Assembly: GCA_947646415.1 (NCBI GenBank)
Contig: CANSGN010000002.1
Span: forward strand, 62,001-126,000
Length of the DNA stretch: 64,000 nucleotides
Direction of reading: 5' to 3'
Source: an uncultured Clostridia bacterium
Lineage (GTDB): Bacteria; Bacillota; Clostridia; Christensenellales; UBA3700
Under the pieces are notes generated by a model. It ran no database searches. It was not told where the DNA came from and saw nothing but the letters and a program-made list of their open reading frames with translations. The position numbers and the translations under genes are program-made. Within the stretch, counting starts at the first letter, position 1, and the number at the start of each line of letters is the position of its first letter. Below are positions 1 through 64,000 of this stretch, piece by piece.

Positions 1-2
1 TA

Positions 3-242
3 AGGACATATCAAAGGTTTTTTGAAAAAATGTTGTTGGATTTGGGCATTGCTCACAAGGGCTTCCACTCCTTAAGACATACTTTCGCAACACGTGCGTT
101 AGAGTGCGGTATGGATGTTAAAACATTATCGGAAATTTTAGGACATGCAAATCCTACAATTACGCTAAACAGATATGCACACTCGATGTTTGACCACAAA
201 ACGTCAATGATGAACAGAGTAGGAAAACTACTAAGACGGTAA
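3..242 (+). CDS. Tyrosine recombinase/phage integrase, C-terminal part
   Basis: This is the C-terminal part of a tyrosine site-specific recombinase (XerC/XerD/phage integrase family), which cuts and rejoins DNA through a covalent tyrosine intermediate. The frame is open from base 3, so the gene begins left of the window. The catalytic boxes are visible: HSLRHTFAT (His-x-x-Arg box), LGHAN (second His) and NRYAH (nucleophile Tyr). A terminator-like hairpin follows about 50 bases later. The gene lies about 2 kb from a pair of inverted 27-bp sites that resemble recombinase core sites, so it is a candidate enzyme for that switch; this is inference. It could equally belong to an integrated element mostly outside the window. 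Confidence 0.85.
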   Translation, partial: RTYQRFFEKMLLDLGIAHKGFHSLRHTFATRALECGMDVKTLSEILGHANPTITLNRYAHSMFDHKTSMMNRVGKLLRR

Positions 243-292
243 GATAGGATAAAGACAGCGGCGAGTCGCAATTTTCTAAATTTTTTATAATT

Positions 293-317
293 TATTGCTA
301 AAAAGCAATAGAATTTT
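293..317 (+). terminator. Hairpin after the recombinase gene
   Basis: TATTGCT and AGCAATA form a 7-bp stem with a 4-base loop, followed by a short T-rich run. It is a plausible intrinsic terminator for the recombinase. Confidence 0.5.
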
Positions 318-352
318 TAACTTTTTAAATTAATTTTTTTATTAATTCCATA

Positions 353-381
353 TTGACAATATTTTAAATTAAATATATAAT
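353..381 (+). promoter_or_regulatory. Consensus sigma-A promoter for the metallophosphoesterase
   Basis: TTGACA (353-358), a 17-base spacer and TATAAT (376-381) match the sigma-A consensus exactly. Transcription should start near 388, giving a leader of about 65 bases before the start codon at 454. Confidence 0.8.
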
Positions 382-453
382 TATTACAGAAATATACTCT
401 ATCTATATAATTTTTAATTGTTTTTTGTGCAATTATCTATTAAGGGAGAAAAA

Positions 454-1788
454 ATGTTATCTGTAAAAAACAAAAAATTTATTTGCATTGTAAGCAGTAT
501 TTGCAGTATTGTTTTGATTGGTCTAATCGTAACTATATGTGTATTGTTTATACCTCTTAAAGGCAAAAAGTACGAAAATTTATGGCTTGGCCCTAACTCT
601 GCGTACGATATAAACACACATTCGGTTGTTGTGCAAAAAGAGGCGAATAAAGATTTTGTAATAGTTCAACTGACCGATATGCAACTTTGGAGTAGCGGTA
701 AGGATAATAATTTTGCATTTGAAACAGCGGAAAAAGTTATAATGCAAGCAGAGCCGGATTTGGTTGTTTTTACAGGAGATAATGTTTCGGGCGTGGGTGT
801 GCCTGAGCTTTTAAAAACTTTTGTTAACAAAATTGAGGAGCTGGCTGTAAAGTATGATTTTTTGTGGGCGCCTGTTTTTGGTAATCACGATAACGAAATG
901 CGCGCAACTCCTAATTGGTCGGGTGACCAATATTTAAAAGTCTCTCACGAAAACGGCGGACATTGTCTTTTTCAAAAAGGTCCAACTAATTTGGGCGACG
1001 AGTATGGCGATTTGCTTGGCAACTATGTCATAAATGTAAAAGAGGGGGACAAAATAGTTCAGTCACTTTATATGTTGGATAATAGTGCTTATGCAAACTA
1101 TTCAAAGGAATTAAAAAACTCCGTTTACGAAAAAGAGGGCAGAAACAATAAGGAAAGGCCATTCCCTTACGCACAAATTGAGTGGTGCAAATGGCAAGCT
1201 AATAACATAAACAAATTATCGGGCAGTGTTGTGCCAAGTATATTCTTTACACATTGTGCGCCTTACGAAATGGGAAATGTATTGCTTAAATATGTGGCAG
1301 GAGCAAACGGCAGACTTGACGGACAACTCCAAGACAACAGCAGTAGCGATGATTTGCAAAAGCAGGATAGTGAGGGGTATTGGACGATTAGCGGTGCTTA
1401 TAACCCGCCAAGCGGTAACACTCCAGAGTTTAAACCTGCAAGCGATAGCGATAATAGTTATCCTGTTGTTGACGGGAAAGAGTTAAAGGGAATTTTAGGC
1501 AGGTTTGCTTATGTTCCGGGGCACGCGCTATATAATACAGGTATGGTCGGTAGCATGAAAGATTTAGGATTAAAAGGTTGGTTTGTAGGTCACGACCACG
1601 AAAATGACATAGTATTTGAATATGACAATGTGATGTATGGATATGGCTTAAAAGCAGGTCCGTCCCCTAAGCCTTGGAACTCAAGCTACTTTTTTGGCGG
1701 TACAAAAATTGTTATGGATGAGGCGGGTCAAATAACTCCTACACATATTATAACTACAAAGGCGAGTGACTATTGGGGTAAAAGGTAA
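454..1788 (+). CDS. Exported calcineurin-like metallophosphoesterase
   Basis: This is a predicted calcineurin-like metallophosphoesterase of 444 residues, acting outside the cytoplasmic membrane. The N-terminus (about residues 10-33) is a hydrophobic signal anchor. Metal-binding motifs of the family appear in order: LTDMQ (Asp75), TGDN (Asp109), GNHDNE (Asn144, His145, Asp146) and GHDHE (His380, His382). The layout resembles the Dcr2/purple-acid-phosphatase-like group, but the substrate cannot be read from the sequence. The start at 454 follows GGGAGAA at a good distance; an in-frame codon at 418 lacks a ribosome site. It has its own consensus promoter and a terminator at 1870, so it is a single-gene unit. 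Confidence 0.85.
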   Translation: MLSVKNKKFICIVSSICSIVLIGLIVTICVLFIPLKGKKYENLWLGPNSAYDINTHSVVVQKEANKDFVIVQLTDMQLWSSGKDNNFAFETAEKVIMQAEPDLVVFTGDNVSGVGVPELLKTFVNKIEELAVKYDFLWAPVFGNHDNEMRATPNWSGDQYLKVSHENGGHCLFQKGPTNLGDEYGDLLGNYVINVKEGDKIVQSLYMLDNSAYANYSKELKNSVYEKEGRNNKERPFPYAQIEWCKWQANNINKLSGSVVPSIFFTHCAPYEMGNVLLKYVAGANGRLDGQLQDNSSSDDLQKQDSEGYWTISGAYNPPSGNTPEFKPASDSDNSYPVVDGKELKGILGRFAYVPGHALYNTGMVGSMKDLGLKGWFVGHDHENDIVFEYDNVMYGYGLKAGPSPKPWNSSYFFGGTKIVMDEAGQITPTHIITTKASDYWGKR

Positions 1789-1869
1789 TAATTTAGCAGT
1801 CAATACCATTGATTAAGATTATAATTTTTAGAATAATTGCGACAAGTGTTGTTTTTAATTTAACTAACA

Positions 1870-1907
1870 AAAAATATCGGAGTGAATCTCACCCCGATAT
1901 TTTTGTT
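1870..1907 (+). terminator. Intrinsic terminator of the metallophosphoesterase gene
   Basis: A long stem pairs AAATATCGG with CCGATATTT and has an inner GTGA/TCAC stem, followed by TTTTT. From 1908 to 2061 I see no gene or clear signal. Confidence 0.75.
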
Positions 1908-2198
1908 TGGTAACTTATATAGCAATAAATAGTTTTTGGTATAAAGATAATTTAATGTATAATGCAATTTAAGATAAATGTTGATAAGGCAGATAATCAC
2001 TAAATGAGCCACATTTTTTCTAGAATTATGCAGGTAGATATAAATTCCCAAAATAAAAATGCACCCCGAAATATTGTGTTTTGGGGTGTTACTTTTTGTG
2101 TAAAGTTTAAAGTAAGCAAAAAGTGGCGTTCACTGCAATAATCCTATCAAAAATCGGGACTATTATAGTTAAAAATTTGCCATTAATGTAAAGTTTGG

Positions 2199-2375
2199 GT
2201 ACATGGAATAAGTATATCTATGTACATATTATATATATATTATAGGGTCAAAAGTAAACTTTTGTCAACGTTTAATTAAACATTTTGTAATTGCTTTACA
2301 AAAAGAGTACAAAAACTTTAAAAAACTTTTCCGAAAAACCGCGATTTTGTACATAGATATACTTATTCTATGTAA
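2199..2375. promoter_or_regulatory. Putative invertible promoter segment with inverted 27-bp sites
   Basis: Two 27-bp sites lie in inverted orientation at 2199-2225 and 2349-2375, matching at 25 of 27 positions as reverse complements. Each has 9-bp inverted arms (GTACATAGA/TCTATGTAC type) around a 9-bp centre, TATACTTAT, that is not itself symmetrical. Tyrosine-recombinase core sites are built this way, and the shared asymmetric centre gives the sites a direction. The 123 bases between them carry a consensus promoter pointing left. Inverting the segment would aim it at the dockerin gene, whose ribosome site lies just right of the second site. That it switches is inference. Confidence 0.6.
2239..2268 (-). 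promoter_or_regulatory. Consensus promoter facing away from the dockerin gene
   Basis: On the minus strand TTGACA (2263-2268), an 18-base spacer and TATAAT (2239-2244) form a strong sigma-A promoter. Its transcript would run left through the first inverted site and end at the hairpin at 2062-2088, giving an RNA of roughly 170-180 bases. The equivalent promoter in copy 2 (5541-5570) has the same spacing. Confidence 0.7.
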
Positions 2376-2396
2376 GGTAAAAACGGAGGTTTTATT

Positions 2397-5303
2397 ATGG
2401 CAAAGATTATTAAAAGAGTTGGAATAGTATTTTTTGTGCTAGTAATTTCCTTTCTATTAATATTAGGTTGCGTGTTCGCTGTAAATAGTGCAACTAAAGA
2501 TAAAAATGCCGAAATACAAAACAACGATGGAAACGTACAAACAACGGCAGCTAATACTTATATACTAAGTGGAACGTGTGCTCAAATGGCAGCAACATGG
2601 AATACTGCTGTACAGTATTCAAAGGATAATGATGTTGAGGTAACTGTTGAATTAAATGGGAATTGGATAGCATCAAATAATGGACTATATTCGGATTTCA
2701 ATCCCTCTAATTTAAGTGGAGCAGGATTTGATAATAGAAGGATTTGTGTGCCTGTAGGTGCAAAAATAAATTTAGATTTAAAAAATTGGTCTATTGATAG
2801 AAACATGAACGGTAGAACTTTTACTGATGGTGGAGTAATTGTAGTAAAAGGTAAACTTAATATGTTTGGTAATTATACTAATGTAGAAGATTTGGAGAAA
2901 TTGATAGAAAACAATAGCTTTGTATTAGGACAACACCCTATGATAAGAGGGGGAGGTTCAAGTGGTTATTGTGGAGCGATTCTAGTGCTAGGCGAATTTA
3001 CAATGAGAAATGTTATTGTATGCGGAAATACGGCACAAGTAGGTCCAGATTATAAGGGTTATTTTAATTGCGGAGGTATAATTGTCGCAACTGAAGGTGG
3101 GAAGGCAAGCATTTATAGTGGAGCGGTTTCAAACAATTATATAGAGGATAGTAGTGATAATTTGCCGTATGCAGCTGTTTTGGCAGGTGGTGCAGCTGGT
3201 GGAAGTGTTTATGTGGGCGGAGAAGGATTAAGGATTATGAATAATAGATGCCCAGGACTTGCAGGTTATAGTAGCAATAAAATAGAAATGAGCAATTACG
3301 TAACCATAAAAAATAATATTATAGGGTCATCCTCACAATGTAACCTAATGATTACAAGATATCGTAGTGACCATAGAAGTAATGTTGTCGTTTATAGTTT
3401 AAATTATCGTGGTTATTATAGCGATGTTGGAATATATGATGATACAGGCTCTACTTTTGCAACCAATTATTTGCAATATAACGAAGGTTATAACCCTGCG
3501 CAGTTTTTCCATATGGATGGCGATAGCTCAAATGCGTATTTGCCTATTTCGGATAGCAATGGTAATTTAGCGTTTACTACCGCTAAATATGTGGCAAAGC
3601 CAACAGCTGGTACTAATAGTTTTGTATATACAGGTCAAAATATAACTTATATGCCTAACGGTTTCAATAGTACAACAATGAAAATCTTTTATAATACTAG
3701 AAAAAATGCTGGTCATTATCAAACATCTGTAAGACTGCAAGATGGATATTATTGGAGCGGTACTAAGGATTGGGAAAGTATATATATGGATTATTATATT
3801 ACTAGAAAAACAATTAGTAAACCTACAGTAAAAGCCAATAGCTTTGTTTATACCGGTTCCTCGCAATCACTACAATTAAATAACTATGATTCAGCTACAA
3901 TGAACATCAGTGGCAATATTTCAGGAATAGGTGCAAAGACATATAATTCATATGTTGAGCCTAATTCTAATCATCAGTGGAGCGATGGAACGACAAGCCA
4001 AATATCTTTTACATGGACAATAACGCCCAAACCAATAGAAAAACCTACAGCAAATGAAAACAATTTATTTGTATACAATGCGTCTGCATTTACGTATACG
4101 CCTAATGGATATGTTTCGTCTCAAATGACTATATCAAACAATAGAAATACTAATGTCGGGAAATATTCTGCAAAAGTTACACCTAACTCCAACCACAAAT
4201 GGAATGACAACACATCCGATGCAATTAATTTTGAGTATGAAATAATACATCCGGGTTTAGTTGTTAAGGAAAGTTCCAAGTATGAGTATATCTATTTACA
4301 AAGTAATAAAAAGATAAGTTATAATAATCAAAAAATTTATCATAAAATAAATGACAATAGCTTTGATAAATGTGTGTTGGGTAATATAAAAGCACATACG
4401 CAATTATCGGAATTTTTAGACAACTTTAGGAATGACAGTAATTTAATAAAAATCTACAATCAATACGGCACGTTGGTTTACAATGGTATAGAAAAACGCG
4501 GTAATGTCACTTATGATGAATCTAATATTTTAATATGTACAGGCTATAAAGTGGAACTTTACTCAAATAGTACGGATACCACTCCATTTGATACAATCTA
4601 CCTATCCGTATTAGGGGATATAAACGGCGATGGTATGATAAACGCAAGTGACGTATCCTACTTAAGACAAGTAGCAAATGACAGTACATTGCTAGAAAGT
4701 ATGTCATTGGAAAGACAGTTAGCTTGTATGATAAACAACAAAGGCGGAATAACCGAAGTAGATAGTGAGATATTGAGGAACTATATCGGTAAGGAAATAG
4801 ATTTAGATAAATTTATGGAGAGCGAAACTGCAAGTACAAGTGATGCTTACACTTACTTATCATTGGATAGGGACAATATGTTGCGAAAGACAAGCACAAG
4901 CAAAACCAATGTAATAGGCAATATATCAGTAAATACAAGTGTAGAAAATCTTAAGACAAAACTAGCAGAAATGGGAATAAACATATCCGCAATGACAATC
5001 TACAACAGGAAAGGCTATGAAGTAACTGACAATAGTGCAATAGTAGGAACAGGCTGGAGGATAGAGGTAGGCGGAGAGGAAACATATTTATCCGTACTAG
5101 GCGACTTGACAGGAGACGGAAGAATAACCGCAGCAGATATATCCTACTTAAGAGCAATAGCAGCAAGCGATACTACAAATGTACAAGACTGTATATTACT
5201 ATCCGCAATACTATTAAACAAAGGCGGAATAACTACAGCAGATAGTGAAGTGCTAAAGCAAGCTATAAAGGGAAGTATACTTTTAAGTGAGTATAATAAC
5301 TAA
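2397..5303 (+). CDS. Secreted multidomain surface protein with two dockerin-like modules
   Basis: This 968-residue protein starts with a clear signal sequence (about residues 1-30) and should be exported. Residues about 50-390 are rich in Gly, Asn and Ser and look like beta-helix or beta-sandwich. About 399-616 holds three tandem repeats of roughly 72 residues, each with a KPTA/KPTV...FVYT start and ending in a WxxT/NFEY-type strand, resembling bacterial Ig-like domains. The C-terminal part is a duplicated unit: a small leading domain followed by a dockerin with EF-hand-like loops, LGDINGDGMINASD (near 738) and LGDLTGDGRITAAD (near 900). Dockerins bind cohesins in calcium-dependent complexes. 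No cohesin or scaffoldin gene is in this window. The ribosome site CGGAGG lies just upstream. Function of the N-terminal half is unknown. Confidence 0.85.
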   Translation: MAKIIKRVGIVFFVLVISFLLILGCVFAVNSATKDKNAEIQNNDGNVQTTAANTYILSGTCAQMAATWNTAVQYSKDNDVEVTVELNGNWIASNNGLYSDFNPSNLSGAGFDNRRICVPVGAKINLDLKNWSIDRNMNGRTFTDGGVIVVKGKLNMFGNYTNVEDLEKLIENNSFVLGQHPMIRGGGSSGYCGAILVLGEFTMRNVIVCGNTAQVGPDYKGYFNCGGIIVATEGGKASIYSGAVSNNYIEDSSDNLPYAAVLAGGAAGGSVYVGGEGLRIMNNRCPGLAGYSSNKIEMSNYVTIKNNIIGSSSQCNLMITRYRSDHRSNVVVYSLNYRGYYSDVGIYDDTGSTFATNYLQYNEGYNPAQFFHMDGDSSNAYLPISDSNGNLAFTTAKYVAKPTAGTNSFVYTGQNITYMPNGFNSTTMKIFYNTRKNAGHYQTSVRLQDGYYWSGTKDWESIYMDYYITRKTISKPTVKANSFVYTGSSQSLQLNNYDSATMNISGNISGIGAKTYNSYVEPNSNHQWSDGTTSQISFTWTITPKPIEKPTANENNLFVYNASAFTYTPNGYVSSQMTISNNRNTNVGKYSAKVTPNSNHKWNDNTSDAINFEYEIIHPGLVVKESSKYEYIYLQSNKKISYNNQKIYHKINDNSFDKCVLGNIKAHTQLSEFLDNFRNDSNLIKIYNQYGTLVYNGIEKRGNVTYDESNILICTGYKVELYSNSTDTTPFDTIYLSVLGDINGDGMINASDVSYLRQVANDSTLLESMSLERQLACMINNKGGITEVDSEILRNYIGKEIDLDKFMESETASTSDAYTYLSLDRDNMLRKTSTSKTNVIGNISVNTSVENLKTKLAEMGINISAMTIYNRKGYEVTDNSAIVGTGWRIEVGGEETYLSVLGDLTGDGRITAADISYLRAIAASDTTNVQDCILLSAILLNKGGITTADSEVLKQAIKGSILLSEYNN

Positions 5304-5363
5304 AATTAAGACAAAATATGTCTAGATTTTAATCAATTAAATCAATAATCGATATAAAAAATA

Positions 5364-5677
5364 CACCCCGAAACATTGTGTTTCGGGGTGTTGCTTTTTG
5401 TGTAAAGTTTAAAGTAGGCAAAAAGTAGCGTTCACTGCAATAATCCTGTCAAAAATCGGGACTAATGTGGATAAAAATTTGCCATTAATGTAAAGTTTGG
5501 GTACATGGAATAAGTATATCTATGTACATATTATATGTATATTTTAAACTAAAATGTAAGATAATGTCAACGTTATAATAAAGGTTTTGTAAACTCTTTA
5601 CTTTAAGCATACAAAAATTATATATTCAAACTTAAAAAAAACGCGATTTTGTACATAGATATACTTAATCAATGTTA
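5364..5677. repeat. Copy 2 of the ~315-bp intergenic element
   Basis: This is the direct-repeat partner of 2062-2375. The hairpin (5364-5390) has a perfect 10-bp stem and serves as terminator of the dockerin gene. The left inverted site (5501-5527) is identical to that of copy 1. The right site (5651-5677) has decayed, matching 23 of 27, with the outer arm damaged. The leftward promoter is kept: TTGACA at 5565-5570 and TAAAAT at 5541-5546, 18 apart. No ribosome site or reading frame follows, so this copy probably no longer controls a gene. From 5678 to 5801 I see nothing more. Confidence 0.85.
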
Positions 5678-5801
5678 AATTAATTAGGCTTGATTTTGAT
5701 ATTTTTATTTTGCGGATAAATTTGTTTAAAATAAGCTGCATAAGCTATCAGGCGATAAGTATTTTAGTTATTTTTTATTAAAAATATAGTTTTAATAACT
5801 A

Positions 5802-5831
5802 TTGACAACGGCTAATAATTGGGTGTAAAAT
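5802..5831 (+). promoter_or_regulatory. Promoter of rarA giving a leaderless mRNA
   Basis: TTGACA (5802-5807), an 18-base spacer and TAAAAT (5826-5831). Only 6 bases separate the -10 box from the ATG at 5838, so transcription should begin at or next to the start codon. No Shine-Dalgarno is present. Confidence 0.65.
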
Positions 5832-5837
5832 GTTTAT

Positions 5838-7136
5838 ATGGACAATTTGTTTGATTTTATGGATAATACAAGTAAACTTGCACCGCTTGCGGAAAGAATG
5901 AGACCGACAAGTCTTGACGATTTTGTTGGACAAACTCATATTGTGGGCAAAGGTAAGTTGCTAAGAAGAGCTATTGCGGCGGACAGCCTTGGTAGCATCA
6001 TATTTTATGGACCGCCGGGGTGCGGTAAAACTACTTTGGCAAATATAATCGCAAATACGACAAAGGCAGACTTTGTAAGATTGAACGCTGTTTCCAGCGG
6101 TGTTGCGGAGGCTAAAAAGGTTATAGAAGATGCTAAAGAAAGATTGAAAATGTACGGCAAAAAAACTTATCTTATGCTTGACGAGTGCCATAGGTGGAAT
6201 AAAGCACAGTCGGACTCCGTGCTTGCGGGGATAGAGCAAGGATATATCGTATTTATCGGCTCAACTACCGAAAATCCGTTTATATCAATGACAAGGGCTA
6301 TTGTCTCAAGGTGTAGGATATTCGAGTTTAAAAAGCTTAACTCCCAAGATATTAAGCAAGCTTTAAATAAGGCTTTATTGGATAAGGAAAATGGTTTAGG
6401 CAACTATGAAATTACAATAACCGACGAGGCACTAAACCATATAGTATGGGCAAGTGACGGGGATTTGCGTACTGCTTACAATGCGTTGGAGCTTGCAGTT
6501 GTTACTACCCAGCCCGACAGCCAAGGTAAGATAATCATTGATAAAGATATTGCGGAGGAGTCTATACAAAAAAAAGCACTTTCGATAGACGAGTCCATGT
6601 ATTACGATATGCTTAGTGCATTTTGCAAAAGTCTTCGTGGTAGTGATTCGGATGCTGCGGTATATTGGGCAATACGTTTAATTGAAAGCGGCTGCGACCC
6701 AATGCTTATTGCAAGAAGATTGATTGCTCACAGTGCAGAGGATGTTGGTATGGCAGACCCTATGGCTCAACTTATGGCAACCTCGGCAATGTTTGCAATT
6801 CAAAATATTGGTATGCCCGAGGGCAGATTGCCGCTTGTAAATAGCATTATTTATGTGTGCGAAGCAAGCAAGTCAAACAGTGTTGTAAACGCTTTGGATA
6901 AAGCTGTCGAACTTGTCAATAAATCAAAAGATGACATTGTACCTTTATATTTGCGTGATGCAAACTTTAAGGTCGAAAAAGTGGAGGGGTACAAATATCC
7001 TCATTCCTTTGGCGGCTGGGTGGAGCAACAGTATTTGCCAGATAGTTTAAAGGATGAAAAGTTGTATATTCCGTCCGCAAACGGAAAGGAAAGTACTCTT
7101 GTAAGAGCAAAGGTAATTAAGAAAAACAAAGGTTGA
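5838..7136 (+). CDS. rarA: Replication-associated recombination protein A (MgsA/RarA AAA+ ATPase)
   Basis: This is the 432-residue AAA+ ATPase RarA/MgsA, related to clamp-loader subunits and RuvB, which acts at stalled replication forks. The sequence opens with the family signature PLAERMRPTSLDDFVGQ, has Walker A GPPGCGKTT near residues 57-65 and Walker B MLDECHR, then the sensor region IGSTTENP and the family-typical C-terminal tetramerisation part (AIRLIESGCDP and PHSFGGWVEQQYLP). Full length. The start at 5838 is set by homology and by the promoter 6 bases upstream. It is followed 45 bases later by an ABC transporter. Confidence 0.95.
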   Translation: MDNLFDFMDNTSKLAPLAERMRPTSLDDFVGQTHIVGKGKLLRRAIAADSLGSIIFYGPPGCGKTTLANIIANTTKADFVRLNAVSSGVAEAKKVIEDAKERLKMYGKKTYLMLDECHRWNKAQSDSVLAGIEQGYIVFIGSTTENPFISMTRAIVSRCRIFEFKKLNSQDIKQALNKALLDKENGLGNYEITITDEALNHIVWASDGDLRTAYNALELAVVTTQPDSQGKIIIDKDIAEESIQKKALSIDESMYYDMLSAFCKSLRGSDSDAAVYWAIRLIESGCDPMLIARRLIAHSAEDVGMADPMAQLMATSAMFAIQNIGMPEGRLPLVNSIIYVCEASKSNSVVNALDKAVELVNKSKDDIVPLYLRDANFKVEKVEGYKYPHSFGGWVEQQYLPDSLKDEKLYIPSANGKESTLVRAKVIKKNKG

Positions 7137-7181
7137 TAATTGTAAAAAGTTAAAAAATCCAAAAATTTGAGGGGACACAAA

Positions 7182-8084
7182 ATGATTAAAATTAACAGTT
7201 TGTCAAAAATGTACAAAAACGCCGATAGATTTGCGGTAAAAAATTTAAATCTTACTATAAATACCGGAGAGGTATTTGGCTTTATCGGGGCAAATGGTGC
7301 AGGTAAGTCAACGACTATCAAGTGCATTACGGGTATACTGCCTTACAATGACGGAAGCATAGAAATTGCAGGCTATGATATGGCAAAGGATAGTATTTCA
7401 GCTAAAAAAAATATTGGCTATGTTTCCGACAACCACAGTGTTTACGATAAGCTTACGGGTAGGGAGTATGTTAACTTTTTAGCCAATATTTACGGTGTTT
7501 CCAAGCAAGACCGTGACCAAAGATTAAATGAGTTGTCAATAAGGTTTGATTTGCAAGACAAACTTGACAGCCCTATTAAGTCGTACTCACATGGTATGAA
7601 ACAAAAAATTTGCGTAATAGGTGCATTGATACACGAGCCTAAAGTATGGATATTGGATGAGCCTCTTACAGGCTTGGACCCTAAATCCGCAAAAGAATTA
7701 AAAGGGCTTATGAGAGAGCATTGCGAAAAAGGTAATGTGGTGTTTTTCTCCTCACACGTTTTGGAAGTTGTGGAAAAACTTTGTGACCGTATTGCAATAA
7801 TAAAAGACGGCGAAATCATAGCAACCTTTACAATGGAAGAACTTGAGCAAAAACAACAAGGCAAAAGCTTGGAAGATATTTTTCTTGAGCTTACAGATGC
7901 AAAATATTCTAACGAAAACAAGCAAGTTAACAGCAATGATATAAATGGTGGCGAAGTTGAAAATGAGTTAAATACTCAAGATAATTCAAGCGAAGATATT
8001 GATAAAAACACGTCAAAAATCGATACTATAGCAGATAATAGCGATACAAATATCTCTGCTGAAAGTGTGGATGAAGGAGTTTGA
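7182..8084 (+). CDS. ABC transporter ATP-binding protein
   Basis: This 300-residue ATPase subunit would power the membrane protein encoded next. It has Walker A GANGAGKST, the signature SHGMKQK (a variant of LSGGQ) and Walker B VWILDEPLTGLDP, followed by the H-loop FFSSHVLEVVE. It belongs with drug/polypeptide exporter ATPases of the CcmA/YhaQ kind. After the ATPase domain (about residue 240) it carries a long hydrophilic, acidic tail rich in Asn, Asp and Ser, not needed for ATP hydrolysis in the family. The start at 7182 follows GAGGGG; an in-frame TTG at 7167 overlaps that ribosome site. The stop is 2 bases before the permease start. Confidence 0.9.
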   Translation: MIKINSLSKMYKNADRFAVKNLNLTINTGEVFGFIGANGAGKSTTIKCITGILPYNDGSIEIAGYDMAKDSISAKKNIGYVSDNHSVYDKLTGREYVNFLANIYGVSKQDRDQRLNELSIRFDLQDKLDSPIKSYSHGMKQKICVIGALIHEPKVWILDEPLTGLDPKSAKELKGLMREHCEKGNVVFFSSHVLEVVEKLCDRIAIIKDGEIIATFTMEELEQKQQGKSLEDIFLELTDAKYSNENKQVNSNDINGGEVENELNTQDNSSEDIDKNTSKIDTIADNSDTNISAESVDEGV

Positions 8085-8086
8085 TT

Positions 8087-9727
8087 ATGACAAAGGCTTT
8101 TTTACCGCTTTTAGCAAATAACTTTAAAATAATGTTTGGGCTTAGCAAAGATTTTAAACAAAGGCGTAGAGACATTGCAGTTTATGTTGCGCTTAGTGTG
8201 CTTATGTTGCCTATTTTGATTATTGCTTGCATAGCGGCGTACTACTTTTCAAGAAATATGACTATGGACATGGTCGCAAGTGCAATAGCATCTATTATGT
8301 TTTTAAGTGAAATAATAGTGATGTTTTTTGCTGTAATGTCATCCATTTCGGTATTGTTTTTCGCAAAGGATACAGAGCTATTAATGGCGTTGCCCGTAAC
8401 GGGATTGGATATATTTTTGTCCAAGCTTACAACAGTATATTTGTTGCATTTGGGACTTGCTCTACTTATCCAACTACCTGTTGTACTTGTAATGGGTATT
8501 GGGGCTGCTATCAAAAGTGCGGGATTTTATATTTTAGGAATACTTGGTAGTATATTAACCCCTTTTATACCGCTGTTTATCATTAGTATAATCGCTGTTC
8601 CATTGGGATACGTAATAAGTTATTTTAAACGCAACAATATTATAGGAACGATAATTGTATTGTTTCTGTTCGGTGGCTTTTTTGCGGGATATTATTATTT
8701 GATTTTTGCAATGCAAAATACGGCACAAGGTGGCAGCCTTAATATGGAAAGCATACAAAGTGCTATGAAAATTATGTCGTATATAATTTATCCAAACACA
8801 TATCTTGCAAACAGTATGGTTACAAGCGGGCTAGAAGCGTTTAAAAATTTCGGTATTTTCTTTGCGATAATTGCGGGGCTTGCTGCTATTTCAATAACTA
8901 TTTCCGCATTTTTGTATAAGGGAAGTGCAAGAAGAGGTTTAGAAAGCGGTTCTAAAGGAAATGGCAAGGTAAAGGACAATCAAGTTCAATCTCCTGCGCA
9001 ATCGTTGGTGTTAAGAGATTTAAAAAGTTGCCTTGGGGAGACAAGCGGTGCTATAAACTATTTGATGGGGTTAGTTATCGTACCTATAGTAATGATAATG
9101 ATGAGTTTGATTTACGGAGGGGATAATCAACCGGGCGGTAGTGCCCCTGTGATTACTATTGCTGTAAGTCTTGCAATGGTTTTCGGCTGCGGTATGAACT
9201 ATTTTGCCATTGTCGCATTTTCACGCGAGGGCAGACAAATGGATGTACTTAAAATGTTGCCTGTTCCCGATAAAATGGTTGTCAATCAAAAAATCGCACT
9301 AGCAAGTTTATATACTTTGCTAATGACTTTGGTTTTAATTTTTAGTATGTTTATCGCTAAAGTGCATTATGTAATTGTAATTATGACTGTGCTTTCCGTG
9401 TTTATTGCGGGCAATGCGGTAAATGTAATTGTTATAAATTTTGATTTAAAATCGCCAAACTTTGTTTGGAATACAAATAAAGAGTTGTTTAAAAATAATT
9501 CTAAGTCTTTGGCATCCTTGGTGTTGGCATTGCCGCTTCTACTTGTTTCAGTCATAAGCGTAATTTGCTTTGGTGCGATTTGGCCTGATTTGTTTGGAGA
9601 CAATATAAGTCTTAACTATTTTATAAGTATGTTGCCGACTTTGGGTTGTTCTTTGTTATATGCTTTGTTTGCGGCAGTTTGTGTATATCCTAAAATGTTG
9701 CAAAAGTATGAATGTTTGGAGATTTAA
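8087..9727 (+). CDS. ABC transporter permease
   Basis: This 546-residue integral membrane protein partners the preceding ATPase. Hydrophobic segments show 10 to 12 likely membrane helices in two halves, separated by a hydrophilic stretch near residues 285-310. It resembles the large ABC-2-like permeases found as putative exporters in Firmicutes. The substrate is unknown. The ATG at 8087 follows GAAGGAG. The gene is translationally close to the ATPase and to ruvX, suggesting one transcript. Confidence 0.85.
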   Translation: MTKAFLPLLANNFKIMFGLSKDFKQRRRDIAVYVALSVLMLPILIIACIAAYYFSRNMTMDMVASAIASIMFLSEIIVMFFAVMSSISVLFFAKDTELLMALPVTGLDIFLSKLTTVYLLHLGLALLIQLPVVLVMGIGAAIKSAGFYILGILGSILTPFIPLFIISIIAVPLGYVISYFKRNNIIGTIIVLFLFGGFFAGYYYLIFAMQNTAQGGSLNMESIQSAMKIMSYIIYPNTYLANSMVTSGLEAFKNFGIFFAIIAGLAAISITISAFLYKGSARRGLESGSKGNGKVKDNQVQSPAQSLVLRDLKSCLGETSGAINYLMGLVIVPIVMIMMSLIYGGDNQPGGSAPVITIAVSLAMVFGCGMNYFAIVAFSREGRQMDVLKMLPVPDKMVVNQKIALASLYTLLMTLVLIFSMFIAKVHYVIVIMTVLSVFIAGNAVNVIVINFDLKSPNFVWNTNKELFKNNSKSLASLVLALPLLLVSVISVICFGAIWPDLFGDNISLNYFISMLPTLGCSLLYALFAAVCVYPKMLQKYECLEI

Positions 9728-9738
9728 TAGGAGATAAT

Positions 9739-10155
9739 ATGAATAGAGTAATGGCTTTGGATTTCGGAGATGCAAGGATAGGAATTGCTATGAGCGATAT
9801 TATGAAAATAATCGCAAATGGTTACGAGACCTACAAACGTGTTTCCGAAGAAAAAGATTTGCAATATATTGCAGGGCTTGTAAAACCCAATTCGGTGGAT
9901 GAGATTGTTTTTGGTCTTCCTATTAATATGGATGGTACGGAGGGAGACAGAGTTTTAAGGACAAGGGAATTTGCGGATAAATTGCAGCTATTAATCCCGA
10001 ATGTCAAAATTTCATTTCAGGACGAAAGACTTACTACCGTAACGGGCGAGAGAATGCTTATCGAAGCAGGTGTGCGAAGAGAAAAACGCAAAGGCGTAAT
10101 CGATAAAATTGCTGCAACCATTATTTTGCAACAGTACCTTGACTGCAAAAGATAA
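9739..10155 (+). CDS. ruvX: Putative pre-16S rRNA nuclease / Holliday junction resolvase-like YqgF
   Basis: This 138-residue RNase H-fold protein belongs to the YqgF/RuvX family, which matures the 5' end of 16S rRNA and was earlier proposed as a Holliday junction resolvase. Family features are MALDFGDARIGIAMSD at the N-terminus (catalytic Asp), FGLPINMDGTEG, FQDERLTT and DKIAATIILQQYL. The start at 9739 follows TAGGAGA. It sits 11 bases after the permease gene, probably in the same transcript. Confidence 0.93.
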   Translation: MNRVMALDFGDARIGIAMSDIMKIIANGYETYKRVSEEKDLQYIAGLVKPNSVDEIVFGLPINMDGTEGDRVLRTREFADKLQLLIPNVKISFQDERLTTVTGERMLIEAGVRREKRKGVIDKIAATIILQQYLDCKR

Positions 10156-10241
10156 ATGCTTTTATTTGAGTTAAATGTGCGGTGTTTAATATTTTGATTA
10201 CATAAAATGACAAAAACGGGTTATTATTTTTAAAAAAGGTA

Positions 10242-10270
10242 TTGACAATTTTTGGTAATTATAATAATAT
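10242..10270 (+). promoter_or_regulatory. Promoter of the DUF1292 gene
   Basis: TTGACA (10242-10247), 17 bases, then TAATAT (10265-10270). Transcription would start near 10277, 35 bases before the ATG. Confidence 0.6.
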
Positions 10271-10311
10271 TAAGGTATAGCATTGATTTAATAATGCAAG
10301 GGAGGCATATA

Positions 10312-10680
10312 ATGGCAGAAGTTATGGACGAAATGATGGAAGAGGAGTGCGATATTATCACTCTTGTGGATATGGATGGTAAAGATGTTGATTTTTATCA
10401 TGTAGCAACTATTGACTATAAAGATAAGTGGTATATATTTTTACAACCTGTTGAATTAATCGATGGTATTGCGGAAGACGAAGTGATTATTTATGAGTTA
10501 GGCGTGGACGAAGACGGAGATGATAAGTTTATCCCTATCGAGGACGAAAACTTGCTTAACGAAGTATTTAACGAGTATTTGAAAGAAGCCGAGGAAGAGG
10601 GATTTTGTGACTGCGACGGCGAGTGCGACGATGATTGTGACTGCGGTTGCAATGGTTGCAGACTTGGCGACGGCGACTGA
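10312..10680 (+). CDS. DUF1292 (YrzB-like) acidic protein with Cys-rich tail
   Basis: This 122-residue acidic protein matches the DUF1292/YrzB family: an N-terminal acidic stretch, then ITLVDMDGKDVDFYHVATI and YIFLQPVE, typical of the small beta-rich domain. In Firmicutes the family often lies beside ruvX, as here; its role is not known to me. The last 25 residues are unusual, with eight cysteines alternating with Asp and Gly (CDCDGECDDDCDCGCNGC), which could bind metal. The start at 10312 follows GGGAGG. Confidence 0.85.
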   Translation: MAEVMDEMMEEECDIITLVDMDGKDVDFYHVATIDYKDKWYIFLQPVELIDGIAEDEVIIYELGVDEDGDDKFIPIEDENLLNEVFNEYLKEAEEEGFCDCDGECDDDCDCGCNGCRLGDGD

Positions 10681-10747
10681 TTAAAAAACAAACTTTAGGC
10701 AAACTATCCCAAATAAGGAGTAGTTTGCGTTTTTTAAGGAGAAATTT

Positions 10748-11380
10748 ATGACTTTGGAAGAATTGAAGATGCAAGTACGCTCGGGAGAACTTTATTCCTG
10801 CGATAATGAGGAGTTGACACAAGACCAATTAAAATGCTTGCAACTTTTGCATAAGTACAACAAAACAAAGCCTTTGCAACAAAAGAAAAGAGAAAGACTG
10901 CTTAAAAAAATGTTTGCGGAAATTGGCGAAAACTGTTATATTGAACCGCCTTTTCATAGTAATTGGGGTGGCAGAAATGTACATTTCGGAAAAAATGTAT
11001 ACGGGAACTTTAATTTAACATTGGTGGATGATGCGGATATTTATGTTGGCGACAGTACTATGTTTGGGCCTAACGTTACCGTTTGCACTGCGGGACACCC
11101 CATAAATGCCGAGCTTAGGAAAAAAATTTATCAGTTCAATTTGCCAATACATATCGGAAAAAATGTTTGGATTGGGGCAAATGCCATAATTATGCCGGGT
11201 GTTAGCATAGGTGATAACTCGGTAGTAGGAGCAGGTGCTGTGGTTACAAAGGACATACCTGCAAATGTTGTTGCTTACGGTACTCCTTGCAAAGTGCAAC
11301 GAGAGATCGGCGAGCGTGACGATAAATTTTATTTTAAAGATATGGAAATATCTCCCGAGTTGCTTAAAAAAGATAAATAA
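10748..11380 (+). CDS. Sugar O-acetyltransferase, maltose/galactoside type (left-handed beta-helix)
   Basis: This 210-residue hexapeptide-repeat enzyme moves an acetyl group from acetyl-CoA to a sugar hydroxyl. It shows the Maa/LacA/NodL arrangement: an N-terminal Mac domain (GELYSCDNEELTQDQ), then the left-handed helix with MFGPNVTVCTAGHPI (catalytic His near 117), IGKNVWIGANAIIMPGVSIG and GAGAVVTKDIP. It is a bit longer than the usual 183-200 residues. The natural sugar is not known. AAGGAG precedes the start. Confidence 0.92.
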   Translation: MTLEELKMQVRSGELYSCDNEELTQDQLKCLQLLHKYNKTKPLQQKKRERLLKKMFAEIGENCYIEPPFHSNWGGRNVHFGKNVYGNFNLTLVDDADIYVGDSTMFGPNVTVCTAGHPINAELRKKIYQFNLPIHIGKNVWIGANAIIMPGVSIGDNSVVGAGAVVTKDIPANVVAYGTPCKVQREIGERDDKFYFKDMEISPELLKKDK

Positions 11381-11499
11381 TAAATATAGATAAAATTATT
11401 ATATATATTGCAAAATATTAGATTTTACATTGACATTTATAATAATGCGAGTATTTTAAAGCGCTAATATCATAATTATAAAAATTTTTGACCTATATA

Positions 11500-11528
11500 T
11501 TGACATACAATATAAAAAGTGATAAAAT
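11500..11528 (+). promoter_or_regulatory. Promoter of the 11554 membrane protein
   Basis: TTGACA (11500-11505), 17 bases, TAAAAT (11523-11528). The transcript would start about 20 bases before the start codon. Confidence 0.65.
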
Positions 11529-11553
11529 TATATTGTTATAATAGGAGGGGAAT

Positions 11554-12021
11554 ATGAAAAAAGATAACAATAAGACAAAAGATTTGTTTGAAGCGTTTTT
11601 GCCTGACCATGTTAAAGATGACCCAAATGAAAATTTAAAGAAAGAGAAAAAACTTTTCAGTATTATTTTTATTGTCGTATGCACACTTTTACTTGCCGCC
11701 AACTTAATTGCAATGATTATAAACTTCTGCTTTAGCGTTCAAGCCGGGGTTTCGTCTCTTTTTGTAGGGTTTATTAATTGTGCTATAAGTATATTTTTGT
11801 TGGGATTGTTAATTACTATGGCTCATAATATTTCTAAAATGACAAGGGCTACTTTGTTTATGTGTAGTAAACTTATGCGTGATGAAAAGAGATATATGGA
11901 AGAATTGAAAAAACAAAAAGAGCAAAGTGAAGATACTGTCGCAGACGAAAAAGACGGCGAAGTAAAATATAATGAAACTGAAGATGTTACAAATGTCGAT
12001 GCAGATATTATAATCGAATAA
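11554..12021 (+). CDS. Hypothetical membrane protein with two helices and an acidic coiled tail
   Basis: I do not recognise this 155-residue protein. It has a charged N-terminus (residues 1-33), two hydrophobic segments (about 35-58 and 66-92), then a charged tail with heptad-like spacing (RYMEELKKQKEQ) that may form a coiled coil and ends very acidic. Both ends are predicted cytoplasmic. AGGAGGGG precedes the ATG, and it has its own promoter and terminator, so it is a monocistronic unit. Confidence 0.7.
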   Translation: MKKDNNKTKDLFEAFLPDHVKDDPNENLKKEKKLFSIIFIVVCTLLLAANLIAMIINFCFSVQAGVSSLFVGFINCAISIFLLGLLITMAHNISKMTRATLFMCSKLMRDEKRYMEELKKQKEQSEDTVADEKDGEVKYNETEDVTNVDADIIIE

Positions 12022-12030
12022 TAAAAATAA

Positions 12031-12056
12031 ACCCGCTTTATAGCGGGTATTTTTAT
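12031..12056 (+). terminator. Terminator of the 11554 gene
   Basis: ACCCGCT and AGCGGGT pair around a short loop and are followed by a T-rich run. Confidence 0.8.
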
Positions 12057-12125
12057 TTTCAAATTAGTATTATTTGATTTAGTAGGGCTATTTTAATGAT
12101 ATATTTAATATAATATAAAATTTTG

Positions 12126-12154
12126 TATGAAAAAAGCCTGTTTGCACAGGCTTT
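12126..12154 (-). terminator. Terminator of the zinc-ribbon gene at 12168
   Basis: AAAGCCTG and CAGGCTTT form an 8-bp stem; on the minus strand it is followed by a T run. Confidence 0.75.
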
Positions 12155-12167
12155 AATCATTTTATTT

Positions 12168-12509
12168 TTATGCCACAGAACCGGCAAATGCCAAAGCGCC
12201 GCCAATAACAACTATGAAAACTATAATAGTAATTATAATTGAGATTGAGCTGATAATGATTCCTGCCAAAGCAAGACCTTTACCATTGCCACCTAATTCT
12301 GCTGCTTTTTTAAATCCGATAATAGAGCAAATCAAACCTACTAGTGCAAAGAAGAAAGAGAATATAAATCCAACTATAGCCATAGTGTTTGATTGATTGC
12401 TGTTACTGTTGCTAGCGTTGCTTAGAGCAGTTTTGTTTGCTACAACTCCGCAATATGGACAAATTGCTGCATTATCATTGATTTCTTTACCACAATTAGT
12501 GCAAAACAT
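12168..12509 (-). CDS. Zinc-ribbon DUF4190-type membrane protein A
   Basis: This 113-residue protein starts with a zinc ribbon, CTNCGKEI...AICPYCG (two CxxC pairs), then a Ser/Asn linker and two hydrophobic segments with the family motif GLICSIIGFKKAAE...GKGLALAGIIIS typical of DUF4190. It is probably anchored in the membrane with the ribbon in the cytoplasm. Function is unknown. A close paralogue lies at 12984. Both share an operator placed inside the promoter spacer, and a divergent HTH gene sits at 12632. AGGAGG precedes the start. Confidence 0.85.
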   Translation of the reverse strand: MFCTNCGKEINDNAAICPYCGVVANKTALSNASNSNSNQSNTMAIVGFIFSFFFALVGLICSIIGFKKAAELGGNGKGLALAGIIISSISIIITIIVFIVVIGGALAFAGSVA

Positions 12510-12539
12510 TTAATTATTCCTCCTAAATTTTATAAATTT

Positions 12540-12569
12540 ATTATACTCCCAATATATTGGGAAAGTCAA
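12540..12569 (-). promoter_or_regulatory. Promoter with operator O1 in the spacer (zinc-ribbon A)
   Basis: On the minus strand TTGACT (12564-12569), 18 bases, TATAAT (12540-12545). The spacer is filled by a perfect 16-bp palindrome, TCCCAATATATTGGGA (12547-12562). A repressor there would occlude RNA polymerase directly. Confidence 0.8.
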
Positions 12570-12576
12570 GTGGTTT

Positions 12577-12625
12577 TTCCAATTTATTGGGAATTTAAGT
12601 ATTTTTCCCAATATTGTGGTAATAT
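12577..12625 (+). promoter_or_regulatory. Operators O2 and O3 and extended -10 of the HTH gene
   Basis: O2 (12577-12592, TTCCAATTTATTGGGA) differs from O1 at 2 positions. O3 (12606-12621) has one perfect half-site, TCCCAATA, and a degenerate right half. The O3 end overlaps TGG-TAATAT (12617-12625), an extended -10 box. Only 6 bases lie between it and the ATG at 12632, so the HTH mRNA should be leaderless and autorepressed. Confidence 0.65.
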
Positions 12626-12631
12626 TTTAAT

Positions 12632-12838
12632 ATGAAAAGTATATTTGCAGAGCGCTTATTGGCGTTGCGATTAGAAAAAGGGATAGGGCAAATTCAGTTG
12701 GCAAAAGATTTAGATGTAGGCAAATCAATTATCAGTTGCTGGGAACTTGGTAAAAGTGAACCAACTTTATCAAAGTTGATAGTAATTGCACAGTATTTTG
12801 GGGTGTCTATAGATTATCTTGCGGGTTTGGAGGATTAA
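12632..12838 (+). CDS. Small Cro/CI-type HTH regulator
   Basis: This 68-residue protein is almost only a Cro/CI (XRE) helix-turn-helix domain. FAERLLALRLEKGIGQIQLAKDLDV is helices 1-2, then KSIISCWELGKSEPTLSKL is the recognition part, and IAQYFGVSIDYLAGLED is the usual closing segment. It probably binds the TCCCAATATATTGGGA palindromes at 12547, 12577, 12606 and 13495 and represses its own gene and both zinc-ribbon membrane proteins. No Shine-Dalgarno is visible. The inducing signal is unknown; the small size argues for a partner protein or for simple autoregulation. Confidence 0.9.
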   Translation: MKSIFAERLLALRLEKGIGQIQLAKDLDVGKSIISCWELGKSEPTLSKLIVIAQYFGVSIDYLAGLED

Positions 12839-12931
12839 AGCATAATTTGTTGCTTTTATGTCGCATTTTTTGCATATTACAGGATAAAATTACACAGTTC
12901 AATTTAGTATGATAAGTATTGTAAATAATAT

Positions 12932-12966
12932 AAAAAATCGGTGTCTTTTTTTGACACCGATTTTTA
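12932..12966. terminator. Bidirectional terminator
   Basis: AATCGGTGTC pairs with GACACCGATT, flanked by A and T runs on both sides. It can end the HTH transcript (plus) and the zinc-ribbon B transcript (minus). Confidence 0.85.
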
Positions 12967-12983
12967 GTTGTAGACTTTGAGAT

Positions 12984-13328
12984 TTAAAAAGCTTTCATGC
13001 CGGAAAATGCACCAATAAGAAAAACAACAAGACTGAAATAAATTGATAAAATAATAAAAATTATACCCGTAATAATAGAACTTATAATAATTCCCGCAAG
13101 GGCCATAGGTTTGCTGTTATCAGAGTATTCTCCTGCTTTTTTGTACCCGATGATTGAGCAAATAAGTCCTGCGATTGGCATAAAAAATGCCATAATCAAT
13201 CCTACTATAGCAAGCACATTGGTTTTTTGTTCGCAGCTATGGCAAATGGTGTTGTTTACTGCAACTCCGCAATTAGGGCAAACTATAGCTTTTTCGTTTA
13301 TTTCATTTCCGCAATATTTACAAAACAT
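12984..13328 (-). CDS. Zinc-ribbon DUF4190-type membrane protein B
   Basis: This 114-residue paralogue of the 12168 protein has the same plan: zinc ribbon CKYCGNEI...IVCPNCG, then a DUF4190-like pair of hydrophobic segments with GLICSIIGYKKAGEYSDNSKPMALAGIIIS. The linker is shorter and carries an extra CHSC. AAGGAG precedes the start. Its promoter with operator O4 lies 160-190 bases upstream, giving a leader of about 150 bases in which I see no clear structure. Function unknown. Confidence 0.85.
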   Translation of the reverse strand: MFCKYCGNEINEKAIVCPNCGVAVNNTICHSCEQKTNVLAIVGLIMAFFMPIAGLICSIIGYKKAGEYSDNSKPMALAGIIISSIITGIIFIILSIYFSLVVFLIGAFSGMKAF

Positions 13329-13487
13329 TTTGTTCTCCTTATAATTACCATTATTTTATCAATATTGTTGCAAATCGTGGATAAACACGTTTATCGCAAA
13401 GCATTAATCAAGTAGGCTAACTTTAATGCAAACTTATTAAATACAAGGATAAATTTAAGCTTAATGCTAATTTATTTTCGTAATTTT

Positions 13488-13516
13488 ATTATATTCCCAA
13501 AATATTGGGAAGTCAA
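13488..13516 (-). promoter_or_regulatory. Promoter with operator O4 in the spacer (zinc-ribbon B)
   Basis: On the minus strand TTGACT (13511-13516), 17 bases, TATAAT (13488-13493). TCCCAAAATATTGGGA (13495-13510), a palindrome with a single mismatch, fills the spacer exactly as O1 does at 12547. From 13517 to 13743 I see nothing definite. Confidence 0.8.
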
Positions 13517-13743
13517 CAGTTTTTGTGAAAAAGGCAAATTTTGTTGACTTTGGTCAATATATGCAAGTTTAATTTAAGAAAGATAATGACTAAATATCAA
13601 TTACCAAAAAATTACAATGAAAAATTTCGGTAAAATATTCTCTCGCATTTAATAGGAATATTTAGCTTTTTTGTCATAAAACCGATAGTTTTCGTGCCTT
13701 GCTAAAACTTATTAAATAAAAATCAAATAAATAATTAAAATAT

Positions 13744-13772
13744 TTGACTTAAAAAATTAATTATTGTACAAT
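13744..13772 (+). promoter_or_regulatory. Promoter of rpoB-rpoC
   Basis: TTGACT (13744-13749), 17 bases, TACAAT (13767-13772). The leader is about 68 bases. No rplJ/rplL genes precede rpoB here, so the polymerase genes appear to have their own promoter. Confidence 0.65.
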
Positions 13773-13846
13773 GGTAAAGTATTATAATGTCGGTGTATGC
13801 GCAAGTATTTCAGGCATTAAAAGTTTTTTAGGAAGGAGAGTGCAAT

Positions 13847-16800
13847 ATGTCAAATATTCACAAAGTTAAATATGGCAAGACAGAAAGGGTTTCTTTCAGC
13901 AACATAAAAGAGACCATCGATATACCATATTTTATCGCTTTGCAAAAGGACTCTTACAAAAATTTCTTGGAAAAAGGAATTGGCGAAGTTTTGCAAGATT
14001 TTTCGCCTGTTAAAGACCATGCGGGCAGAATGGAACTTCAATTTTTGGATTACTATTTGGATATGAATCCAAAGTATTCCGTAAAGGAGTGTAAAGATAG
14101 AGATACTACTTACGCAGTACCTTTGAAAGTTAAAGTTAGGTTAATTAAAAAGAATGCGGATGGCGAGCCTATAGCTATTGATAACGAAGTATTTATGGGC
14201 GAGTTCCCATTGATGACTGACAGCGGTTCATTCATTATCAACGGTGCGGAGCGTGTTATCGTTTCGCAGCTTGTAAGAAGCCCGGGCGTTTACACAACAG
14301 CACAAAAGGATAGGAACGGTATTGACCGTTTTGATACAACTGTTATCCCTAACAGAGGTGCTTGGCTTGAGTTTAAACAAGATTCAAACAATATTTTATA
14401 TGTTGTGGTTGACAGAAAAAGAAAATTGCCTGCAACTACATTTATAAGAGCTTTGGGATTTGGTACCGACGAGCAAATTTTTGAGTTGTTCGGCGACAAT
14501 CAAATGCTTAAAGATACAATCGAAAAGGATATCGCACGCAATGTAGACGATGCAAAAATCGAACTTTTCAAAAAGTTGAAGAGTGGCGAAGTTCCTACTA
14601 TTGACGGCGTTACCGAATTGATTAACAATATGTTTTTTGACAGCAAGAGGTATGATACTCAAAGAGTCGGAAGATATAAATTCAATAAAAAATTATCCAT
14701 TGCAACTCGTATTGCAAATCAAACTGCTGCAAGCGATATCGTTAGCGAGGACGGCGAGATTTTTGTAACTAAAGGAGAAGTAATTTCCGAAGAAGTTGCA
14801 ATGAATATTCAAAATGCAGGTATTAACGAAGTGTTGCTATACAATGCAAACGGCGACGGCGGCGTTTTCAAAATGATTGGTAACAACACTGTTGATATCA
14901 ATGCGTTTGTAGATTGCAATGCTGAAGAGCTTGGCATAAATGAAAGAGTTTACTACCCTGTATTAAAGCAAATGATGCAAGACTACAGCGGGGAAGCTCT
15001 TATCAACGCTATTAAGGAAAATGCAAAGGAATTGGTTGTAAAACATATCACAATGGATGATATTATTGCAACTATGAATATCAACTTGGCTCACGCTTCC
15101 GGCTTTGGCGAAATCGATAATATCGACCACTTGGCAAACAGAAGAGTAAGAGCGGTAGGCGAGTTGTTGCAAAATCAAATGCGCGTAGGTTTGGTAAGAC
15201 TTGAAAAAGTTATCAAGGAAAGAATGAGCGTTACTCAAGACGACAATGAGCAAACAGCACAATCTTATATCAATATCAAACCTGTAACAAGTGTAATTAA
15301 AGAGTTTTTCTGTTCTTCACAGTTGTCGCAATTCATGGACCATCACAATCCAATCGCAGAGCTTACTCATAAAAGAAAGTTGTCTGCTTTGGGACCTGGT
15401 GGTTTGAACAGAGAGTGTGCCGGCTTTGAAGTTCGTGACGTACACCACTCTCACTATGGTAGAATGTGTCCTATCGAGACCCCAGAAGGTCAAAATATCG
15501 GACTTATTTCCTCACTTGCAACTTATGCAAAGGTTAACAAATACGGCTTTATCGAGGCACCTTATCGTAAGGTTGATAAAGTAAATGGTATAGTTACTGA
15601 AAATGTTGAGTATTTGCAAGCTGATGAAGAGGATAAATATGTTGTGGCACAAGCAAACGTGGAACTTAACGAGGATGGTAGCTTTAAAAACAAGCGTGTT
15701 ACTTGCCGTATCCGTGAAGATATCCGCGAAGTGGATGCAAGCAGAGTTGACTATATGGATGTTAGCCCTAAGCAGTTGGTTTCAGTTGCTGCATCACTTA
15801 TTCCGTTCCTTGAGAACGACGATACATCTCGTGCACTAATGGGCTCAAACATGCAACGTCAGGCAGTTCCTCTAATCAAAACAGAAGCTCCTATCATTGC
15901 AACAGGTATCGAACATAGAATCGCTTATGACAGCGGCGTATGTATTTTGTCTGAAATTGACGGTACAGTTACTTATGTAGACGGCGAAAAAGTTGTAATA
16001 ACCAATGACGATGGTGGCAGAAAAGAATACTATATGCGTAAGTTTGAAAGGTCAAACCAAGGTACTTGCATTAACCAAAGACCTATCGTTTCGTTGGGAC
16101 AAAAAGTAAATAAAGGCGAGATAATCGCAGACGGTCCTGCAACTTCACAAGGCGAACTTGCACTTGGTAAGAATATTCTTATCGGTTTCATGTCTTGGGA
16201 GGGTTATAACTACGAGGACGCAATACTTATCAGTGAAGATTTGGTAAAGGACGATGTATTTACATCCGTTCATATCGAGGAATACGAAATCGAGTCTCGT
16301 GACAGTAAGTTGGGTGCAGAGCAAATCACTCGCGATATTCCTAACTTGAGCGACGATATGATTAAAAACCTTGACGAGGATGGTATTATTCAAATCGGTA
16401 GCACAGTTTCAAGCGAAGACATCTTGGTTGGTAAAGTTACTCCTAAGGGAGAAACAGACCTTACACCAGAGGATAGATTGCTAAGAGCAATGTTCGGCGA
16501 AAAGGTAAGGGATGTAAGAGATACATCATTAAGATTGCCTCACGGACAAAAGGGTATCGTCGTTGACGTAAAAGTATTTACAAGAGCAAACAAGGACGAG
16601 CTTTCTCCTGGCGTAAATATGAAAGTTGTAGTTTACGTTGCTCAAAAACGTAAACTTGGCGTAGGCGATAAGATGGCAGGTCGTCACGGAAACAAGGGTG
16701 TTGTTTCAAGAGTACTTCCAAAAGAAGATATGCCATTTATGGAAGACGGTACACCACTTCAAATCGTGCTTAACCCATTGGGCGTGCCTTCACGTATGAA

Positions 16801-17668
16801 TATCGGACAGGTGCTTGAAGTTCACTTGGGATATGTTGCAAAAATGTTGAATTGGAAAGTAGAAACTCCTGTATTTGACGGTGCATCCGAGGATGATATC
16901 AAAAAACTATTCATCGAAAATAATTTGAGCCCTAGCGGTAAAATCAAGTTGTTTGACGGAAGAACAGGCGAAGCGTTTGAAAACCCTGTAACAGTAGGTT
17001 ACATGTACATGTTAAAACTTATCCACTTGGTTGACGATAAGATTCACGCAAGAGCTACAGGCTCATACTCACTTGTAACTCAACAACCACTTGGCGGTAA
17101 AGCTCAATTCGGTGGTCAAAGATTTGGTGAGATGGAAATTTGGGCATTGGAAGCTTACGGTGCATCACATATCTTGCAAGAGATTTTGACTGTTAAATCG
17201 GATGACGTAGAGGGACGTACAAATATTTACAACTCTATTGTTAAGGGCAATGCTATTTGCGAGCCTGGTATTCCAGAGGCATTCAAGGTGTTGGTAAGAG
17301 AGTTCCGCTCATTGTGCTTGGATGTTCGTACACTTAACGATAATGGCGACGAAATCAGTATCGATACTTATAGCTCTAAGGGCATGAATACTCCTTATGT
17401 TGAGCCAAAAGAGCTTAAAGAGATTGATATTGTGGGCGGCGGTAACAGTGAACTTGATATTTTCGGTATAGACAATGATAATTCTTACAATATGGATGAT
17501 TTCTCATTTGAAGATGACGATTTGTTAGGTTTCAGTATCAATGACAATCCTACAGGCGATGACGGTATCAACGCAGGGGAATTGTTTGATATTGCAAGTG
17601 AGTCAAATAACGATATAAATGCAGGCGATTTGTTTGACATCGGTATCGGTAATGACGATAAAGAGTAA
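13847..17668 (+). CDS. rpoB: RNA polymerase beta subunit
   Basis: This is the 1273-residue beta subunit of RNA polymerase. Conserved blocks are visible: the protrusion and lobe at the N-terminus, the rifampicin region [47 protein letters not shown], and near the C-terminus [13 protein letters not shown] and [18 protein letters not shown]. The normal C-terminus ends near residue 1168. After it comes an unusual tail of about 105 residues, very acidic, with two copies of INAG(E/D)LFDI (near 1240 and 1257). GGAGAG precedes the start. rpoC follows after 12 bases. Confidence 0.98.
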
Positions 17669-17680
17669 CGGAGGTAGAAA

Positions 17681-20600
17681 ATGTTTGAATTAAATAATTT
17701 CAGTTCTATCCAAATAGGAGTTGCATCTCCGGATAAAATCAGAAGTTGGTCTAAAGGCGAAGTTGTTAATGCCGAAACAATTAACTATAGAACACAAAAA
17801 CCCGAAAAAGGCGGTCTTTTCTGCGAGGTAATCTTCGGACCTTCTCGCAGTTGGGAATGTGCTTGCGGTAAATATAAAAAGAAAAACGAGGGCACTATTT
17901 GCGATAGATGCGGCGTTTTGGTAACAGATAGCAAAGTTCGTCGCGAAAGAATGGGACATATAGAGCTTGCTGCTCCTGTTTCTCACATTTGGTATTACAA
18001 AGGTACACCTAGTTCAATCGGCTTATGCTTGGATTTGGGTATTAAGGAATTGGATAGTGTATTGTATTTTTCAAGATTTATCGTTATTGACCCTGGTCAA
18101 ACGGATTTTGCATACAAACAAACTATCAATGACCAAGAATATCGTGAGGCACAAGAAAAGTTTGGTAGAGATAGCTTTAAAGCAATGATGGGTGCAGAGG
18201 CAATCAAAGAATTGTTAAAGCAACTTGATTTGGATAAAGAGGCAGAAAAACTTAAAAAAGAAATCGCAAAGAGCGAGGGTGCTAAAAAACTTAAATCTTC
18301 CAAAAGGCTAGATATTATTGAGTCGTTCAGAGTAAGCGGCAACCGCCCTGAATGGATGATTTTGGACGTTATCCCTGTACTTCCACCTGAATTGCGACCA
18401 ATGGTACCGCTTGATGGTGGCAGATATGCTACATCCGATTTGAATGATTTGTACAGAAGAGTAATTACTCGTAATAAACGTTTGAAAAAACTTATCGAGT
18501 ACGGCTCTCCGGATATCATTATCAGAAATGAAAAAAGAATGTTGCAAGAAGCTGTAGATGCTTTGTTTGACAACGGCAGAAGAGGCAAACCTGTTACAGG
18601 TCCGGGCGGACGTGAGTTAAAGTCTTTGACAGGTATGTTAAAAGGTAAACAAGGTCGTTTCCGTCAAAACTTGCTTGGTAAGCGTGTTGACTATTCTGGT
18701 CGTTCGGTTATCGTAGTAGGTCCGGAATTGAAAATGTATCAGTGCGGTCTTCCAAAGGAAATGGCACTTGAGCTATTTAAACCGTTTGTTATCAAAAAGC
18801 TTGTAGAGTTAAACTACTGCTTAAATATAAGAGTTGCAAGAAAGTACATTATGAAAGGTACTGACGAGGTATGGAACATTTTGGAAGATGTTATCAAAGA
18901 CCACCCTGTACTTTTAAACCGTGCTCCTACATTGCACAGACTTGGTATACAAGCATTTGAGCCTGTATTGGTTGAGGGTAGAGCAATCAAACTGCATCCG
19001 CTTGCCTGCGGTGCGTTCAACGCTGACTTTGACGGAGACCAAATGGCTGTTCACGTGCCACTAAGTTTGGAGGCTCAAGCAGAAGCTAGATTCTTAATGC
19101 TTGCAACAAACAATATCTTGAAATTGTCGGATGGTAACCCAATCGTTTCTCCATCACAAGATATGGTTATCGGTTCATACTATTTGACAATTCAAAAAGA
19201 TGCTATAACCGTTGACGAAAACAATAAAGAAATCAAAATCGATGCAGATAAGTATTGGGAAAATCCGTCTGCTTACAATTTGAAATGCTACCGTAGCTTT
19301 AACGAGGCTTTAATGGCTTATCAATTAAAGGAAATCGGTTTGCAAGATGTGGTAAGTATTCGTCATTCAATGGATATGGAAGTTGAAATCAACGGCGAAA
19401 AGGTTGTAAAACACTATCAAAAGAATATTAAAACTTCAGTTGGTAGATTTATCTTTAACGAGGCAATCCCACAAGATTTGAATTTTGTTAATAGATACAA
19501 TCCTGAACTTCCAATAAGTCAAGACAATAGTCCGGAAATGAATTTGGATTTGGAAATTGATTTCTTGGTTGGAAAGAGCCAACTTTCAAAGATTGTAGAC
19601 GCTTGCTTTAAATATAAGGGTGCTACAGAAACATCTGTCGTATTGGATAAAATCAAAGCACAAGGCTATAAATATTCTACAATCGGTGCAATTACAACAT
19701 CCGTGTTCGATATGCATATTCCTCCTGAGAAATATGAAATCGTTAAGGAAACCGAGCAAGTTGTTTTGGATATCGAAAAGAAATTCCGTCGTGGACTTCT
19801 TACCGAGGACGATAGATATAACCAAGTTATTCAAGCTTGGACAGATGCTAAAAAGAAAGTCGATAAGATTTTGGAAGCAGGACTTGGTAAATTCAATCCT
19901 ATCTATATGATGGCACACTCCGGCGCCCGTGGTAGTATGAGACAGATTTCTCAGCTTTGCGGTATGCGTGGTTTGGTTGCTGACCCATCAGGTAAAACAG
20001 TAGAATTGCCGGTAAAAGCTAACTACCGTGAAGGCTTGTCAGTACTAGAGTACTTTATTTCTTCTCACGGTGGACGTAAAGGTTTGGCGGATACAGCGCT
20101 TAAGACAGCTGACTCCGGTTACTTAACTCGTCGTTTGGTTGACGTTGCACAAGATTGTATCGTAAATGAGGAAGATTGTGGCGATACTAAAGGTTTTGTC
20201 GTTTCTGCTATTTTGGGTGCGGACAGCGATAAGCCTCTTGAGGGTATTGGCGACAGAATTAAGGGCAGATATTGTATGGAAGACATTATCCACCCTGAAA
20301 CAGGCGAAGTTTTGGTAAAAGCAGATACTTTGCTTAATGCAGAACAAGCTAAAATGGTTGAACAAGCAGGCGTAAAAGCCGTTCGTATAAGAAGTGCATT
20401 GTCTTGTAAGTCAAAACAAGGTGTTTGTGCAAAATGTTATGGTGCAAATATGGCATCGGGCAACATTGTTAAACTTGGCGAGGCTGTAGGTGTTATTGCT
20501 GCTCAATCAATCGGTGAGCCGGGTACACAGCTTACAATGAGAACATTCCACACAGGTGGTGTTGCTACAGCGGACGATATTACACAAGGTTTGCCTCGTG

Positions 20601-21391
20601 TAGAAGAGTTGTTTGAGGTTAGAAGACCTAAGGGCGAGGCAATACTTTCGGATATCCAAGGTACAGTGCTTCACGATAAGGATAACAGAATCATTACTAT
20701 CACATCCGATAATAACGATGTTAAAGAGTACAAGTACAATTACGGTCAAACTGTAATCGTTAAAAACGGAGAGAAAGTGGAGGCAGGTACTTCACTTACA
20801 AAAGGTTCGGTATATCCTCAAGATATGCTAAGGACTCGTGGTGTAAAAGGTGTTCAAGAGTATTTGATTAAGGAAGTTCAATCAGCATACTGTTCGTCAG
20901 GTGTTCACATTAACGATAAGCATACTGAAATTATTATCAGACAAATGCTTAAAAAGGTTAAGATTGAAACTCAAGGCGACACAAATATGTTACCGGGAGA
21001 TTTGTACGATATCTTTACTTATGAAGAAAACAACGAAAAGACATTGCAAAATGGTGGCAGACCTGCAACTGCAAAACGTACATTGTTAGGTATTACCAAA
21101 GCAAGTTTGGCAGCAGAGTCATTCTTGTCTGCAGCATCTTTCCAAGAGACTTCAAGAGTATTGACTTCCGCAGCTATCAAGAACAAAGTTGATAACTTAG
21201 TAGGCCTAAAAGAAAACGTTATTTTGGGTAAATTGATTCCTGCAGGTACAGGTATGAAGTGCTATCAAAATATGGATGCTAACTTGGCTCAAAGTCAAGA
21301 AATGGAAATTTTCGAGACAGGCGAGCATGTTGATAAGTTCGATTTTGATGAGGATGACGACTTGTTCTCACTTGGTGGGGATGAAAATTAA
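17681..21391 (+). CDS. rpoC: RNA polymerase beta-prime subunit
   Basis: This is the 1236-residue beta-prime subunit. The N-terminal zinc finger has Cys60, Cys62, Cys75 and Cys78 (CACGK...CDRCG). The catalytic magnesium loop NADFDGDQ carries Asp449, Asp451 and Asp453. The bridge-helix and trigger-loop region follow, and a second zinc site begins near Cys909 ([11 protein letters not shown]). The last 25 residues are acidic and hold DLFSLGGD, similar in style to the RpoB tail. Start after CGGAGG, 12 bases past rpoB. Confidence 0.98.
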
Positions 21392-21402
21392 AATTTAATA
21401 GT

Positions 21403-21541
21403 TTCTATTATGAGTTGTAGGAGGGAACGGACCCGTTGAATACACAGCAACCTGAGCGTAAGGTGCTAAATTCCGCAAGACAAAGTCTTGACAGATAGAA
21501 GTTTTTTAAAAAGCTACTCTGTCAAAAGAGTAGCTTTTTTG
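21403..21541 (+). promoter_or_regulatory. SAM-I (S-box) riboswitch with terminator, upstream of metK
   Basis: The aptamer (21403-21500) has the S-box core: GGAGGGAACGGACCCGTTGA, CAGCAACC and GGTGCTAAATTCCGC, closed by P1 TTCTAT/ATAGAA. A terminator follows: AAGCTACTCT (21511-21520) pairs with AGAGTAGCTT (21527-21536), then six T. GACAGA (21490-21495) can pair with TCTGTC (21518-21523) as antiterminator. Binding S-adenosylmethionine should hold P1 and let the terminator form, lowering metK. The aptamer begins about 11 bases after the rpoC stop and I see no promoter between, so read-through from rpoBC, or a promoter inside rpoC, must feed it. Region 21542-21680 holds nothing else clear. Confidence 0.92.
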
Positions 21542-21639
21542 ATTAATATTAACATTTAGCCTTAATATTGATTTAGAATGATTAATTGATAGATATGCTT
21601 TATAAGTAAAATTATTTTAAATATATTTAAATTAATCGT

Positions 21640-21655
21640 TCAAAAATCGGTATTA
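21640..21655 (+). repeat. Interspersed 16-mer TCAAAAATCGGTATTA
   Basis: This is one of three exact copies in the window, in the untranslated region just before metK. The others are at 41242 and 53148. Confidence 0.6.
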
Positions 21656-21680
21656 AATGGTCGAAAAAGGAGAAAAAAGT

Positions 21681-22865
21681 ATGAACAAAAGATTGTTTAC
21701 AAGCGAAAGCGTTACCGAAGGACATCCCGATAAGGTATGCGATAAAATATCCGACAGCGTTTTGGATGCAATTTTGGCACAAGATAAAATGGCAAGAGTA
21801 GCATGCGAGACTTGCTGCAATACGGGATTTGTTATGGTAATGGGCGAAATAACTACAACCGCTGTAGTAGATATCCCTGCGATTGTAAGAAAAGCAGTTT
21901 GCGACATTGGTTATACAAGCAGTGAAATAGGATTTGACGGTAACACTTGTGCTATTATGACAAGTATTGATAAGCAATCCCCTGATATTGCTATGGGCGT
22001 AGATAACAGTATGGAAAATAAGGCAGGCGGAGATGCTTACGATTTGAATGGGGCGGGAGACCAAGGTATGATGTTTGGCTACGCAACTGACGAGACGGAA
22101 AGTCTTATGCCAATGCCTATTTATCTTGCACATAAGCTTACCGCTAAACTTACCGAGGTAAGAAAAAACGGCACACTTGCATATTTAAGACCAGACGGCA
22201 AAGCTCAAGTGACTGTAGAGTATGTGGACGATATTCCTACACGTATTCAAGCGGTAGTACTATCTACTCAACATAACCCAAATATTGCTATGGAGCAATT
22301 AAGGAAAGATGTAAAGAAATACATAATAGACCAAGTAATACCTGCAAATATGGTGGATGAAAATACAAAATATTTTATTAACCCTACAGGAAGATTCGTT
22401 ATAGGCGGACCTCAAGGGGACAGTGGACTTACAGGCAGAAAAATTATTGTGGATAGTTACGGCGGTTATTGCCCTCATGGTGGCGGTGCGTTTAGTGGTA
22501 AAGACCCTACTAAAGTTGATAGGTCGGCTTGTTATATGGCAAGACATATTTGCAAAAATATAGTTGCAAGCGGCATTGCAAAAAAATGTCAGCTTGATGT
22601 TGCCTACAGCATAGGCGTTGCAAAGCCTGTTTCTATGCAAGTAAATACTTTTGGTACTAGCAAATATACCAATGAACAAATAACTCAAATTATAGATAAA
22701 GTGTTTGATTTAAGACCAAGTGCATTGATTGATTATCTGCAACTAAGAAATCCTATTTATGCAAACTCTTCCAACTACGGACATTTTGGTAGGGATGGCT
22801 TTAGTTGGGAGATGACAAATAAAGCGGAAGAAATTAAAAAGTTAGCAAAAGAGTTGTTTGACTAA
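21681..22865 (+). CDS. metK: S-adenosylmethionine synthetase (housekeeping copy)
   Basis: This 394-residue enzyme makes S-adenosylmethionine from methionine and ATP in the cytoplasm. Family motifs are [20 protein letters not shown] at the N-terminus, [33 protein letters not shown] and [16 protein letters not shown]. The start at 21681 follows AAGGAG; an in-frame ATG at 21657 overlaps that ribosome site and the upstream repeat. It is controlled by the SAM-I riboswitch. A second, clearly different metK begins at 63778. Confidence 0.97.
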
Positions 22866-22903
22866 TTTAATATTTCCATCAAAAATGTGGGTAAATTTTG
22901 CGT

Positions 22904-25126
22904 ATGTTAATAAAAGGAACGGTAGAAAAAGTGGTTTTTCGCAATGCGGAAAACGGATATTCGGTACTAACAGTCAGTGATTCTGTAATAAGTATCACTG
23001 CTGTTGGTGTTGTTCCGCCGATAAGCGAGGGCGAAGTAGTCGAGCTTGAGGGAGATATGATAACAAACGCAAAATATGGCGAGCAGTTAAAAATTACTAG
23101 TGCAAAAATTTGTTTGCCCGACAGTTTGGATAGCATTTCAAGATATTTGAGTAGCGGACTTTTTAAAGGAATAGGAGAGGTTACTGCCGATAATATAGTG
23201 GACGAGTTTGGCGAAAATACTTTTGAGATAATTGAAAAATATCCTGCAAGACTTACAAAAGTTAAAGGGATGAGTATTAACAAAGCTATTGCACTGCATG
23301 AATCTTTTATAGAACTTAAAGAAATGCAAAACACTATGGTCGGCTTGCAAAAGCTTGATATATCCTTAAATTTGTCACTAAAAATTTATAAAACTTACGG
23401 CAACAGCACTTTAAGTGTGTTAAATGACAATCCCTATAAACTTGTAGAGGATGTTGACGGAATAGGTTTTGTTACCGCAGATAGAATTGCTCAGGAGATA
23501 GGAATAAAATCGAATAGTGAGTTTCGTGTAAGGGCAGGTATAGTTTATTGCTTAAAACAGGCAGCTGCTAATAACGGACATACTTATCTTCCTAAAGACG
23601 AACTTGCAACAATGGTTTTTAAATTGCTTTGCCTTAACAGCGAAGAATACACTTACTTATTTGACAATGTAATCGAAGTTTTGGAAATAAGCGGCATAGT
23701 AGTTATTTTGCAAAGCGAAAGCCAAAAAATTATTATGTTTAACAGGTATTATTTGTTAGAGCGAAAAATTGCGGAAAGGTTGATTTCCCTTAACAATTCG
23801 CAAAAACAAATACAAACGGATATTCGTGCTGATATAAGCGAGTTTGAGGCGTTGAACGGGATTAAAATGCACGAAAACCAAATTTTGGCAATCGAAAATG
23901 CCGTAAGCAATGGCGTAAATGTGATAACGGGCGGTCCGGGAACAGGCAAAACCACTATCATAAAATGCATACTATTTATTTTTAAAAAGTTGCACCTTAA
24001 CACACAGCTCTGTGCCCCAACGGGAAGAGCAGCAAAAAGGCTTGCGGAAGCTTGTTCGGAAGAGGCAAAAACAATTCATCGCCTGCTGGATTTGAACTTT
24101 AAAAACGGTAAAGGATATTTTACTTACTCGGAAAATACTACTTTGGATGCGGATGTTGTTATTGTGGACGAAGTAAGTATGTGCGACGAGTATGTATTTA
24201 GCAGTTTGTTAAGTGCGATAAAGTTTGGCGGTAGGTTAATTGTAGTCGGCGATAAAGACCAGCTGCCATCGGTTGGTGCAGGTAATATTTTAGGGGATAT
24301 AATCGCTTTTAATAAATTGCCTATTAGCTATTTGACGTATATTTACAGGCAAGACCACCAAAGTATGATTGTTGAAAACGCTCATAGAATCAATAACGGA
24401 GAAATGCCGATAATCAAAAATGCGGAAAGTGACTTTTTGTTTTCCAACATAAAAGGGCAGGAGGCTATTGCAGATACCGTAGTTGATATGGTAAGCCGTA
24501 GGATACCAAATTATTTAAAAGTCGACCCTTATGACATACAAGTTTTGTGCCCGTTAAAAAAGGGTGTGAGCGGTGTTAATAACTTAAATGTTATACTGCA
24601 AAATTCAATTAATCCTCCCGCTTATGATAAAAAAGAAATCAGAATGGGAGAGCATGTTTATAGGCAGTTTGACAAAGTTATTCATATTGTGAACAACTAT
24701 GATTTGGAGTGGACTCGCGGGGACGAAATAGGTGTAGGAGTTTTTAACGGAGATATAGGTAAAATTATCGACGTAGACGAAAATGACGGAAAACTGACTG
24801 TCGAGTTTGAGGATGAAAGAGTAGCTGTTTATACACGTGATATTTTTGACCAGCTGCTACTTGCATACAGTATAAGCGTGCATAAGTCGCAGGGCAGTGA
24901 GTTTGATATTGTGGTAATTGTTTTGATGGGCGGAAGTTATACGCTAATGACGAGAAATTTGCTTTATACCGCAGTTACAAGGGCAAAAAAAATGAGTGTT
25001 ATAGTCGGCGACGATAAGCATTTGTATTTTATGGTGCATAATAATTACACCGCAAAACGGTATACTTTGCTTACTCAAATGCTTAACGAAGAGTATGAAA
25101 GACAAATGTCGGATATAGCCGAGTAA
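22904..25126 (+). CDS. recD2: RecD2-type SF1 DNA helicase
   Basis: This 740-residue 5'-3' helicase of the RecD2/TraA-like group lacks a RecBC partner and acts in DNA repair. The N-terminal region holds OB-like and helix-hairpin segments (SSGLFKGIGEVTADNIV, DGIGFVTADRIA). The helicase part has Walker A TGGPGTGKTT near residue 344, Walker B VVIVDEVSM, VVGDKDQLPSVGAGN, and the C-terminal SVHKSQGSEFD and TAVTRAKK motifs. ATG 22904 is chosen by homology; there is no clear ribosome site. It probably follows metK in one transcript. Confidence 0.93.
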   Translation: MLIKGTVEKVVFRNAENGYSVLTVSDSVISITAVGVVPPISEGEVVELEGDMITNAKYGEQLKITSAKICLPDSLDSISRYLSSGLFKGIGEVTADNIVDEFGENTFEIIEKYPARLTKVKGMSINKAIALHESFIELKEMQNTMVGLQKLDISLNLSLKIYKTYGNSTLSVLNDNPYKLVEDVDGIGFVTADRIAQEIGIKSNSEFRVRAGIVYCLKQAAANNGHTYLPKDELATMVFKLLCLNSEEYTYLFDNVIEVLEISGIVVILQSESQKIIMFNRYYLLERKIAERLISLNNSQKQIQTDIRADISEFEALNGIKMHENQILAIENAVSNGVNVITGGPGTGKTTIIKCILFIFKKLHLNTQLCAPTGRAAKRLAEACSEEAKTIHRLLDLNFKNGKGYFTYSENTTLDADVVIVDEVSMCDEYVFSSLLSAIKFGGRLIVVGDKDQLPSVGAGNILGDIIAFNKLPISYLTYIYRQDHQSMIVENAHRINNGEMPIIKNAESDFLFSNIKGQEAIADTVVDMVSRRIPNYLKVDPYDIQVLCPLKKGVSGVNNLNVILQNSINPPAYDKKEIRMGEHVYRQFDKVIHIVNNYDLEWTRGDEIGVGVFNGDIGKIIDVDENDGKLTVEFEDERVAVYTRDIFDQLLLAYSISVHKSQGSEFDIVVIVLMGGSYTLMTRNLLYTAVTRAKKMSVIVGDDKHLYFMVHNNYTAKRYTLLTQMLNEEYERQMSDIAE

Positions 25127-25134
25127 AATATATT

Positions 25135-25992
25135 ATGACTAAAGAAAAAGATAATAATTTGATAAAAAACAGTCAAAAATCGCAGCTAAACAATAAAAAT
25201 GCTGCCAAATCGACTAAAAATAGTTTTAAAGATAAACTTTGCGATTTAATACAAAGGTGCTTTTATCCCGATAGTTGCAGATGTATAGTTTGCGATAAGG
25301 AAATACAAACTGATAGTAAATATTGTTTATGTGAAGATTGTTTAAAAACATTTCTGTTTAACAATGGTAGGATATGTGTTAAGTGCGGTGCACCTATCGA
25401 AAACGAGGCATGTTATTGCCTAGAGTGCCAAAACTATGAAAAGGGATTTGATTTTGCAAGAAGCAGTTTAAAGTATGAGGGAGATGCCAAGCGATTGGTG
25501 CTTAACTTTAAATTTTATAACAACCGTTGGCTTGCAAAGTATTTTGCCGATATGTTATACGATACTTATATGCAAAACGGTATGGATGCGGATGTGATTA
25601 TTCCTGTACCTATTTCGCATAAAAGACAAAAAGCCAGAGGGTATAATCAATCATTGTTGATTGCAAAGCCTCTTGCGGAAAGGCTGAATTTACCTTTACT
25701 TACAAATGTGATAGAAAAAGTTAAGGAAAACAAACAGCAAGCCTCGTTGAGCTTAAGGGAAAGACGTGAAAATGTATTAGATGTTTATCGCGTTACCGAC
25801 AGAAATGCTGTAAAGGGGCAAACGGTTTTGGTAGTAGATGATATTTTGACAACGGGTAGCACTCTTGGAGAGATTAGCAGAAGACTTAAAATAGTAGGTG
25901 CAACCAAAGTTTACGGGTTGGTTGTCGCAAGCCCTAAATATATTGTTCCAAGTGAATATACTCAAGATAATCTTGATTTTGAAATACTGTGA
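25135..25992 (+). CDS. ComF family phosphoribosyltransferase-like protein, copy 1
   Basis: This 285-residue protein is of the ComFC type: an N-terminal zinc-binding double-zinc-ribbon (CRCIVCDKEI, YCLCEDC, CVKCGAPI, CYCLECQ) and a C-terminal phosphoribosyltransferase fold with PVPISHKRQKARGYNQS and the PRPP loop VLVVDDILTTGST. ComFC is needed for DNA uptake in competent bacteria, but the biochemical activity is not settled. The first 40 residues are polar and absent from copy 2. The ATG lies 8 bases after recD2 without a clear ribosome site. A paralogue follows directly. Confidence 0.92.
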   Translation: MTKEKDNNLIKNSQKSQLNNKNAAKSTKNSFKDKLCDLIQRCFYPDSCRCIVCDKEIQTDSKYCLCEDCLKTFLFNNGRICVKCGAPIENEACYCLECQNYEKGFDFARSSLKYEGDAKRLVLNFKFYNNRWLAKYFADMLYDTYMQNGMDADVIIPVPISHKRQKARGYNQSLLIAKPLAERLNLPLLTNVIEKVKENKQQASLSLRERRENVLDVYRVTDRNAVKGQTVLVVDDILTTGSTLGEISRRLKIVGATKVYGLVVASPKYIVPSEYTQDNLDFEIL

Positions 25993-26079
25993 TTAAGTAT
26001 CTTAATATAGCAATTAACACAGGAAAATAATTTTATAAAAGGATAAAAAATCAAAAAAACGTGCAAAAATCGTATGTAA

Positions 26080-26865
26080 ATGCAAAAAAATACAAGGCTG
26101 AGAGGCAAATTGAAGTTGTTATACGACAGGATTAAAATTATACTTGCGGGAGCGGTTTTCCCTGACGATTGTCGCTGTATAGTTTGTGATAAGGAAATAC
26201 CCAAAGGCAGCAAGTATTGCATGTGCGAGGATTGTACAAGAGATTTCCCTTTTAATAATGGTAGAATTTGTGTTAGGTGCGGGGTACCTGTAGGGACGGA
26301 AGCTTGTTATTGTTTGGAGTGCCAAAACCATAATAAAAATTTTGATTTTGTAAGAAGTAGTTTGAAATATGAGGGAGTAGCAAAACGATTACTAATACAA
26401 TTTAAGTTTTACGGGAAGCGTTGGCTTGCAAAATATTTTGGCGAAATGCTAACAGAAACCTATTTGCAAAACGTGATAGATGCACAGGTAATAGTGCCTG
26501 TTCCCATATCATACGAAAGAGAAAAGTCAAGAGGTTACAATCAGTCTATGCTACTTGCAAAAGTACTTTCGCGAAAATTGGGTTTGCCTATAGTATCGGA
26601 TGTTTTGATAAAAATAAAAGATAATAGGCAACAAGCAGCTTTGAGTGTAAGCGAACGGCGTGAAAATGTGGTCGGAACATACGGGATATTTAACAGGGAA
26701 AAAGTTAAAGGTAAAAAGGTTTTGGTGGTGGATGATATACTTACCACAGGAAGTACGATAAGCGAAGTTGCAAGACAACTAAAAATTGCGGGAGCAACCA
26801 ATGTTTATGGATTGGTCGTTGCAAGTCCTAAATATATGTTGCAGACGGAGAATTATGTAATTTGA
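26080..26865 (+). CDS. ComF family phosphoribosyltransferase-like protein, copy 2
   Basis: This 261-residue tandem paralogue of the preceding gene has the same order of parts: zinc cysteines CRCIVCDKEI, YCMCEDC, CVRCGVPV, CYCLECQ, then PVPISYEREKSRGYNQS and VLVVDDILTTGST. The copies are clearly related along the whole shared length, but many third-codon positions differ, so the duplication is not recent. No in-frame start lies further upstream, because a TAA immediately precedes the ATG, and no strong ribosome site is visible. Confidence 0.9.
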   Translation: MQKNTRLRGKLKLLYDRIKIILAGAVFPDDCRCIVCDKEIPKGSKYCMCEDCTRDFPFNNGRICVRCGVPVGTEACYCLECQNHNKNFDFVRSSLKYEGVAKRLLIQFKFYGKRWLAKYFGEMLTETYLQNVIDAQVIVPVPISYEREKSRGYNQSMLLAKVLSRKLGLPIVSDVLIKIKDNRQQAALSVSERRENVVGTYGIFNREKVKGKKVLVVDDILTTGSTISEVARQLKIAGATNVYGLVVASPKYMLQTENYVI

Positions 26866-26957
26866 TACATTTTAAGGAAAATTATCTTAAATTGTCAAAT
26901 TGCATATTTTTTTGCCTTAAAATCTTTTGTATTTAAAATATTATAATATTATGGTAA

Positions 26958-26986
26958 TTGACATATATAAAAATTTAGTGTACAAT
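26958..26986 (+). promoter_or_regulatory. Promoter of secA
   Basis: TTGACA (26958-26963), 17 bases, TACAAT (26981-26986). The leader is about 85 bases. Confidence 0.7.
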
Positions 26987-27077
26987 AAAAAAGTATAGGA
27001 AATTTTTAACAAATTAATTAAATGTTAGTGTTGCTAGCAAAAATGCTAAATCCAACAACATTAAAAAGAGATAAAAT

Positions 27078-29744
27078 ATGGGATTATTCGCTAAATTGTT
27101 CCCTAAAGCAAATGATAGGGAAATTGCAAAATTAGATAAAATCGCAAATGATATTGAAGCTTTGGGAGATGAATACAAAGCTTTAAGTGAAGAACAATTA
27201 AAAGCAAAAACGTTAGAATTTAGAGATAGACTTTCCAAAGGGGAAAGCCTGGACGATATTTTGGTAGAGGCTTATGCGACTGTTCGCGAGGCAAGTGACA
27301 GGGTGCTTGGTTTAAGACATTTCCATGTTCAGCTAATGGGTGGTATCGCTTTGCACCAAGGACGTATCGCACAAATGGCAACAGGTGAAGGTAAAACTTT
27401 GGTTGCGACTTTGCCTGCATATTTAAATGCGTTAAACGGCGAGGGTATGCATATCGTAACTGTCAATGACTATCTTGCAAAACGTGACGCAGAGTGGATG
27501 GGCAAGGTATACAAATATTTGGGCTTGACTGTAGGCGTTGTTGTGCCGCAAATGAGCCAGGATGCAAAACAGGCCGCATACAATTCGGATATAATTTATG
27601 CCACAAACAACGAGTTGGGGTTTGACTATTTGCGTGACAATATGATAGTTGATATAAGGCAAAAAATGCAAAGACAACTTGCCTTTGCAATAGTGGACGA
27701 GGTGGATAGTATCCTTATCGACGAGGCTAGAACTCCTTTAATCATTAGCGGTATGGGCGAAAAATCAAGCGACACATACACAAAGGCAAATGCTTTTGCA
27801 AAATCTTTGCAAGAGGATGACTATATAGTTGAAGAAAAGGAAAAGACCGTTCGTTTGTCCGACGAGGGGGTAGCAAAGGCGGAAAGATATTTCGGGCTTG
27901 AAAACTATGCGGATATCGAAAACCAAGACTTGGCACATTACGTAAACAATGCTTTGCGTGCTAATGTTATTATGAAACGCGATGTAGACTATGTGGTAAA
28001 AGACGGCGAGGTCGTAATCGTTGACGAGTTTACAGGACGTCTTATGGAGGGCAGAAGATATAGCGAGGGTTTGCACCAAGCTATCGAGGCAAAGGAAAAA
28101 GTTTCAATCAAAGCAGAGTCTAAAACACTTGCCACTATTACTTTTCAAAACTTTTTTAGGCTTTACAAAAAGTTGTCGGGTATGACAGGTACTGCAAAAA
28201 CCGAAGAAAAAGAGTTTAACGATATTTACAATTTGGATGTTGTAGTATTGCCAACAAACAAACCAATTTTAAGGGTTGATGAAAATGATAAACTATACAC
28301 AACCAAAAACGGAAAAATGAGAGCTTTGATTGCGGATATCGAGGAGCACCACAAAACAGGGCAACCTATTTTGGTGGGTACTTCCAATGTGGAGGATTCC
28401 GAAGCGTTGTCTAAAATATTAAAAGCTCATAAAATAAACCACAATGTTTTGAATGCTAAAAACCATAAAAGTGAGGCAGAAATCATTGCCCAAGCGGGTA
28501 AGGTCGGTGCTGTTACAATCGCGACAAATATGGCAGGTCGTGGTACAGATATTATGCTTGGCGGTAATGCGGAATATTCTGCAAAAGAGCGTATGGAGAA
28601 AAATGGTTACAGCGAGGAGATTATTGCAGAGGCAACCTCGTATGCAACTATAACTGACCCTGAAATATTAAAAGCAAGGGAAGAGTATCAAAGATATTAT
28701 GAGCAATTTAAGCAAATAACCGACAAGGAAAAGGAAGAAGTAAAAGCTTTGGGCGGACTTCGAATCGTAGGTACTTGCCGTAATGACAGCAGACGTATAG
28801 ACGACCAGCTTCGTGGTAGAAGTGGTAGGCAGGGCGACCCGGGCTCAAGCGTATTCTATTTGAGTATGGAAGACGATATGCTTAGAGTTTTCGGTGGGGA
28901 AACAATGCAAAATATCGCGAATAAATTCAGTTTTGAGGAAGACCAAGCGATAGTACTTAATATGTTAACCAAGCAAATCGAACACGCTCAAGCAAGAATC
29001 GAAAGCAGAGACTTTAGCATACGTAAAAGCGTGCTTGCCTATGACGATGTTATGAACGTTCAAAGAAATTTGATATACGAACAAAGAAACAAAGTGCTTG
29101 ACGGCCTTGATATGTCAAATCAAATTGAAAAAATGATAATCGAGCAAGTGGAATTGATTTGTAACAATTATATCGATATGACAGTAGGCTATATGTCTTG
29201 GGATTACGAGGGCTTTAACAATGCGTTAGAGCAAAGAGTACTTGCAGACGGTACAAATATAATTACCGAAGAATTGTGCTCGGTATACAATGCGGTAAAA
29301 ATCAGAGACGCGATTTTGGACGAAGTGTTTAAACAATATGATAAAAAAGTTGCGGATGCACAAGAAAACGGCTTTGATTTCCAAGAAGTTGAAAGAGCGG
29401 TATTGCTTAGAAATGTCGATACAAAATGGATGGACCACATTGACAGTTTGCATAGGTTAAGAAAAGGTATCGGACTTATGGCATACGGTCAAAAAGACCC
29501 TGTAATCGCATATAAGAATAACGCTATAGATATGTTTGACGAAATGATTGATGCAATCAACCGCGATACCGTTACTACACTTTGCAAAGGTGTACTAAGA
29601 GCAAATGTGGAAAGAAAGCAAGTGGCAGAGGAGTCCGGAACAAACCAAAACAGTACTGTAGTAAACAAGGACAAAAAGATAGGAAGAAATGACATGTGTC
29701 CTTGCGGCTCGGGCAGAAAATATAAGAACTGCTGTGGAAAATAA
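27078..29744 (+). CDS. secA: Preprotein translocase ATPase SecA
   Basis: This 888-residue ATPase drives secretion through SecYEG at the cytoplasmic membrane. Walker A is ATGEGKT (Thr102-Thr107), the DEAD-type box is DEVD (207-210) followed by SILIDEARTPLI, and the second nucleotide domain has TNMAGRGTDI and GRSGRQGDPG. The C-terminus carries the metal-binding SEC-C motif, CPCGSGRKYKNCC (874-886), which contacts SecB or ribosomes in other species. It is full length and includes the preprotein cross-linking and helical scaffold domains. AGAG before the ATG is a modest ribosome site. Confidence 0.98.
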   Translation: MGLFAKLFPKANDREIAKLDKIANDIEALGDEYKALSEEQLKAKTLEFRDRLSKGESLDDILVEAYATVREASDRVLGLRHFHVQLMGGIALHQGRIAQMATGEGKTLVATLPAYLNALNGEGMHIVTVNDYLAKRDAEWMGKVYKYLGLTVGVVVPQMSQDAKQAAYNSDIIYATNNELGFDYLRDNMIVDIRQKMQRQLAFAIVDEVDSILIDEARTPLIISGMGEKSSDTYTKANAFAKSLQEDDYIVEEKEKTVRLSDEGVAKAERYFGLENYADIENQDLAHYVNNALRANVIMKRDVDYVVKDGEVVIVDEFTGRLMEGRRYSEGLHQAIEAKEKVSIKAESKTLATITFQNFFRLYKKLSGMTGTAKTEEKEFNDIYNLDVVVLPTNKPILRVDENDKLYTTKNGKMRALIADIEEHHKTGQPILVGTSNVEDSEALSKILKAHKINHNVLNAKNHKSEAEIIAQAGKVGAVTIATNMAGRGTDIMLGGNAEYSAKERMEKNGYSEEIIAEATSYATITDPEILKAREEYQRYYEQFKQITDKEKEEVKALGGLRIVGTCRNDSRRIDDQLRGRSGRQGDPGSSVFYLSMEDDMLRVFGGETMQNIANKFSFEEDQAIVLNMLTKQIEHAQARIESRDFSIRKSVLAYDDVMNVQRNLIYEQRNKVLDGLDMSNQIEKMIIEQVELICNNYIDMTVGYMSWDYEGFNNALEQRVLADGTNIITEELCSVYNAVKIRDAILDEVFKQYDKKVADAQENGFDFQEVERAVLLRNVDTKWMDHIDSLHRLRKGIGLMAYGQKDPVIAYKNNAIDMFDEMIDAINRDTVTTLCKGVLRANVERKQVAEESGTNQNSTVVNKDKKIGRNDMCPCGSGRKYKNCCGK

Positions 29745-29869
29745 AAAGTTTGTTAAATTAAAATATTTCGGTCAGTAAAGGAAAAAACTATCAAAAATCG
29801 TGGTTAATTAGGCAAAATAAATTGAAATATACTTTTTAAAAGTGAAATAATAGGTATAAGGTAATAAAT

Positions 29870-30967
29870 ATGATTTTATTGGAAGAGACAAAACTAGAAG
29901 TTCAAAAAATTAAAGAATTGCTTGTGAGCGTGGGTGATGCTTTGGATTTGAATAAGCTTAATGCAAGAAAAGCCGAACTTGAAAAAATGCAAAACGAGCC
30001 GGACTTTTGGAATGATATGTCAAAAGCACAGGTGGTTAATAAAGAGTGTAAGAGTATTGAAAACAAGCTTAACAAGTATGCAGGCTTGATGTCCAGACTT
30101 GAAGATACCGATGTGCTTATTGATATGTGCATTGAAATGCAAGACGACAGCGAAGACGAAAATATTTTGAGTGAAATTAAAAAACTTTCTCATGAAATAG
30201 AACAGCTAAGGCTTGAAACTTTGTTAAAAGGCAAGTATGATGCAAACAATGCGATTTTGACTTTGCATGCAGGTGCAGGCGGTACAGAAGCTCAAGATTG
30301 GGCAAGTATGCTTTACAGGATGTATTTGAGATATGCAGAGCGTGAGGGATTTGCCGTTAAAGAATTGGACAGACTTGACGGCGATGAGGCAGGTATAAAA
30401 GCGGTTACTTTTATGGTATCGGGCGATAACGCTTATGGCTACCTTAAGGCGGAAAAAGGCGTACACCGTTTGGTAAGAATAAGTCCTTTCGACTCGCAAA
30501 GTCGTAGGCATACAAGCTTTTCTTCCTTGGAAGTTATGCCGGAAATCGAAAATGACAATGCGATAGTAATTAATATGGATGAGGTGCGTGTAGATACTTA
30601 CCGAAGTGGCGGTGCAGGCGGTCAGCACGTTAACAAAACAGATTCCGCTGTGCGTATGACACATATTCCTACGGGTATTGTCGTACAGTGCCAAAACGAG
30701 CGTAGCCAAATTCAAAATAGAGAGCAAGCTTTAAAAATGTTAAAAAGTAAGCTTATCGAAAGGCAAGAGCAGGAAAGGTTAGAGCAAGACCAAGAGCTTA
30801 AAGGAGACTTGAAAAAAATCGAATGGGGCTCGCAAATTCGTTCGTATGTATTTTGTCCTTACACAATGGTAAAAGACCATAGGACAAACTTTGAAACGGG
30901 CAATATTTCCGCTGTAATGGATGGGGAAATAGAAGAGTTTATTGAGGAATACCTTAAGAAAATGTAA
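29870..30967 (+). CDS. prfB: Peptide chain release factor 2
   Basis: This 365-residue release factor recognises UGA and UAA stop codons and releases the peptide from the ribosome. The RF2-specific tripeptide SPF appears in RISPFDSQSRRHTSF, and the catalytic GGQ is at 250-252. The frame is continuous from the start: the internal in-frame UGA and +1 frameshift site found in most bacterial prfB genes are absent, so autoregulation by frameshifting is not expected. Full length. AAGG precedes the start. Confidence 0.97.
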   Translation: MILLEETKLEVQKIKELLVSVGDALDLNKLNARKAELEKMQNEPDFWNDMSKAQVVNKECKSIENKLNKYAGLMSRLEDTDVLIDMCIEMQDDSEDENILSEIKKLSHEIEQLRLETLLKGKYDANNAILTLHAGAGGTEAQDWASMLYRMYLRYAEREGFAVKELDRLDGDEAGIKAVTFMVSGDNAYGYLKAEKGVHRLVRISPFDSQSRRHTSFSSLEVMPEIENDNAIVINMDEVRVDTYRSGGAGGQHVNKTDSAVRMTHIPTGIVVQCQNERSQIQNREQALKMLKSKLIERQEQERLEQDQELKGDLKKIEWGSQIRSYVFCPYTMVKDHRTNFETGNISAVMDGEIEEFIEEYLKKM

Positions 30968-30972
30968 AAATT

Positions 30973-31008
30973 AAAAGGGAAAAACTAATTTAGTTGTTTT
31001 TCGCTTTT
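30973..31008 (+). terminator. Hairpin after prfB
   Basis: AAAAGGGAAAAAC pairs with GTTTTTCGCTTTT with one mismatch. No long T run follows beyond the stem itself, so termination is likely partial. Confidence 0.4.
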
Positions 31009-31028
31009 AAAATTTAAGGGGGAAAATT

Positions 31029-31136
31029 ATGAGACCCGTAGTACCAACATACTGCTATATTCAAGGTTGCTACAATCCTGAGTTTGAGGCTGCAATCGCA
31101 GTGTGTAAACAAGATAACAAACTGATAACCTATTGA
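31029..31136 (+). CDS. Small 35-residue protein between prfB and tsaD
   Basis: This short frame has a good ribosome site (AAGGGGGAAAATT before ATG) and encodes 35 residues, starting MRPVVPTYCYIQGCYNPEF and containing three cysteines (9, 14, 26). No match to a known family comes to mind. It ends 37 bases before tsaD. The strong start context and isolated position suggest it is translated, either as a small protein or as a leader coupling tsaD expression. Coding status is not proven. Confidence 0.5.
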   Translation: MRPVVPTYCYIQGCYNPEFEAAIAVCKQDNKLITY

Positions 31137-31173
31137 AAATCGGTATTAAAATACTTAAAAAAAGGAATTTGCA

Positions 31174-32235
31174 ATGTCATATTTGGATACTTCAAATGAA
31201 AAATTAAAGGCGTTGAAAAAACGCGGAGATATAGTTATCCTTGCGATAGAATCATCTTGCGACGAAACTGCTTGTGCGATAATGCGCGGTAAGCAGTTGC
31301 TTTCAAATGTGGTTGCAACACAAATAGAAATACATAGACGTTTTGGTGGGGTTGTGCCTGAAATAGCATCCCGCAACCATACATTAGCTGTGGAAAATGT
31401 GGTAAAGGAAGCCCTTGCCAAAGCAAATATGACTTTAAAAGACATAGAAGTTATCGGAGTGACTTATGGTGCAGGTTTGTTGGGTGCTTTGCTTGTGGGG
31501 GTAAGTTATGCTAAAAGCCTTGCTTATAGCTTGGATATCCCTTTAATAGCGGTAAACCATATAAAAGGACATGTGGCAGCAAATTATATTGCTTGTCCCG
31601 AGCTTGCCCCTCCTTATATTTGTTTGATTGCAAGTGGCGGGCATACTGCAATTTGCAAAGTTCAAGACTTCAATGAAATTGAAATAATCGGAAGTACTGT
31701 CGACGATGCTTGCGGAGAGGCTTTTGATAAAGTTGCAAGGTGTTTGGGATTGCCATACCCTGGTGGTGTGGAAATTGAAAAACTTGCATTAGATGGTAAT
31801 TGTAATATTGAAATGCCTTTACCGTTTAAAGGAGAAGAACATTTTAATTTGAGTTACAGCGGACTTAAAACCGCAGTGTTAAATTATATTCACAACAAAG
31901 AACAAAAAGGGGAAGAGTACAGCAAAGCAGATGTTGCAGCAAGCTTTCAAAACCGTGCAATAGGTATGCTAGTGGATAACACAATAAGGGCTACTTTGAA
32001 ATATGGTTACAAAACAATAGTGATTGCGGGTGGCGTAGGTGCAAATAAATTATTGCGTTCCAAAATGAGTGAAGAAGGCAAAAAGCATAATATAAAGGTT
32101 ATATATCCTCCGCTAAATTTGTGTACGGATAACGCTGCAATGATTGCAAGCGAAACAAGAATTTTGATTGAAAGCGGGGCTCAATGTGCAAACATTGACC
32201 TTGACGGCTCGGCAAATGTAAGGATATTCGATTAA
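31174..32235 (+). CDS. tsaD: tRNA N6-threonylcarbamoyladenosine transferase TsaD
   Basis: This 353-residue protein is the catalytic subunit that places threonylcarbamoyl on A37 of ANN-decoding tRNAs, working with TsaB and TsaE (not in this window). Family motifs are LAIESSCDETACAI, the metal-binding HIKGH, ASGGHTAI, the phosphate motif STVDDACGEAFDKVA, and PPLNLCTDNAAMIA. The N-terminal 20 residues are a short extension. AAAGGAA lies upstream. From 32236 to 32504 I see no gene. Confidence 0.96.
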   Translation: MSYLDTSNEKLKALKKRGDIVILAIESSCDETACAIMRGKQLLSNVVATQIEIHRRFGGVVPEIASRNHTLAVENVVKEALAKANMTLKDIEVIGVTYGAGLLGALLVGVSYAKSLAYSLDIPLIAVNHIKGHVAANYIACPELAPPYICLIASGGHTAICKVQDFNEIEIIGSTVDDACGEAFDKVARCLGLPYPGGVEIEKLALDGNCNIEMPLPFKGEEHFNLSYSGLKTAVLNYIHNKEQKGEEYSKADVAASFQNRAIGMLVDNTIRATLKYGYKTIVIAGGVGANKLLRSKMSEEGKKHNIKVIYPPLNLCTDNAAMIASETRILIESGAQCANIDLDGSANVRIFD

Positions 32236-32504
32236 TTAAAAATAATTAATATACATAATATAAATATTTTATTATTTATCATTATATGTGTATTGAATTT
32301 TCGTAGTTATAGTTAATTGTATAATGGCGATTGAAAATTTGCTTGTTTATAAAACTAGTACATACTTGTTTGAGTGTTATAACTAACGTTTATTTAACTG
32401 TTTTAATTTAAACTAAAATAAAATCAAATCATTAGAGATAAAATTTCTAAAATTTAACCTGTGATTTAAAAATTTTGTTAATTAACTAAAATTGTTTAAA
32501 ATGT

Positions 32505-32533
32505 TTGACATTCTATATTATATTTGTTAGAAT
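32505..32533 (+). promoter_or_regulatory. Promoter of the str operon
   Basis: TTGACA (32505-32510), 17 bases, TAGAAT (32528-32533). Transcription would start near 32540, about 370 bases before rpsL. Confidence 0.65.
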
Positions 32534-32539
32534 ATCAAA

Positions 32540-32910
32540 TATATGGTCGGACTTAGGCAAATTATGCCAAAAATTAAGGACGATTTGTATAAAAATTTAT
32601 CAAAAACCGTAAGAGTTTATTTAGGTTGAAATAAGCTTTAGCGGTATCAATAAATGGCATAGGTAGGTGTGCTTTATGCCTTATTGAAGCGAGATTTTTT
32701 AAGGATGGTTATCTTAGAAAAAACCGTCAATCGGGTAAAAGCTTTGCACATTTGTTTACTTTTAGTATAAAATGCTATTAAGTTTTTATTTGTTGAAGTT
32801 TTTTGTAAGGTAACAGTAATTTTGAATATCGCACAGCAAGTTATGAGTGTCCTTCAAGGGTTGCGGGAATTACTCATCCGATTTTATATTTTTTAAGGAG
32901 GTAAAATAGA
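32540..32910 (+). promoter_or_regulatory. Long structured leader of rpsL
   Basis: This ~370-base untranslated leader contains a compound hairpin at 32648-32686: CAATAA and GGCATA pair with TATGCC and TTATTG, with a 2-base bulge and a 13-base loop. It is followed by GAAGCGAGATTTTTT. A 28-codon frame starts at 32543, nearly at the transcript 5' end, and stops at 32629. AAGGAGG precedes rpsL. The length suggests regulation of the ribosomal protein operon; I do not recognise a known motif. Confidence 0.45.
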
Positions 32911-33282
32911 ATGCCAACTATTAACCAATTAATTAGGCAAGGTAGAAAAGACAAAGTTTCAAAAAGCAATTCACCTATTATGGATGCAAATCCTCAAAAA
33001 CGTGGTGTATGCCTTTCTGTTACAACAACTTCTCCTAAAAAGCCAAACTCCGCATTGCGTAAAATTGCAAGAGTTCGTCTTGTAAACGGTCAAGAAGGTA
33101 CAATTTATATTCCAGGTATTGGACATAACCTACAAGAGCATAGCGTAGTTTTAATTCGTGGTGGTAGGGTTAGAGATTTACCGGGTGTCAGATATCACAT
33201 TATCCGTGGTACATTGGATGCTTCAGGTGTAGCTAACCGTAGACAAGCAAGGTCTAAGTACGGTGCAAAACGCCCTAAATAA
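32911..33282 (+). CDS. rpsL: Ribosomal protein S12
   Basis: This 123-residue protein of the small subunit sits at the decoding centre. Signature segments are [32 protein letters not shown] (Lys at the usual streptomycin-resistance position), [32 protein letters not shown] and [10 protein letters not shown]. It is the first gene of the str operon rpsL-rpsG-fusA-tuf. A full AAGGAGG site precedes it. Confidence 0.98.
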
Positions 33283-33369
33283 GCCTTGTAATCGGATGTT
33301 TAAAGCAACTATGACTGCTTTGCTTTTGTGATTTTCAAGCAGTCAAAATTCAAATGGAGGTAATAAATT

Positions 33370-33840
33370 ATGCCAAGAAGAAGTGGTGTTATAAAAAGAG
33401 ACGTTCTACCTGACCCAATGTACGGCAGCAAGGTAATCACTAAGTTGATTAACCAAGTTATGCTTGATGGTAAAAGAGGAACAGCTCAAAATATAGTTTA
33501 TGGTGCTTTTGATATTATTAAAAACAAAATGAATCAAGACCCAATGGAGGTTTTTGAACAAGCACTAGAAAATGTTAAACCTGTTTTGGAAGTTAAAGCT
33601 CGCAGAGTGGGTGGTTCAACTTACCAAGTTCCAATGGAAATCAGGGCTGACAGAAGACAAACTCTTGCTATTCGTTGGATTGTTCTTTTCGCAAGAAAGA
33701 GAAACGAGAAAACAACAGTAGAGAAACTTGCCGGCGAACTAATGGATGCTTATAACAACTCAGGTAACTCTGTGAAGAAGAAAGACGATATGCACAGAAT
33801 GGCCGAGGCTAACAAAGCATTTGCACATTACCGTTGGTAA
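33370..33840 (+). CDS. rpsG: Ribosomal protein S7
   Basis: This 156-residue primary 16S rRNA-binding protein nucleates the head of the small subunit. Motifs are [40 protein letters not shown] and [20 protein letters not shown] at the end. It lies 87 bases after rpsL with TGGAGG upstream. In E. coli S7 represses the str operon by binding its mRNA; whether the same holds here cannot be seen. Confidence 0.98.
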
Positions 33841-34012
33841 TCTTATCTTTTATCTTAATTTATTGCAAGCTATCTTTCGCGGATATTTTGCTGTAACTGA
33901 GATTAATTGAAATCGGAAGTAGTTGAATTATTAGTTTTTTGCATTAGCATATAAATTTTAAAAGTAGTTAAAATTTACTTCCATAGTTTAATTTGATTTT
34001 TAGGAGGGCGTT

Positions 34013-36097
34013 ATGCCAAGAGAATTTTCGTTAGAAAATACAAGAAATATAGGTATTATGGCGCACATCGATGCGGGTAAGACTACTACATCCGAGCGTA
34101 TTTTGTACTATACAGGAAGGGTTCACAAAATTGGTGAAACACATGACGGTAGTGCTACAATGGACTGGATGGTACAAGAGCAAGAGCGTGGTATTACTAT
34201 CACATCTGCTGCTACTTCAACTCAATGGAGAGGCACTCGTATCAACCTTATCGACACTCCGGGACACGTTGACTTTACCGTTGAGGTAGAAAGAAGTTTG
34301 CGTGTACTTGACGGTGCGGTAGCTCTTTTCTGTGCAAAATCCGGTGTTGAGCCACAATCTGAAACAGTTTGGAGACAAGCTACAAAATACGGTGTTCCAA
34401 GAATTGCTTTCGTTAACAAAATGGACCGTCAAGGTGCAGATTTTGCAAACGTAGTTAAAATGATGAAAGATCGTTTGAAAGCTAATGCAGTTCCTGTACA
34501 ATTACCTATCGGTAAAGAAGACTATTTTGTCGGTCAAGTTGACGTAATCGAAATGAAAGCAGTTATTTACGATAAGGATGATAAAGATGGTACTAAATTT
34601 GAAATAACTGATATTCCAAGCGATATGTTAGACGAGGCAGCTGCTGCAAGAGAACTTCTTATCGAGTCGATTTCCGATTACGATGAGGAAATTATGATGA
34701 AGTTCCTTGAGGGCGAAGAAATTTCGGCTGACGAAATCAAAGCTGCTTTGCGTAAAGCTACTATCGATATGGCAATCACTCCTGTATTCTGCGGTAGTGC
34801 ATATCGTAACAAGGGTGTACAAGCTTTGATGGATGCAATCGTTGATTTCCTACCATCTCCGCTTGATGTTCCTCACATTAAAGGAACTAACCCTGACAAT
34901 GGCGAAGAAGAGGAAAGAATTTCTTCCGATGACGAGCCAATGGCAGGTCTTGCATTTAAGATTGTTGCAGACCCTTATGGTAAACTTGCATTCTTCAGAC
35001 TTTACAGTGGTAAATTGAGCAGTGGTTCTTATGTATACAATGCATCAAAAGGCAAAAAGGAGCGTATCGGACGTATCGTTCGTATGCACTCTAACTCAAG
35101 AACAGAAGTTGACGAAGTTTTTGCAGGCGATATCGTTGCTATCGTAGGTCTAAAAGATACTACAACAGGCGATACTTTGTGTGACCCAGACCATCCAATT
35201 CATTTGGAAAGTATGGATTTCCCAGAGCCGGTTATTAAAGTTGCTATCGAGCCAAAAACTAAAGCTGGACAAGAAAAAATGGGTATGGCATTGGTTAAAC
35301 TTGCCGAAGAAGACCCAACTTTCAAAACTTATACCGACCAAGAGACAGGTCAAACTATCATTGCAGGTATGGGTGAGTTGCACCTAGAGATTATCGTTGA
35401 CAGATTGTTGCGTGAGTTCAAGGTTGAGGCAAACGTAGGACAACCACAAGTTGCTTATCGTGAGACTATCCGTAACACTGTTGATGCAGAGGGTAAATTT
35501 ATCCGTCAGTCAGGTGGTTCCGGTCAATATGGTCACTGCCGCGTTACACTTATGCCGGGCGAGCCTGGGTCAGGTGTTGTTATTGAGGATAAGACTGTCG
35601 GCGGCTCTATTCCTAAGGAATATATCCCTGCTGTTGACAAAGGTATCCGTGAGGCTGCTTTGAGCGGTATTCTTGCAGGATACGAGTTGGTTGACTTTAA
35701 AGTTACTATAAACGATGGTTCTTACCACGAAGTTGACTCTTCCGAAATGGCGTTCAAAATTGCAGGTAGTATGGCTTTGAAAGAGGGTGCTAAAAAGGCA
35801 AATCCTGTTTTGTTAGAGCCTATTATGGCTGTAGACGTTGTTACACCGGATGAGTATTTGGGCGATGTTATCGGTACTATCAACGGCCGTCGCGGTAGCA
35901 TTAAGACAATGGAAATGAGAGGTGGTGACCAAGCTATTTCTGCAGAAGTTCCATTAAGCGAAATGTTCGGTTATGCAACTGTTCTTCGTTCGACATCTCA
36001 AGGTAGAGCAGGTTTCTCAATGCAATTCTCTCACTACGCTGAAGTTCCAAGAAGCGTATCCGAGAAAATTATCGGCGAGAGAAACAAAGATAAATAA
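34013..36097 (+). CDS. fusA: Elongation factor G
   Basis: This 694-residue GTPase moves tRNAs and mRNA through the ribosome after each peptide bond. G motifs are AHIDAGKTT (P-loop), the RGITI switch, DTPGHVDF and NKMDRQGAD. The later domains contain [11 protein letters not shown], the GSGQYGH loop of domain IV, and the conserved end [19 protein letters not shown]. Full length. TAGGAGGGCG precedes the start. It lies 172 bases after rpsG with no obvious terminator in between. Confidence 0.98.
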
Positions 36098-36106
36098 AAT
36101 TAGGTA

Positions 36107-36135
36107 TTTACATTTGTAAAATAAAATGTTATACT
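36107..36135 (+). promoter_or_regulatory. Promoter of tuf
   Basis: TTTACA (36107-36112), 17 bases, TATACT (36130-36135) with an upstream TGT making an extended -10. It would give tuf an independent promoter with a leader of about 165 bases. Confidence 0.5.
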
Positions 36136-36308
36136 TATTATATTGGGGAATGCGTTTTGATTTTTCAATATAAAATATATCTCCTTAAATAGTTATTTAG
36201 CGTTTAAAGTTAATAACATTTACGGGATAAAATAAACAATAATCAATATTTATTATTGTACAAAAAATATAAACATTATAAATTGAATTTTTTAGGAGGA
36301 TTACAAAT

Positions 36309-37511
36309 ATGGCTAAAGCTAAATTTGAAAGAAACAAGACCCACGTAAACATTGGTACTATCGGTCACGTTGACCATGGTAAAACTACTCTTACTGCTGC
36401 TATCACAATGTATAGTGCTGCTAAGGGATTTGCTGATGCAATGAAATATGATGAAATTGATAAGGCACCGGAAGAGAGAGAGCGTGGTATTACAATTAAT
36501 ACAGCACACGTAGAGTATCAAACTGCTACTCGTCACTATGCACACGTTGACTGCCCAGGACACGCAGACTATGTTAAAAACATGATTACAGGTGCTGCTC
36601 AAATGGACGGTGCAATCCTAGTTGTTGCTTCAACTGATGGTCCAATGCCTCAAACTCGTGAGCACATCTTGCTTGCTCGTCAAGTAGGCGTTCCTTACAT
36701 CGTTGTATTTATGAACAAAACTGACCTAGTTGACGACGAAGAGTTGCTAGAGCTAGTTGAAATGGAAATCCGTGACCTACTTTCTGAGTATGGTTTCCCT
36801 GGCGATGATACTCCAATCGTTAAAGGTTCTGCATTCAAGGCTCTTGAAGCTGCTTCTAACGGACATGCTGATGACCCTGCTTGCGCTTGCATCGCTGAAC
36901 TTCTTGACGCTGTTGATGCTTACATCCCAGCTCCAGAACGTGATACTGATAAGCCTTTCTTGATGCCTGTTGAGGACGTATTTACTATCACAGGTCGTGG
37001 TACTGTTGCTACAGGTAGAGTAGAGCGTGGTTGCATCAAAATGCAAGACCAAATCGAAATCGTTGGTATTAAAGATACTGTTAAGACAACTTGTACAGGT
37101 ATCGAAATGTTCAGAAAGCTTCTTGACGAGGCATTCGCTGGAGATAACGTTGGTCTATTGCTACGTGGTATCCAAAGAACTGATATCGAGCGTGGTCAAG
37201 TACTTGCTAAACCAGGTTCAATCAACCCTCACACTTCTTTCTCATCTCAAGTTTACGTATTGACAAAGGAAGAGGGTGGTCGTCATACTCCATTCTTCAA
37301 CGGTTACCGTCCACAATTCTACTTCAGAACAACTGACGTTACAGGTTCAATCAAATTGCCTGCAGGCGTAGAAATGGTAATGCCTGGCGATAACATCGAT
37401 ATGGATATCGAGCTTATCACTCCAATCGCTATAGAAGAAGGTCTACGTTTCGCTATCCGTGAAGGTGGTAGAACTGTAGGTTCAGGCGTAGTTGCTAAGA
37501 TTATTAAGTAA
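36309..37511 (+). CDS. tuf: Elongation factor Tu
   Basis: This 400-residue GTPase delivers aminoacyl-tRNA to the ribosome. Motifs are GHVDHGKTT (P-loop), the RGITI switch [14 protein letters not shown](V), GSAFKALE, and the C-terminal [10 protein letters not shown] and [11 protein letters not shown]. Codon use is noticeably biased toward C-ending optimal codons, as expected for a very highly expressed gene. AGGAGG precedes the start. It closes the str operon and has a strong terminator. Confidence 0.98.
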
Positions 37512-37566
37512 TCTTAATCAAACGTCTAAGCGAATTTAACTAGTTATAATATGATTTTAAGCAAAG

Positions 37567-37597
37567 AAATGCTCTGGTTATACCAGAGCATTTTTTG
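37567..37597 (+). terminator. Terminator of tuf
   Basis: AAATGCTCTGG and CCAGAGCATTT form an 11-bp stem with a 5-base loop and a T run. Confidence 0.9.
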
Positions 37598-37721
37598 TTT
37601 GTATAAATAATAATGATAAATATTTGAAATTAATTTTTAAGTTATGATATTCATAATTAAATATATTTATTTAGGTACAATCAATATAAAAAATAAATAA
37701 TAATGCAAGTTTGTTATCTGT

Positions 37722-38546
37722 TCAATTTTCTATTAATTGCTTATGGTCTTTTAAAAGTTCAGTGTATTGCTCAAAAATATCGTCAAAACAAAAGATTTTC
37801 AATTTGTTATGCACTTTATCAAATTGCCATTGTTTTACATTATAAATATGAAAGAAAGGCAACCATTTTATACCCTTGTTAAAGTGTTTAACAACGGTGT
37901 TTTGTTTAGGCATTCTTTGTTCGTTAAAACGTCCGTCTAAAATTAACATAGAGGTTTTACTGCGATATAGGGCAGATTGGTCGGGCATTTTAAACCATTT
38001 TGTATTTACTAAGTATCTGCACTTTTCGAATAATTCGTTTTTGATAGCAAGTTTGCGATTAAACAGCGTTACTCCTGCATTAAAATAATCTTTTGCTATC
38101 CAAAATTTGCCCATATAGTCAAGTGCAGAGGCAAACTCATATTCACTTATGTCAATATCGTACAAAAGGGATATGTCGTCGCATGCCATAATATCCGCGT
38201 CCAAATAAAGTATCTTGTCAGGCAAATCGATTTTGTCGATTAATAACCTTATAAGCGTATAAGGGGAGTAATCGTTATTGTGGTTTTTACCATAAAGTAA
38301 TTGCTTAAACATTATTGTGGTATCTATCAATTTTACTTGACTTTGAGCATTTGTTTGTTTAACTAAATTATCCAAAAAGTCTGCTTGTTCAGGGGTTATG
38401 CAACAAAAATTCGGTTTTATTTCAGTATAGTCCAAAGTTGTTAAATAAATAGTCAATGGGTTTTTATAGTGTTTTAAAATGGATAAAGTAGCAAGCACTA
38501 TCCCTTTAAAAATACTTTTATTGCCCGAAAACATTATGTTTACCAT
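37722..38546 (-). CDS. Glycosyltransferase family 8 protein
   Basis: This 274-residue retaining glycosyltransferase of family GT8 transfers hexose or galacturonate from a nucleotide sugar. Evidence is the N-terminal VNIMFSGNKSIFKGIVLATLSI, the metal-binding DxD in KILYLDADIMA, and FNAGVTLFNRK, typical of the family. The likely acceptor is a cell-surface glycan, because the neighbour upstream is a flippase-like membrane protein. The ATG at 38546 has AAGGAG at the right distance; the GTG two codons earlier is too close to it. Confidence 0.9.
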   Translation of the reverse strand: MVNIMFSGNKSIFKGIVLATLSILKHYKNPLTIYLTTLDYTEIKPNFCCITPEQADFLDNLVKQTNAQSQVKLIDTTIMFKQLLYGKNHNNDYSPYTLIRLLIDKIDLPDKILYLDADIMACDDISLLYDIDISEYEFASALDYMGKFWIAKDYFNAGVTLFNRKLAIKNELFEKCRYLVNTKWFKMPDQSALYRSKTSMLILDGRFNEQRMPKQNTVVKHFNKGIKWLPFFHIYNVKQWQFDKVHNKLKIFCFDDIFEQYTELLKDHKQLIEN

Positions 38547-38575
38547 ACTCACTCCTTAATTAAATAATTGTTATT

Positions 38576-39817
38576 TTAATCTTCTGTTTTAGTGTTTGTG
38601 TACTCGTCTTGAGATGCTGTGTTGTTTTCATTAGTTACAGCTTCAATTACGAAGCTAGGTGGCGTTTGTGTATTGTCACTATCTTGAGCGGTACTACCAC
38701 AAATATTTGAGCTATCATCATTAAGCAAATCTTCATGTATGGCAATTACTTTATGAGATTTTTCGTACTTTAATGTGCGTTTTTCTAAAATTAGATAATC
38801 TATAAAACTTATCAGCATTAATCCGTAATAGGTAAGTATACGCCATAATAGCATACCGCTTGCGCCTAAATCTTTAGTGATTCCGCTTGCAATAAATACG
38901 AATATCGATGTAAATGCAAATTCAATACCACCGCTACCACCGGGTGTAGGTATAAAAACGCAAGTTGTTATTGCAAATGAAGTACCGCAAATTACAAAAA
39001 ACAAATCGGTATAACTGCAATTTATGTTAAACGAACGCAATATATAAAATGTGATTGCATAATATACAAACATTGTAATTGCTCTTATAAAAAAGCAAAG
39101 CAGTGCGGCTCCTTTATGTTTCCATAACTCCTTAAAAGCGGATTGAGTATCCTCGCAGTATTTTTGAAAAGCGGGAACGGCAGGTTTGATAAACTTGGAT
39201 AAAAACTTGATTTTACCTAGCAAATTTAAAAGATAAACTAAGAAATTTGCTGTTTTTTTACTGCAAGCAAGCAAAATTATTATGCCAAAAGATAAAAAGT
39301 TCATGGTAAAACCGATTATTATCATTGGCAATAAATTGCCTACTGCCGTTATAAGTTGCGGATAAATTGCAATAGATAGTAATGCAAATAGGTTAGTAAC
39401 AGCCATGTGAATTATAAAATTCATCATCAATATTCCTGTAGAACTTGAGGCTTTAATACCTAATCTTGAGTAAGAGTAAACTTGAAATGGCTGTCCGCCT
39501 GTAGCAAACGGGGTAATACCGTTAAAAAAGTGCTCGGTATTTCCAATCAAAAAGGTATCTACCATACTGATATCGCATTTTTTTGCTTTTGTCAGTATGC
39601 ACGTAGTGATAGGGGAGAGTAAAAAGTATAAAACAGTCAAGCCTATTGCTGCAAATAAATATCCGATATGAATATTGGCAAAAGCCGCTTTAATAGCATT
39701 TATATCCGTTGTTAAAAAAATTATCAACAGCAAAATTAATATTGTGATTGCAAGTCCCAATATAATTTTGTTTAAAATACTTTTAAAGCTATACTTGTTT
39801 TTTTCTTTATTGCTCAT
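38576..39817 (-). CDS. Lysylphosphatidylglycerol synthase/UPF0104-type integral membrane protein
   Basis: This 413-residue membrane protein matches the TM-domain family of MprF and AglD-type flippases (UPF0104): GYLFAAIGLTVLYFLLSPI, the conserved NTEHFFNGITPFATGGQPFQVY, and FIPTPGGSGGIEFAF. No synthase domain is attached, so it is more likely a lipid or glycolipid flippase than a lysyl-transferase. The last 70 residues are polar. I choose the ATG at 39817 because a perfect promoter ends 6 bases before it; an upstream in-frame ATG at 39874 lies before that promoter. Confidence 0.85.
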   Translation of the reverse strand: MSNKEKNKYSFKSILNKIILGLAITILILLLIIFLTTDINAIKAAFANIHIGYLFAAIGLTVLYFLLSPITTCILTKAKKCDISMVDTFLIGNTEHFFNGITPFATGGQPFQVYSYSRLGIKASSSTGILMMNFIIHMAVTNLFALLSIAIYPQLITAVGNLLPMIIIGFTMNFLSFGIIILLACSKKTANFLVYLLNLLGKIKFLSKFIKPAVPAFQKYCEDTQSAFKELWKHKGAALLCFFIRAITMFVYYAITFYILRSFNINCSYTDLFFVICGTSFAITTCVFIPTPGGSGGIEFAFTSIFVFIASGITKDLGASGMLLWRILTYYGLMLISFIDYLILEKRTLKYEKSHKVIAIHEDLLNDDSSNICGSTAQDSDNTQTPPSFVIEAVTNENNTASQDEYTNTKTED

Positions 39818-39823
39818 AGAAAA

Positions 39824-39852
39824 ATTATACCATAAATATATAATAGTGTCAA
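39824..39852 (-). promoter_or_regulatory. Consensus promoter giving a leaderless mRNA
   Basis: On the minus strand TTGACA (39847-39852), 17 bases, TATAAT (39824-39829). Six bases then separate the -10 box from the ATG at 39817, so transcription begins at the start codon. No Shine-Dalgarno is present. Confidence 0.75.
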
Positions 39853-39877
39853 CATTATGCCCTTTTTGCGGCAAACT

Positions 39878-39902
39878 AAAAGCGGGTTTTTAAAACCCGC
39901 TT
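39878..39902 (-). terminator. Terminator of trpB
   Basis: AAGCGGGTTTT pairs with AAAACCCGCTT. On the minus strand it is followed by a short T run. Confidence 0.7.
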
Positions 39903-39918
39903 AAATTGTTGTATTTTA

Positions 39919-41145
39919 TTATTTATTTTCCCTTGTGCCGTAATGCTCAATAACATATTCCAAATCTTTATCGCCTCTGCCTGATAGGTTTACAAGTATG
40001 CTACCTTTTTCCGTTTGTTTTGCAAGTTTGATTGCATAAGCAACAGCGTGGCTTGACTCTATTGCAGGAATAATACCTTCTAATCTTGATAGCTCAAAAA
40101 AGGCATCAATAGCTTCATTATCGTCACAAGTACCATATTTAATTCTTCCAATATCTTTTAAAAATGCGTGTTCCGGACCACTTGAAGGGTAGTCAAGTCC
40201 GCTTGCAACCGAATAAACAGGGGCAGGCTCGCCATTTTCGTCTTTTAACATAATGCTGTTAAATCCGTGCATTACACCTTCTTCGCCGTAAGTCAAACTT
40301 GCTGCATGGTCGCCCAATTTAGTTCCGCGTCCCAATGGCTCAACACCATAAATGTCAACAGGGTCATTTAAAAATGCTGTAAACATACCTATTGAATTGC
40401 TTCCGCCGCCTACACATGCAACAACATTATCAGGCAATTCGCCTGTCATTTGCAAAAATTGCTCTCTTGCTTCAATGCCTACAACGCTTTGGAAATCGCG
40501 TACCATAGTAGGGAACGGATGAGGTCCCAAGGCAGAGCCTATGCAATATATGCAATCTTTATATTCCTTACTATATGCGGCAAATGCGGCATCAACAGCT
40601 TCTTTTAGTGTTTGCAAACCATCTGTAACTTCCACAACTCTTGCACCCAAAATTTTCATTCTTGCAACATTAGGTGCTTGCTTTTTAATGTCCACCGCAC
40701 CCATGTAAATATCACATTCCAAACCGAAATATGCCGCAGCTGTTGCAAGTGCAACACCATGTTGTCCTGCACCTGTTTCGGCGATAATCTTCTTTTTGCC
40801 CATATATTTTGCAAGAAGGGCTTCGCCCATACAGTGATTAAGTTTGTGCGCACCGCTGTGATTCAAATCCTCACGCTTAACATATATTTGAACATTGCCG
40901 TATTTGTTTGATAGTCTTTCGCAGTGTGAGATAGGTGTTGGTCTGCCTTGAAATTCTCTGCGAATCCTTCTAAGTTCATTTATAAATTTGGATGATTTGC
41001 AAATTGTAAAATACGCATCCGTAATCTCTTGCATTGCTTGCTTTAGTTCCGGCGTCAAATAAGCACCGCCATATTTGCCAAAATATCCTGCTTCATTAGG
41101 GTACTCTCTGTGATATGTATCAAAATCTATTCCGTTAAATTTCAT
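39919..41145 (-). CDS. trpB: Tryptophan synthase beta chain
   Basis: This 408-residue PLP enzyme condenses indole with serine to tryptophan. Motifs are [31 protein letters not shown] (Lys binding PLP), [23 protein letters not shown] (phosphate loop) and the C-terminal SGRGDKD. It matches the TrpB1 type. It stands alone: trpA and other trp genes are not adjacent, so it may use free indole or a distant TrpA. A leader of about 275 bases with attenuator-like features precedes it. GAGG lies upstream of the ATG. Confidence 0.96.
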
Positions 41146-41241
41146 TTTTATTACCTCGTATTTTATATTTATTTTGGATAAAATATTATCCTTAAATTTG
41201 TACTAATTATTGTTTTATCATATATTTTGCTTTAAAACCAA

Positions 41242-41257
41242 TCAAAAATCGGTATTA
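41242..41257 (+). repeat. Interspersed 16-mer TCAAAAATCGGTATTA
   Basis: This is the second exact copy, in the trpB leader, on the plus strand (antisense to the trpB transcript). Confidence 0.6.
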
Positions 41258-41272
41258 TTTATGTTTTGCAAC

Positions 41273-41309
41273 AAAAAAACGCATAATACCATTTGCTAAG
41301 TATTTGCGT
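41273..41309 (-). terminator. Intrinsic terminator inside the trpB leader
   Basis: On the minus strand ACGCAAATAC pairs with GTATTATGCGT (one bulged A) around a 10-base loop, followed by seven T. It lies upstream of trpB, so it can act as an attenuator. Its 5' arm begins at the stop codon of a 13-codon leader frame. Confidence 0.75.
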
Positions 41310-41350
41310 TAATACATACGATGTCGCCATCGTTTGGATAAAATTTCCAT
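41309..41350 (-). CDS. Possible trpB leader peptide
   Basis: A 13-codon frame, MEILSKRWRHRMY, follows GAGGAG at a suitable distance in the trpB leader. It contains one Trp codon, inside a CGATG-GCGA-CATCG hairpin, and stops at the base of the attenuator terminator. A single Trp is weak for classical attenuation, so translation may serve another purpose or be accidental. Confidence 0.35.
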   Translation of the reverse strand: MEILSKRWRHRMY

Positions 41351-41360
41351 AAATATAAAT

Positions 41361-41388
41361 CTCCTCTAATCTAAACTTTTCTAAACTA
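41361..41388 (-). promoter_or_regulatory. Tandem (T/G/A)AG triplets in the trpB leader
   Basis: On the minus strand, six triplets TAG, TAG, AAG, TAG, TAG, GAG occur in exact 5-base register, ending in the leader-peptide ribosome site. TRAP in Bacillus binds (G/U)AG triplets spaced by 2-3 bases. Here five fit the rule, fewer than the usual 9-11. Confidence 0.35.
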
Positions 41389-41426
41389 TCCACAATATCT
41401 CTTGTATTGTGCGATTTTATGATTTT

Positions 41427-41455
41427 ATTATAACTGCAATAAATTGATATGTCAA
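41427..41455 (-). promoter_or_regulatory. Promoter of trpB
   Basis: On the minus strand TTGACA (41450-41455), 17 bases, TATAAT (41427-41432). It is a full consensus match. The transcript starts near 41420. Confidence 0.8.
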
Positions 41456-41488
41456 TATATTTTATGCAATTTTTATAAAAAGTTGCTT

Positions 41489-41995
41489 TTATAGGCAAAA
41501 ATCCTTTATAATAGTTTGTCCTCTGTGTAGGGCACTTGTTCCCGAGCGGGCAAGTTCTATGATTTCGTAAGGGCGAAGTACATCGATAAAAGCATCGATT
41601 TTGCGAGGGTTACCCGTAAGCTCCAAAACCATCGCATTTTGACTTAAATCGATAGTTTTTGCTTTAAATATAGATGATATTTCTATAATTTCCGAGCGTT
41701 TTTCTGCACTTACTTCCAATTTAATCAAAAGTAACTCTCGCAAAATGGAATCATTTTCCTCAAGTTCGGTAACTCCGTTTACTTCTATTTGCTTTAGCAG
41801 TTGATGTTTTAGGGCAGTGATTTGCTTTTCGTCTCCAAACAATGATATTGTCATTCTGGATAAATTTTCGTCTTCCGTTTTGCAAACGGAAAGACTTTCG
41901 ATATTGTAACCACGTCTGGAGATAAGCCCAGATATACGTGTCAAAACACCCGCATTGTTTGAAACCAACATAGATATATAATGTAATTTATTCAT
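41489..41995 (-). CDS. ilvN: Acetolactate synthase small (regulatory) subunit
   Basis: This 168-residue regulatory subunit has an N-terminal ACT domain (ISMLVSNNAGVLTRISGLISRRGYNIESLSV) and the C-terminal ALS small-subunit part (ELLLIKLEVSAEKRSEI, AMVLELTGNPRKIDAFI, GIIELARSG-like EIIELARSG). It normally binds the large subunit IlvB and confers valine feedback inhibition. No large subunit is nearby, so its partner must be encoded elsewhere. GAGG precedes the start. It lies downstream of the dnaI-like gene by 80 bases. Confidence 0.94.
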   Translation of the reverse strand: MNKLHYISMLVSNNAGVLTRISGLISRRGYNIESLSVCKTEDENLSRMTISLFGDEKQITALKHQLLKQIEVNGVTELEENDSILRELLLIKLEVSAEKRSEIIEISSIFKAKTIDLSQNAMVLELTGNPRKIDAFIDVLRPYEIIELARSGTSALHRGQTIIKDFCL

Positions 41996-42075
41996 ATAAA
42001 CCTCGTATGCTATTAAATGTTAAAAATAATAATGAATTATACTTTTATAGTGTTACTACTAATATTTTTAACTTA

Positions 42076-43002
42076 TTAGTTTTTATTGATATGTCTTAAA
42101 TCATCCCCATCCAAATACAAAACCTTTGTGTTGTTTTGATTTGTAAGTCTTGAAAAAACTCTGTCCCCGTATTTGTCCTGTATTTCGTTAAAAGTCAAGT
42201 TTGTCGCGATTATATTGTGTTTATTTACTCGTTCGGATAAAAGCACAGTCAAATATTCGATTGTAACGTTTTTTATAAGCGGCTCTATTCCTAAATCGTC
42301 GATTATAAGTACATCCGCATTAATCAAGTTATTTAATATATGCTCGCGTTCTTTTATATTGGTTGTGTGATATTTTAAAAATAACGAATTTAAGTGAAAT
42401 GCCGTAAGATATATGCAATCAATTCCTTTATCCAGAAGCTCGTTTAAAGTAGCACTTAGCAAACAACTTTTACCCACACCAACTTTACCGCACAACATAA
42501 TGTTTTTATATTTATTGACAGGAAAGTCATTGCAATAGCTTTGCATGGAGGAGTAAAGTTTGGATAAATTAGTAGATTGCAAGCAATTAATATTTGCGAT
42601 TTTATTGTCTTTAAAAGTAAAAGTCGGCAATGCGTTTACGCCTGACTTATTCCTTAAAACTTGCTTGTAAACTGTCATTAAACAGTCACAGTATTTGTCA
42701 TTTAATATACCGCTATCTTTGCATTTAGGGCAGTAGTAAAAATCGGTTTCTCCTAAAAATTCCTTTTCCAATGCTTGTAATTTTTTGTTTAATAGGATGT
42801 CCTTTTCCTCAAACTCCGCATAGTTGTTATCAGTTGCCAAAGCCCTGCTTAATTGCAAAGTGTTCAATTTAATTTGCTTTATCAAATCGGAATATTGTTG
42901 ATTTTGCATTAGCTTTTGCTTAGCATTTTCTATTTTTTCAAGAGAGTGAGTTTTTCTTTCTTCAAGAATTTTTTTTGCTTCGTTTAATGCTTTTATATCC
43001 AT
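42076..43002 (-). CDS. DnaI/DnaC-like helicase loader ATPase
   Basis: This 308-residue AAA+ ATPase resembles the DnaI/DnaC helicase loader. The N-terminal half has a helical stretch, then a zinc-binding CPKC...CDC segment (FYYCPKCKDSGILNDKYCDC). Walker A is CGKVGVGKS, Walker B is DVLIIDDLGIEPLIKN, and SNLTF-like TNLTFNEI is the sensor region. It would load the replicative helicase with the DnaD-like protein encoded just upstream, whose stop lies only 3 bases before this ATG. There is no separate ribosome site, so translational coupling is likely. Confidence 0.9.
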   Translation of the reverse strand: MDIKALNEAKKILEERKTHSLEKIENAKQKLMQNQQYSDLIKQIKLNTLQLSRALATDNNYAEFEEKDILLNKKLQALEKEFLGETDFYYCPKCKDSGILNDKYCDCLMTVYKQVLRNKSGVNALPTFTFKDNKIANINCLQSTNLSKLYSSMQSYCNDFPVNKYKNIMLCGKVGVGKSCLLSATLNELLDKGIDCIYLTAFHLNSLFLKYHTTNIKEREHILNNLINADVLIIDDLGIEPLIKNVTIEYLTVLLSERVNKHNIIATNLTFNEIQDKYGDRVFSRLTNQNNTKVLYLDGDDLRHINKN

Positions 43003-43005
43003 AAA

Positions 43006-44463
43006 TCAAAAGTCAAAATTTGACTCGTCCTCCTTGTTAAATAGGTTGTCCAATTCTTCTTTAGAGTAAATGTGTTTATCGCTAATTATTTGTGAATTAT
43101 TGGAATTAGTAGCGATTTTCGACGGAATATTTGTAATTTTTTGGCAGTCTTCCACACTTTTTACATTGTTTTGCTTGTAATTTGCTAATAGACTGTTTAT
43201 GTATGCAAAACTAAAAGATTTGCCAACGCCGCACTTAGCTGCGTAAAAAATAATTTCGTCGCTCATACCCCAAATATCCGACCAAGTGTTGTAATAGTCG
43301 CGGTCGGTATTTGTGACCATCCTTGAAGTTCCCAAAGTATGTAGTATATTTTTAATTTTATCGTCCGTTTGTTTTTGTGCCTCAAAATAGCTTTGCAAAC
43401 TGTTTGAGGAAATTATGCCTTTGGAATACAATTCCGTAATTACGCCGTTCATATATTCCAAACTTTTGAAATTCCTTTTTAAACAAAATGTTGCAATCAT
43501 TTTAAGTCCGTTTGCATCATATCCTTTGTTAAGCCATTCGGTTATGTATTGCTCAACGACAGTATCTATATTTTCGTAGTATACACCCAATGCTTTGTTT
43601 ATGTTAATTGCAAGATTACGTGTATATTCGATATATTCGCTTTGTTTTTGAATATCTGCAAGAGTAAACAAGCCTAGTTTGTAAAAATTGTCAAGTATGC
43701 TGTCAAGTTTTTTTATGCCGCCTCTTTTTTTGCAAAGTTTGGCAGCGTAAAGTATACTTTCCAAATCATAGCCCCAAGAGGTAGTCCACTTAATATAGTA
43801 TTGTTTATCTTCAAAATCGGGGGTGGTTTTAAGCCCCAATGCAAGAAATACTTGACGCATAACTTCCGTTTGAGCTTCCATTTCCTTAAGTTTTTCTTCC
43901 ACTTGTTCCACGCTTTTAACGCCCTCGTTTGCCCAAGCTTTCGCAACTGTCAAAATGTAGTTGGTGTGAATATTTTGCCCTTTTGTATCTACGCAGTATT
44001 TTGCGATTAACAGCAAACCATCGGTGGAAATTTTGTAGTCTTCCACAACTTCGATATATTTTAGCAGTTCGTTTGGGGTAAGAGCACGGGATAAAATCAT
44101 ATTTTCTATTTGACTTACAAAATCTTGATATTTATCCGCATTGTATTTACGTGGTTTTTGAGTTATAGTTTTAAGAGGAAGATATTCAAATTCCAAAGGA
44201 TTTTCCTTTGTTATCCTAATTGCGCCAACTTGTTCCCAATATCTCAAGCTGTCTACAATTTGCTTGCGCTCAACCCCAAGTGCAAGGCAAGCAGAATCTA
44301 GTGAGTTGTTATTTGCTATTTTATCCGCACATTGAACAAGACCGTATAAGTAAACTTTTACGGCGATTTCGTCTGCATTAGGCATAAAATCGGTTATAAA
44401 CATATTGTCTATAATTGTGCTGTTGTTTATCAAAGCATCTCTGCTAAGTGAAGAAAATGGCAT
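43006..44463 (-). CDS. DnaD/DnaB-like replication initiation protein
   Basis: This 485-residue protein has an N-terminal winged-helix-like part (AVKVYLYGLVQCADK...ACLALGVERKQIVDSLRYWEQVGAI) and two DnaD-type domains, near 200-275 and 370-440. Each carries the YYxxWxxxWGxxxExIxYAA pattern (KQYYIKWTTSWGYDLESI and DRDYYNTWSDIWGMSDEI). Such proteins act with DnaA and DnaI at the origin in Firmicutes. GGAG precedes the start. The gene opens a minus-strand operon with the loader. Confidence 0.9.
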   Translation of the reverse strand: MPFSSLSRDALINNSTIIDNMFITDFMPNADEIAVKVYLYGLVQCADKIANNNSLDSACLALGVERKQIVDSLRYWEQVGAIRITKENPLEFEYLPLKTITQKPRKYNADKYQDFVSQIENMILSRALTPNELLKYIEVVEDYKISTDGLLLIAKYCVDTKGQNIHTNYILTVAKAWANEGVKSVEQVEEKLKEMEAQTEVMRQVFLALGLKTTPDFEDKQYYIKWTTSWGYDLESILYAAKLCKKRGGIKKLDSILDNFYKLGLFTLADIQKQSEYIEYTRNLAININKALGVYYENIDTVVEQYITEWLNKGYDANGLKMIATFCLKRNFKSLEYMNGVITELYSKGIISSNSLQSYFEAQKQTDDKIKNILHTLGTSRMVTNTDRDYYNTWSDIWGMSDEIIFYAAKCGVGKSFSFAYINSLLANYKQNNVKSVEDCQKITNIPSKIATNSNNSQIISDKHIYSKEELDNLFNKEDESNFDF

Positions 44464-44649
44464 ATAATCACTCTCCGTATATCAAAGTCGGATTTTTCGT
44501 CAAAACAGTCGGTTTTTCAGTAAAAATCAGGCTATTAATCAAAATATTGTCTTGACAACTAAATTTTTATGTTGTATAATATTTTTGTTTAAATATTTAT
44601 TTATATAGCGTTTAAAATCGTCAAAATCGCAAAAAGTAATATTAAGCGG

Positions 44650-44699
44650 TAAAGACAATTTGTAAAGACGAAATGTAAAGACAAATTGTAAATACATTG
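44650..44699. repeat. Tandem 13-bp repeats between dnaD-like and lipoprotein genes
   Basis: Three consecutive 13-mers, TAAAGACAATTTG (44650), TAAAGACGAAATG (44663) and TAAAGACAAATTG (44676), then a partial fourth, TAAATACATTG (44689). They occupy the divergent intergenic region (44464-44761), which otherwise shows no clear promoter. Regularly spaced AT-rich direct repeats could bind a regulator or an initiator such as DnaA or DnaD; no DnaA consensus box was seen. Confidence 0.7.
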
Positions 44700-44761
44700 T
44701 AGCATAAAATATCGCATTTGAAAAGTGTTTTTATTTATTTTGCTTATGGAGAGTAGTAATT

Positions 44762-45241
44762 ATGAAAAAAATAGCAATTCCTATTACAATATTAATGGTT
44801 GTTTTATTGTTTTGTTTGACAGGTTGTAATACAAATTTTAAATTTAAAGATTTGGCATTGTCCTCAGATAATGTCACTGCGATAACTGTAAACTATGGTT
44901 TGGATAATAAGGAAACTTCTAAAACCGAAAAGATAGACAAAATTGTAGAAGAACTTAACAATTTGGATATTGAAAAATGCAGTGATAAAATTGCGGATAA
45001 TGTTTTTAATGACAGTGTAGTGGGTAAGGTTACTATGCAAGTTAAGGACGGCAAAGGTAAAATCGGCACATTTGAAATGATTTTTGTGGAAACTGTTGTT
45101 AACGGCGAAAGAGTAAGTTTGGTAAAGTGCGATACTTTGGACGGCTTTAAAATCAAAAAACTTACAAAAGGCATTTATAAAATGTCTAGTTTGACGGATA
45201 CAAATGCGTTGCTTATAAAATTGTTTGCAAACTGTATTTAA
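44762..45241 (+). CDS. Small lipoprotein of unknown function
   Basis: This 159-residue protein has a signal peptide ending in the lipobox LTGC (Cys22), so it is lipid-anchored outside the membrane. The mature part is small and mixed alpha/beta, with no motif I recognise. The ATG follows GGAGAGTAGTAATT. It lies 51 bases before a larger lipoprotein gene and is probably co-transcribed with it. Confidence 0.8.
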   Translation: MKKIAIPITILMVVLLFCLTGCNTNFKFKDLALSSDNVTAITVNYGLDNKETSKTEKIDKIVEELNNLDIEKCSDKIADNVFNDSVVGKVTMQVKDGKGKIGTFEMIFVETVVNGERVSLVKCDTLDGFKIKKLTKGIYKMSSLTDTNALLIKLFANCI

Positions 45242-45292
45242 TAAGGTGTAAAAAAGCAAAGTTTAAATTTTGCTTTAAAAATAGGAGAAAAT

Positions 45293-48211
45293 ATGAAGAA
45301 ATTTACAAAAGTATTTGTTGGTATATGCTTAATAATCTTGGTGGCTTTGAGTGCGACTGCTTGTTCGCTTAAAAAAGATGCCGAAGGTAGGTTTATGCTT
45401 AATGCGCCTAAAGTTACTATCGAAAACGATATAGTATCTTGGGTGGTAGTCGGCAACGGCAAAAAATACTATGACAAGTTTGATATAAAAATCGATGACA
45501 GGATAATTGAGGGTGTAAGCGGCAATCAATACAGCTTGGCAGAAGTTGACGGTGGAAAAACTGTCAGCGTACAAGTCCGTGCAGCAGGCGACAATGTAAA
45601 AACCGTAAGCAGCCCTTTTAGTGATGCGGTTAGTTATAAAGCACCGTTAAGATTGGCAGCTCCTAAAGCAATTAGCGTAGCGGAAGTTGACGGAGGTCTA
45701 AAAATCACTTGGGATAAAGTTGAAAATGCGGAAACTTACGATATACAACAAATCGAATCTGTAAATGGCGGAACTCAATGGTACAGAAATGTTACGGATA
45801 CTTCTTTTGTGGTTGCATCGAGCAATATTTCAGCTACAGGTAAATATCACTATAAAGTGCAAGCAAAAAACAGCTCTAAAGATTTTATGGATTCAAGCTT
45901 ATCCATTGTGCAAGCAATTTATACTAAATCCGAAAAATTGGCTGCACCAGCACCGGAACTTAACAGCAGTAGTATAACTTGGTCGGAAGTACCATCTGCC
46001 ACAAATTATACAATTTCTTTTGCAAAAGTGACGGAAAGTTACGATGATAGCAATATTAACGAAATCGTACAGAAATATAAAGAACATGCAATAGATGTAA
46101 TAACTGTTTCGCAAAGTTCGCGTTCTTACACCAATACACAGGTTACTGAAGCATTAAAAACTTATAAAACTAAGTGGGACGCGGCAAATTCCGGGGACTT
46201 GGATATCGCAGGTAAATATGTGATTTATATCAAAGCTATTCATTCAAAATATTCGGATGTTTATTTGGACTCGGATATGGCAGCAGTCACTAAAATTTAT
46301 GATAAAGACTCGGATAGTGAAAGTAAAAAACCTATTATATTTTCAAAACCAGGTCTTGCAAGCGACATTAAAATAACAGACGATAAAGTTGGCGAAGAGG
46401 GGAATCAAACGGATGCAAAAGTATTGCATTGGCAAAAAGTCGAGGAATTTAACAAATATACCTTAAGATTTTACAGTAATGGTGCAAGAGCATTTGAGAC
46501 AAATGTAGATGAAAACTCTGACAATTTGACAAGTAGGTTTGAAAATAACGAAGTTCAACGCGGTAAGATTTTTGAAATTGCGATTGCAGTAAGGGGAGAT
46601 TTTGAAAACGGTATTTTGTCGGGAGAGGAATCTTATTACGGCGAGGGAGATAATCATTCGACATATTCTTATATTCCTAACGAATTAAAGCTTGTTGGCG
46701 GAGATGGGGAGTATAAAGATTACTATAAGATTGATAACTTGGGTGATTTCCAATATATGTTGCAAAATGCAAGTGCAGGCAACAAATACTATTTGACAAA
46801 AGATATAGATGGTGGCTCATCTAGCGTAAACTGCAATTTCTTGGCAGGAACAGGCGAATTTATCGGTATTTTCGATGGCGGCAACAGAGTTATTTCCAAT
46901 ATCAATTTTGTTGTAAACGGAAATAGTCAGTCTATTAATTTGTTTAATACAATTTCTAATACTCCAGAGATTAATTCCGAATTTAAAAATGTTACATTCA
47001 GTAATATTAGCATTAAAACAGAAGATACTAATATTCAAAATGTAGCGCTTATAGCTAACGAAAATAATGGAATAATACAAAATGTATATATTATATCAAG
47101 CAGCTTTGAAACTATGTGCACAACAGCAGGGTTAGTGATAAGCAACTTTGGCGAAATAAACGGTTGCGGTTTTATGAACACAACCATTCAAGCGACAGGT
47201 TATGTGGAAGATGAAGAAGAAAAAACTACAGTAACCGAAGGCAGAGCAATAAACAGTGCTGCTATTGCAATAAATAATAATGGCAGAATTTTCAATGCAA
47301 GTATTTTTAAGGCGAAAGTAAATGCTGTTTCTAGACTTGCAAATGTTAAAGCAGGTGGTGTAGCAGTATTTAATAATGGTACAAACAGCAAGATAACAAA
47401 TTCATTTGTAAGAAAGTCTTTTATTAATTCGGACACTATAATTGGCTCAAATGCAGTATCTGCAATTTCAGGCGGTATAGTGGCACAAAATGAGGGTACA
47501 GTCAGCGAATGTTATGTGACTCATGAGTCAAGCGAAAGCACAGCAGTACAGGCTAACAGCGGCATACTTTCGGGTGCGACGGCTGTAAGAGATTCGGTTG
47601 CAGGCGGTATTATTGGCGAAATGATTAACGGAAACATTAACCATTGTTATGTTTCTTCCGCACGTATTTATTCAAACACAAGAGCATCGGGTATGGTTGG
47701 CAGAAAGACTAATTCCAATGCAATAACTATCCAAAACAGCTATGTGTTCAGAATAAGACTTAATGCAAGCGATAGAGCAATGGTTTTGACGGATACCGAG
47801 GGTGTAAAATGCAATAATGTTTATGCAGTTAAAATGGATATTTCAAGAGACGCAAACTTCAACAACATTGCAGCGGACAAGCAAATTGAGCGTGGCGATT
47901 TGATTAACACGGAAATTGACGGATTTGCAGTGTTCAAGGAGGACTATGCAGAACAACCTATTTTGAAAAATATGCTTTATGTAAAGCCAAGTGGTTATGA
48001 AGTTGAGTACTCCAAAAACGCAAATCGTAATTTGGTGGTATATGCAATGCTTGGCAACGGAAAAGATAATCAAATTGTTTGCAATATAGACGACGCTTGG
48101 AAGTCCGATTTAACAAAAACAGGTAAGAAAGTGGATATTTACACTGTAACATTAGGAGAAGGGGATAGTGCATTAAAATTGGTATTGCCTATTCACGTAA
48201 CAGTAAAATAA
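45293..48211 (+). CDS. Large lipoprotein with fibronectin-III-like and GLUG-like repeats
   Basis: This 972-residue lipoprotein has its lipobox at SATAC (Cys24). Residues about 120-450 contain several fibronectin type III-like units (LAAPKAISVAEVDGGLKITW, LAAPAPELNSSSITW, KVLHWQKVEEFNKYTLRFY). From about 490 to 860 there are repeated segments of 25-35 residues with Gly-rich turns (GNFLAGTGEFIG-like, SGGIVAQNEGTVSECYV, AGGIIGEMINGNINHCYV), resembling the GLUG motif family, which forms beta-solenoids in adhesins. It is probably a surface adhesion or carbohydrate-contacting protein. GGAGAAAAT precedes the start. Confidence 0.85.
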   Translation: MKKFTKVFVGICLIILVALSATACSLKKDAEGRFMLNAPKVTIENDIVSWVVVGNGKKYYDKFDIKIDDRIIEGVSGNQYSLAEVDGGKTVSVQVRAAGDNVKTVSSPFSDAVSYKAPLRLAAPKAISVAEVDGGLKITWDKVENAETYDIQQIESVNGGTQWYRNVTDTSFVVASSNISATGKYHYKVQAKNSSKDFMDSSLSIVQAIYTKSEKLAAPAPELNSSSITWSEVPSATNYTISFAKVTESYDDSNINEIVQKYKEHAIDVITVSQSSRSYTNTQVTEALKTYKTKWDAANSGDLDIAGKYVIYIKAIHSKYSDVYLDSDMAAVTKIYDKDSDSESKKPIIFSKPGLASDIKITDDKVGEEGNQTDAKVLHWQKVEEFNKYTLRFYSNGARAFETNVDENSDNLTSRFENNEVQRGKIFEIAIAVRGDFENGILSGEESYYGEGDNHSTYSYIPNELKLVGGDGEYKDYYKIDNLGDFQYMLQNASAGNKYYLTKDIDGGSSSVNCNFLAGTGEFIGIFDGGNRVISNINFVVNGNSQSINLFNTISNTPEINSEFKNVTFSNISIKTEDTNIQNVALIANENNGIIQNVYIISSSFETMCTTAGLVISNFGEINGCGFMNTTIQATGYVEDEEEKTTVTEGRAINSAAIAINNNGRIFNASIFKAKVNAVSRLANVKAGGVAVFNNGTNSKITNSFVRKSFINSDTIIGSNAVSAISGGIVAQNEGTVSECYVTHESSESTAVQANSGILSGATAVRDSVAGGIIGEMINGNINHCYVSSARIYSNTRASGMVGRKTNSNAITIQNSYVFRIRLNASDRAMVLTDTEGVKCNNVYAVKMDISRDANFNNIAADKQIERGDLINTEIDGFAVFKEDYAEQPILKNMLYVKPSGYEVEYSKNANRNLVVYAMLGNGKDNQIVCNIDDAWKSDLTKTGKKVDIYTVTLGEGDSALKLVLPIHVTVK

Positions 48212-48221
48212 GGAGCGCTTT

Positions 48222-49046
48222 ATGAGCGAATGTAATGGAAATTGTTCAAGTTGCGGTCAAAAAGGCGGTTGTGACAGCCCTTTAAAAAAGCTTGAGCAAA
48301 ACAAAAACAGCAATATAAAAAAAGTTATAGGTATTGTAAGCGGTAAAGGCGGCGTAGGTAAATCTTTGACTACAGCTTGCCTTGCAACCGTATTTCAATC
48401 AAAAGGTTTTAAAACAGGTATAATCGACGGAGATATTACGGGTGCTTCTATCCCTAACATTTTCGGGCTTGATAGCGGTATTGCAAGTGACGGGGAGTAT
48501 ATGATTCCCGCAGTTACAAAAACAGGTATCAAAGCGATAAGCATAAACTTGTTGCTAGAAACTCCCGACAGCCCTGTAGTATGGCGTGGCTCTATGCTAT
48601 CCAATGTTTTAAAACAATTTTGGACAGATGTAAGATGGGACGAAATAGACTATATGTTTATTGATATGCCTCCTGGAACAGGCGATATTCCGCTTACTGC
48701 ATTTCAGTCGTTGCCAATCGACGGAATTGTTATTGTAACATCTCCGCAAGATTTGGTATCTATGATAGTAAAAAAAGCATACAATATGGCAAAGCTTATG
48801 AACATACCAATCTTAGGCATTGTGGAAAATATGAGCTATATCGAGTGTAGCGATTGCGGAAAGAGGATATATCCGTTTGGAGAGGGCAAAGCAGACAGAG
48901 TTGCACAGGAACTTGGCGTAAAATTGCTTGCTAAAACTCCGATAAATCCAAGTATAGCAAAAGCGTGCGATGATGGTAATATTGAGGATATAAGCATACC
49001 GAGTTATGAAAAAGCGGCGGAAATGATTATTGAAATCTTAAAATAA
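48222..49046 (+). CDS. Mrp/ApbC-type iron-sulfur carrier ATPase
   Basis: This 274-residue P-loop ATPase of the Mrp/ApbC/NBP35 family carries and inserts [4Fe-4S] clusters. The P-loop is SGKGGVGKS (near 40-48). The N-terminus has a ferredoxin-like CNGNCSSCGQKGGC cluster, as in NBP35. The C-terminal CSDCG pair binds the bridging cluster. IDMPPGTGDIPLT is typical. It starts 10 bases after the lipoprotein stop with AAGGAG. Confidence 0.95.
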   Translation: MSECNGNCSSCGQKGGCDSPLKKLEQNKNSNIKKVIGIVSGKGGVGKSLTTACLATVFQSKGFKTGIIDGDITGASIPNIFGLDSGIASDGEYMIPAVTKTGIKAISINLLLETPDSPVVWRGSMLSNVLKQFWTDVRWDEIDYMFIDMPPGTGDIPLTAFQSLPIDGIVIVTSPQDLVSMIVKKAYNMAKLMNIPILGIVENMSYIECSDCGKRIYPFGEGKADRVAQELGVKLLAKTPINPSIAKACDDGNIEDISIPSYEKAAEMIIEILK

Positions 49047-49090
49047 AATCTTAGCCGAGGCAAGTTACTTTTGTCACGGCTGATTTTATG
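49043..49090 (+). terminator. Terminator of the Mrp gene
   Basis: AAAATC and AGCCG pair with CGGCT and GATTTT in a bulged stem, ending in a T-rich run. Confidence 0.5.
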
Positions 49091-49218
49091 TTATTTGATA
49101 GATTAATGTTTTTAATTTTATATTAATAGGAAGATAAATTTTATAATAAATAAAAACATGTTTAAATAATATGTATTGTTATATTAAAATATAATTATAA
49201 AAAATATAGTGGTGGTTT

Positions 49219-51792
49219 ATGAAAAAACAAAAAGAACGACAACCTTTATCGTCTGTCGACGTGGATATTGCCACAGGTTTGACAGATGCTCAAATTGCGG
49301 AGAGAAAACAAAAGGGATACATAAACAGCGTTAAAATAGGCTCGTCAAAGTCCTATTTTAGTATTTTTGTTGGAAATATTTTTACTTTTTTCAACTTGAT
49401 TTGTTTTTTGGTTTTTATATGGCTTATCACTGTAATCGAAGATTTTAACGGGGTTAAAAATCTTGCCTTTATGGTAATAATCGCTGCTAATATCATAATC
49501 GGAATAGCGCAGGAAATAAGGGCAAAATTGACCATGGATAAACTTTCTTTGTTGTCATCGCCCGATGTAAAGGCGTTTAGGAACGGCAGCGAAGTTTCCA
49601 TAAAGCTAAACGAAATATTGCTTGGCGAAATAATAAAACTAAAAGCAGGTGCTCAAGTTTGTTCGGACAGCGTGATTCGCGAGGGAGAAGTGGAAGTAAA
49701 CGAAGCTTTGCTTACGGGCGAATCTCAAGCAATCAAAAAAGGTATCGGGGATATTTTGCTTTCGGGTAGTTTTATAGTTAGCGGCAGTTGCGTTGCGGAA
49801 GTTGACCATATCGCGGAAGATAACTATATTCAAAAATTAGCTATGGATGCTAAGCAATTTAAAAAGGTCGATTCCGAATTATTGCATTCATTAAAATTCA
49901 TATTCAAAATTATTTCAATTATAATTTTCCCTATTGTTATTGGGGCGTTTTTTACAAATTGGAACGATGCACTTATGGAAATCGCTGTGGGAAAAGGCTT
50001 GGATTTCAAAGATACATTGTTTTATGCCATAGGACATTTGGGCGAGTTCAGCGGGGCGGAGTTGTATTCTGCTTATAGGCTTGCCGTAACACCTACAAGT
50101 ACTGCAATCATAGGTATGATACCTGCGGGATTGTTTTTGTTGACATCCGTTGCTTTGGCAGTGGGCGTAGTAAGACTTGCAAAACATAAGGCTTTGGTAC
50201 AACAGCTATATTCGATAGAAACACTTGCAAGGGTGGATATGTTGTGCCTTGACAAAACGGGTACAATCACGGACGGTACAATGAGCGTTCGTAAAATAGA
50301 GTGTGCAAAAATTGCGGAAGAAGATATAAAAAAGATAATATCAAGTATGCAATTTGCTTTGGGCGAAAATAACCAAACGGCCGATGCTTTGATTAAATAT
50401 TTCGGTAAGGAAGAATATTTGCAAGCGACAGGAGTCATACATTTTTCTTCCGAAAGGAAATGTACTGCCGTTAAGTTTAAGGATGAGGCATTGTATGTTT
50501 TAGGTGCACCGGAATATGCTACCGATATGTTAAATAAAAACTTGCAACAAGTGATTGAAGATAATTCTAAACTAGGATTTAGGTGCTTATTGCTTTGCAA
50601 AAACGGTGCAGTAGCGGATGAAATAGACAGTATCCCTACACGTAATACACCGATTGCTATAATAGTAATTGAGGATAATATTAAGGAAGATGCACCTGAG
50701 ATAATCGACTATTTCAAACAAAACGGGGTCGACGTAAGGGTTATAAGCGGTGACAATCCTGTAACCGTAAGTGAGGTTGCAAGGCGTGTTGGAATAAATA
50801 ATGCCGATAAATACATTAATTTGCACAATATGTCGGATGAGGAAATCCGTGAGATAGCAATGGATTATACTGTTTTCGGCAGGGTTAATCCAGCACAAAA
50901 AAAGTTGCTTGTACAAATTTTTAAGGAAAACAATCATACAGTTGCAATGACGGGAGATGGTATCAACGATATTCTTGCACTAAAGGAAGCAAACTGTTCA
51001 ATAGCTATGGCAAACGGCTCGGAAGCTACAAGAAATATAGCACAAATAGTTTTGCTTGATAGCAATTTTGCAAGTATGCCTAAAGTAGTAGGCGAGGGCA
51101 GACGTGTTGTTAACAATATTGAAAGAGCAAGTGCATTGTTTTTAACAAAAACCGTATTCTCAATGCTTTTCCAAATAATGCTTATTTTTATGGGAATTGA
51201 AATGCCGTTAGAGCCAATTCATCTTTCATTTATAAGCTTTTTCAGCATAGGCGTACCGTCATTCTTCTTGGCACTTGAGCCTAACAACAGGAAGATAGAA
51301 GGACGGTTTATCGTCAATGTAAGCAAACGAGTTATTCCTGCCGGTATAGGTGTCGCCGTCAATGTATTTTTGCTTATGATTTTGTCTCAAGTTACAGGTA
51401 TTGTACAAATACCTATTGAGCAATTAAACACAGCAGTTTTGATAAGTGTATATTTGACATTCTCTATAATACTGTTTAACGTTTGCAAACCATTCAATTA
51501 TATGCGTGTGATTTTGTATGGCATTATGTTTGGACTTGCAATGATTTGTATAGTATTTATGCCTATGGTAAACGGATTTTGGAATGGCAATTTGAATTTG
51601 TTTAAGCTTGCTTCGATAACAGATATTACAACTATATTTATGATAATGTCGCTATTATTAATAAGCATATATACGATAAAAGTTTGCAACTTTATTGCAG
51701 ACCAATTTAAACTCGATGAAAAAGGAAAAGTTTACTTTGATACCGAATTGATTCGTAAGTTTAAAGAACTTTTTAAAAAGGAGAACAGATAA
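49219..51792 (+). CDS. P-type cation-transporting ATPase
   Basis: This 857-residue P-type ATPase has the actuator loop TGES (166-169), the phosphorylation motif DKTGT (Asp345), MTGDGINDILALKEA and about ten membrane helices. No N-terminal heavy-metal domain or CPC motif is present. The general look, including a DxxGIND hinge and the helix-rich C-terminus, is closest to the CtpE-like group in Gram-positive bacteria, which has been linked to calcium uptake; the ion here is inferred, not shown. The stop codon abuts the GTG start of the next gene. Confidence 0.92.
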   Translation: MKKQKERQPLSSVDVDIATGLTDAQIAERKQKGYINSVKIGSSKSYFSIFVGNIFTFFNLICFLVFIWLITVIEDFNGVKNLAFMVIIAANIIIGIAQEIRAKLTMDKLSLLSSPDVKAFRNGSEVSIKLNEILLGEIIKLKAGAQVCSDSVIREGEVEVNEALLTGESQAIKKGIGDILLSGSFIVSGSCVAEVDHIAEDNYIQKLAMDAKQFKKVDSELLHSLKFIFKIISIIIFPIVIGAFFTNWNDALMEIAVGKGLDFKDTLFYAIGHLGEFSGAELYSAYRLAVTPTSTAIIGMIPAGLFLLTSVALAVGVVRLAKHKALVQQLYSIETLARVDMLCLDKTGTITDGTMSVRKIECAKIAEEDIKKIISSMQFALGENNQTADALIKYFGKEEYLQATGVIHFSSERKCTAVKFKDEALYVLGAPEYATDMLNKNLQQVIEDNSKLGFRCLLLCKNGAVADEIDSIPTRNTPIAIIVIEDNIKEDAPEIIDYFKQNGVDVRVISGDNPVTVSEVARRVGINNADKYINLHNMSDEEIREIAMDYTVFGRVNPAQKKLLVQIFKENNHTVAMTGDGINDILALKEANCSIAMANGSEATRNIAQIVLLDSNFASMPKVVGEGRRVVNNIERASALFLTKTVFSMLFQIMLIFMGIEMPLEPIHLSFISFFSIGVPSFFLALEPNNRKIEGRFIVNVSKRVIPAGIGVAVNVFLLMILSQVTGIVQIPIEQLNTAVLISVYLTFSIILFNVCKPFNYMRVILYGIMFGLAMICIVFMPMVNGFWNGNLNLFKLASITDITTIFMIMSLLLISIYTIKVCNFIADQFKLDEKGKVYFDTELIRKFKELFKKENR

Positions 51793-52494
51793 GTGAGTGG
51801 ATTTATTGCCGATAGCTTGAAAGATGCAATAAGAGAGCCTAAGTATAAAAAATATCAACAAAAAATAACTTGCTCCAAATATCCCAAGCAAGGTATACGT
51901 ATGGTGCATTTAAGGGCTTGTGCAAAACAACTTGCTCAGGAAATAAAGCTTTCAGACCTTATAGGATATAAGCCTAGTTTTTTGGAAGAACTTACAACTC
52001 TAGGTTTGATTATAGCATATTATCCCGCCGATGATATAAGGGAAAAGTTTGAGGCAATAGACTATTTTATAAGCATAAACGATAATTGGTCGACGAGCGA
52101 CACCATTATAAGCACAATAAAAGATAGGAGTGACTACTACTTCGAATATCTTATGGAAATGATGAAAGAAAGCGGTTGGCGTGGCAGATTTGCTATCACT
52201 TCACTTCTGTGGTTGTTTTTGGATAAAGAGCATATACATACGATTTTCGACGGGTTATATAATGTTTCTTACGGCGATTATTATGTGGATATGGCAGTAT
52301 CATGGCTACTTTCAAAAGCCTATGAGGAGTTTAAGGACGAGGTGGAGGAAGTTTTTGAAAACGCACCTCTTAATAAGTTTGTGCTTAAAACCACATTTGT
52401 AAAAATAAGAGATATTGTCGGGATATCTCAACAGGAAAAAGACAGAATGGAAGAAATTTTAAAGGATGTACTATGCAAAAAGGGGATGTTTTAG
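51793..52494 (+). CDS. DNA alkylation repair protein (AlkD-like)
   Basis: This 233-residue all-helical HEAT-repeat protein resembles the AlkC/AlkD family of alkyl-base DNA glycosylases (SWSTSDTI-like NDNWSTSDTI, then SGWRGRFAITSLL and MAVSWLLSKAYEEF). It would remove alkylated purines; the usual catalytic aspartate/tryptophan region (DNWSTSD) is present. The start is GTG immediately after the upstream TAA, with AAAAAGGAGAACAG before it. The last 22 bases overlap the next gene. Confidence 0.85.
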   Translation: MSGFIADSLKDAIREPKYKKYQQKITCSKYPKQGIRMVHLRACAKQLAQEIKLSDLIGYKPSFLEELTTLGLIIAYYPADDIREKFEAIDYFISINDNWSTSDTIISTIKDRSDYYFEYLMEMMKESGWRGRFAITSLLWLFLDKEHIHTIFDGLYNVSYGDYYVDMAVSWLLSKAYEEFKDEVEEVFENAPLNKFVLKTTFVKIRDIVGISQQEKDRMEEILKDVLCKKGMF

Positions 52495-53885
52495 AACTTA
52501 CAATCGAAAGCGTCGGTATGGACGGCGAGGGTGTTGCAAAACAGGACGGAATGGTAATTTTCGTCCCTTTTACTCTTGTAGGCGAAGTTGTAAAATGCGA
52601 AGTGACTTTTGTTAAAAAATCTTTTGCAAAAGCAAAAGTAATCAAGCTTATCAAAGGAGCGGAAGATAGAGTTCAGCCGTTGTGTCCTCATTTTAGGAAG
52701 TGTGGCGGTTGCGATATGCAGCATATTACATACTTAAAGCAACTTGCTATAAAAGGTGAAAACGTGAAAAACTGCTTTAAAAAGTATGCAGGGGAGCAAG
52801 TGCAAGTAAATGATGTTATTCCGTCCGATAATGTTTTTTATTATAGGAACAAAGCGCAGTTCCCGTTGTTTGAAAAAGACGGCAAAGTTTGCTTGGGCTT
52901 TTATAAGGAGAAAACTCACGAATTTGTTAAAATTGATAAGTGTTATTTATTATCCGATTGGTGTGATAAATTTACACAATCTTTTTTAAAAGTGGCAAAC
53001 GAATTAAAGCTTAGCTGTTATAACGAAAAAACGCATAGCGGTTTGCTAAGGCATTTGGTTTTAAGAAAGTTAAATGACGTTGTAAGTGTGACAGTCGTTG
53101 TCAATAGCAAAAAGTTTAATTATACGGATAAATTTGTAAAAGAACTATCAAAAATCGGTATTAAATTTTCATTTTATGTGTCACACAATACCGATAAAAC
53201 TAATTTGATTATGTCTAATGCCTATAATTTGTATGGAGATAAAGATATAAAAACGGATATTCTAGGTATTACTACTTTTGTAAATCCAATGTCATTTATG
53301 CAAATTAACGATTATATAAGGGATAAAATATATACAAAAGTTAGCGAATTGGTGTTGGACAGCAATAGTAAAATCGTCATAGATGCGTATTCAGGTGTAG
53401 GCGTGTTAACAAACATACTAGCTCAATGTGCGGATAAAGTATACGGCATAGAAATTGTTCCGCAAGCGGTGCAAAATGCTGACCAGCTTGCCAAAATAAA
53501 CGGAAATCAAAACAAAATTGTCAACATTTGCGGAGATAGCGCAGTCGAACTTCCAAAATTGGCAGAAAAAATTCGCGGCGACTTGATGAATGTTCAAAAT
53601 AATGGACAGACTACTTCATCCATAAATTCAATACAACTGAATGACGGTTTCACAGTAGTTCTTGACCCGCCTCGAAAAGGTTGCGATACACAAGTATTAG
53701 AAAGCTTGCTAAAAGCTAAACCAAACAAAATAATATACATATCATGCAATCCCGCAACCCTTGCCCGCGATGTCGCAATACTAAAACAAAACTACCAACT
53801 ATCCCTGGTCCAACCATACGACATGTTCCCCCAAACCTCCCATATCGAAACTCTGGTTTGTCTCGAGAGAAAGTATCAAAAATAA
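52473..53885 (+). CDS. 23S rRNA (uracil-C5)-methyltransferase, RlmD/RlmCD type
   Basis: This 470-residue S-adenosylmethionine-dependent methyltransferase makes 5-methyluridine in 23S rRNA. It has an N-terminal TRAM domain (residues 1-58), the iron-sulfur site CPHFRKCGGCDMQH with a further Cys, the SAM site VIDAYSGVGVLTNILA, and the catalytic YISCNPATLARD. The frame overlaps the AlkD-like gene. It contains an exact copy of the 16-base interspersed motif at 53148. The final 60 codons use more C than the rest of the gene. Confidence 0.93.
   Translation: MQKGDVLELTIESVGMDGEGVAKQDGMVIFVPFTLVGEVVKCEVTFVKKSFAKAKVIKLIKGAEDRVQPLCPHFRKCGGCDMQHITYLKQLAIKGENVKNCFKKYAGEQVQVNDVIPSDNVFYYRNKAQFPLFEKDGKVCLGFYKEKTHEFVKIDKCYLLSDWCDKFTQSFLKVANELKLSCYNEKTHSGLLRHLVLRKLNDVVSVTVVVNSKKFNYTDKFVKELSKIGIKFSFYVSHNTDKTNLIMSNAYNLYGDKDIKTDILGITTFVNPMSFMQINDYIRDKIYTKVSELVLDSNSKIVIDAYSGVGVLTNILAQCADKVYGIEIVPQAVQNADQLAKINGNQNKIVNICGDSAVELPKLAEKIRGDLMNVQNNGQTTSSINSIQLNDGFTVVLDPPRKGCDTQVLESLLKAKPNKIIYISCNPATLARDVAILKQNYQLSLVQPYDMFPQTSHIETLVCLERKYQK
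53148..53163 (+). repeat. Interspersed 16-mer TCAAAAATCGGTATTA (inside coding sequence)
   Basis: This is the third exact copy, translated within the methyltransferase as part of LSKIGIKF. Confidence 0.6.
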
Positions 53886-53922
53886 CGAAAAATTGAACAA
53901 AATAAGGGTAAAATAACACATT

Positions 53923-53967
53923 TTAAGCATCAGTAACATAAATTTTTACTTGATGCTTAATTTTTTT
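53923..53967 (+). terminator. Terminator of the methyltransferase operon
   Basis: TTAAGCATCA (53923-53932) pairs with TGATGCTTAA (53951-53960), followed by seven T. Beyond it the base composition becomes more AT-rich; this is the likely left edge of the accessory island. Confidence 0.8.
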
Positions 53968-54076
53968 ACTCAAAATACATAAACCTTTTGAAGTCTTGAA
54001 CCTAGCAGATGACTAAACATAACCTAAGACTGTGGGAACATATTGACATTTTTACAGTTAAATATAGTAAAAAATA

Positions 54077-54105
54077 TTGAATAAATATAATGAAAATGAT
54101 ATAAT
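54077..54105 (+). promoter_or_regulatory. Promoter of the 54140 gene
   Basis: TTGAAT (54077-54082), 17 bases, TATAAT (54100-54105) with an upstream TGA (extended -10). Confidence 0.6.
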
Positions 54106-54139
54106 TAAAAAGTAATTTGAATTTATGGAGTAGATAACA

Positions 54140-54787
54140 TTGAACGGACAAAAAAGATTTAATGAGTACTTTGCAAAATTGATTTTGAAATATTGTTATA
54201 AAGATAAATATTCAAATTTGCAAATTTTAGATAAACCAGATTTAAGAGATATAGAACACAATATAGGGATAGAGGTCGTTTATAGTATGGAACAAGATAG
54301 GTCAGAAGCTCTGTTTTTGCAAAGACAAATATCTTGTTGTATAGATGAAAATAGAAAAGTAAAATTACAAAAAAAATTAGATACAATACACAAAAAACAT
54401 AAAAATGACAACTATGAATATGAATACCATGGCAATTTTGCAAATGGAGTAGAAGATACATATTTAAAAGAAATATTTGACTGTGTCAGAAATAAAGTAG
54501 ATAAATTAAATAAATGTTTAAATTATGAAGAATTAGATAGTTATGAATTGTTTATTAATTCTGCAGTGCCAATTAGTGAATTTGGAGAACAATTTGATGT
54601 GTTGGAAAAATTAGAAGAAATAAACCAAGGAGAAAGAAAATTTGATGTGATACATGTTTTAGCGTATTATGATTTAATAACATTTGATATGTTAAATAAG
54701 CAAATTGAAAGAAAAAAGCTGTATTATTTTTATGAAAGAATAGGAAAAGCAGCAGAAGAACTAATGAACAAACCCCCTCTCGATTGA
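54140..54787 (+). CDS. Hypothetical protein, possibly PD-(D/E)xK nuclease-like
   Basis: I do not recognise a named family for this 215-residue protein. Near the N-terminus LQILDKPDLRDIEHNIGIEVVYS places PD and IEV in the order seen in PD-(D/E)xK nuclease-like domains (Asp, then Glu-x-x), but the expected lysine is replaced by Val. The middle is charged and helical. The start is TTG with ATGGAG upstream. A strong hairpin overlaps the stop codon. It stands at the left of the quorum-sensing island and could be a defence gene; that is only a suggestion. Confidence 0.6.
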   Translation: MNGQKRFNEYFAKLILKYCYKDKYSNLQILDKPDLRDIEHNIGIEVVYSMEQDRSEALFLQRQISCCIDENRKVKLQKKLDTIHKKHKNDNYEYEYHGNFANGVEDTYLKEIFDCVRNKVDKLNKCLNYEELDSYELFINSAVPISEFGEQFDVLEKLEEINQGERKFDVIHVLAYYDLITFDMLNKQIERKKLYYFYERIGKAAEELMNKPPLD

Positions 54788-54803
54788 ATATCGAAAGGGG
54801 GTT
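54771..54803. terminator. Terminator between convergent genes
   Basis: AACCCCCT pairs with AGGGGGTT and, inside it, TCGAT with ATCGA. The stem overlaps the stop codon of the 54140 gene. It can serve the convergent 54808 gene too. Confidence 0.8.
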
Positions 54804-54807
54804 AATT

Positions 54808-55068
54808 TTATATACCAAACACTTTAGCAATTTTTGCTCCTATATTTATACCACATTCAAAGTGAAAGTTGTCACTTAAAGTAATTAATTGAGTATAAAT
54901 ATTCATAACCTGTTCAAGTTGTTGCAATTGATTCGTGGAAAGAGTTGATTGCAATTCTTTTAAAGCTATATCTAATTTGTTTTGACATGAAGTAACTTCA
55001 TTGGGTTGGTTTTCTAGCAATTCCATTAATTTTCCGCTAATAATTTCATAAATGTCTTCAATTTTCAT
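54808..55068 (-). CDS. Small hypothetical protein (86 residues)
   Basis: This small mostly helical protein has no function I can name. It starts MKIEDIYEIISGKLMELLE and ends in a segment (FECGINIGAKIAKVFGI) resembling the C-terminus of small phage or mobile-element proteins of the DUF6809 kind; that match is tentative. The ATG at 55068 follows TGGAGAAAAAT; the in-frame ATG 4 codons earlier overlaps that ribosome site. It is divergent from the HTH gene at 55214. Confidence 0.55.
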   Translation of the reverse strand: MKIEDIYEIISGKLMELLENQPNEVTSCQNKLDIALKELQSTLSTNQLQQLEQVMNIYTQLITLSDNFHFECGINIGAKIAKVFGI

Positions 55069-55147
55069 ATTTTTCTCCATAAATGCTTGTTTTTATTTAG
55101 TTTAACTCTTTTTTCATACTAAGTCAAGATGTTAATTTCATATAACT

Positions 55148-55199
55148 ATAGTTGTTTATAATTATTTTGATAATGTTATATAATATATAAAACAACTAT
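55148..55199. promoter_or_regulatory. Inverted repeat around the promoter of the HTH gene
   Basis: ATAGTTGTTT (55148-55157) and AAACAACTAT (55190-55199) are perfect inverted repeats 32 bases apart, enclosing a -10 box TATAAT (55179-55184). They are likely operator half-sites for the adjacent HTH protein or another regulator. Confidence 0.5.
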
Positions 55200-55213
55200 T
55201 ATTGGAGAAAAAA

Positions 55214-55540
55214 ATGGATCTAAAAACTAAAATAAAAGAAATTATGAAACAACAAGGATATACAATATATTCTTTATCAAAAGCAACTGATTTATCTCAG
55301 ACTAGTATAGCTAATTGGTTCAATAAGTTAAATTATGAGCCTAGTATTTCAGCATTAGAAAAAATATGTGAGGTGTTTGGCATTTCTATGGCGGAACTAT
55401 TTGCTTCTGAGAATGATGTGATGCTACCATGTAAAGATGATATGAAGGAAATTTATCATAAATGGCAAAGGCTAACACCTATACAGAGAAATGCTGTAAA
55501 AGTACACATTGATAGTTATATAAAAGGTAAAGGTTGTTGA
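55214..55540 (+). CDS. XRE-family HTH regulator
   Basis: This 108-residue Cro/CI-type regulator has its HTH at residues about 5-62 (GYTIYSLSKATDLSQTSIANWF...PSISALEKICEVFGISMAELF) and a helical tail (YHKWQRLTPIQRNAVKVHID) typical of small phage/ICE regulators. ATG 55214 has TTGGAG at the right distance; the TTG at 55202 overlaps it. It lies 40 bases before the response regulator gene and may be co-transcribed or gate the quorum-sensing operon. Confidence 0.88.
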   Translation: MDLKTKIKEIMKQQGYTIYSLSKATDLSQTSIANWFNKLNYEPSISALEKICEVFGISMAELFASENDVMLPCKDDMKEIYHKWQRLTPIQRNAVKVHIDSYIKGKGC

Positions 55541-55580
55541 CTTTAAAAGTACAATATGATAATATAGGAGTATGAGCAAA

Positions 55581-56291
55581 ATGATAAAAGTTGCTATATG
55601 TGATGATGAGATATCAATAGCAAATGAATTGCATGATTTAATATGCAAACACGGAAACCAAGAAAAATATGAGTTCTTTATTTATGACAATGGCAATGAT
55701 TTACTATTGTCAGATTTAAAGTTGTATGATATGGTATTTTTGGACATTGAACTAGGTGACATGTGTGGAATAGATGTTGGTAATGAATTGAAGAAAGTAA
55801 ACAAAACAGCTATATTATTTTATGTGACTAATCATGCTAACTATATATCAGAAGCATTAAGGCAAACACCATTTCAATTTATATTAAAGCCTTTGAAAGA
55901 AAAAGAAAAATTATTTATTGAAGAATTTAACAGAGGATTAAAAAAATTATTAAAAGAAAGGAATGTTATAAATGTAACAACAAATAATGGAAATGAAATT
56001 ATTAAAGTACAGTCTATTCAATTTATTGAATGTTTAAATAGAAAATTAGAATTTCATTTGCAAGATAAAACAATTTATACTTCAGGAAAAATAAAAGATT
56101 TAAAAGATAGGTTATTACCATATGGATTTGAACAATGTCATGTCAGTTATTTATTAAATTTGCGATATGTTTCTCAAATTAAAGGATATAATGTATATTT
56201 ATTTAATGGTGATATATTGCCTATAAGTAAAAGATATTTAACTACAATCAAAGAATCTTTTGCAAAATACTTAGCGGGGATTTTAATATAA
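55581..56291 (+). CDS. AgrA-type response regulator (receiver + LytTR)
   Basis: This 236-residue cytoplasmic response regulator has a receiver domain with the acidic pocket Asp8/Asp9, phosphoacceptor Asp55 (VFLDIEL) and Lys103. A LytTR DNA-binding domain (about 133-236) carries FIECLNRKLEFHL, TSGKIKDLKDRL and FEQCHVSYLLNLRYV. LytTR proteins bind paired 9-10-bp direct repeats about 21 bases apart; such pairs occur upstream of agrB, agrD1 and agrD2. The ATG at 55581 has GGAG 10 bases before it. The stop overlaps the kinase start (TAATG). Confidence 0.92.
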   Translation: MIKVAICDDEISIANELHDLICKHGNQEKYEFFIYDNGNDLLLSDLKLYDMVFLDIELGDMCGIDVGNELKKVNKTAILFYVTNHANYISEALRQTPFQFILKPLKEKEKLFIEEFNRGLKKLLKERNVINVTTNNGNEIIKVQSIQFIECLNRKLEFHLQDKTIYTSGKIKDLKDRLLPYGFEQCHVSYLLNLRYVSQIKGYNVYLFNGDILPISKRYLTTIKESFAKYLAGILI

Positions 56292-57580
56292 TGAAAAGTT
56301 GGATGTTTATTTTATGTGATATTGTATCATTAATTATAGGAGTGCTAATCCTCAATTCTTATTTTTTGATTTTCGGCAAAAACAGATGGAAACAAAAATG
56401 GAAAAAATTGTTATGTGCAATAGCTTTTGTAATATTGGGAACAATTATTAATATATTTAATCAAATTCAAATAGTTTATGCCTTATTAATGTTTTTGTTA
56501 ATTGTTGCTTATTCTTTGGTTTTTGAAGTTAAAGTTGTAAAGCGAATATATTCAACATTATTAATATATGTTGTATTTATATTCAGTGAAACAGGTGTGT
56601 TTTTAATATTAAGTTTGATATCGAGCTTAACTATTGCACAATTACAAGGGAATATTTTAGCATATATGCAAGCTGCAATTGTTGCAAAAGTAATATTTTA
56701 TGTAATTATAAGATTAATATCATCAAAAGTAACTTGTAAAAATAACAGTATACCTAAAGTTATAATGGCTGCATTTATTGTGCTACCTTTGACAACTTTT
56801 GCAATATTATATTTTACATTTGAATATGTTTACACAAATAGTGATATTGTAGCTCAAATTATATTATTTATCTTAGCAATGCTATTAATTGCAGCTAATA
56901 TGATAGTTTTTTTAATATTTGATTATATCTCTAAACAAAAAGACAAAGAAAAAAATGTTGAAATAAAGGCTCAGCAATTAGAATACGAGAGACAATATTA
57001 TAGTGATTTATATGAAAAGCAAACACAGAGTGATAAGATAACTCATGATTTAAAAAGCAAGTATTATGCGATTCATTCTTTAATGGATAAAGATGTAAAA
57101 AAAGCAAAAAAGGAATTGGACAGCATAGTAAATGTTTTTGAGCAGGTGAAAAAGATAAAAATAACAGGTGATGTAGGTATAGATGCATTATTAAATCATA
57201 AAATAATGCAAGCAAAAGAACTGGGCATTGAAATAGATGCTATTAGTTGTATAAGCAATGTAGATAAGTTTGATAATATAGATTTATGTGTAATTTTGGG
57301 GAATTTATTGGATAATAGCATTGAAGCATGTAATAAATTAGACGAAAACATTGCTAAATATATAAATATTCAATTTAAACAAGAGTTACAATATTTAATT
57401 ATTTCAATTGAAAATCCTTGTGAGAACAATGTTGATCCCAAAAGAACAAGTAAACAAGATCAAATTCATCACGGCTTCGGAATAAATAATATTAAAGAGA
57501 TTATTGATAAATATAACGGGGTTTTAGACATCAATATTCAAGATAATAAATTTAAAGTTACTATTGTGATGGGAGATTAA
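56291..57580 (+). CDS. AgrC-type sensor histidine kinase (GHKL)
   Basis: This 429-residue membrane kinase partners the preceding regulator. The N-terminal ~210 residues form six or seven membrane helices, as in AgrC peptide sensors. The transmitter has the phosphoacceptor His252 in KITHDLKSKYYAI and a GHKL ATPase with N-box CVILGNLLDNSIEAC and the G-box HHGFGINNIKEI. Its natural ligand is most likely the cyclic peptide made by AgrB from the two AgrD genes downstream. Its ATG shares the final A of the regulator stop. Confidence 0.93.
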   Translation: MKSWMFILCDIVSLIIGVLILNSYFLIFGKNRWKQKWKKLLCAIAFVILGTIINIFNQIQIVYALLMFLLIVAYSLVFEVKVVKRIYSTLLIYVVFIFSETGVFLILSLISSLTIAQLQGNILAYMQAAIVAKVIFYVIIRLISSKVTCKNNSIPKVIMAAFIVLPLTTFAILYFTFEYVYTNSDIVAQIILFILAMLLIAANMIVFLIFDYISKQKDKEKNVEIKAQQLEYERQYYSDLYEKQTQSDKITHDLKSKYYAIHSLMDKDVKKAKKELDSIVNVFEQVKKIKITGDVGIDALLNHKIMQAKELGIEIDAISCISNVDKFDNIDLCVILGNLLDNSIEACNKLDENIAKYINIQFKQELQYLIISIENPCENNVDPKRTSKQDQIHHGFGINNIKEIIDKYNGVLDINIQDNKFKVTIVMGD

Positions 57581-57589
57581 ATATTTATA

Positions 57590-57657
57590 TCCAAAAATGC
57601 AAAAAAGTCTTCCAAAAATGCAAAATACTTGATAATTTCATTGATTATATTTATAAT
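57590..57657 (+). promoter_or_regulatory. LytTR-type paired direct repeat and agrB promoter
   Basis: TCCAAAAATGCAAAA occurs at 57590 and again at 57611 (21-bp period). Three bases after the second copy comes TTGATA (57629-57634), then 17 bases and TATAAT (57652-57657). Confidence 0.8.
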
Positions 57658-57677
57658 GTTCAATGTAGGAGATTATC

Positions 57678-58292
57678 ATGAAGTATTTAGCAACAAAAGT
57701 TACAAACTATTTCATTAGAAAAAATATTGTTAAAGAAGATGAACAAGAGACATATATTTATTGTTTTGAGTTATTAATTGCAACAATTGTTAATTTATTG
57801 GTAATGTTAGTTATAGCGGTGGCAACACAATTGTATTTAGAATCTTTTATATTTACAATTGTGTTTATGTCAATGCGTGGGATATGCGGTGGTTATCATG
57901 CAAATACCCATCTGACATGTTTTCTAACATTAATGATTGTTTTTGGTGCATTTATAACTATGCTGAAACTTATTAATGTAATTTATTTATTTTATATTTC
58001 TATTGGCTGTTTAGTATTAGCAAGTATAATTATTTGTTTGTTAGCACCAATTGATAGTGTAGCAAAGCCTTTAACAATAAAAGAATATAAGAAGAATAAG
58101 AAAAAGTCTATTGTGTTATTAAGTTTTTATATAGGTATTTCAATTATATTATTGATTTTTCAAAAAACTAGATATTTTTCTTTTTGCTTAACTTATCCAT
58201 TGATTGCAGTTGCAATTATGTTAATAGTAGGATATATAAAAAATTTAATTCAGAATTCGAAAGAACAAAAATTTCAAATAGTAGAAGAATAA
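57678..58292 (+). CDS. AgrB-type autoinducer peptide protease/processing membrane protein
   Basis: This 204-residue polytopic membrane protein of the AgrB family cuts AgrD and forms a thiolactone ring while exporting the peptide. The catalytic pair is visible: RGICGGYH (His74) and Cys81 in LTCFL, with the family spacing His-x6-Cys. Four to six helices follow. GTAGGAG precedes the start. Its promoter carries a paired direct repeat matching those of both agrD genes. Confidence 0.94.
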   Translation: MKYLATKVTNYFIRKNIVKEDEQETYIYCFELLIATIVNLLVMLVIAVATQLYLESFIFTIVFMSMRGICGGYHANTHLTCFLTLMIVFGAFITMLKLINVIYLFYISIGCLVLASIIICLLAPIDSVAKPLTIKEYKKNKKKSIVLLSFYIGISIILLIFQKTRYFSFCLTYPLIAVAIMLIVGYIKNLIQNSKEQKFQIVEE

Positions 58293-58295
58293 TAA

Positions 58296-58325
58296 AAATA
58301 AGCCACGAAAGGGCTTATTTTTTTA
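58296..58325 (+). terminator. Terminator of agrB
   Basis: AAATAAGCC pairs with GGCTTATTT, followed by a T run. It separates agrB from agrD1. Confidence 0.8.
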
Positions 58326-58332
58326 CTTTGTT

Positions 58333-58400
58333 TCCAAAAATGCAAAAAAGTCTTCCAAAATTACAAAAGTATTGAAATTATGTAATAAATTTTGTAGTAT
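58333..58400 (+). promoter_or_regulatory. LytTR-type paired direct repeat and agrD1 promoter
   Basis: TCCAAAAATGCAAAA (58333) and TCCAAAATTACAAAA (58354) lie 21 bases apart; TTGAAA (58372-58377) begins 3 bases later, then 17 bases and TAGTAT (58395-58400). Confidence 0.8.
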
Positions 58401-58432
58401 TTAGTTGTAAAACTACAAAAGGAGGATAGTTT

Positions 58433-58570
58433 ATGAAAAAAGAGAAAAACAATGGTGTTATGAGCATTATTCCAAAAATCGCTCGTAAAATTGGAGAAAA
58501 ATCTGTTTCAGACACTTGCTTTTGGCTTGCACATCAACCTAAAGTGCCAGCAAGCATGAAAAAAGACTGA
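58433..58570 (+). CDS. AgrD-type autoinducer precursor 1
   Basis: This 45-residue peptide is of the cyclic lactone autoinducer (AgrD) family. It has an amphipathic leader (MSIIPKIARKIGEKSVSD), the core TCFWLA with the ring-forming Cys, and the charged C-terminal recognition tail HQPKVPASMKKD (QPKxP motif). AgrB should release a ring built on CFWLA (inference from the family). AAAAGGAGGATAGTTT precedes the ATG. The gene has its own promoter and a hairpin 47 bases downstream. Confidence 0.9.
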   Translation: MKKEKNNGVMSIIPKIARKIGEKSVSDTCFWLAHQPKVPASMKKD

Positions 58571-58616
58571 AGCTAATTTTATTATTTAAAATATATAAAG
58601 AATATGGCATTGATTA

Positions 58617-58645
58617 AACACTCATTTATTAATGGGTGTTTATTT
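58617..58645 (+). terminator. Hairpin after agrD1
   Basis: AACACTCATT (58617-58626) pairs with AATGGGTGTT (58631-58640), with one G-U pair, then a T-rich stretch. Confidence 0.55.
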
Positions 58646-58757
58646 CATAATAACTATCTATATAAAAATTATGTTGAGTTGTAAAAATTAATTAAAATTC
58701 TATTTAGACTTCAATTAATCTAAGAGCTAAAAATATCTGATTTTTTTCTGTAAATCT

Positions 58758-58825
58758 TCCAAAAATGCAAAAAAGTCTTCCAAAAATACAAAAGTATTGA
58801 ATTAATATGGAGAATTTTGTAATAT
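58758..58825 (+). promoter_or_regulatory. LytTR-type paired direct repeat and agrD2 promoter
   Basis: TCCAAAAATGCAAAA (58758) and TCCAAAAATACAAAA (58779), period 21; 3 bases on is TTGAAT (58797-58802), then 17 bases and TAATAT (58820-58825). The layout is the same as for agrB and agrD1. Confidence 0.8.
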
Positions 58826-58855
58826 GTAGGTAGAAAATGTTAAGGAGGAAAATAT

Positions 58856-58999
58856 ATGAAAGACATGCAGAAAAATAATGGTGTTATGAGCATTATTCCA
58901 AAAATTGCTCGCAAAGTTGGAGAAAAATCTGTTTCAGATACTTGCTTTTGGCTTGCTCATCAACCAAAAGTGCCATCAAGTATGAAAAAGGATATATAA
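58856..58999 (+). CDS. AgrD-type autoinducer precursor 2
   Basis: This 47-residue paralogue of agrD1 differs only in the first few residues, one Ile/Val, one Ala/Ser and an added C-terminal Ile. The core TCFWLA and the tail HQPKVP are identical, so both genes should give the same signal. TAAGGAGGAAAATAT precedes the ATG. Between its stop and the RiPP precursor at 59143 I see no convincing terminator, so transcription could continue into the RiPP genes. Confidence 0.9.
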   Translation: MKDMQKNNGVMSIIPKIARKVGEKSVSDTCFWLAHQPKVPSSMKKDI

Positions 59000-59142
59000 T
59001 TGTTGGCAATCAAAAATATGTACTTAATAAAAAGAATAGCTTTTAATAAGTCTATAAGTTTATATCGCCTTGATTGATATATCCACAACATAAAATTTAT
59101 TAAAAGCAGAAAAATTATAAAAAATAAAGAGGAGATAATCTT

Positions 59143-59370
59143 ATGGAAAAAGAAAAATATGAAGAGCCAAATTTAGTTGTTTTAAGTGGTGATGAATATG
59201 GTATTCAACCACTTGGTATTGCTTTACCACCATTGCTTATTGTCGCAGCATTTGTTATTGCTGCTGCAAATCTTTTAGTAGCTGTAGCTGCCGCTGGTGT
59301 TGTTGCACTTGCTGGCGCAACACAGGTTCACGGCGTTGTTAATGTAGATACATATACAACAGTAAGTTAA
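59143..59370 (+). CDS. Probable RiPP precursor peptide, Ala/Val-rich
   Basis: This 75-residue peptide is encoded right before the radical SAM gene. Residues 1-23 form a charged leader (EEPNLVVLSGDEYGIQP), with a beta-strand-like NLVVL that a PqqD-type recognition domain could bind. Residues about 24-59 are very hydrophobic (Ala, Val, Leu, Ile); the end (60-75) is polar with Thr and Val. There is no cysteine at all, which excludes sactipeptide or lanthionine crosslinks. AAGAGGAGATAATC precedes the ATG. It could instead be a small membrane protein, but the gene order favours a modified peptide. Confidence 0.7.
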   Translation: MEKEKYEEPNLVVLSGDEYGIQPLGIALPPLLIVAAFVIAAANLLVAVAAAGVVALAGATQVHGVVNVDTYTTVS

Positions 59371-59382
59371 AAGGAGAAAATT

Positions 59383-60438
59383 ATGGATATAGAAATTAAA
59401 GGCGATGTAATAAGTGCTAGTGCAGTTAGCACTAGCACGAATTTTAAAACCGAATTAGGGGCTCCAATAATGGTGGCCTTTGATGTGACGAATAAATGTA
59501 ATTTTAGATGTTTACATTGTTTTAATCATAGTGGTGAAGATATTTTTAGCGATGAATTAAATAATGAAGGCAAATTGGATGTAGTTGATCAAATAATTCA
59601 ATTAAAACCATATATAGTATGCCTATGTGGAGGAGAGACAACTTGCTGTGAAGAATTAATTAAAATAATTAGTAGGCTTAAGAAAGTTGTTCCAACCGTT
59701 AATATGGTTTCTAATGGGTATCTTATAACTAAAGAAGTTGCAAAAAAATTAAAAGAAGCTGATATTAATAATGTGCAAATAAGTGTAGATGGAATTAATG
59801 CTGAACAACATGATACTTTTCGAGGCAAATATGGTGCTTTCAATAAGGCAATGGAGGCAATAAAAAATTTAAAAGATGAAGGTATTAATGTCATGGTATC
59901 CTTAGTTCCAAACAAATTAAATTATAGAGATGCATATAAGTTTTTTGAAATGTGTAGCAAACTTGAAGTAAAGCAAGCAAGAAGCATGCCGTTTTTACCT
60001 ATGGGACGTGGTGGGAAAGGAGATTTGGGAAGTAATTTATTGTTGGATTCTAAAGAACAATATGAGTTTTGCCTATTAATGCAACAAGCAAAAAATGATT
60101 TTACTAATATAGAAATTGAGTGGGGTGATCCAATTGATCATATGTATCGAATGCCTGAAAATGCAAGTTTAGGTTTAGAAACATATAGTATGGATGTTAA
60201 AAGCAATGGCGATATTGGAGTTTCTGCGTATTTTCCTATTTCTGTAGGTAATGTGAAAAGACATACATTAAAAGAATACTGGGACGCTGGATATAAAAAA
60301 ATATGGCAAAACAGAAAAATAAAAGAAATGGTAAAAAATATTGAAAATATAAATGATTTTAATAAAATAGCCAATTTAAAAAAAATTGATATAGATATAA
60401 TAGAAGGAGAAAATTATGAAATACACAATAAATTATGA
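59383..60438 (+). CDS. Radical SAM peptide-modifying enzyme
   Basis: This 351-residue radical SAM enzyme has the cluster motif CNFRCLHC (Cys39, Cys43, Cys46) and the SAM-binding GGET (83-86). The C-terminal part has the shape of a SPASM/twitch region (GDIGVSAYFPISVGNVKRHT, then KEYWDAG), but cysteines expected for an auxiliary cluster are replaced, so only one iron-sulfur cluster is certain. Free cysteines 191 and 230 are candidates for a hydrogen donor in epimerase chemistry; this is inference. AAGGAGAAAATT precedes the ATG. The last 23 bases overlap the next gene. Confidence 0.88.
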   Translation: MDIEIKGDVISASAVSTSTNFKTELGAPIMVAFDVTNKCNFRCLHCFNHSGEDIFSDELNNEGKLDVVDQIIQLKPYIVCLCGGETTCCEELIKIISRLKKVVPTVNMVSNGYLITKEVAKKLKEADINNVQISVDGINAEQHDTFRGKYGAFNKAMEAIKNLKDEGINVMVSLVPNKLNYRDAYKFFEMCSKLEVKQARSMPFLPMGRGGKGDLGSNLLLDSKEQYEFCLLMQQAKNDFTNIEIEWGDPIDHMYRMPENASLGLETYSMDVKSNGDIGVSAYFPISVGNVKRHTLKEYWDAGYKKIWQNRKIKEMVKNIENINDFNKIANLKKIDIDIIEGENYEIHNKL

Positions 60439-61174
60439 CAAAATCAAATACAGAGAAGAAGAAAACGGTACTTATAGTTTTATGAATAGCACAACTGGTA
60501 AAATAGTTTTTTTAAACAAAGTTGCTAGTTTTATTTATTTGCATAATGAAATTAATACATTAGAGGCATTGGTTGATAAATTGATTGAACGTTTCGAAGT
60601 TCCATCAGTAGAAAAAGTTCAACAGGATTGTATTAATGCATTATATATTATGAGTGCTTTAGAATTGTTGACTATAGATGATGATAATGATAATAGTGTA
60701 GTTGAAGGTTGTTATGTAGCAGGGGAAAGCGATTATAAAAAAATCAGTCAATTTATAGTTAATAGCTTTAAACAAAAAAAGAATGTTTTATTTTTTTTAG
60801 GTAAGGATTTGAATTATTATTCTCATTACTCAATTAGAGCTAGACAATTTAATAATAAAGAATATAATTTTATTTATTTTAATAATCGAAAAGAAATAAT
60901 AGCACAAATATCATTGGGTGTAATAACAAATAGTACTTTTACACTTCTTAATGCTTTTGCTGATACAAATAATTTGGACAAAGTAAAAGAACTAATAAAT
61001 TATGCTTTTTTAGTTACACCAAAATTAAATAAAATTTGTTTATCTTTGAATTCTGATACTCCTAAAAAAGCATTTAAAAATGCAGAATATCTAGGATTTA
61101 AATTAGAAGCAATTTTAAAAGATGAGATTTCGATTAATGTCGATTTGTTAAATTATGCAATATTTAGAGAGTGA
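60416..61174 (+). CDS. PqqD-like recognition domain fused to GNAT-like acetyltransferase
   Basis: This 252-residue protein joins two parts. Residues 1-90 resemble PqqD/RRE (YSFMNSTTGKIVFLNKVASFIYLH, LVDKLIERFEVPSVEKVQQDC), the module that holds RiPP leader peptides. Residues about 100-250 look like a GNAT fold, with LLNAFADTNNLDKVKELINYA and the end AFKNAEYLGFKLEAILKDEI. It could recruit the precursor and acylate it. Both domain calls rest on pattern only. It starts inside the radical SAM gene with AGGAGAAAATT. Confidence 0.7.
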   Translation: MKYTINYDKIKYREEENGTYSFMNSTTGKIVFLNKVASFIYLHNEINTLEALVDKLIERFEVPSVEKVQQDCINALYIMSALELLTIDDDNDNSVVEGCYVAGESDYKKISQFIVNSFKQKKNVLFFLGKDLNYYSHYSIRARQFNNKEYNFIYFNNRKEIIAQISLGVITNSTFTLLNAFADTNNLDKVKELINYAFLVTPKLNKICLSLNSDTPKKAFKNAEYLGFKLEAILKDEISINVDLLNYAIFRE

Positions 61175-61240
61175 TTTCATATAGAAAAAACTAAATATAT
61201 TTGTATTGTTAATTTCCATAATTGCACTTAAGGAGGTAAT

Positions 61241-61618
61241 ATGGATATAGAAACTATTATTATATTAATATTTTGTCCAATATTAATGCCTATGTATTTG
61301 TATGCGATATTGTTAATGTTTGGCATAGGAGGATCTTTATTAGCAGGTTATAATATGTCAACTAAAAATACTTCAGCGAAACAAGAACATAAATACATCT
61401 TAAGAACAGCTGGTATATGTATATTCATTTTATTGTTAATTATCCATTCAATATTGATACTTTTCGTAATTAAACTAATTGTATGGGGGTGCATAATGAT
61501 TGGTGTTTTTGCTGTGTGGATAGTTGCAATGTTGTTGATTCTAAACAGAAAAAAAATGAAAGAAAAATTAAAAATAGTACTTGACAATAAATTAGATGGC
61601 AAAAATTCGCATGATTAA
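61241..61618 (+). CDS. Small membrane protein (DUF3784-like), first of two
   Basis: This 125-residue protein has three hydrophobic segments (about 4-34, 62-86, 85-108) and a GGSLLAGYNMSTKNTSAKQEHKY segment reminiscent of DUF3784. Its role is unknown. In peptide-producing clusters such small membrane proteins often give self-protection. AAGGAGGTAAT precedes the ATG. It is related to the next gene. Confidence 0.65.
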   Translation: MDIETIIILIFCPILMPMYLYAILLMFGIGGSLLAGYNMSTKNTSAKQEHKYILRTAGICIFILLLIIHSILILFVIKLIVWGCIMIGVFAVWIVAMLLILNRKKMKEKLKIVLDNKLDGKNSHD

Positions 61619-61670
61619 AATTAAACAACAAAAGCATATAAATTTTTATTGTAATTATAGGAGACTTTTT

Positions 61671-62075
61671 ATGGAATTAAATGTTTTATTGGCAATTGTG
61701 CTTAGTGCAACACTTTTTGTATTTATGTATATAATTGGTGTTTTGTTCTCTTTTGGAAAATGTGGTATTTTGATTGCAGGTTATCACTTTGAACCTAAAG
61801 GCGACAAAGCAAAAGTCTATCATAAATATGTGATGAGAAGAATTGGCTTATGGTTTTTGATGTTAATTGCAACAGTACATATAGGTACAGTTTGTGGATT
61901 GCTAGGCTATAATATAGTAAGCTATATTTTTATTGGAGTAACATTTGCTGAAGCTATTTTTGGATTATTGTGCTTTAATTTTAACAAAAAAATCAAAAAA
62001 GCCATACAAATGGAAAGAGAGTTGAGTAAAGAGTTTGAAAGTGAAGAAAAAGAGAAAATGCAAAACAATAATTGA
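61671..62075 (+). CDS. Small membrane protein (DUF3784-like), second of two
   Basis: This 134-residue protein has the same layout as the preceding one: N-terminal helix, GKCGILIAGYHFEPKGDKAKVYHKY, two further helices and a charged tail. The pair looks like an old duplication. The ATG at 61671 follows ATAGGAGACTT; the in-frame codon at 61596 lies inside the upstream gene and lacks a ribosome site. It may give immunity or help export. Confidence 0.65.
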   Translation: MELNVLLAIVLSATLFVFMYIIGVLFSFGKCGILIAGYHFEPKGDKAKVYHKYVMRRIGLWFLMLIATVHIGTVCGLLGYNIVSYIFIGVTFAEAIFGLLCFNFNKKIKKAIQMERELSKEFESEEKEKMQNNN

Positions 62076-62102
62076 TAAATAAGATTTTGCATAAGGTGAA
62101 TA

Positions 62103-63761
62103 ATGGAAAAATTAAGATTAAAACACTATCTATCCTATATGCATACAAATTCAAAGGGGTATCGCAAATATATTCCTTTGATATTTGTATGTTCATTATG
62201 TTTCTCTATATTGTCGATTTTTATAGCATTAATAGGAAAACAATTGATTGATAACCTTTTAACAATGAACAATAATGTTATTGTTAAGGTAATTTTGATA
62301 TCTATATCAGCTTATGTTGTCGGTGCTATTTTAGGATTTTTTACATCGTATTTTGAGAAATATATAATTGATAAATACAAAATGAAATTGCAATTGGCTT
62401 TTTATGACAATATGCAAAAGTCAGAGTTCGTGTTCTTTTCAAATTTAAGTTCAAGTGATGTTTACTATAGAATGTTTACTGATATTGGCATAATGGTCGA
62501 TTTTTATTTGAATCTGTGTATAACTATTCCAATTAAAGTAATTGTTTTTATAGTAGCAGCATCAATAATGTTTGTTTGGTCATACCAATTAACATTGGCT
62601 ATAATTGGTCTGGTTCTTCTTCAAATGGTAATAATGCTAATTTTTAGAAAACCGATACGAAAAAGAGCTGAAATAGCATTAGCATCTGATCAAAAGCTGA
62701 TTGCAAAAATTAATGAGGATGTTATAAAGAGCGATTTGTGTAGGAGTTTAGCGTTAGAAGAGTATAATTTGAATAATATCACAAGTTATTTTGACGAAAG
62801 TAGAAAGAATCGATTAAAATCATCAAAAATATCTTTGTTATATTCTTCTATAGTTGGATTGACAAGTCAAATTATTAACATATGTTTGTTATTGATAGGA
62901 ATATTCTTTGTATCAAAAGAAATTATAACAATTGGAATGCTAATGGGCATTTCGATGTTGGCAGGATATATTTATCAACCAATTAATGATTTTTTCAAAA
63001 CAGTTATTTCCTATCAGTCAACAATTGTAAGTTATAAAAGGTTTTATGAATTCAATAATCAAATAGACATAAATCGTGTGCAAAACGATATTATGTTTGA
63101 GAATGGCGATATTAAAATTGAAAATTTATTTTATATGTATGGCAACAAAATAGTTTTTCAAAATTTCAATACGATAATAAATAAAAATCAAATTACATTA
63201 TTAAAAGGTCCTAATGGTTCAGGAAAAACAACTTTAATGAGACTTTTAACTCGTTCATTAAGACCTATGAATGGAAACATAATTATTTCCGATAAAAATA
63301 TAAATGAATACGATTTTAATGACTATCGAAAACATATTATTTCATTAAGTAGTATACCATTAATATTAAATGGAACTTTAAGAGAAAACATTTGTGCTAA
63401 TGAAAACTTTTCGGATGAAGAAATATTTTCAATATTAAATAAATGTTGTCTAATGAATGTAGTAGATAGATTGCCGCAAGGTATTGAGACAAAGTTAGGG
63501 CTAGGAGAAACAGGATTATCACAAGGTGAAATCCAAAAAATAGCGTTAGCTAGAGTATTAATAAGGAAACCAAACATATTAATACTTGATGAACCATTAG
63601 CTCATATTGATGTAGCATCAGTTGAAGATATTCAACAAGTTTTACTTCAATATAACAAAGAAACAAATAGTACAATTATAATTATAAGTCATGATGCTAG
63701 AATAGAACAAATAGTTGATAAGGTTATAGATTTGAAAAATAATTGTGTTAACAATAATTAA
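62103..63761 (+). CDS. ABC exporter (fused membrane and ATPase domains)
   Basis: This 552-residue half-transporter joins six membrane helices (about 20-300) to an ATPase domain: Walker [10 protein letters not shown] (369-377), signature GLSQGEIQK, Walker B ILILDEP, H-loop IISHD. There is no N-terminal C39 peptidase, so it does not cut a double-glycine leader itself. It is the probable exporter of the mature product. AAGGTG precedes the ATG. The gene for a protease that removes the leader is not visible in the window. Confidence 0.9.
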
Positions 63762-63777
63762 GGATAAGGAGAAAATT

Positions 63778-64000
63778 ATGAAATACTTATTTACATCTGA
63801 AAGTGTAACAAAAGGGCATCCAGATAAAGTATGCGATCAAATTTCAGATGCAATACTTGATGCAGTATTGAGAGAAGATAAAAAGGCTCGAGTGGCATGT
63901 GAAACAGCGATTACAAATGGAATTGTACATGTCATGGGTGAAATAACATCAAAAACAAAAGTTAACTATGAACAAATTATAAGAAGTACAATTCAAAATA
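63778..64000 (+). CDS. metK: Second S-adenosylmethionine synthetase, cut by the window end
   Basis: Only the first 74 codons are in the window: [20 protein letters not shown], then [13 protein letters not shown] and [10 protein letters not shown]. It is clearly MetK but differs from the copy at 21681 at many residues ([10 protein letters not shown] versus [10 protein letters not shown]). It has no riboswitch upstream and lies 16 bases after the exporter, with the same GGAGAAAATTATG start context as the radical SAM and PqqD-GNAT genes. It may supply S-adenosylmethionine locally to the radical SAM enzyme, independent of riboswitch shut-off; this is inference. Confidence 0.93.

Follow-up and report, generated by a model that had tools for sequence, protein, structure and literature searches.

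Paired direct repeats at the promoters of agrB and two agrD genes as candidate operators of a LytTR regulator in an uncultured Clostridia bacterium

RESULTS

An agr locus with two signal genes and an adjoining peptide cluster

The window, by which we mean the whole analysed stretch of 64,000 nucleotides from an uncultured Clostridia bacterium, carries the following features.

55202..55540, + strand: small regulator of the HTH (Cro/C1) type, immediately preceding the response regulator gene (PF01381, E 1.6e-12)
55537..55565, + strand: promoter-like TTGACT-17-TAATAT with TG before the -10, for the regulator/kinase genes, no box
55572..56291, + strand: AgrA/VirR-type response regulator, receiver and LytTR domains (PF00072, 1.8e-10; PF04397, 6.3e-16)
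56291..57580, + strand: AgrC-like membrane histidine kinase, GHKL ATPase (PF14501, 2.1e-26)
57590..57604, + strand: predicted operator repeat 1 of agrB
57611..57625, + strand: predicted operator repeat 2 of agrB
57629..57657, + strand: agrB promoter TTGATA-17-TATAAT
57678..58292, + strand: AgrB-type signal processing/export protease (PF04647, 4.8e-37)
58294..58322, + strand: terminator-like hairpin after agrB (folding z -3.5)
58333..58347, + strand: predicted operator repeat 1 of agrD1
58354..58368, + strand: predicted operator repeat 2 of agrD1, 2 changes
58372..58400, + strand: agrD1 promoter TTGAAA-17-TAGTAT
58433..58570, + strand: AgrD1 signal precursor of 45 aa with the core CFWLA, followed by HQPKVP (TIGR04223, 42.3 bits, cut-off 19)
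58615..58644, + strand: terminator-like hairpin after agrD1, 12-bp stem and T-rich tail (folding z -4.2)
58758..58772, + strand: predicted operator repeat 1 of agrD2
58779..58793, + strand: predicted operator repeat 2 of agrD2, 1 change
58797..58825, + strand: agrD2 promoter TTGAAT-17-TAATAT
58856..58999, + strand: AgrD2 signal precursor, 47 aa, core CFWLA-HQPKVP as in AgrD1 (TIGR04223, 41.3 bits)
59143..59370, + strand: probable RiPP precursor, a hydrophobic peptide of 75 aa without its own box
59383..60438, + strand: radical SAM peptide-maturase-like enzyme (PF04055, 9.5e-23)
60416..61174, + strand: protein with PqqD-like (RRE-type) N-terminus (PF05402, 7.3e-5)
61241..62075, + strand: two small DUF3784-like membrane proteins, 61241-61618 and 61596-62075 (PF12650)
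62103..63761, + strand: ABC exporter, permease and ATPase (PF00664, PF00005)

The locus has the make-up of an Agr system: a linked AgrC-type GHKL kinase and LytTR response regulator (PF14501, PF00072, PF04397), an AgrB protease gene whose translation shows a spacing of 7 residues between His and Cys (YHANTHLTC), and two AgrD genes with a Cys core and conserved C-terminal tail, both above the TIGR04223 cut-off. The regulator keeps the receiver Asp, Thr and Lys conserved among its relatives; it and the kinase lie outside the Staphylococcus AgrA/AgrC equivalog cut-offs (the kinase matches NF046015 at 1.4e-10, below cut-off). Since terminator-like hairpins end agrB and agrD1 (the latter was found by folding and missed by the pattern scan), agrB, agrD1 and agrD2 appear to form three transcription units with one box each. 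Over the segment that runs from the box almost to the stop, agrD1 and agrD2 share 84% identity, which marks them as a segmental duplication; because the predicted core is the same, they probably provide a double dose of one signal, not two signals.

Neither a promoter nor a terminator was found when the interval from agrD2 to the peptide gene (59143) was searched, so that this gene is likely transcribed from the agrD2 promoter by read-through. A 13-bp hairpin at about 59039-59108 was considered as a terminator and rejected: it is without a U-run, and shuffled sequence folds at least as well as this region. The best NCBIfam match of the radical SAM enzyme is GeoRSP_rSAM, below cut-off, and a radical-SAM search in plasmids gave distant relatives only. 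Relatives of the peptide, the enzyme, the PqqD-like protein and the exporter (4e-219) sit together in G029, a genome from another genus of the family, where the cluster has its own promoter-like site and no AgrB was detected; the cluster is therefore probably an independent module, placed here under the agrD2 promoter. The cluster shared with this genome lies at 59143-62075 in the window and at L185:6530-8724 in its counterpart, and a more distant version of the cluster, with a Val/Ala/Asn-rich precursor, is present at L186.

Three near-identical modules of paired repeats and promoters

Pairs of 15-bp direct repeats with a 21-bp period (57590/57611, 58333/58354 and 58758/58779) precede the three promoters, which is how the direct repeats of a LytTR-type paired operator are arranged, with about 21 bp from one to the next. 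Repeat 1 is TCCAAAAATGCAAAA at 57590, 58333 and 58758, and the 6-bp linker AAGTCT is the same in 3/3 modules, while repeat 2 reads TCCAAAAATGCAAAA at 57611, TCCAAAATTACAAAA at 58354 and TCCAAAAATACAAAA at 58779. A gap of 3 nt (TAC at agrB, GTA at agrD1 and at agrD2) separates repeat 2 from the -35 box, and the spacer to the -10 box is 17 nt in every module. The preliminary description of this DNA had given these positions, this period and both distances, and all of them are exact; it had also called the modules identical, which is true of repeat 1 and the linker, but the modules as a whole are near-identical because the second repeats carry 0 (agrB), 2 (agrD1) and 1 (agrD2) changes. The agrB promoter is near consensus (11/12, with the 17-nt spacer), and the agrD promoters look weak on paper.

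The paired motif occurs three times in the window versus 0.00 expected from shuffles. The genome-wide search that the preliminary description had proposed, carried out as pattern searches with up to 3 mismatches, returned only the three agr sites from the whole 1.73-Mb genome (0 for the reversed-pattern control), all within 1.25 kb and adjoining a LytTR regulator. A degenerate box-plus-35 pattern gave no further target in the genome, the paired motif was absent from 45 other genomes of the family, and viral contigs contained no copy of the double box, which gives no hint of a connection to phages. In a joint scan for the 21-bp repeat, the -35, 17 nt and the -10, 0/300 shuffles matched for each of the agrB, agrD1 and agrD2 sites. 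The same scan found nothing that stands out upstream of the HTH gene, the 59143 peptide gene or the 61241 gene, nor upstream of the regulator, whose operon with the kinase had been described as lacking the box and indeed has no 21-bp repeat architecture in front of it.

Only two LytTR genes were found in the genome. The second one heads an agr module of its own (L052) with a different 21-bp repeat, GTTAGGGCA/GTTAGGACA at its agrB and carried more weakly at its agrD, and the window box is absent from that module. For these reasons the adjacent regulator is the natural binder of the window boxes. A paralogue of the small HTH gene holds the same place in L052, and a DUF6809 protein faces away from the HTH gene upstream of both own-genome agr modules (window 54808-55540, L052:901-1666). 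Genes for small proteins with ENQPEKLAIREVYFGHIG-like sequence point away from the regulator gene in several of the sister modules.

The geometry recurs in related agr modules with module-specific sequence

We compared AgrB genes from the family and the class, and regulators from named genomes. The enriched repeat period upstream of agrB genes is 21 bp, with a family mean best 12-mer score of 10.2/12 at this shift versus at most 8.0 at the other shifts from 12 to 39. In the joint scan most agrB promoters and some agrD promoters showed this geometry, which few or no shuffles reach, and regulator, HTH, peptide-cluster and other control regions do not stand out; the scan was not significant at L056, L061, L064_D and L099, and the coordinates used for L054 missed a box visible by eye. 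The geometry is shared by the own-genome paralogue, sister genomes and agrB of named rumen Clostridia. The sequence of the repeat is specific to the module: TCCAAAAATGCA in the window, ACCAAATAATGC in L055/L057/L058, TCCAAAATCGACATG in L060, ACCACATACTGC in L063 and ACCACTTTTGCA in the rumen relatives L098/L100.

Distances between boxes correlate with distances between regulators, both with the register set by hand (Mantel r 0.55, p 5e-5) and with an automatic register that mis-set L054, L056 and L061 (r 0.35, p 0.004). In the automatic test the receiver-box correlation is r 0.44, and relatedness of the DNA-binding domain is not separable from that of the whole protein. As the LytTR domain does not stand out in this test, our claim is limited to box and regulator having diverged together.

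The linked kinase-regulator-AgrB-AgrD module recurs many times in the genus with varying peptide cores and boxes. In the 2.1-Mb sister genome G010 (L054-L062), ten AgrB matches are spread over many separate modules, and behind most of these modules lie genes of lipoprotein-like and very large secreted-protein-like type. Four of the five L055-type box pairs of this genome lie at agrB promoters. The fifth, at L194 (G010:C11:52745), is a double box TACCGAATAATGC with no agr gene within 3 kb, possibly a distant target or a remnant. Two AgrD precursors have Ser at the position of the core Cys (L056:7206-7343, SAASAWWYNQPVVP; L059:6807-6944, SAASVWWYHQPVVP) and hence predicted lactone signals. At L054:700-1095 an agrD-type half box comes after agrB, and the DNA beyond it is unrelated, which would fit a loss or displacement of agrD.

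DISCUSSION

Published LytTR operators consist of two direct repeats on one helix face abutting the -35, and both repeats are required for cooperative binding and activation (PMC2838878, PMC4747519, PMC2714321, PMC10602386, PMC4227749). That LytTR regulators bind repeats so spaced, as the preliminary description held, agrees with the PlnC/PlnD, VirR and RgaR operators, and its assignment of the boxes to the AgrA-like protein fits the receiver-plus-LytTR neighbour, the presence of only two LytTR genes and the published geometry. We consider it very probable that the paired repeats are operators of the neighbouring AgrA/VirR-type regulator, in an AgrD-AgrB-kinase circuit feeding agrB, agrD1 and agrD2.

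In such a circuit AgrB would mature and export an AgrD peptide, which has a predicted thiolactone around CFWLA and comes from two near-identical genes. The AgrC-like kinase would sense this peptide and phosphorylate the regulator. The regulator would then bind the two direct repeats on one helix face immediately upstream of the -35 and recruit RNA polymerase to agrB, agrD1 and agrD2. By the placement of the boxes it should be an activator, and from their position together with published precedents we infer positive feedback. Since the regulator and kinase genes have their own box-free promoter, this feedback would act on the supply of signal and spare that of the receptor. The agrD2 transcript probably runs on into the radical-SAM peptide cluster, which is likely the density-controlled output. 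Partial precedent exists in C. acetobutylicum, where agrBD and agrCA also lie in separate operons and a RiPP-enzyme-like gene beside agr, CA_C0082, is Agr-controlled, although its product is a LanM-like protein and not part of a radical-SAM cluster; the parts of that source drawn on here report no operator (PMC10301443).

Autoinduction of the agr locus is also a feature of S. aureus. There the loop covers agrBDCA in one operon, while in the window the regulator and kinase would be outside the loop and agrB, agrD1 and agrD2 form separate units. In AgrA, R198 and N201 of FFRCHNS (196-202) contact DNA; by alignment, the window regulator has FEQCHVS, with Q and V there. The AgrA dimer likewise occupies a pair of direct repeats that immediately precede the P2 and P3 promoters, whose spacers are 18 and 20 nt (PMC4227749). 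Unlike these, the agrB promoter of the window, with its 17-nt spacer, is near consensus, and it may therefore fire without the activator and be partly constitutive.

The boxes of the C. perfringens VirSR system resemble those of the window in the CCA...CA skeleton (CCA-N6-CA), the 21-bp period, the abutting -35 and the LytTR regulator (PMC2838878, PMC4747519). The strict consensus CCAnTT-N15-CCAGTT-nnnCA (PMC4747519) is not matched by the window box, CCAAAAATGCA-N10-CCAAAAWTRCA: the CCA spacing and the terminal CA are kept, and AAA replaces GTT, so that it would act like a VirR box without being one by consensus. Another difference is that the window sites are on the agr genes themselves, whereas C. 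perfringens VirR does not activate agrBD (PMC10602386).

C. difficile also has VirR-like direct repeats with 21-bp spacing upstream of agrB1D1, bound by RgaR, for which G residues at -51 and -72, 21 bp apart, are critical; yet RgaSR is unlinked, does not sense AgrD1 and forms no loop with it, and clostridial Agr systems have been suggested to be generally not autoregulatory (PMC10602386). A boxed agrB is thus no proof of a closed loop, and the regulator of the window could drive agrB and agrD while its kinase senses something else. We regard this as unlikely, though it deserves serious weight. The window differs from C. difficile, whose agr1 has no linked agrC/agrA, in having the full linked module, with agrB and the two agrD genes each behind a boxed promoter of its own, and this module recurs as a unit in the genus with varied peptide cores and varied boxes. 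With kinase, regulator, protease and peptide linked, a positive loop is the simplest circuit.

A repressor, or a mixed activator/repressor site, would be compatible with the near-consensus agrB promoter. Both signs are known to use identical repeats in L. plantarum, where PlnD represses at the same repeats at which PlnC activates, in control of regulatory and bacteriocin operons; these 9-bp repeats with a 12-bp spacer directly upstream of the -35 share the geometry of the window boxes, but the repeat sequence is TACGTTAAT and the system is not an agr one (PMC2714321). We find repression improbable here, given that the proximal repeat ends 3 nt upstream of the -35 with no overlap of the core promoter, that this activator-like placement is kept at all three sites and in relatives, and that the agrD promoters are weak on paper.

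Binding of the repeats by the small HTH protein (55202) or another factor, suggested by the HTH gene adjoining the regulator in both own-genome modules, is a far more remote prospect. Sister modules that retain 21-bp repeats yielded no HTH homologue, the box sequence tracks the regulator lineage, and Cro/C1 proteins usually prefer inverted repeats. Least of all do we believe that the repeats reflect the recent copying of a promoter stretch and play no part in regulation: plain duplication does account for the likeness of agrD1 and agrD2, and all three modules have the very same linker, but the agrB site has little in common with the agrD sites beyond box and promoter, and independent modules show the same geometry with different sequences.

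For the clade as a whole, a tentative picture, which we put forward as a possibility, is that agr modules have multiplied into parallel insulated channels, each with its own peptide (a Ser lactone in two cases), kinase, regulator, private co-diverged LytTR operator and local output, the latter being the radical-SAM cluster in the window.

What was an unannotated promoter pattern becomes a specific, testable candidate operator for an Agr system, and the conclusion that a design of known type is met here in an uncultured Clostridia bacterium is well supported. About a dozen regulators with different boxes and one geometry are material for a DNA recognition code of LytTR domains. If the boxes are the docking sites of the regulator, as comparison with related loci suggests, a self-amplifying circuit with a closed feedback loop is to be expected, in a group whose Agr systems were suggested to be generally not autoregulatory (PMC10602386).
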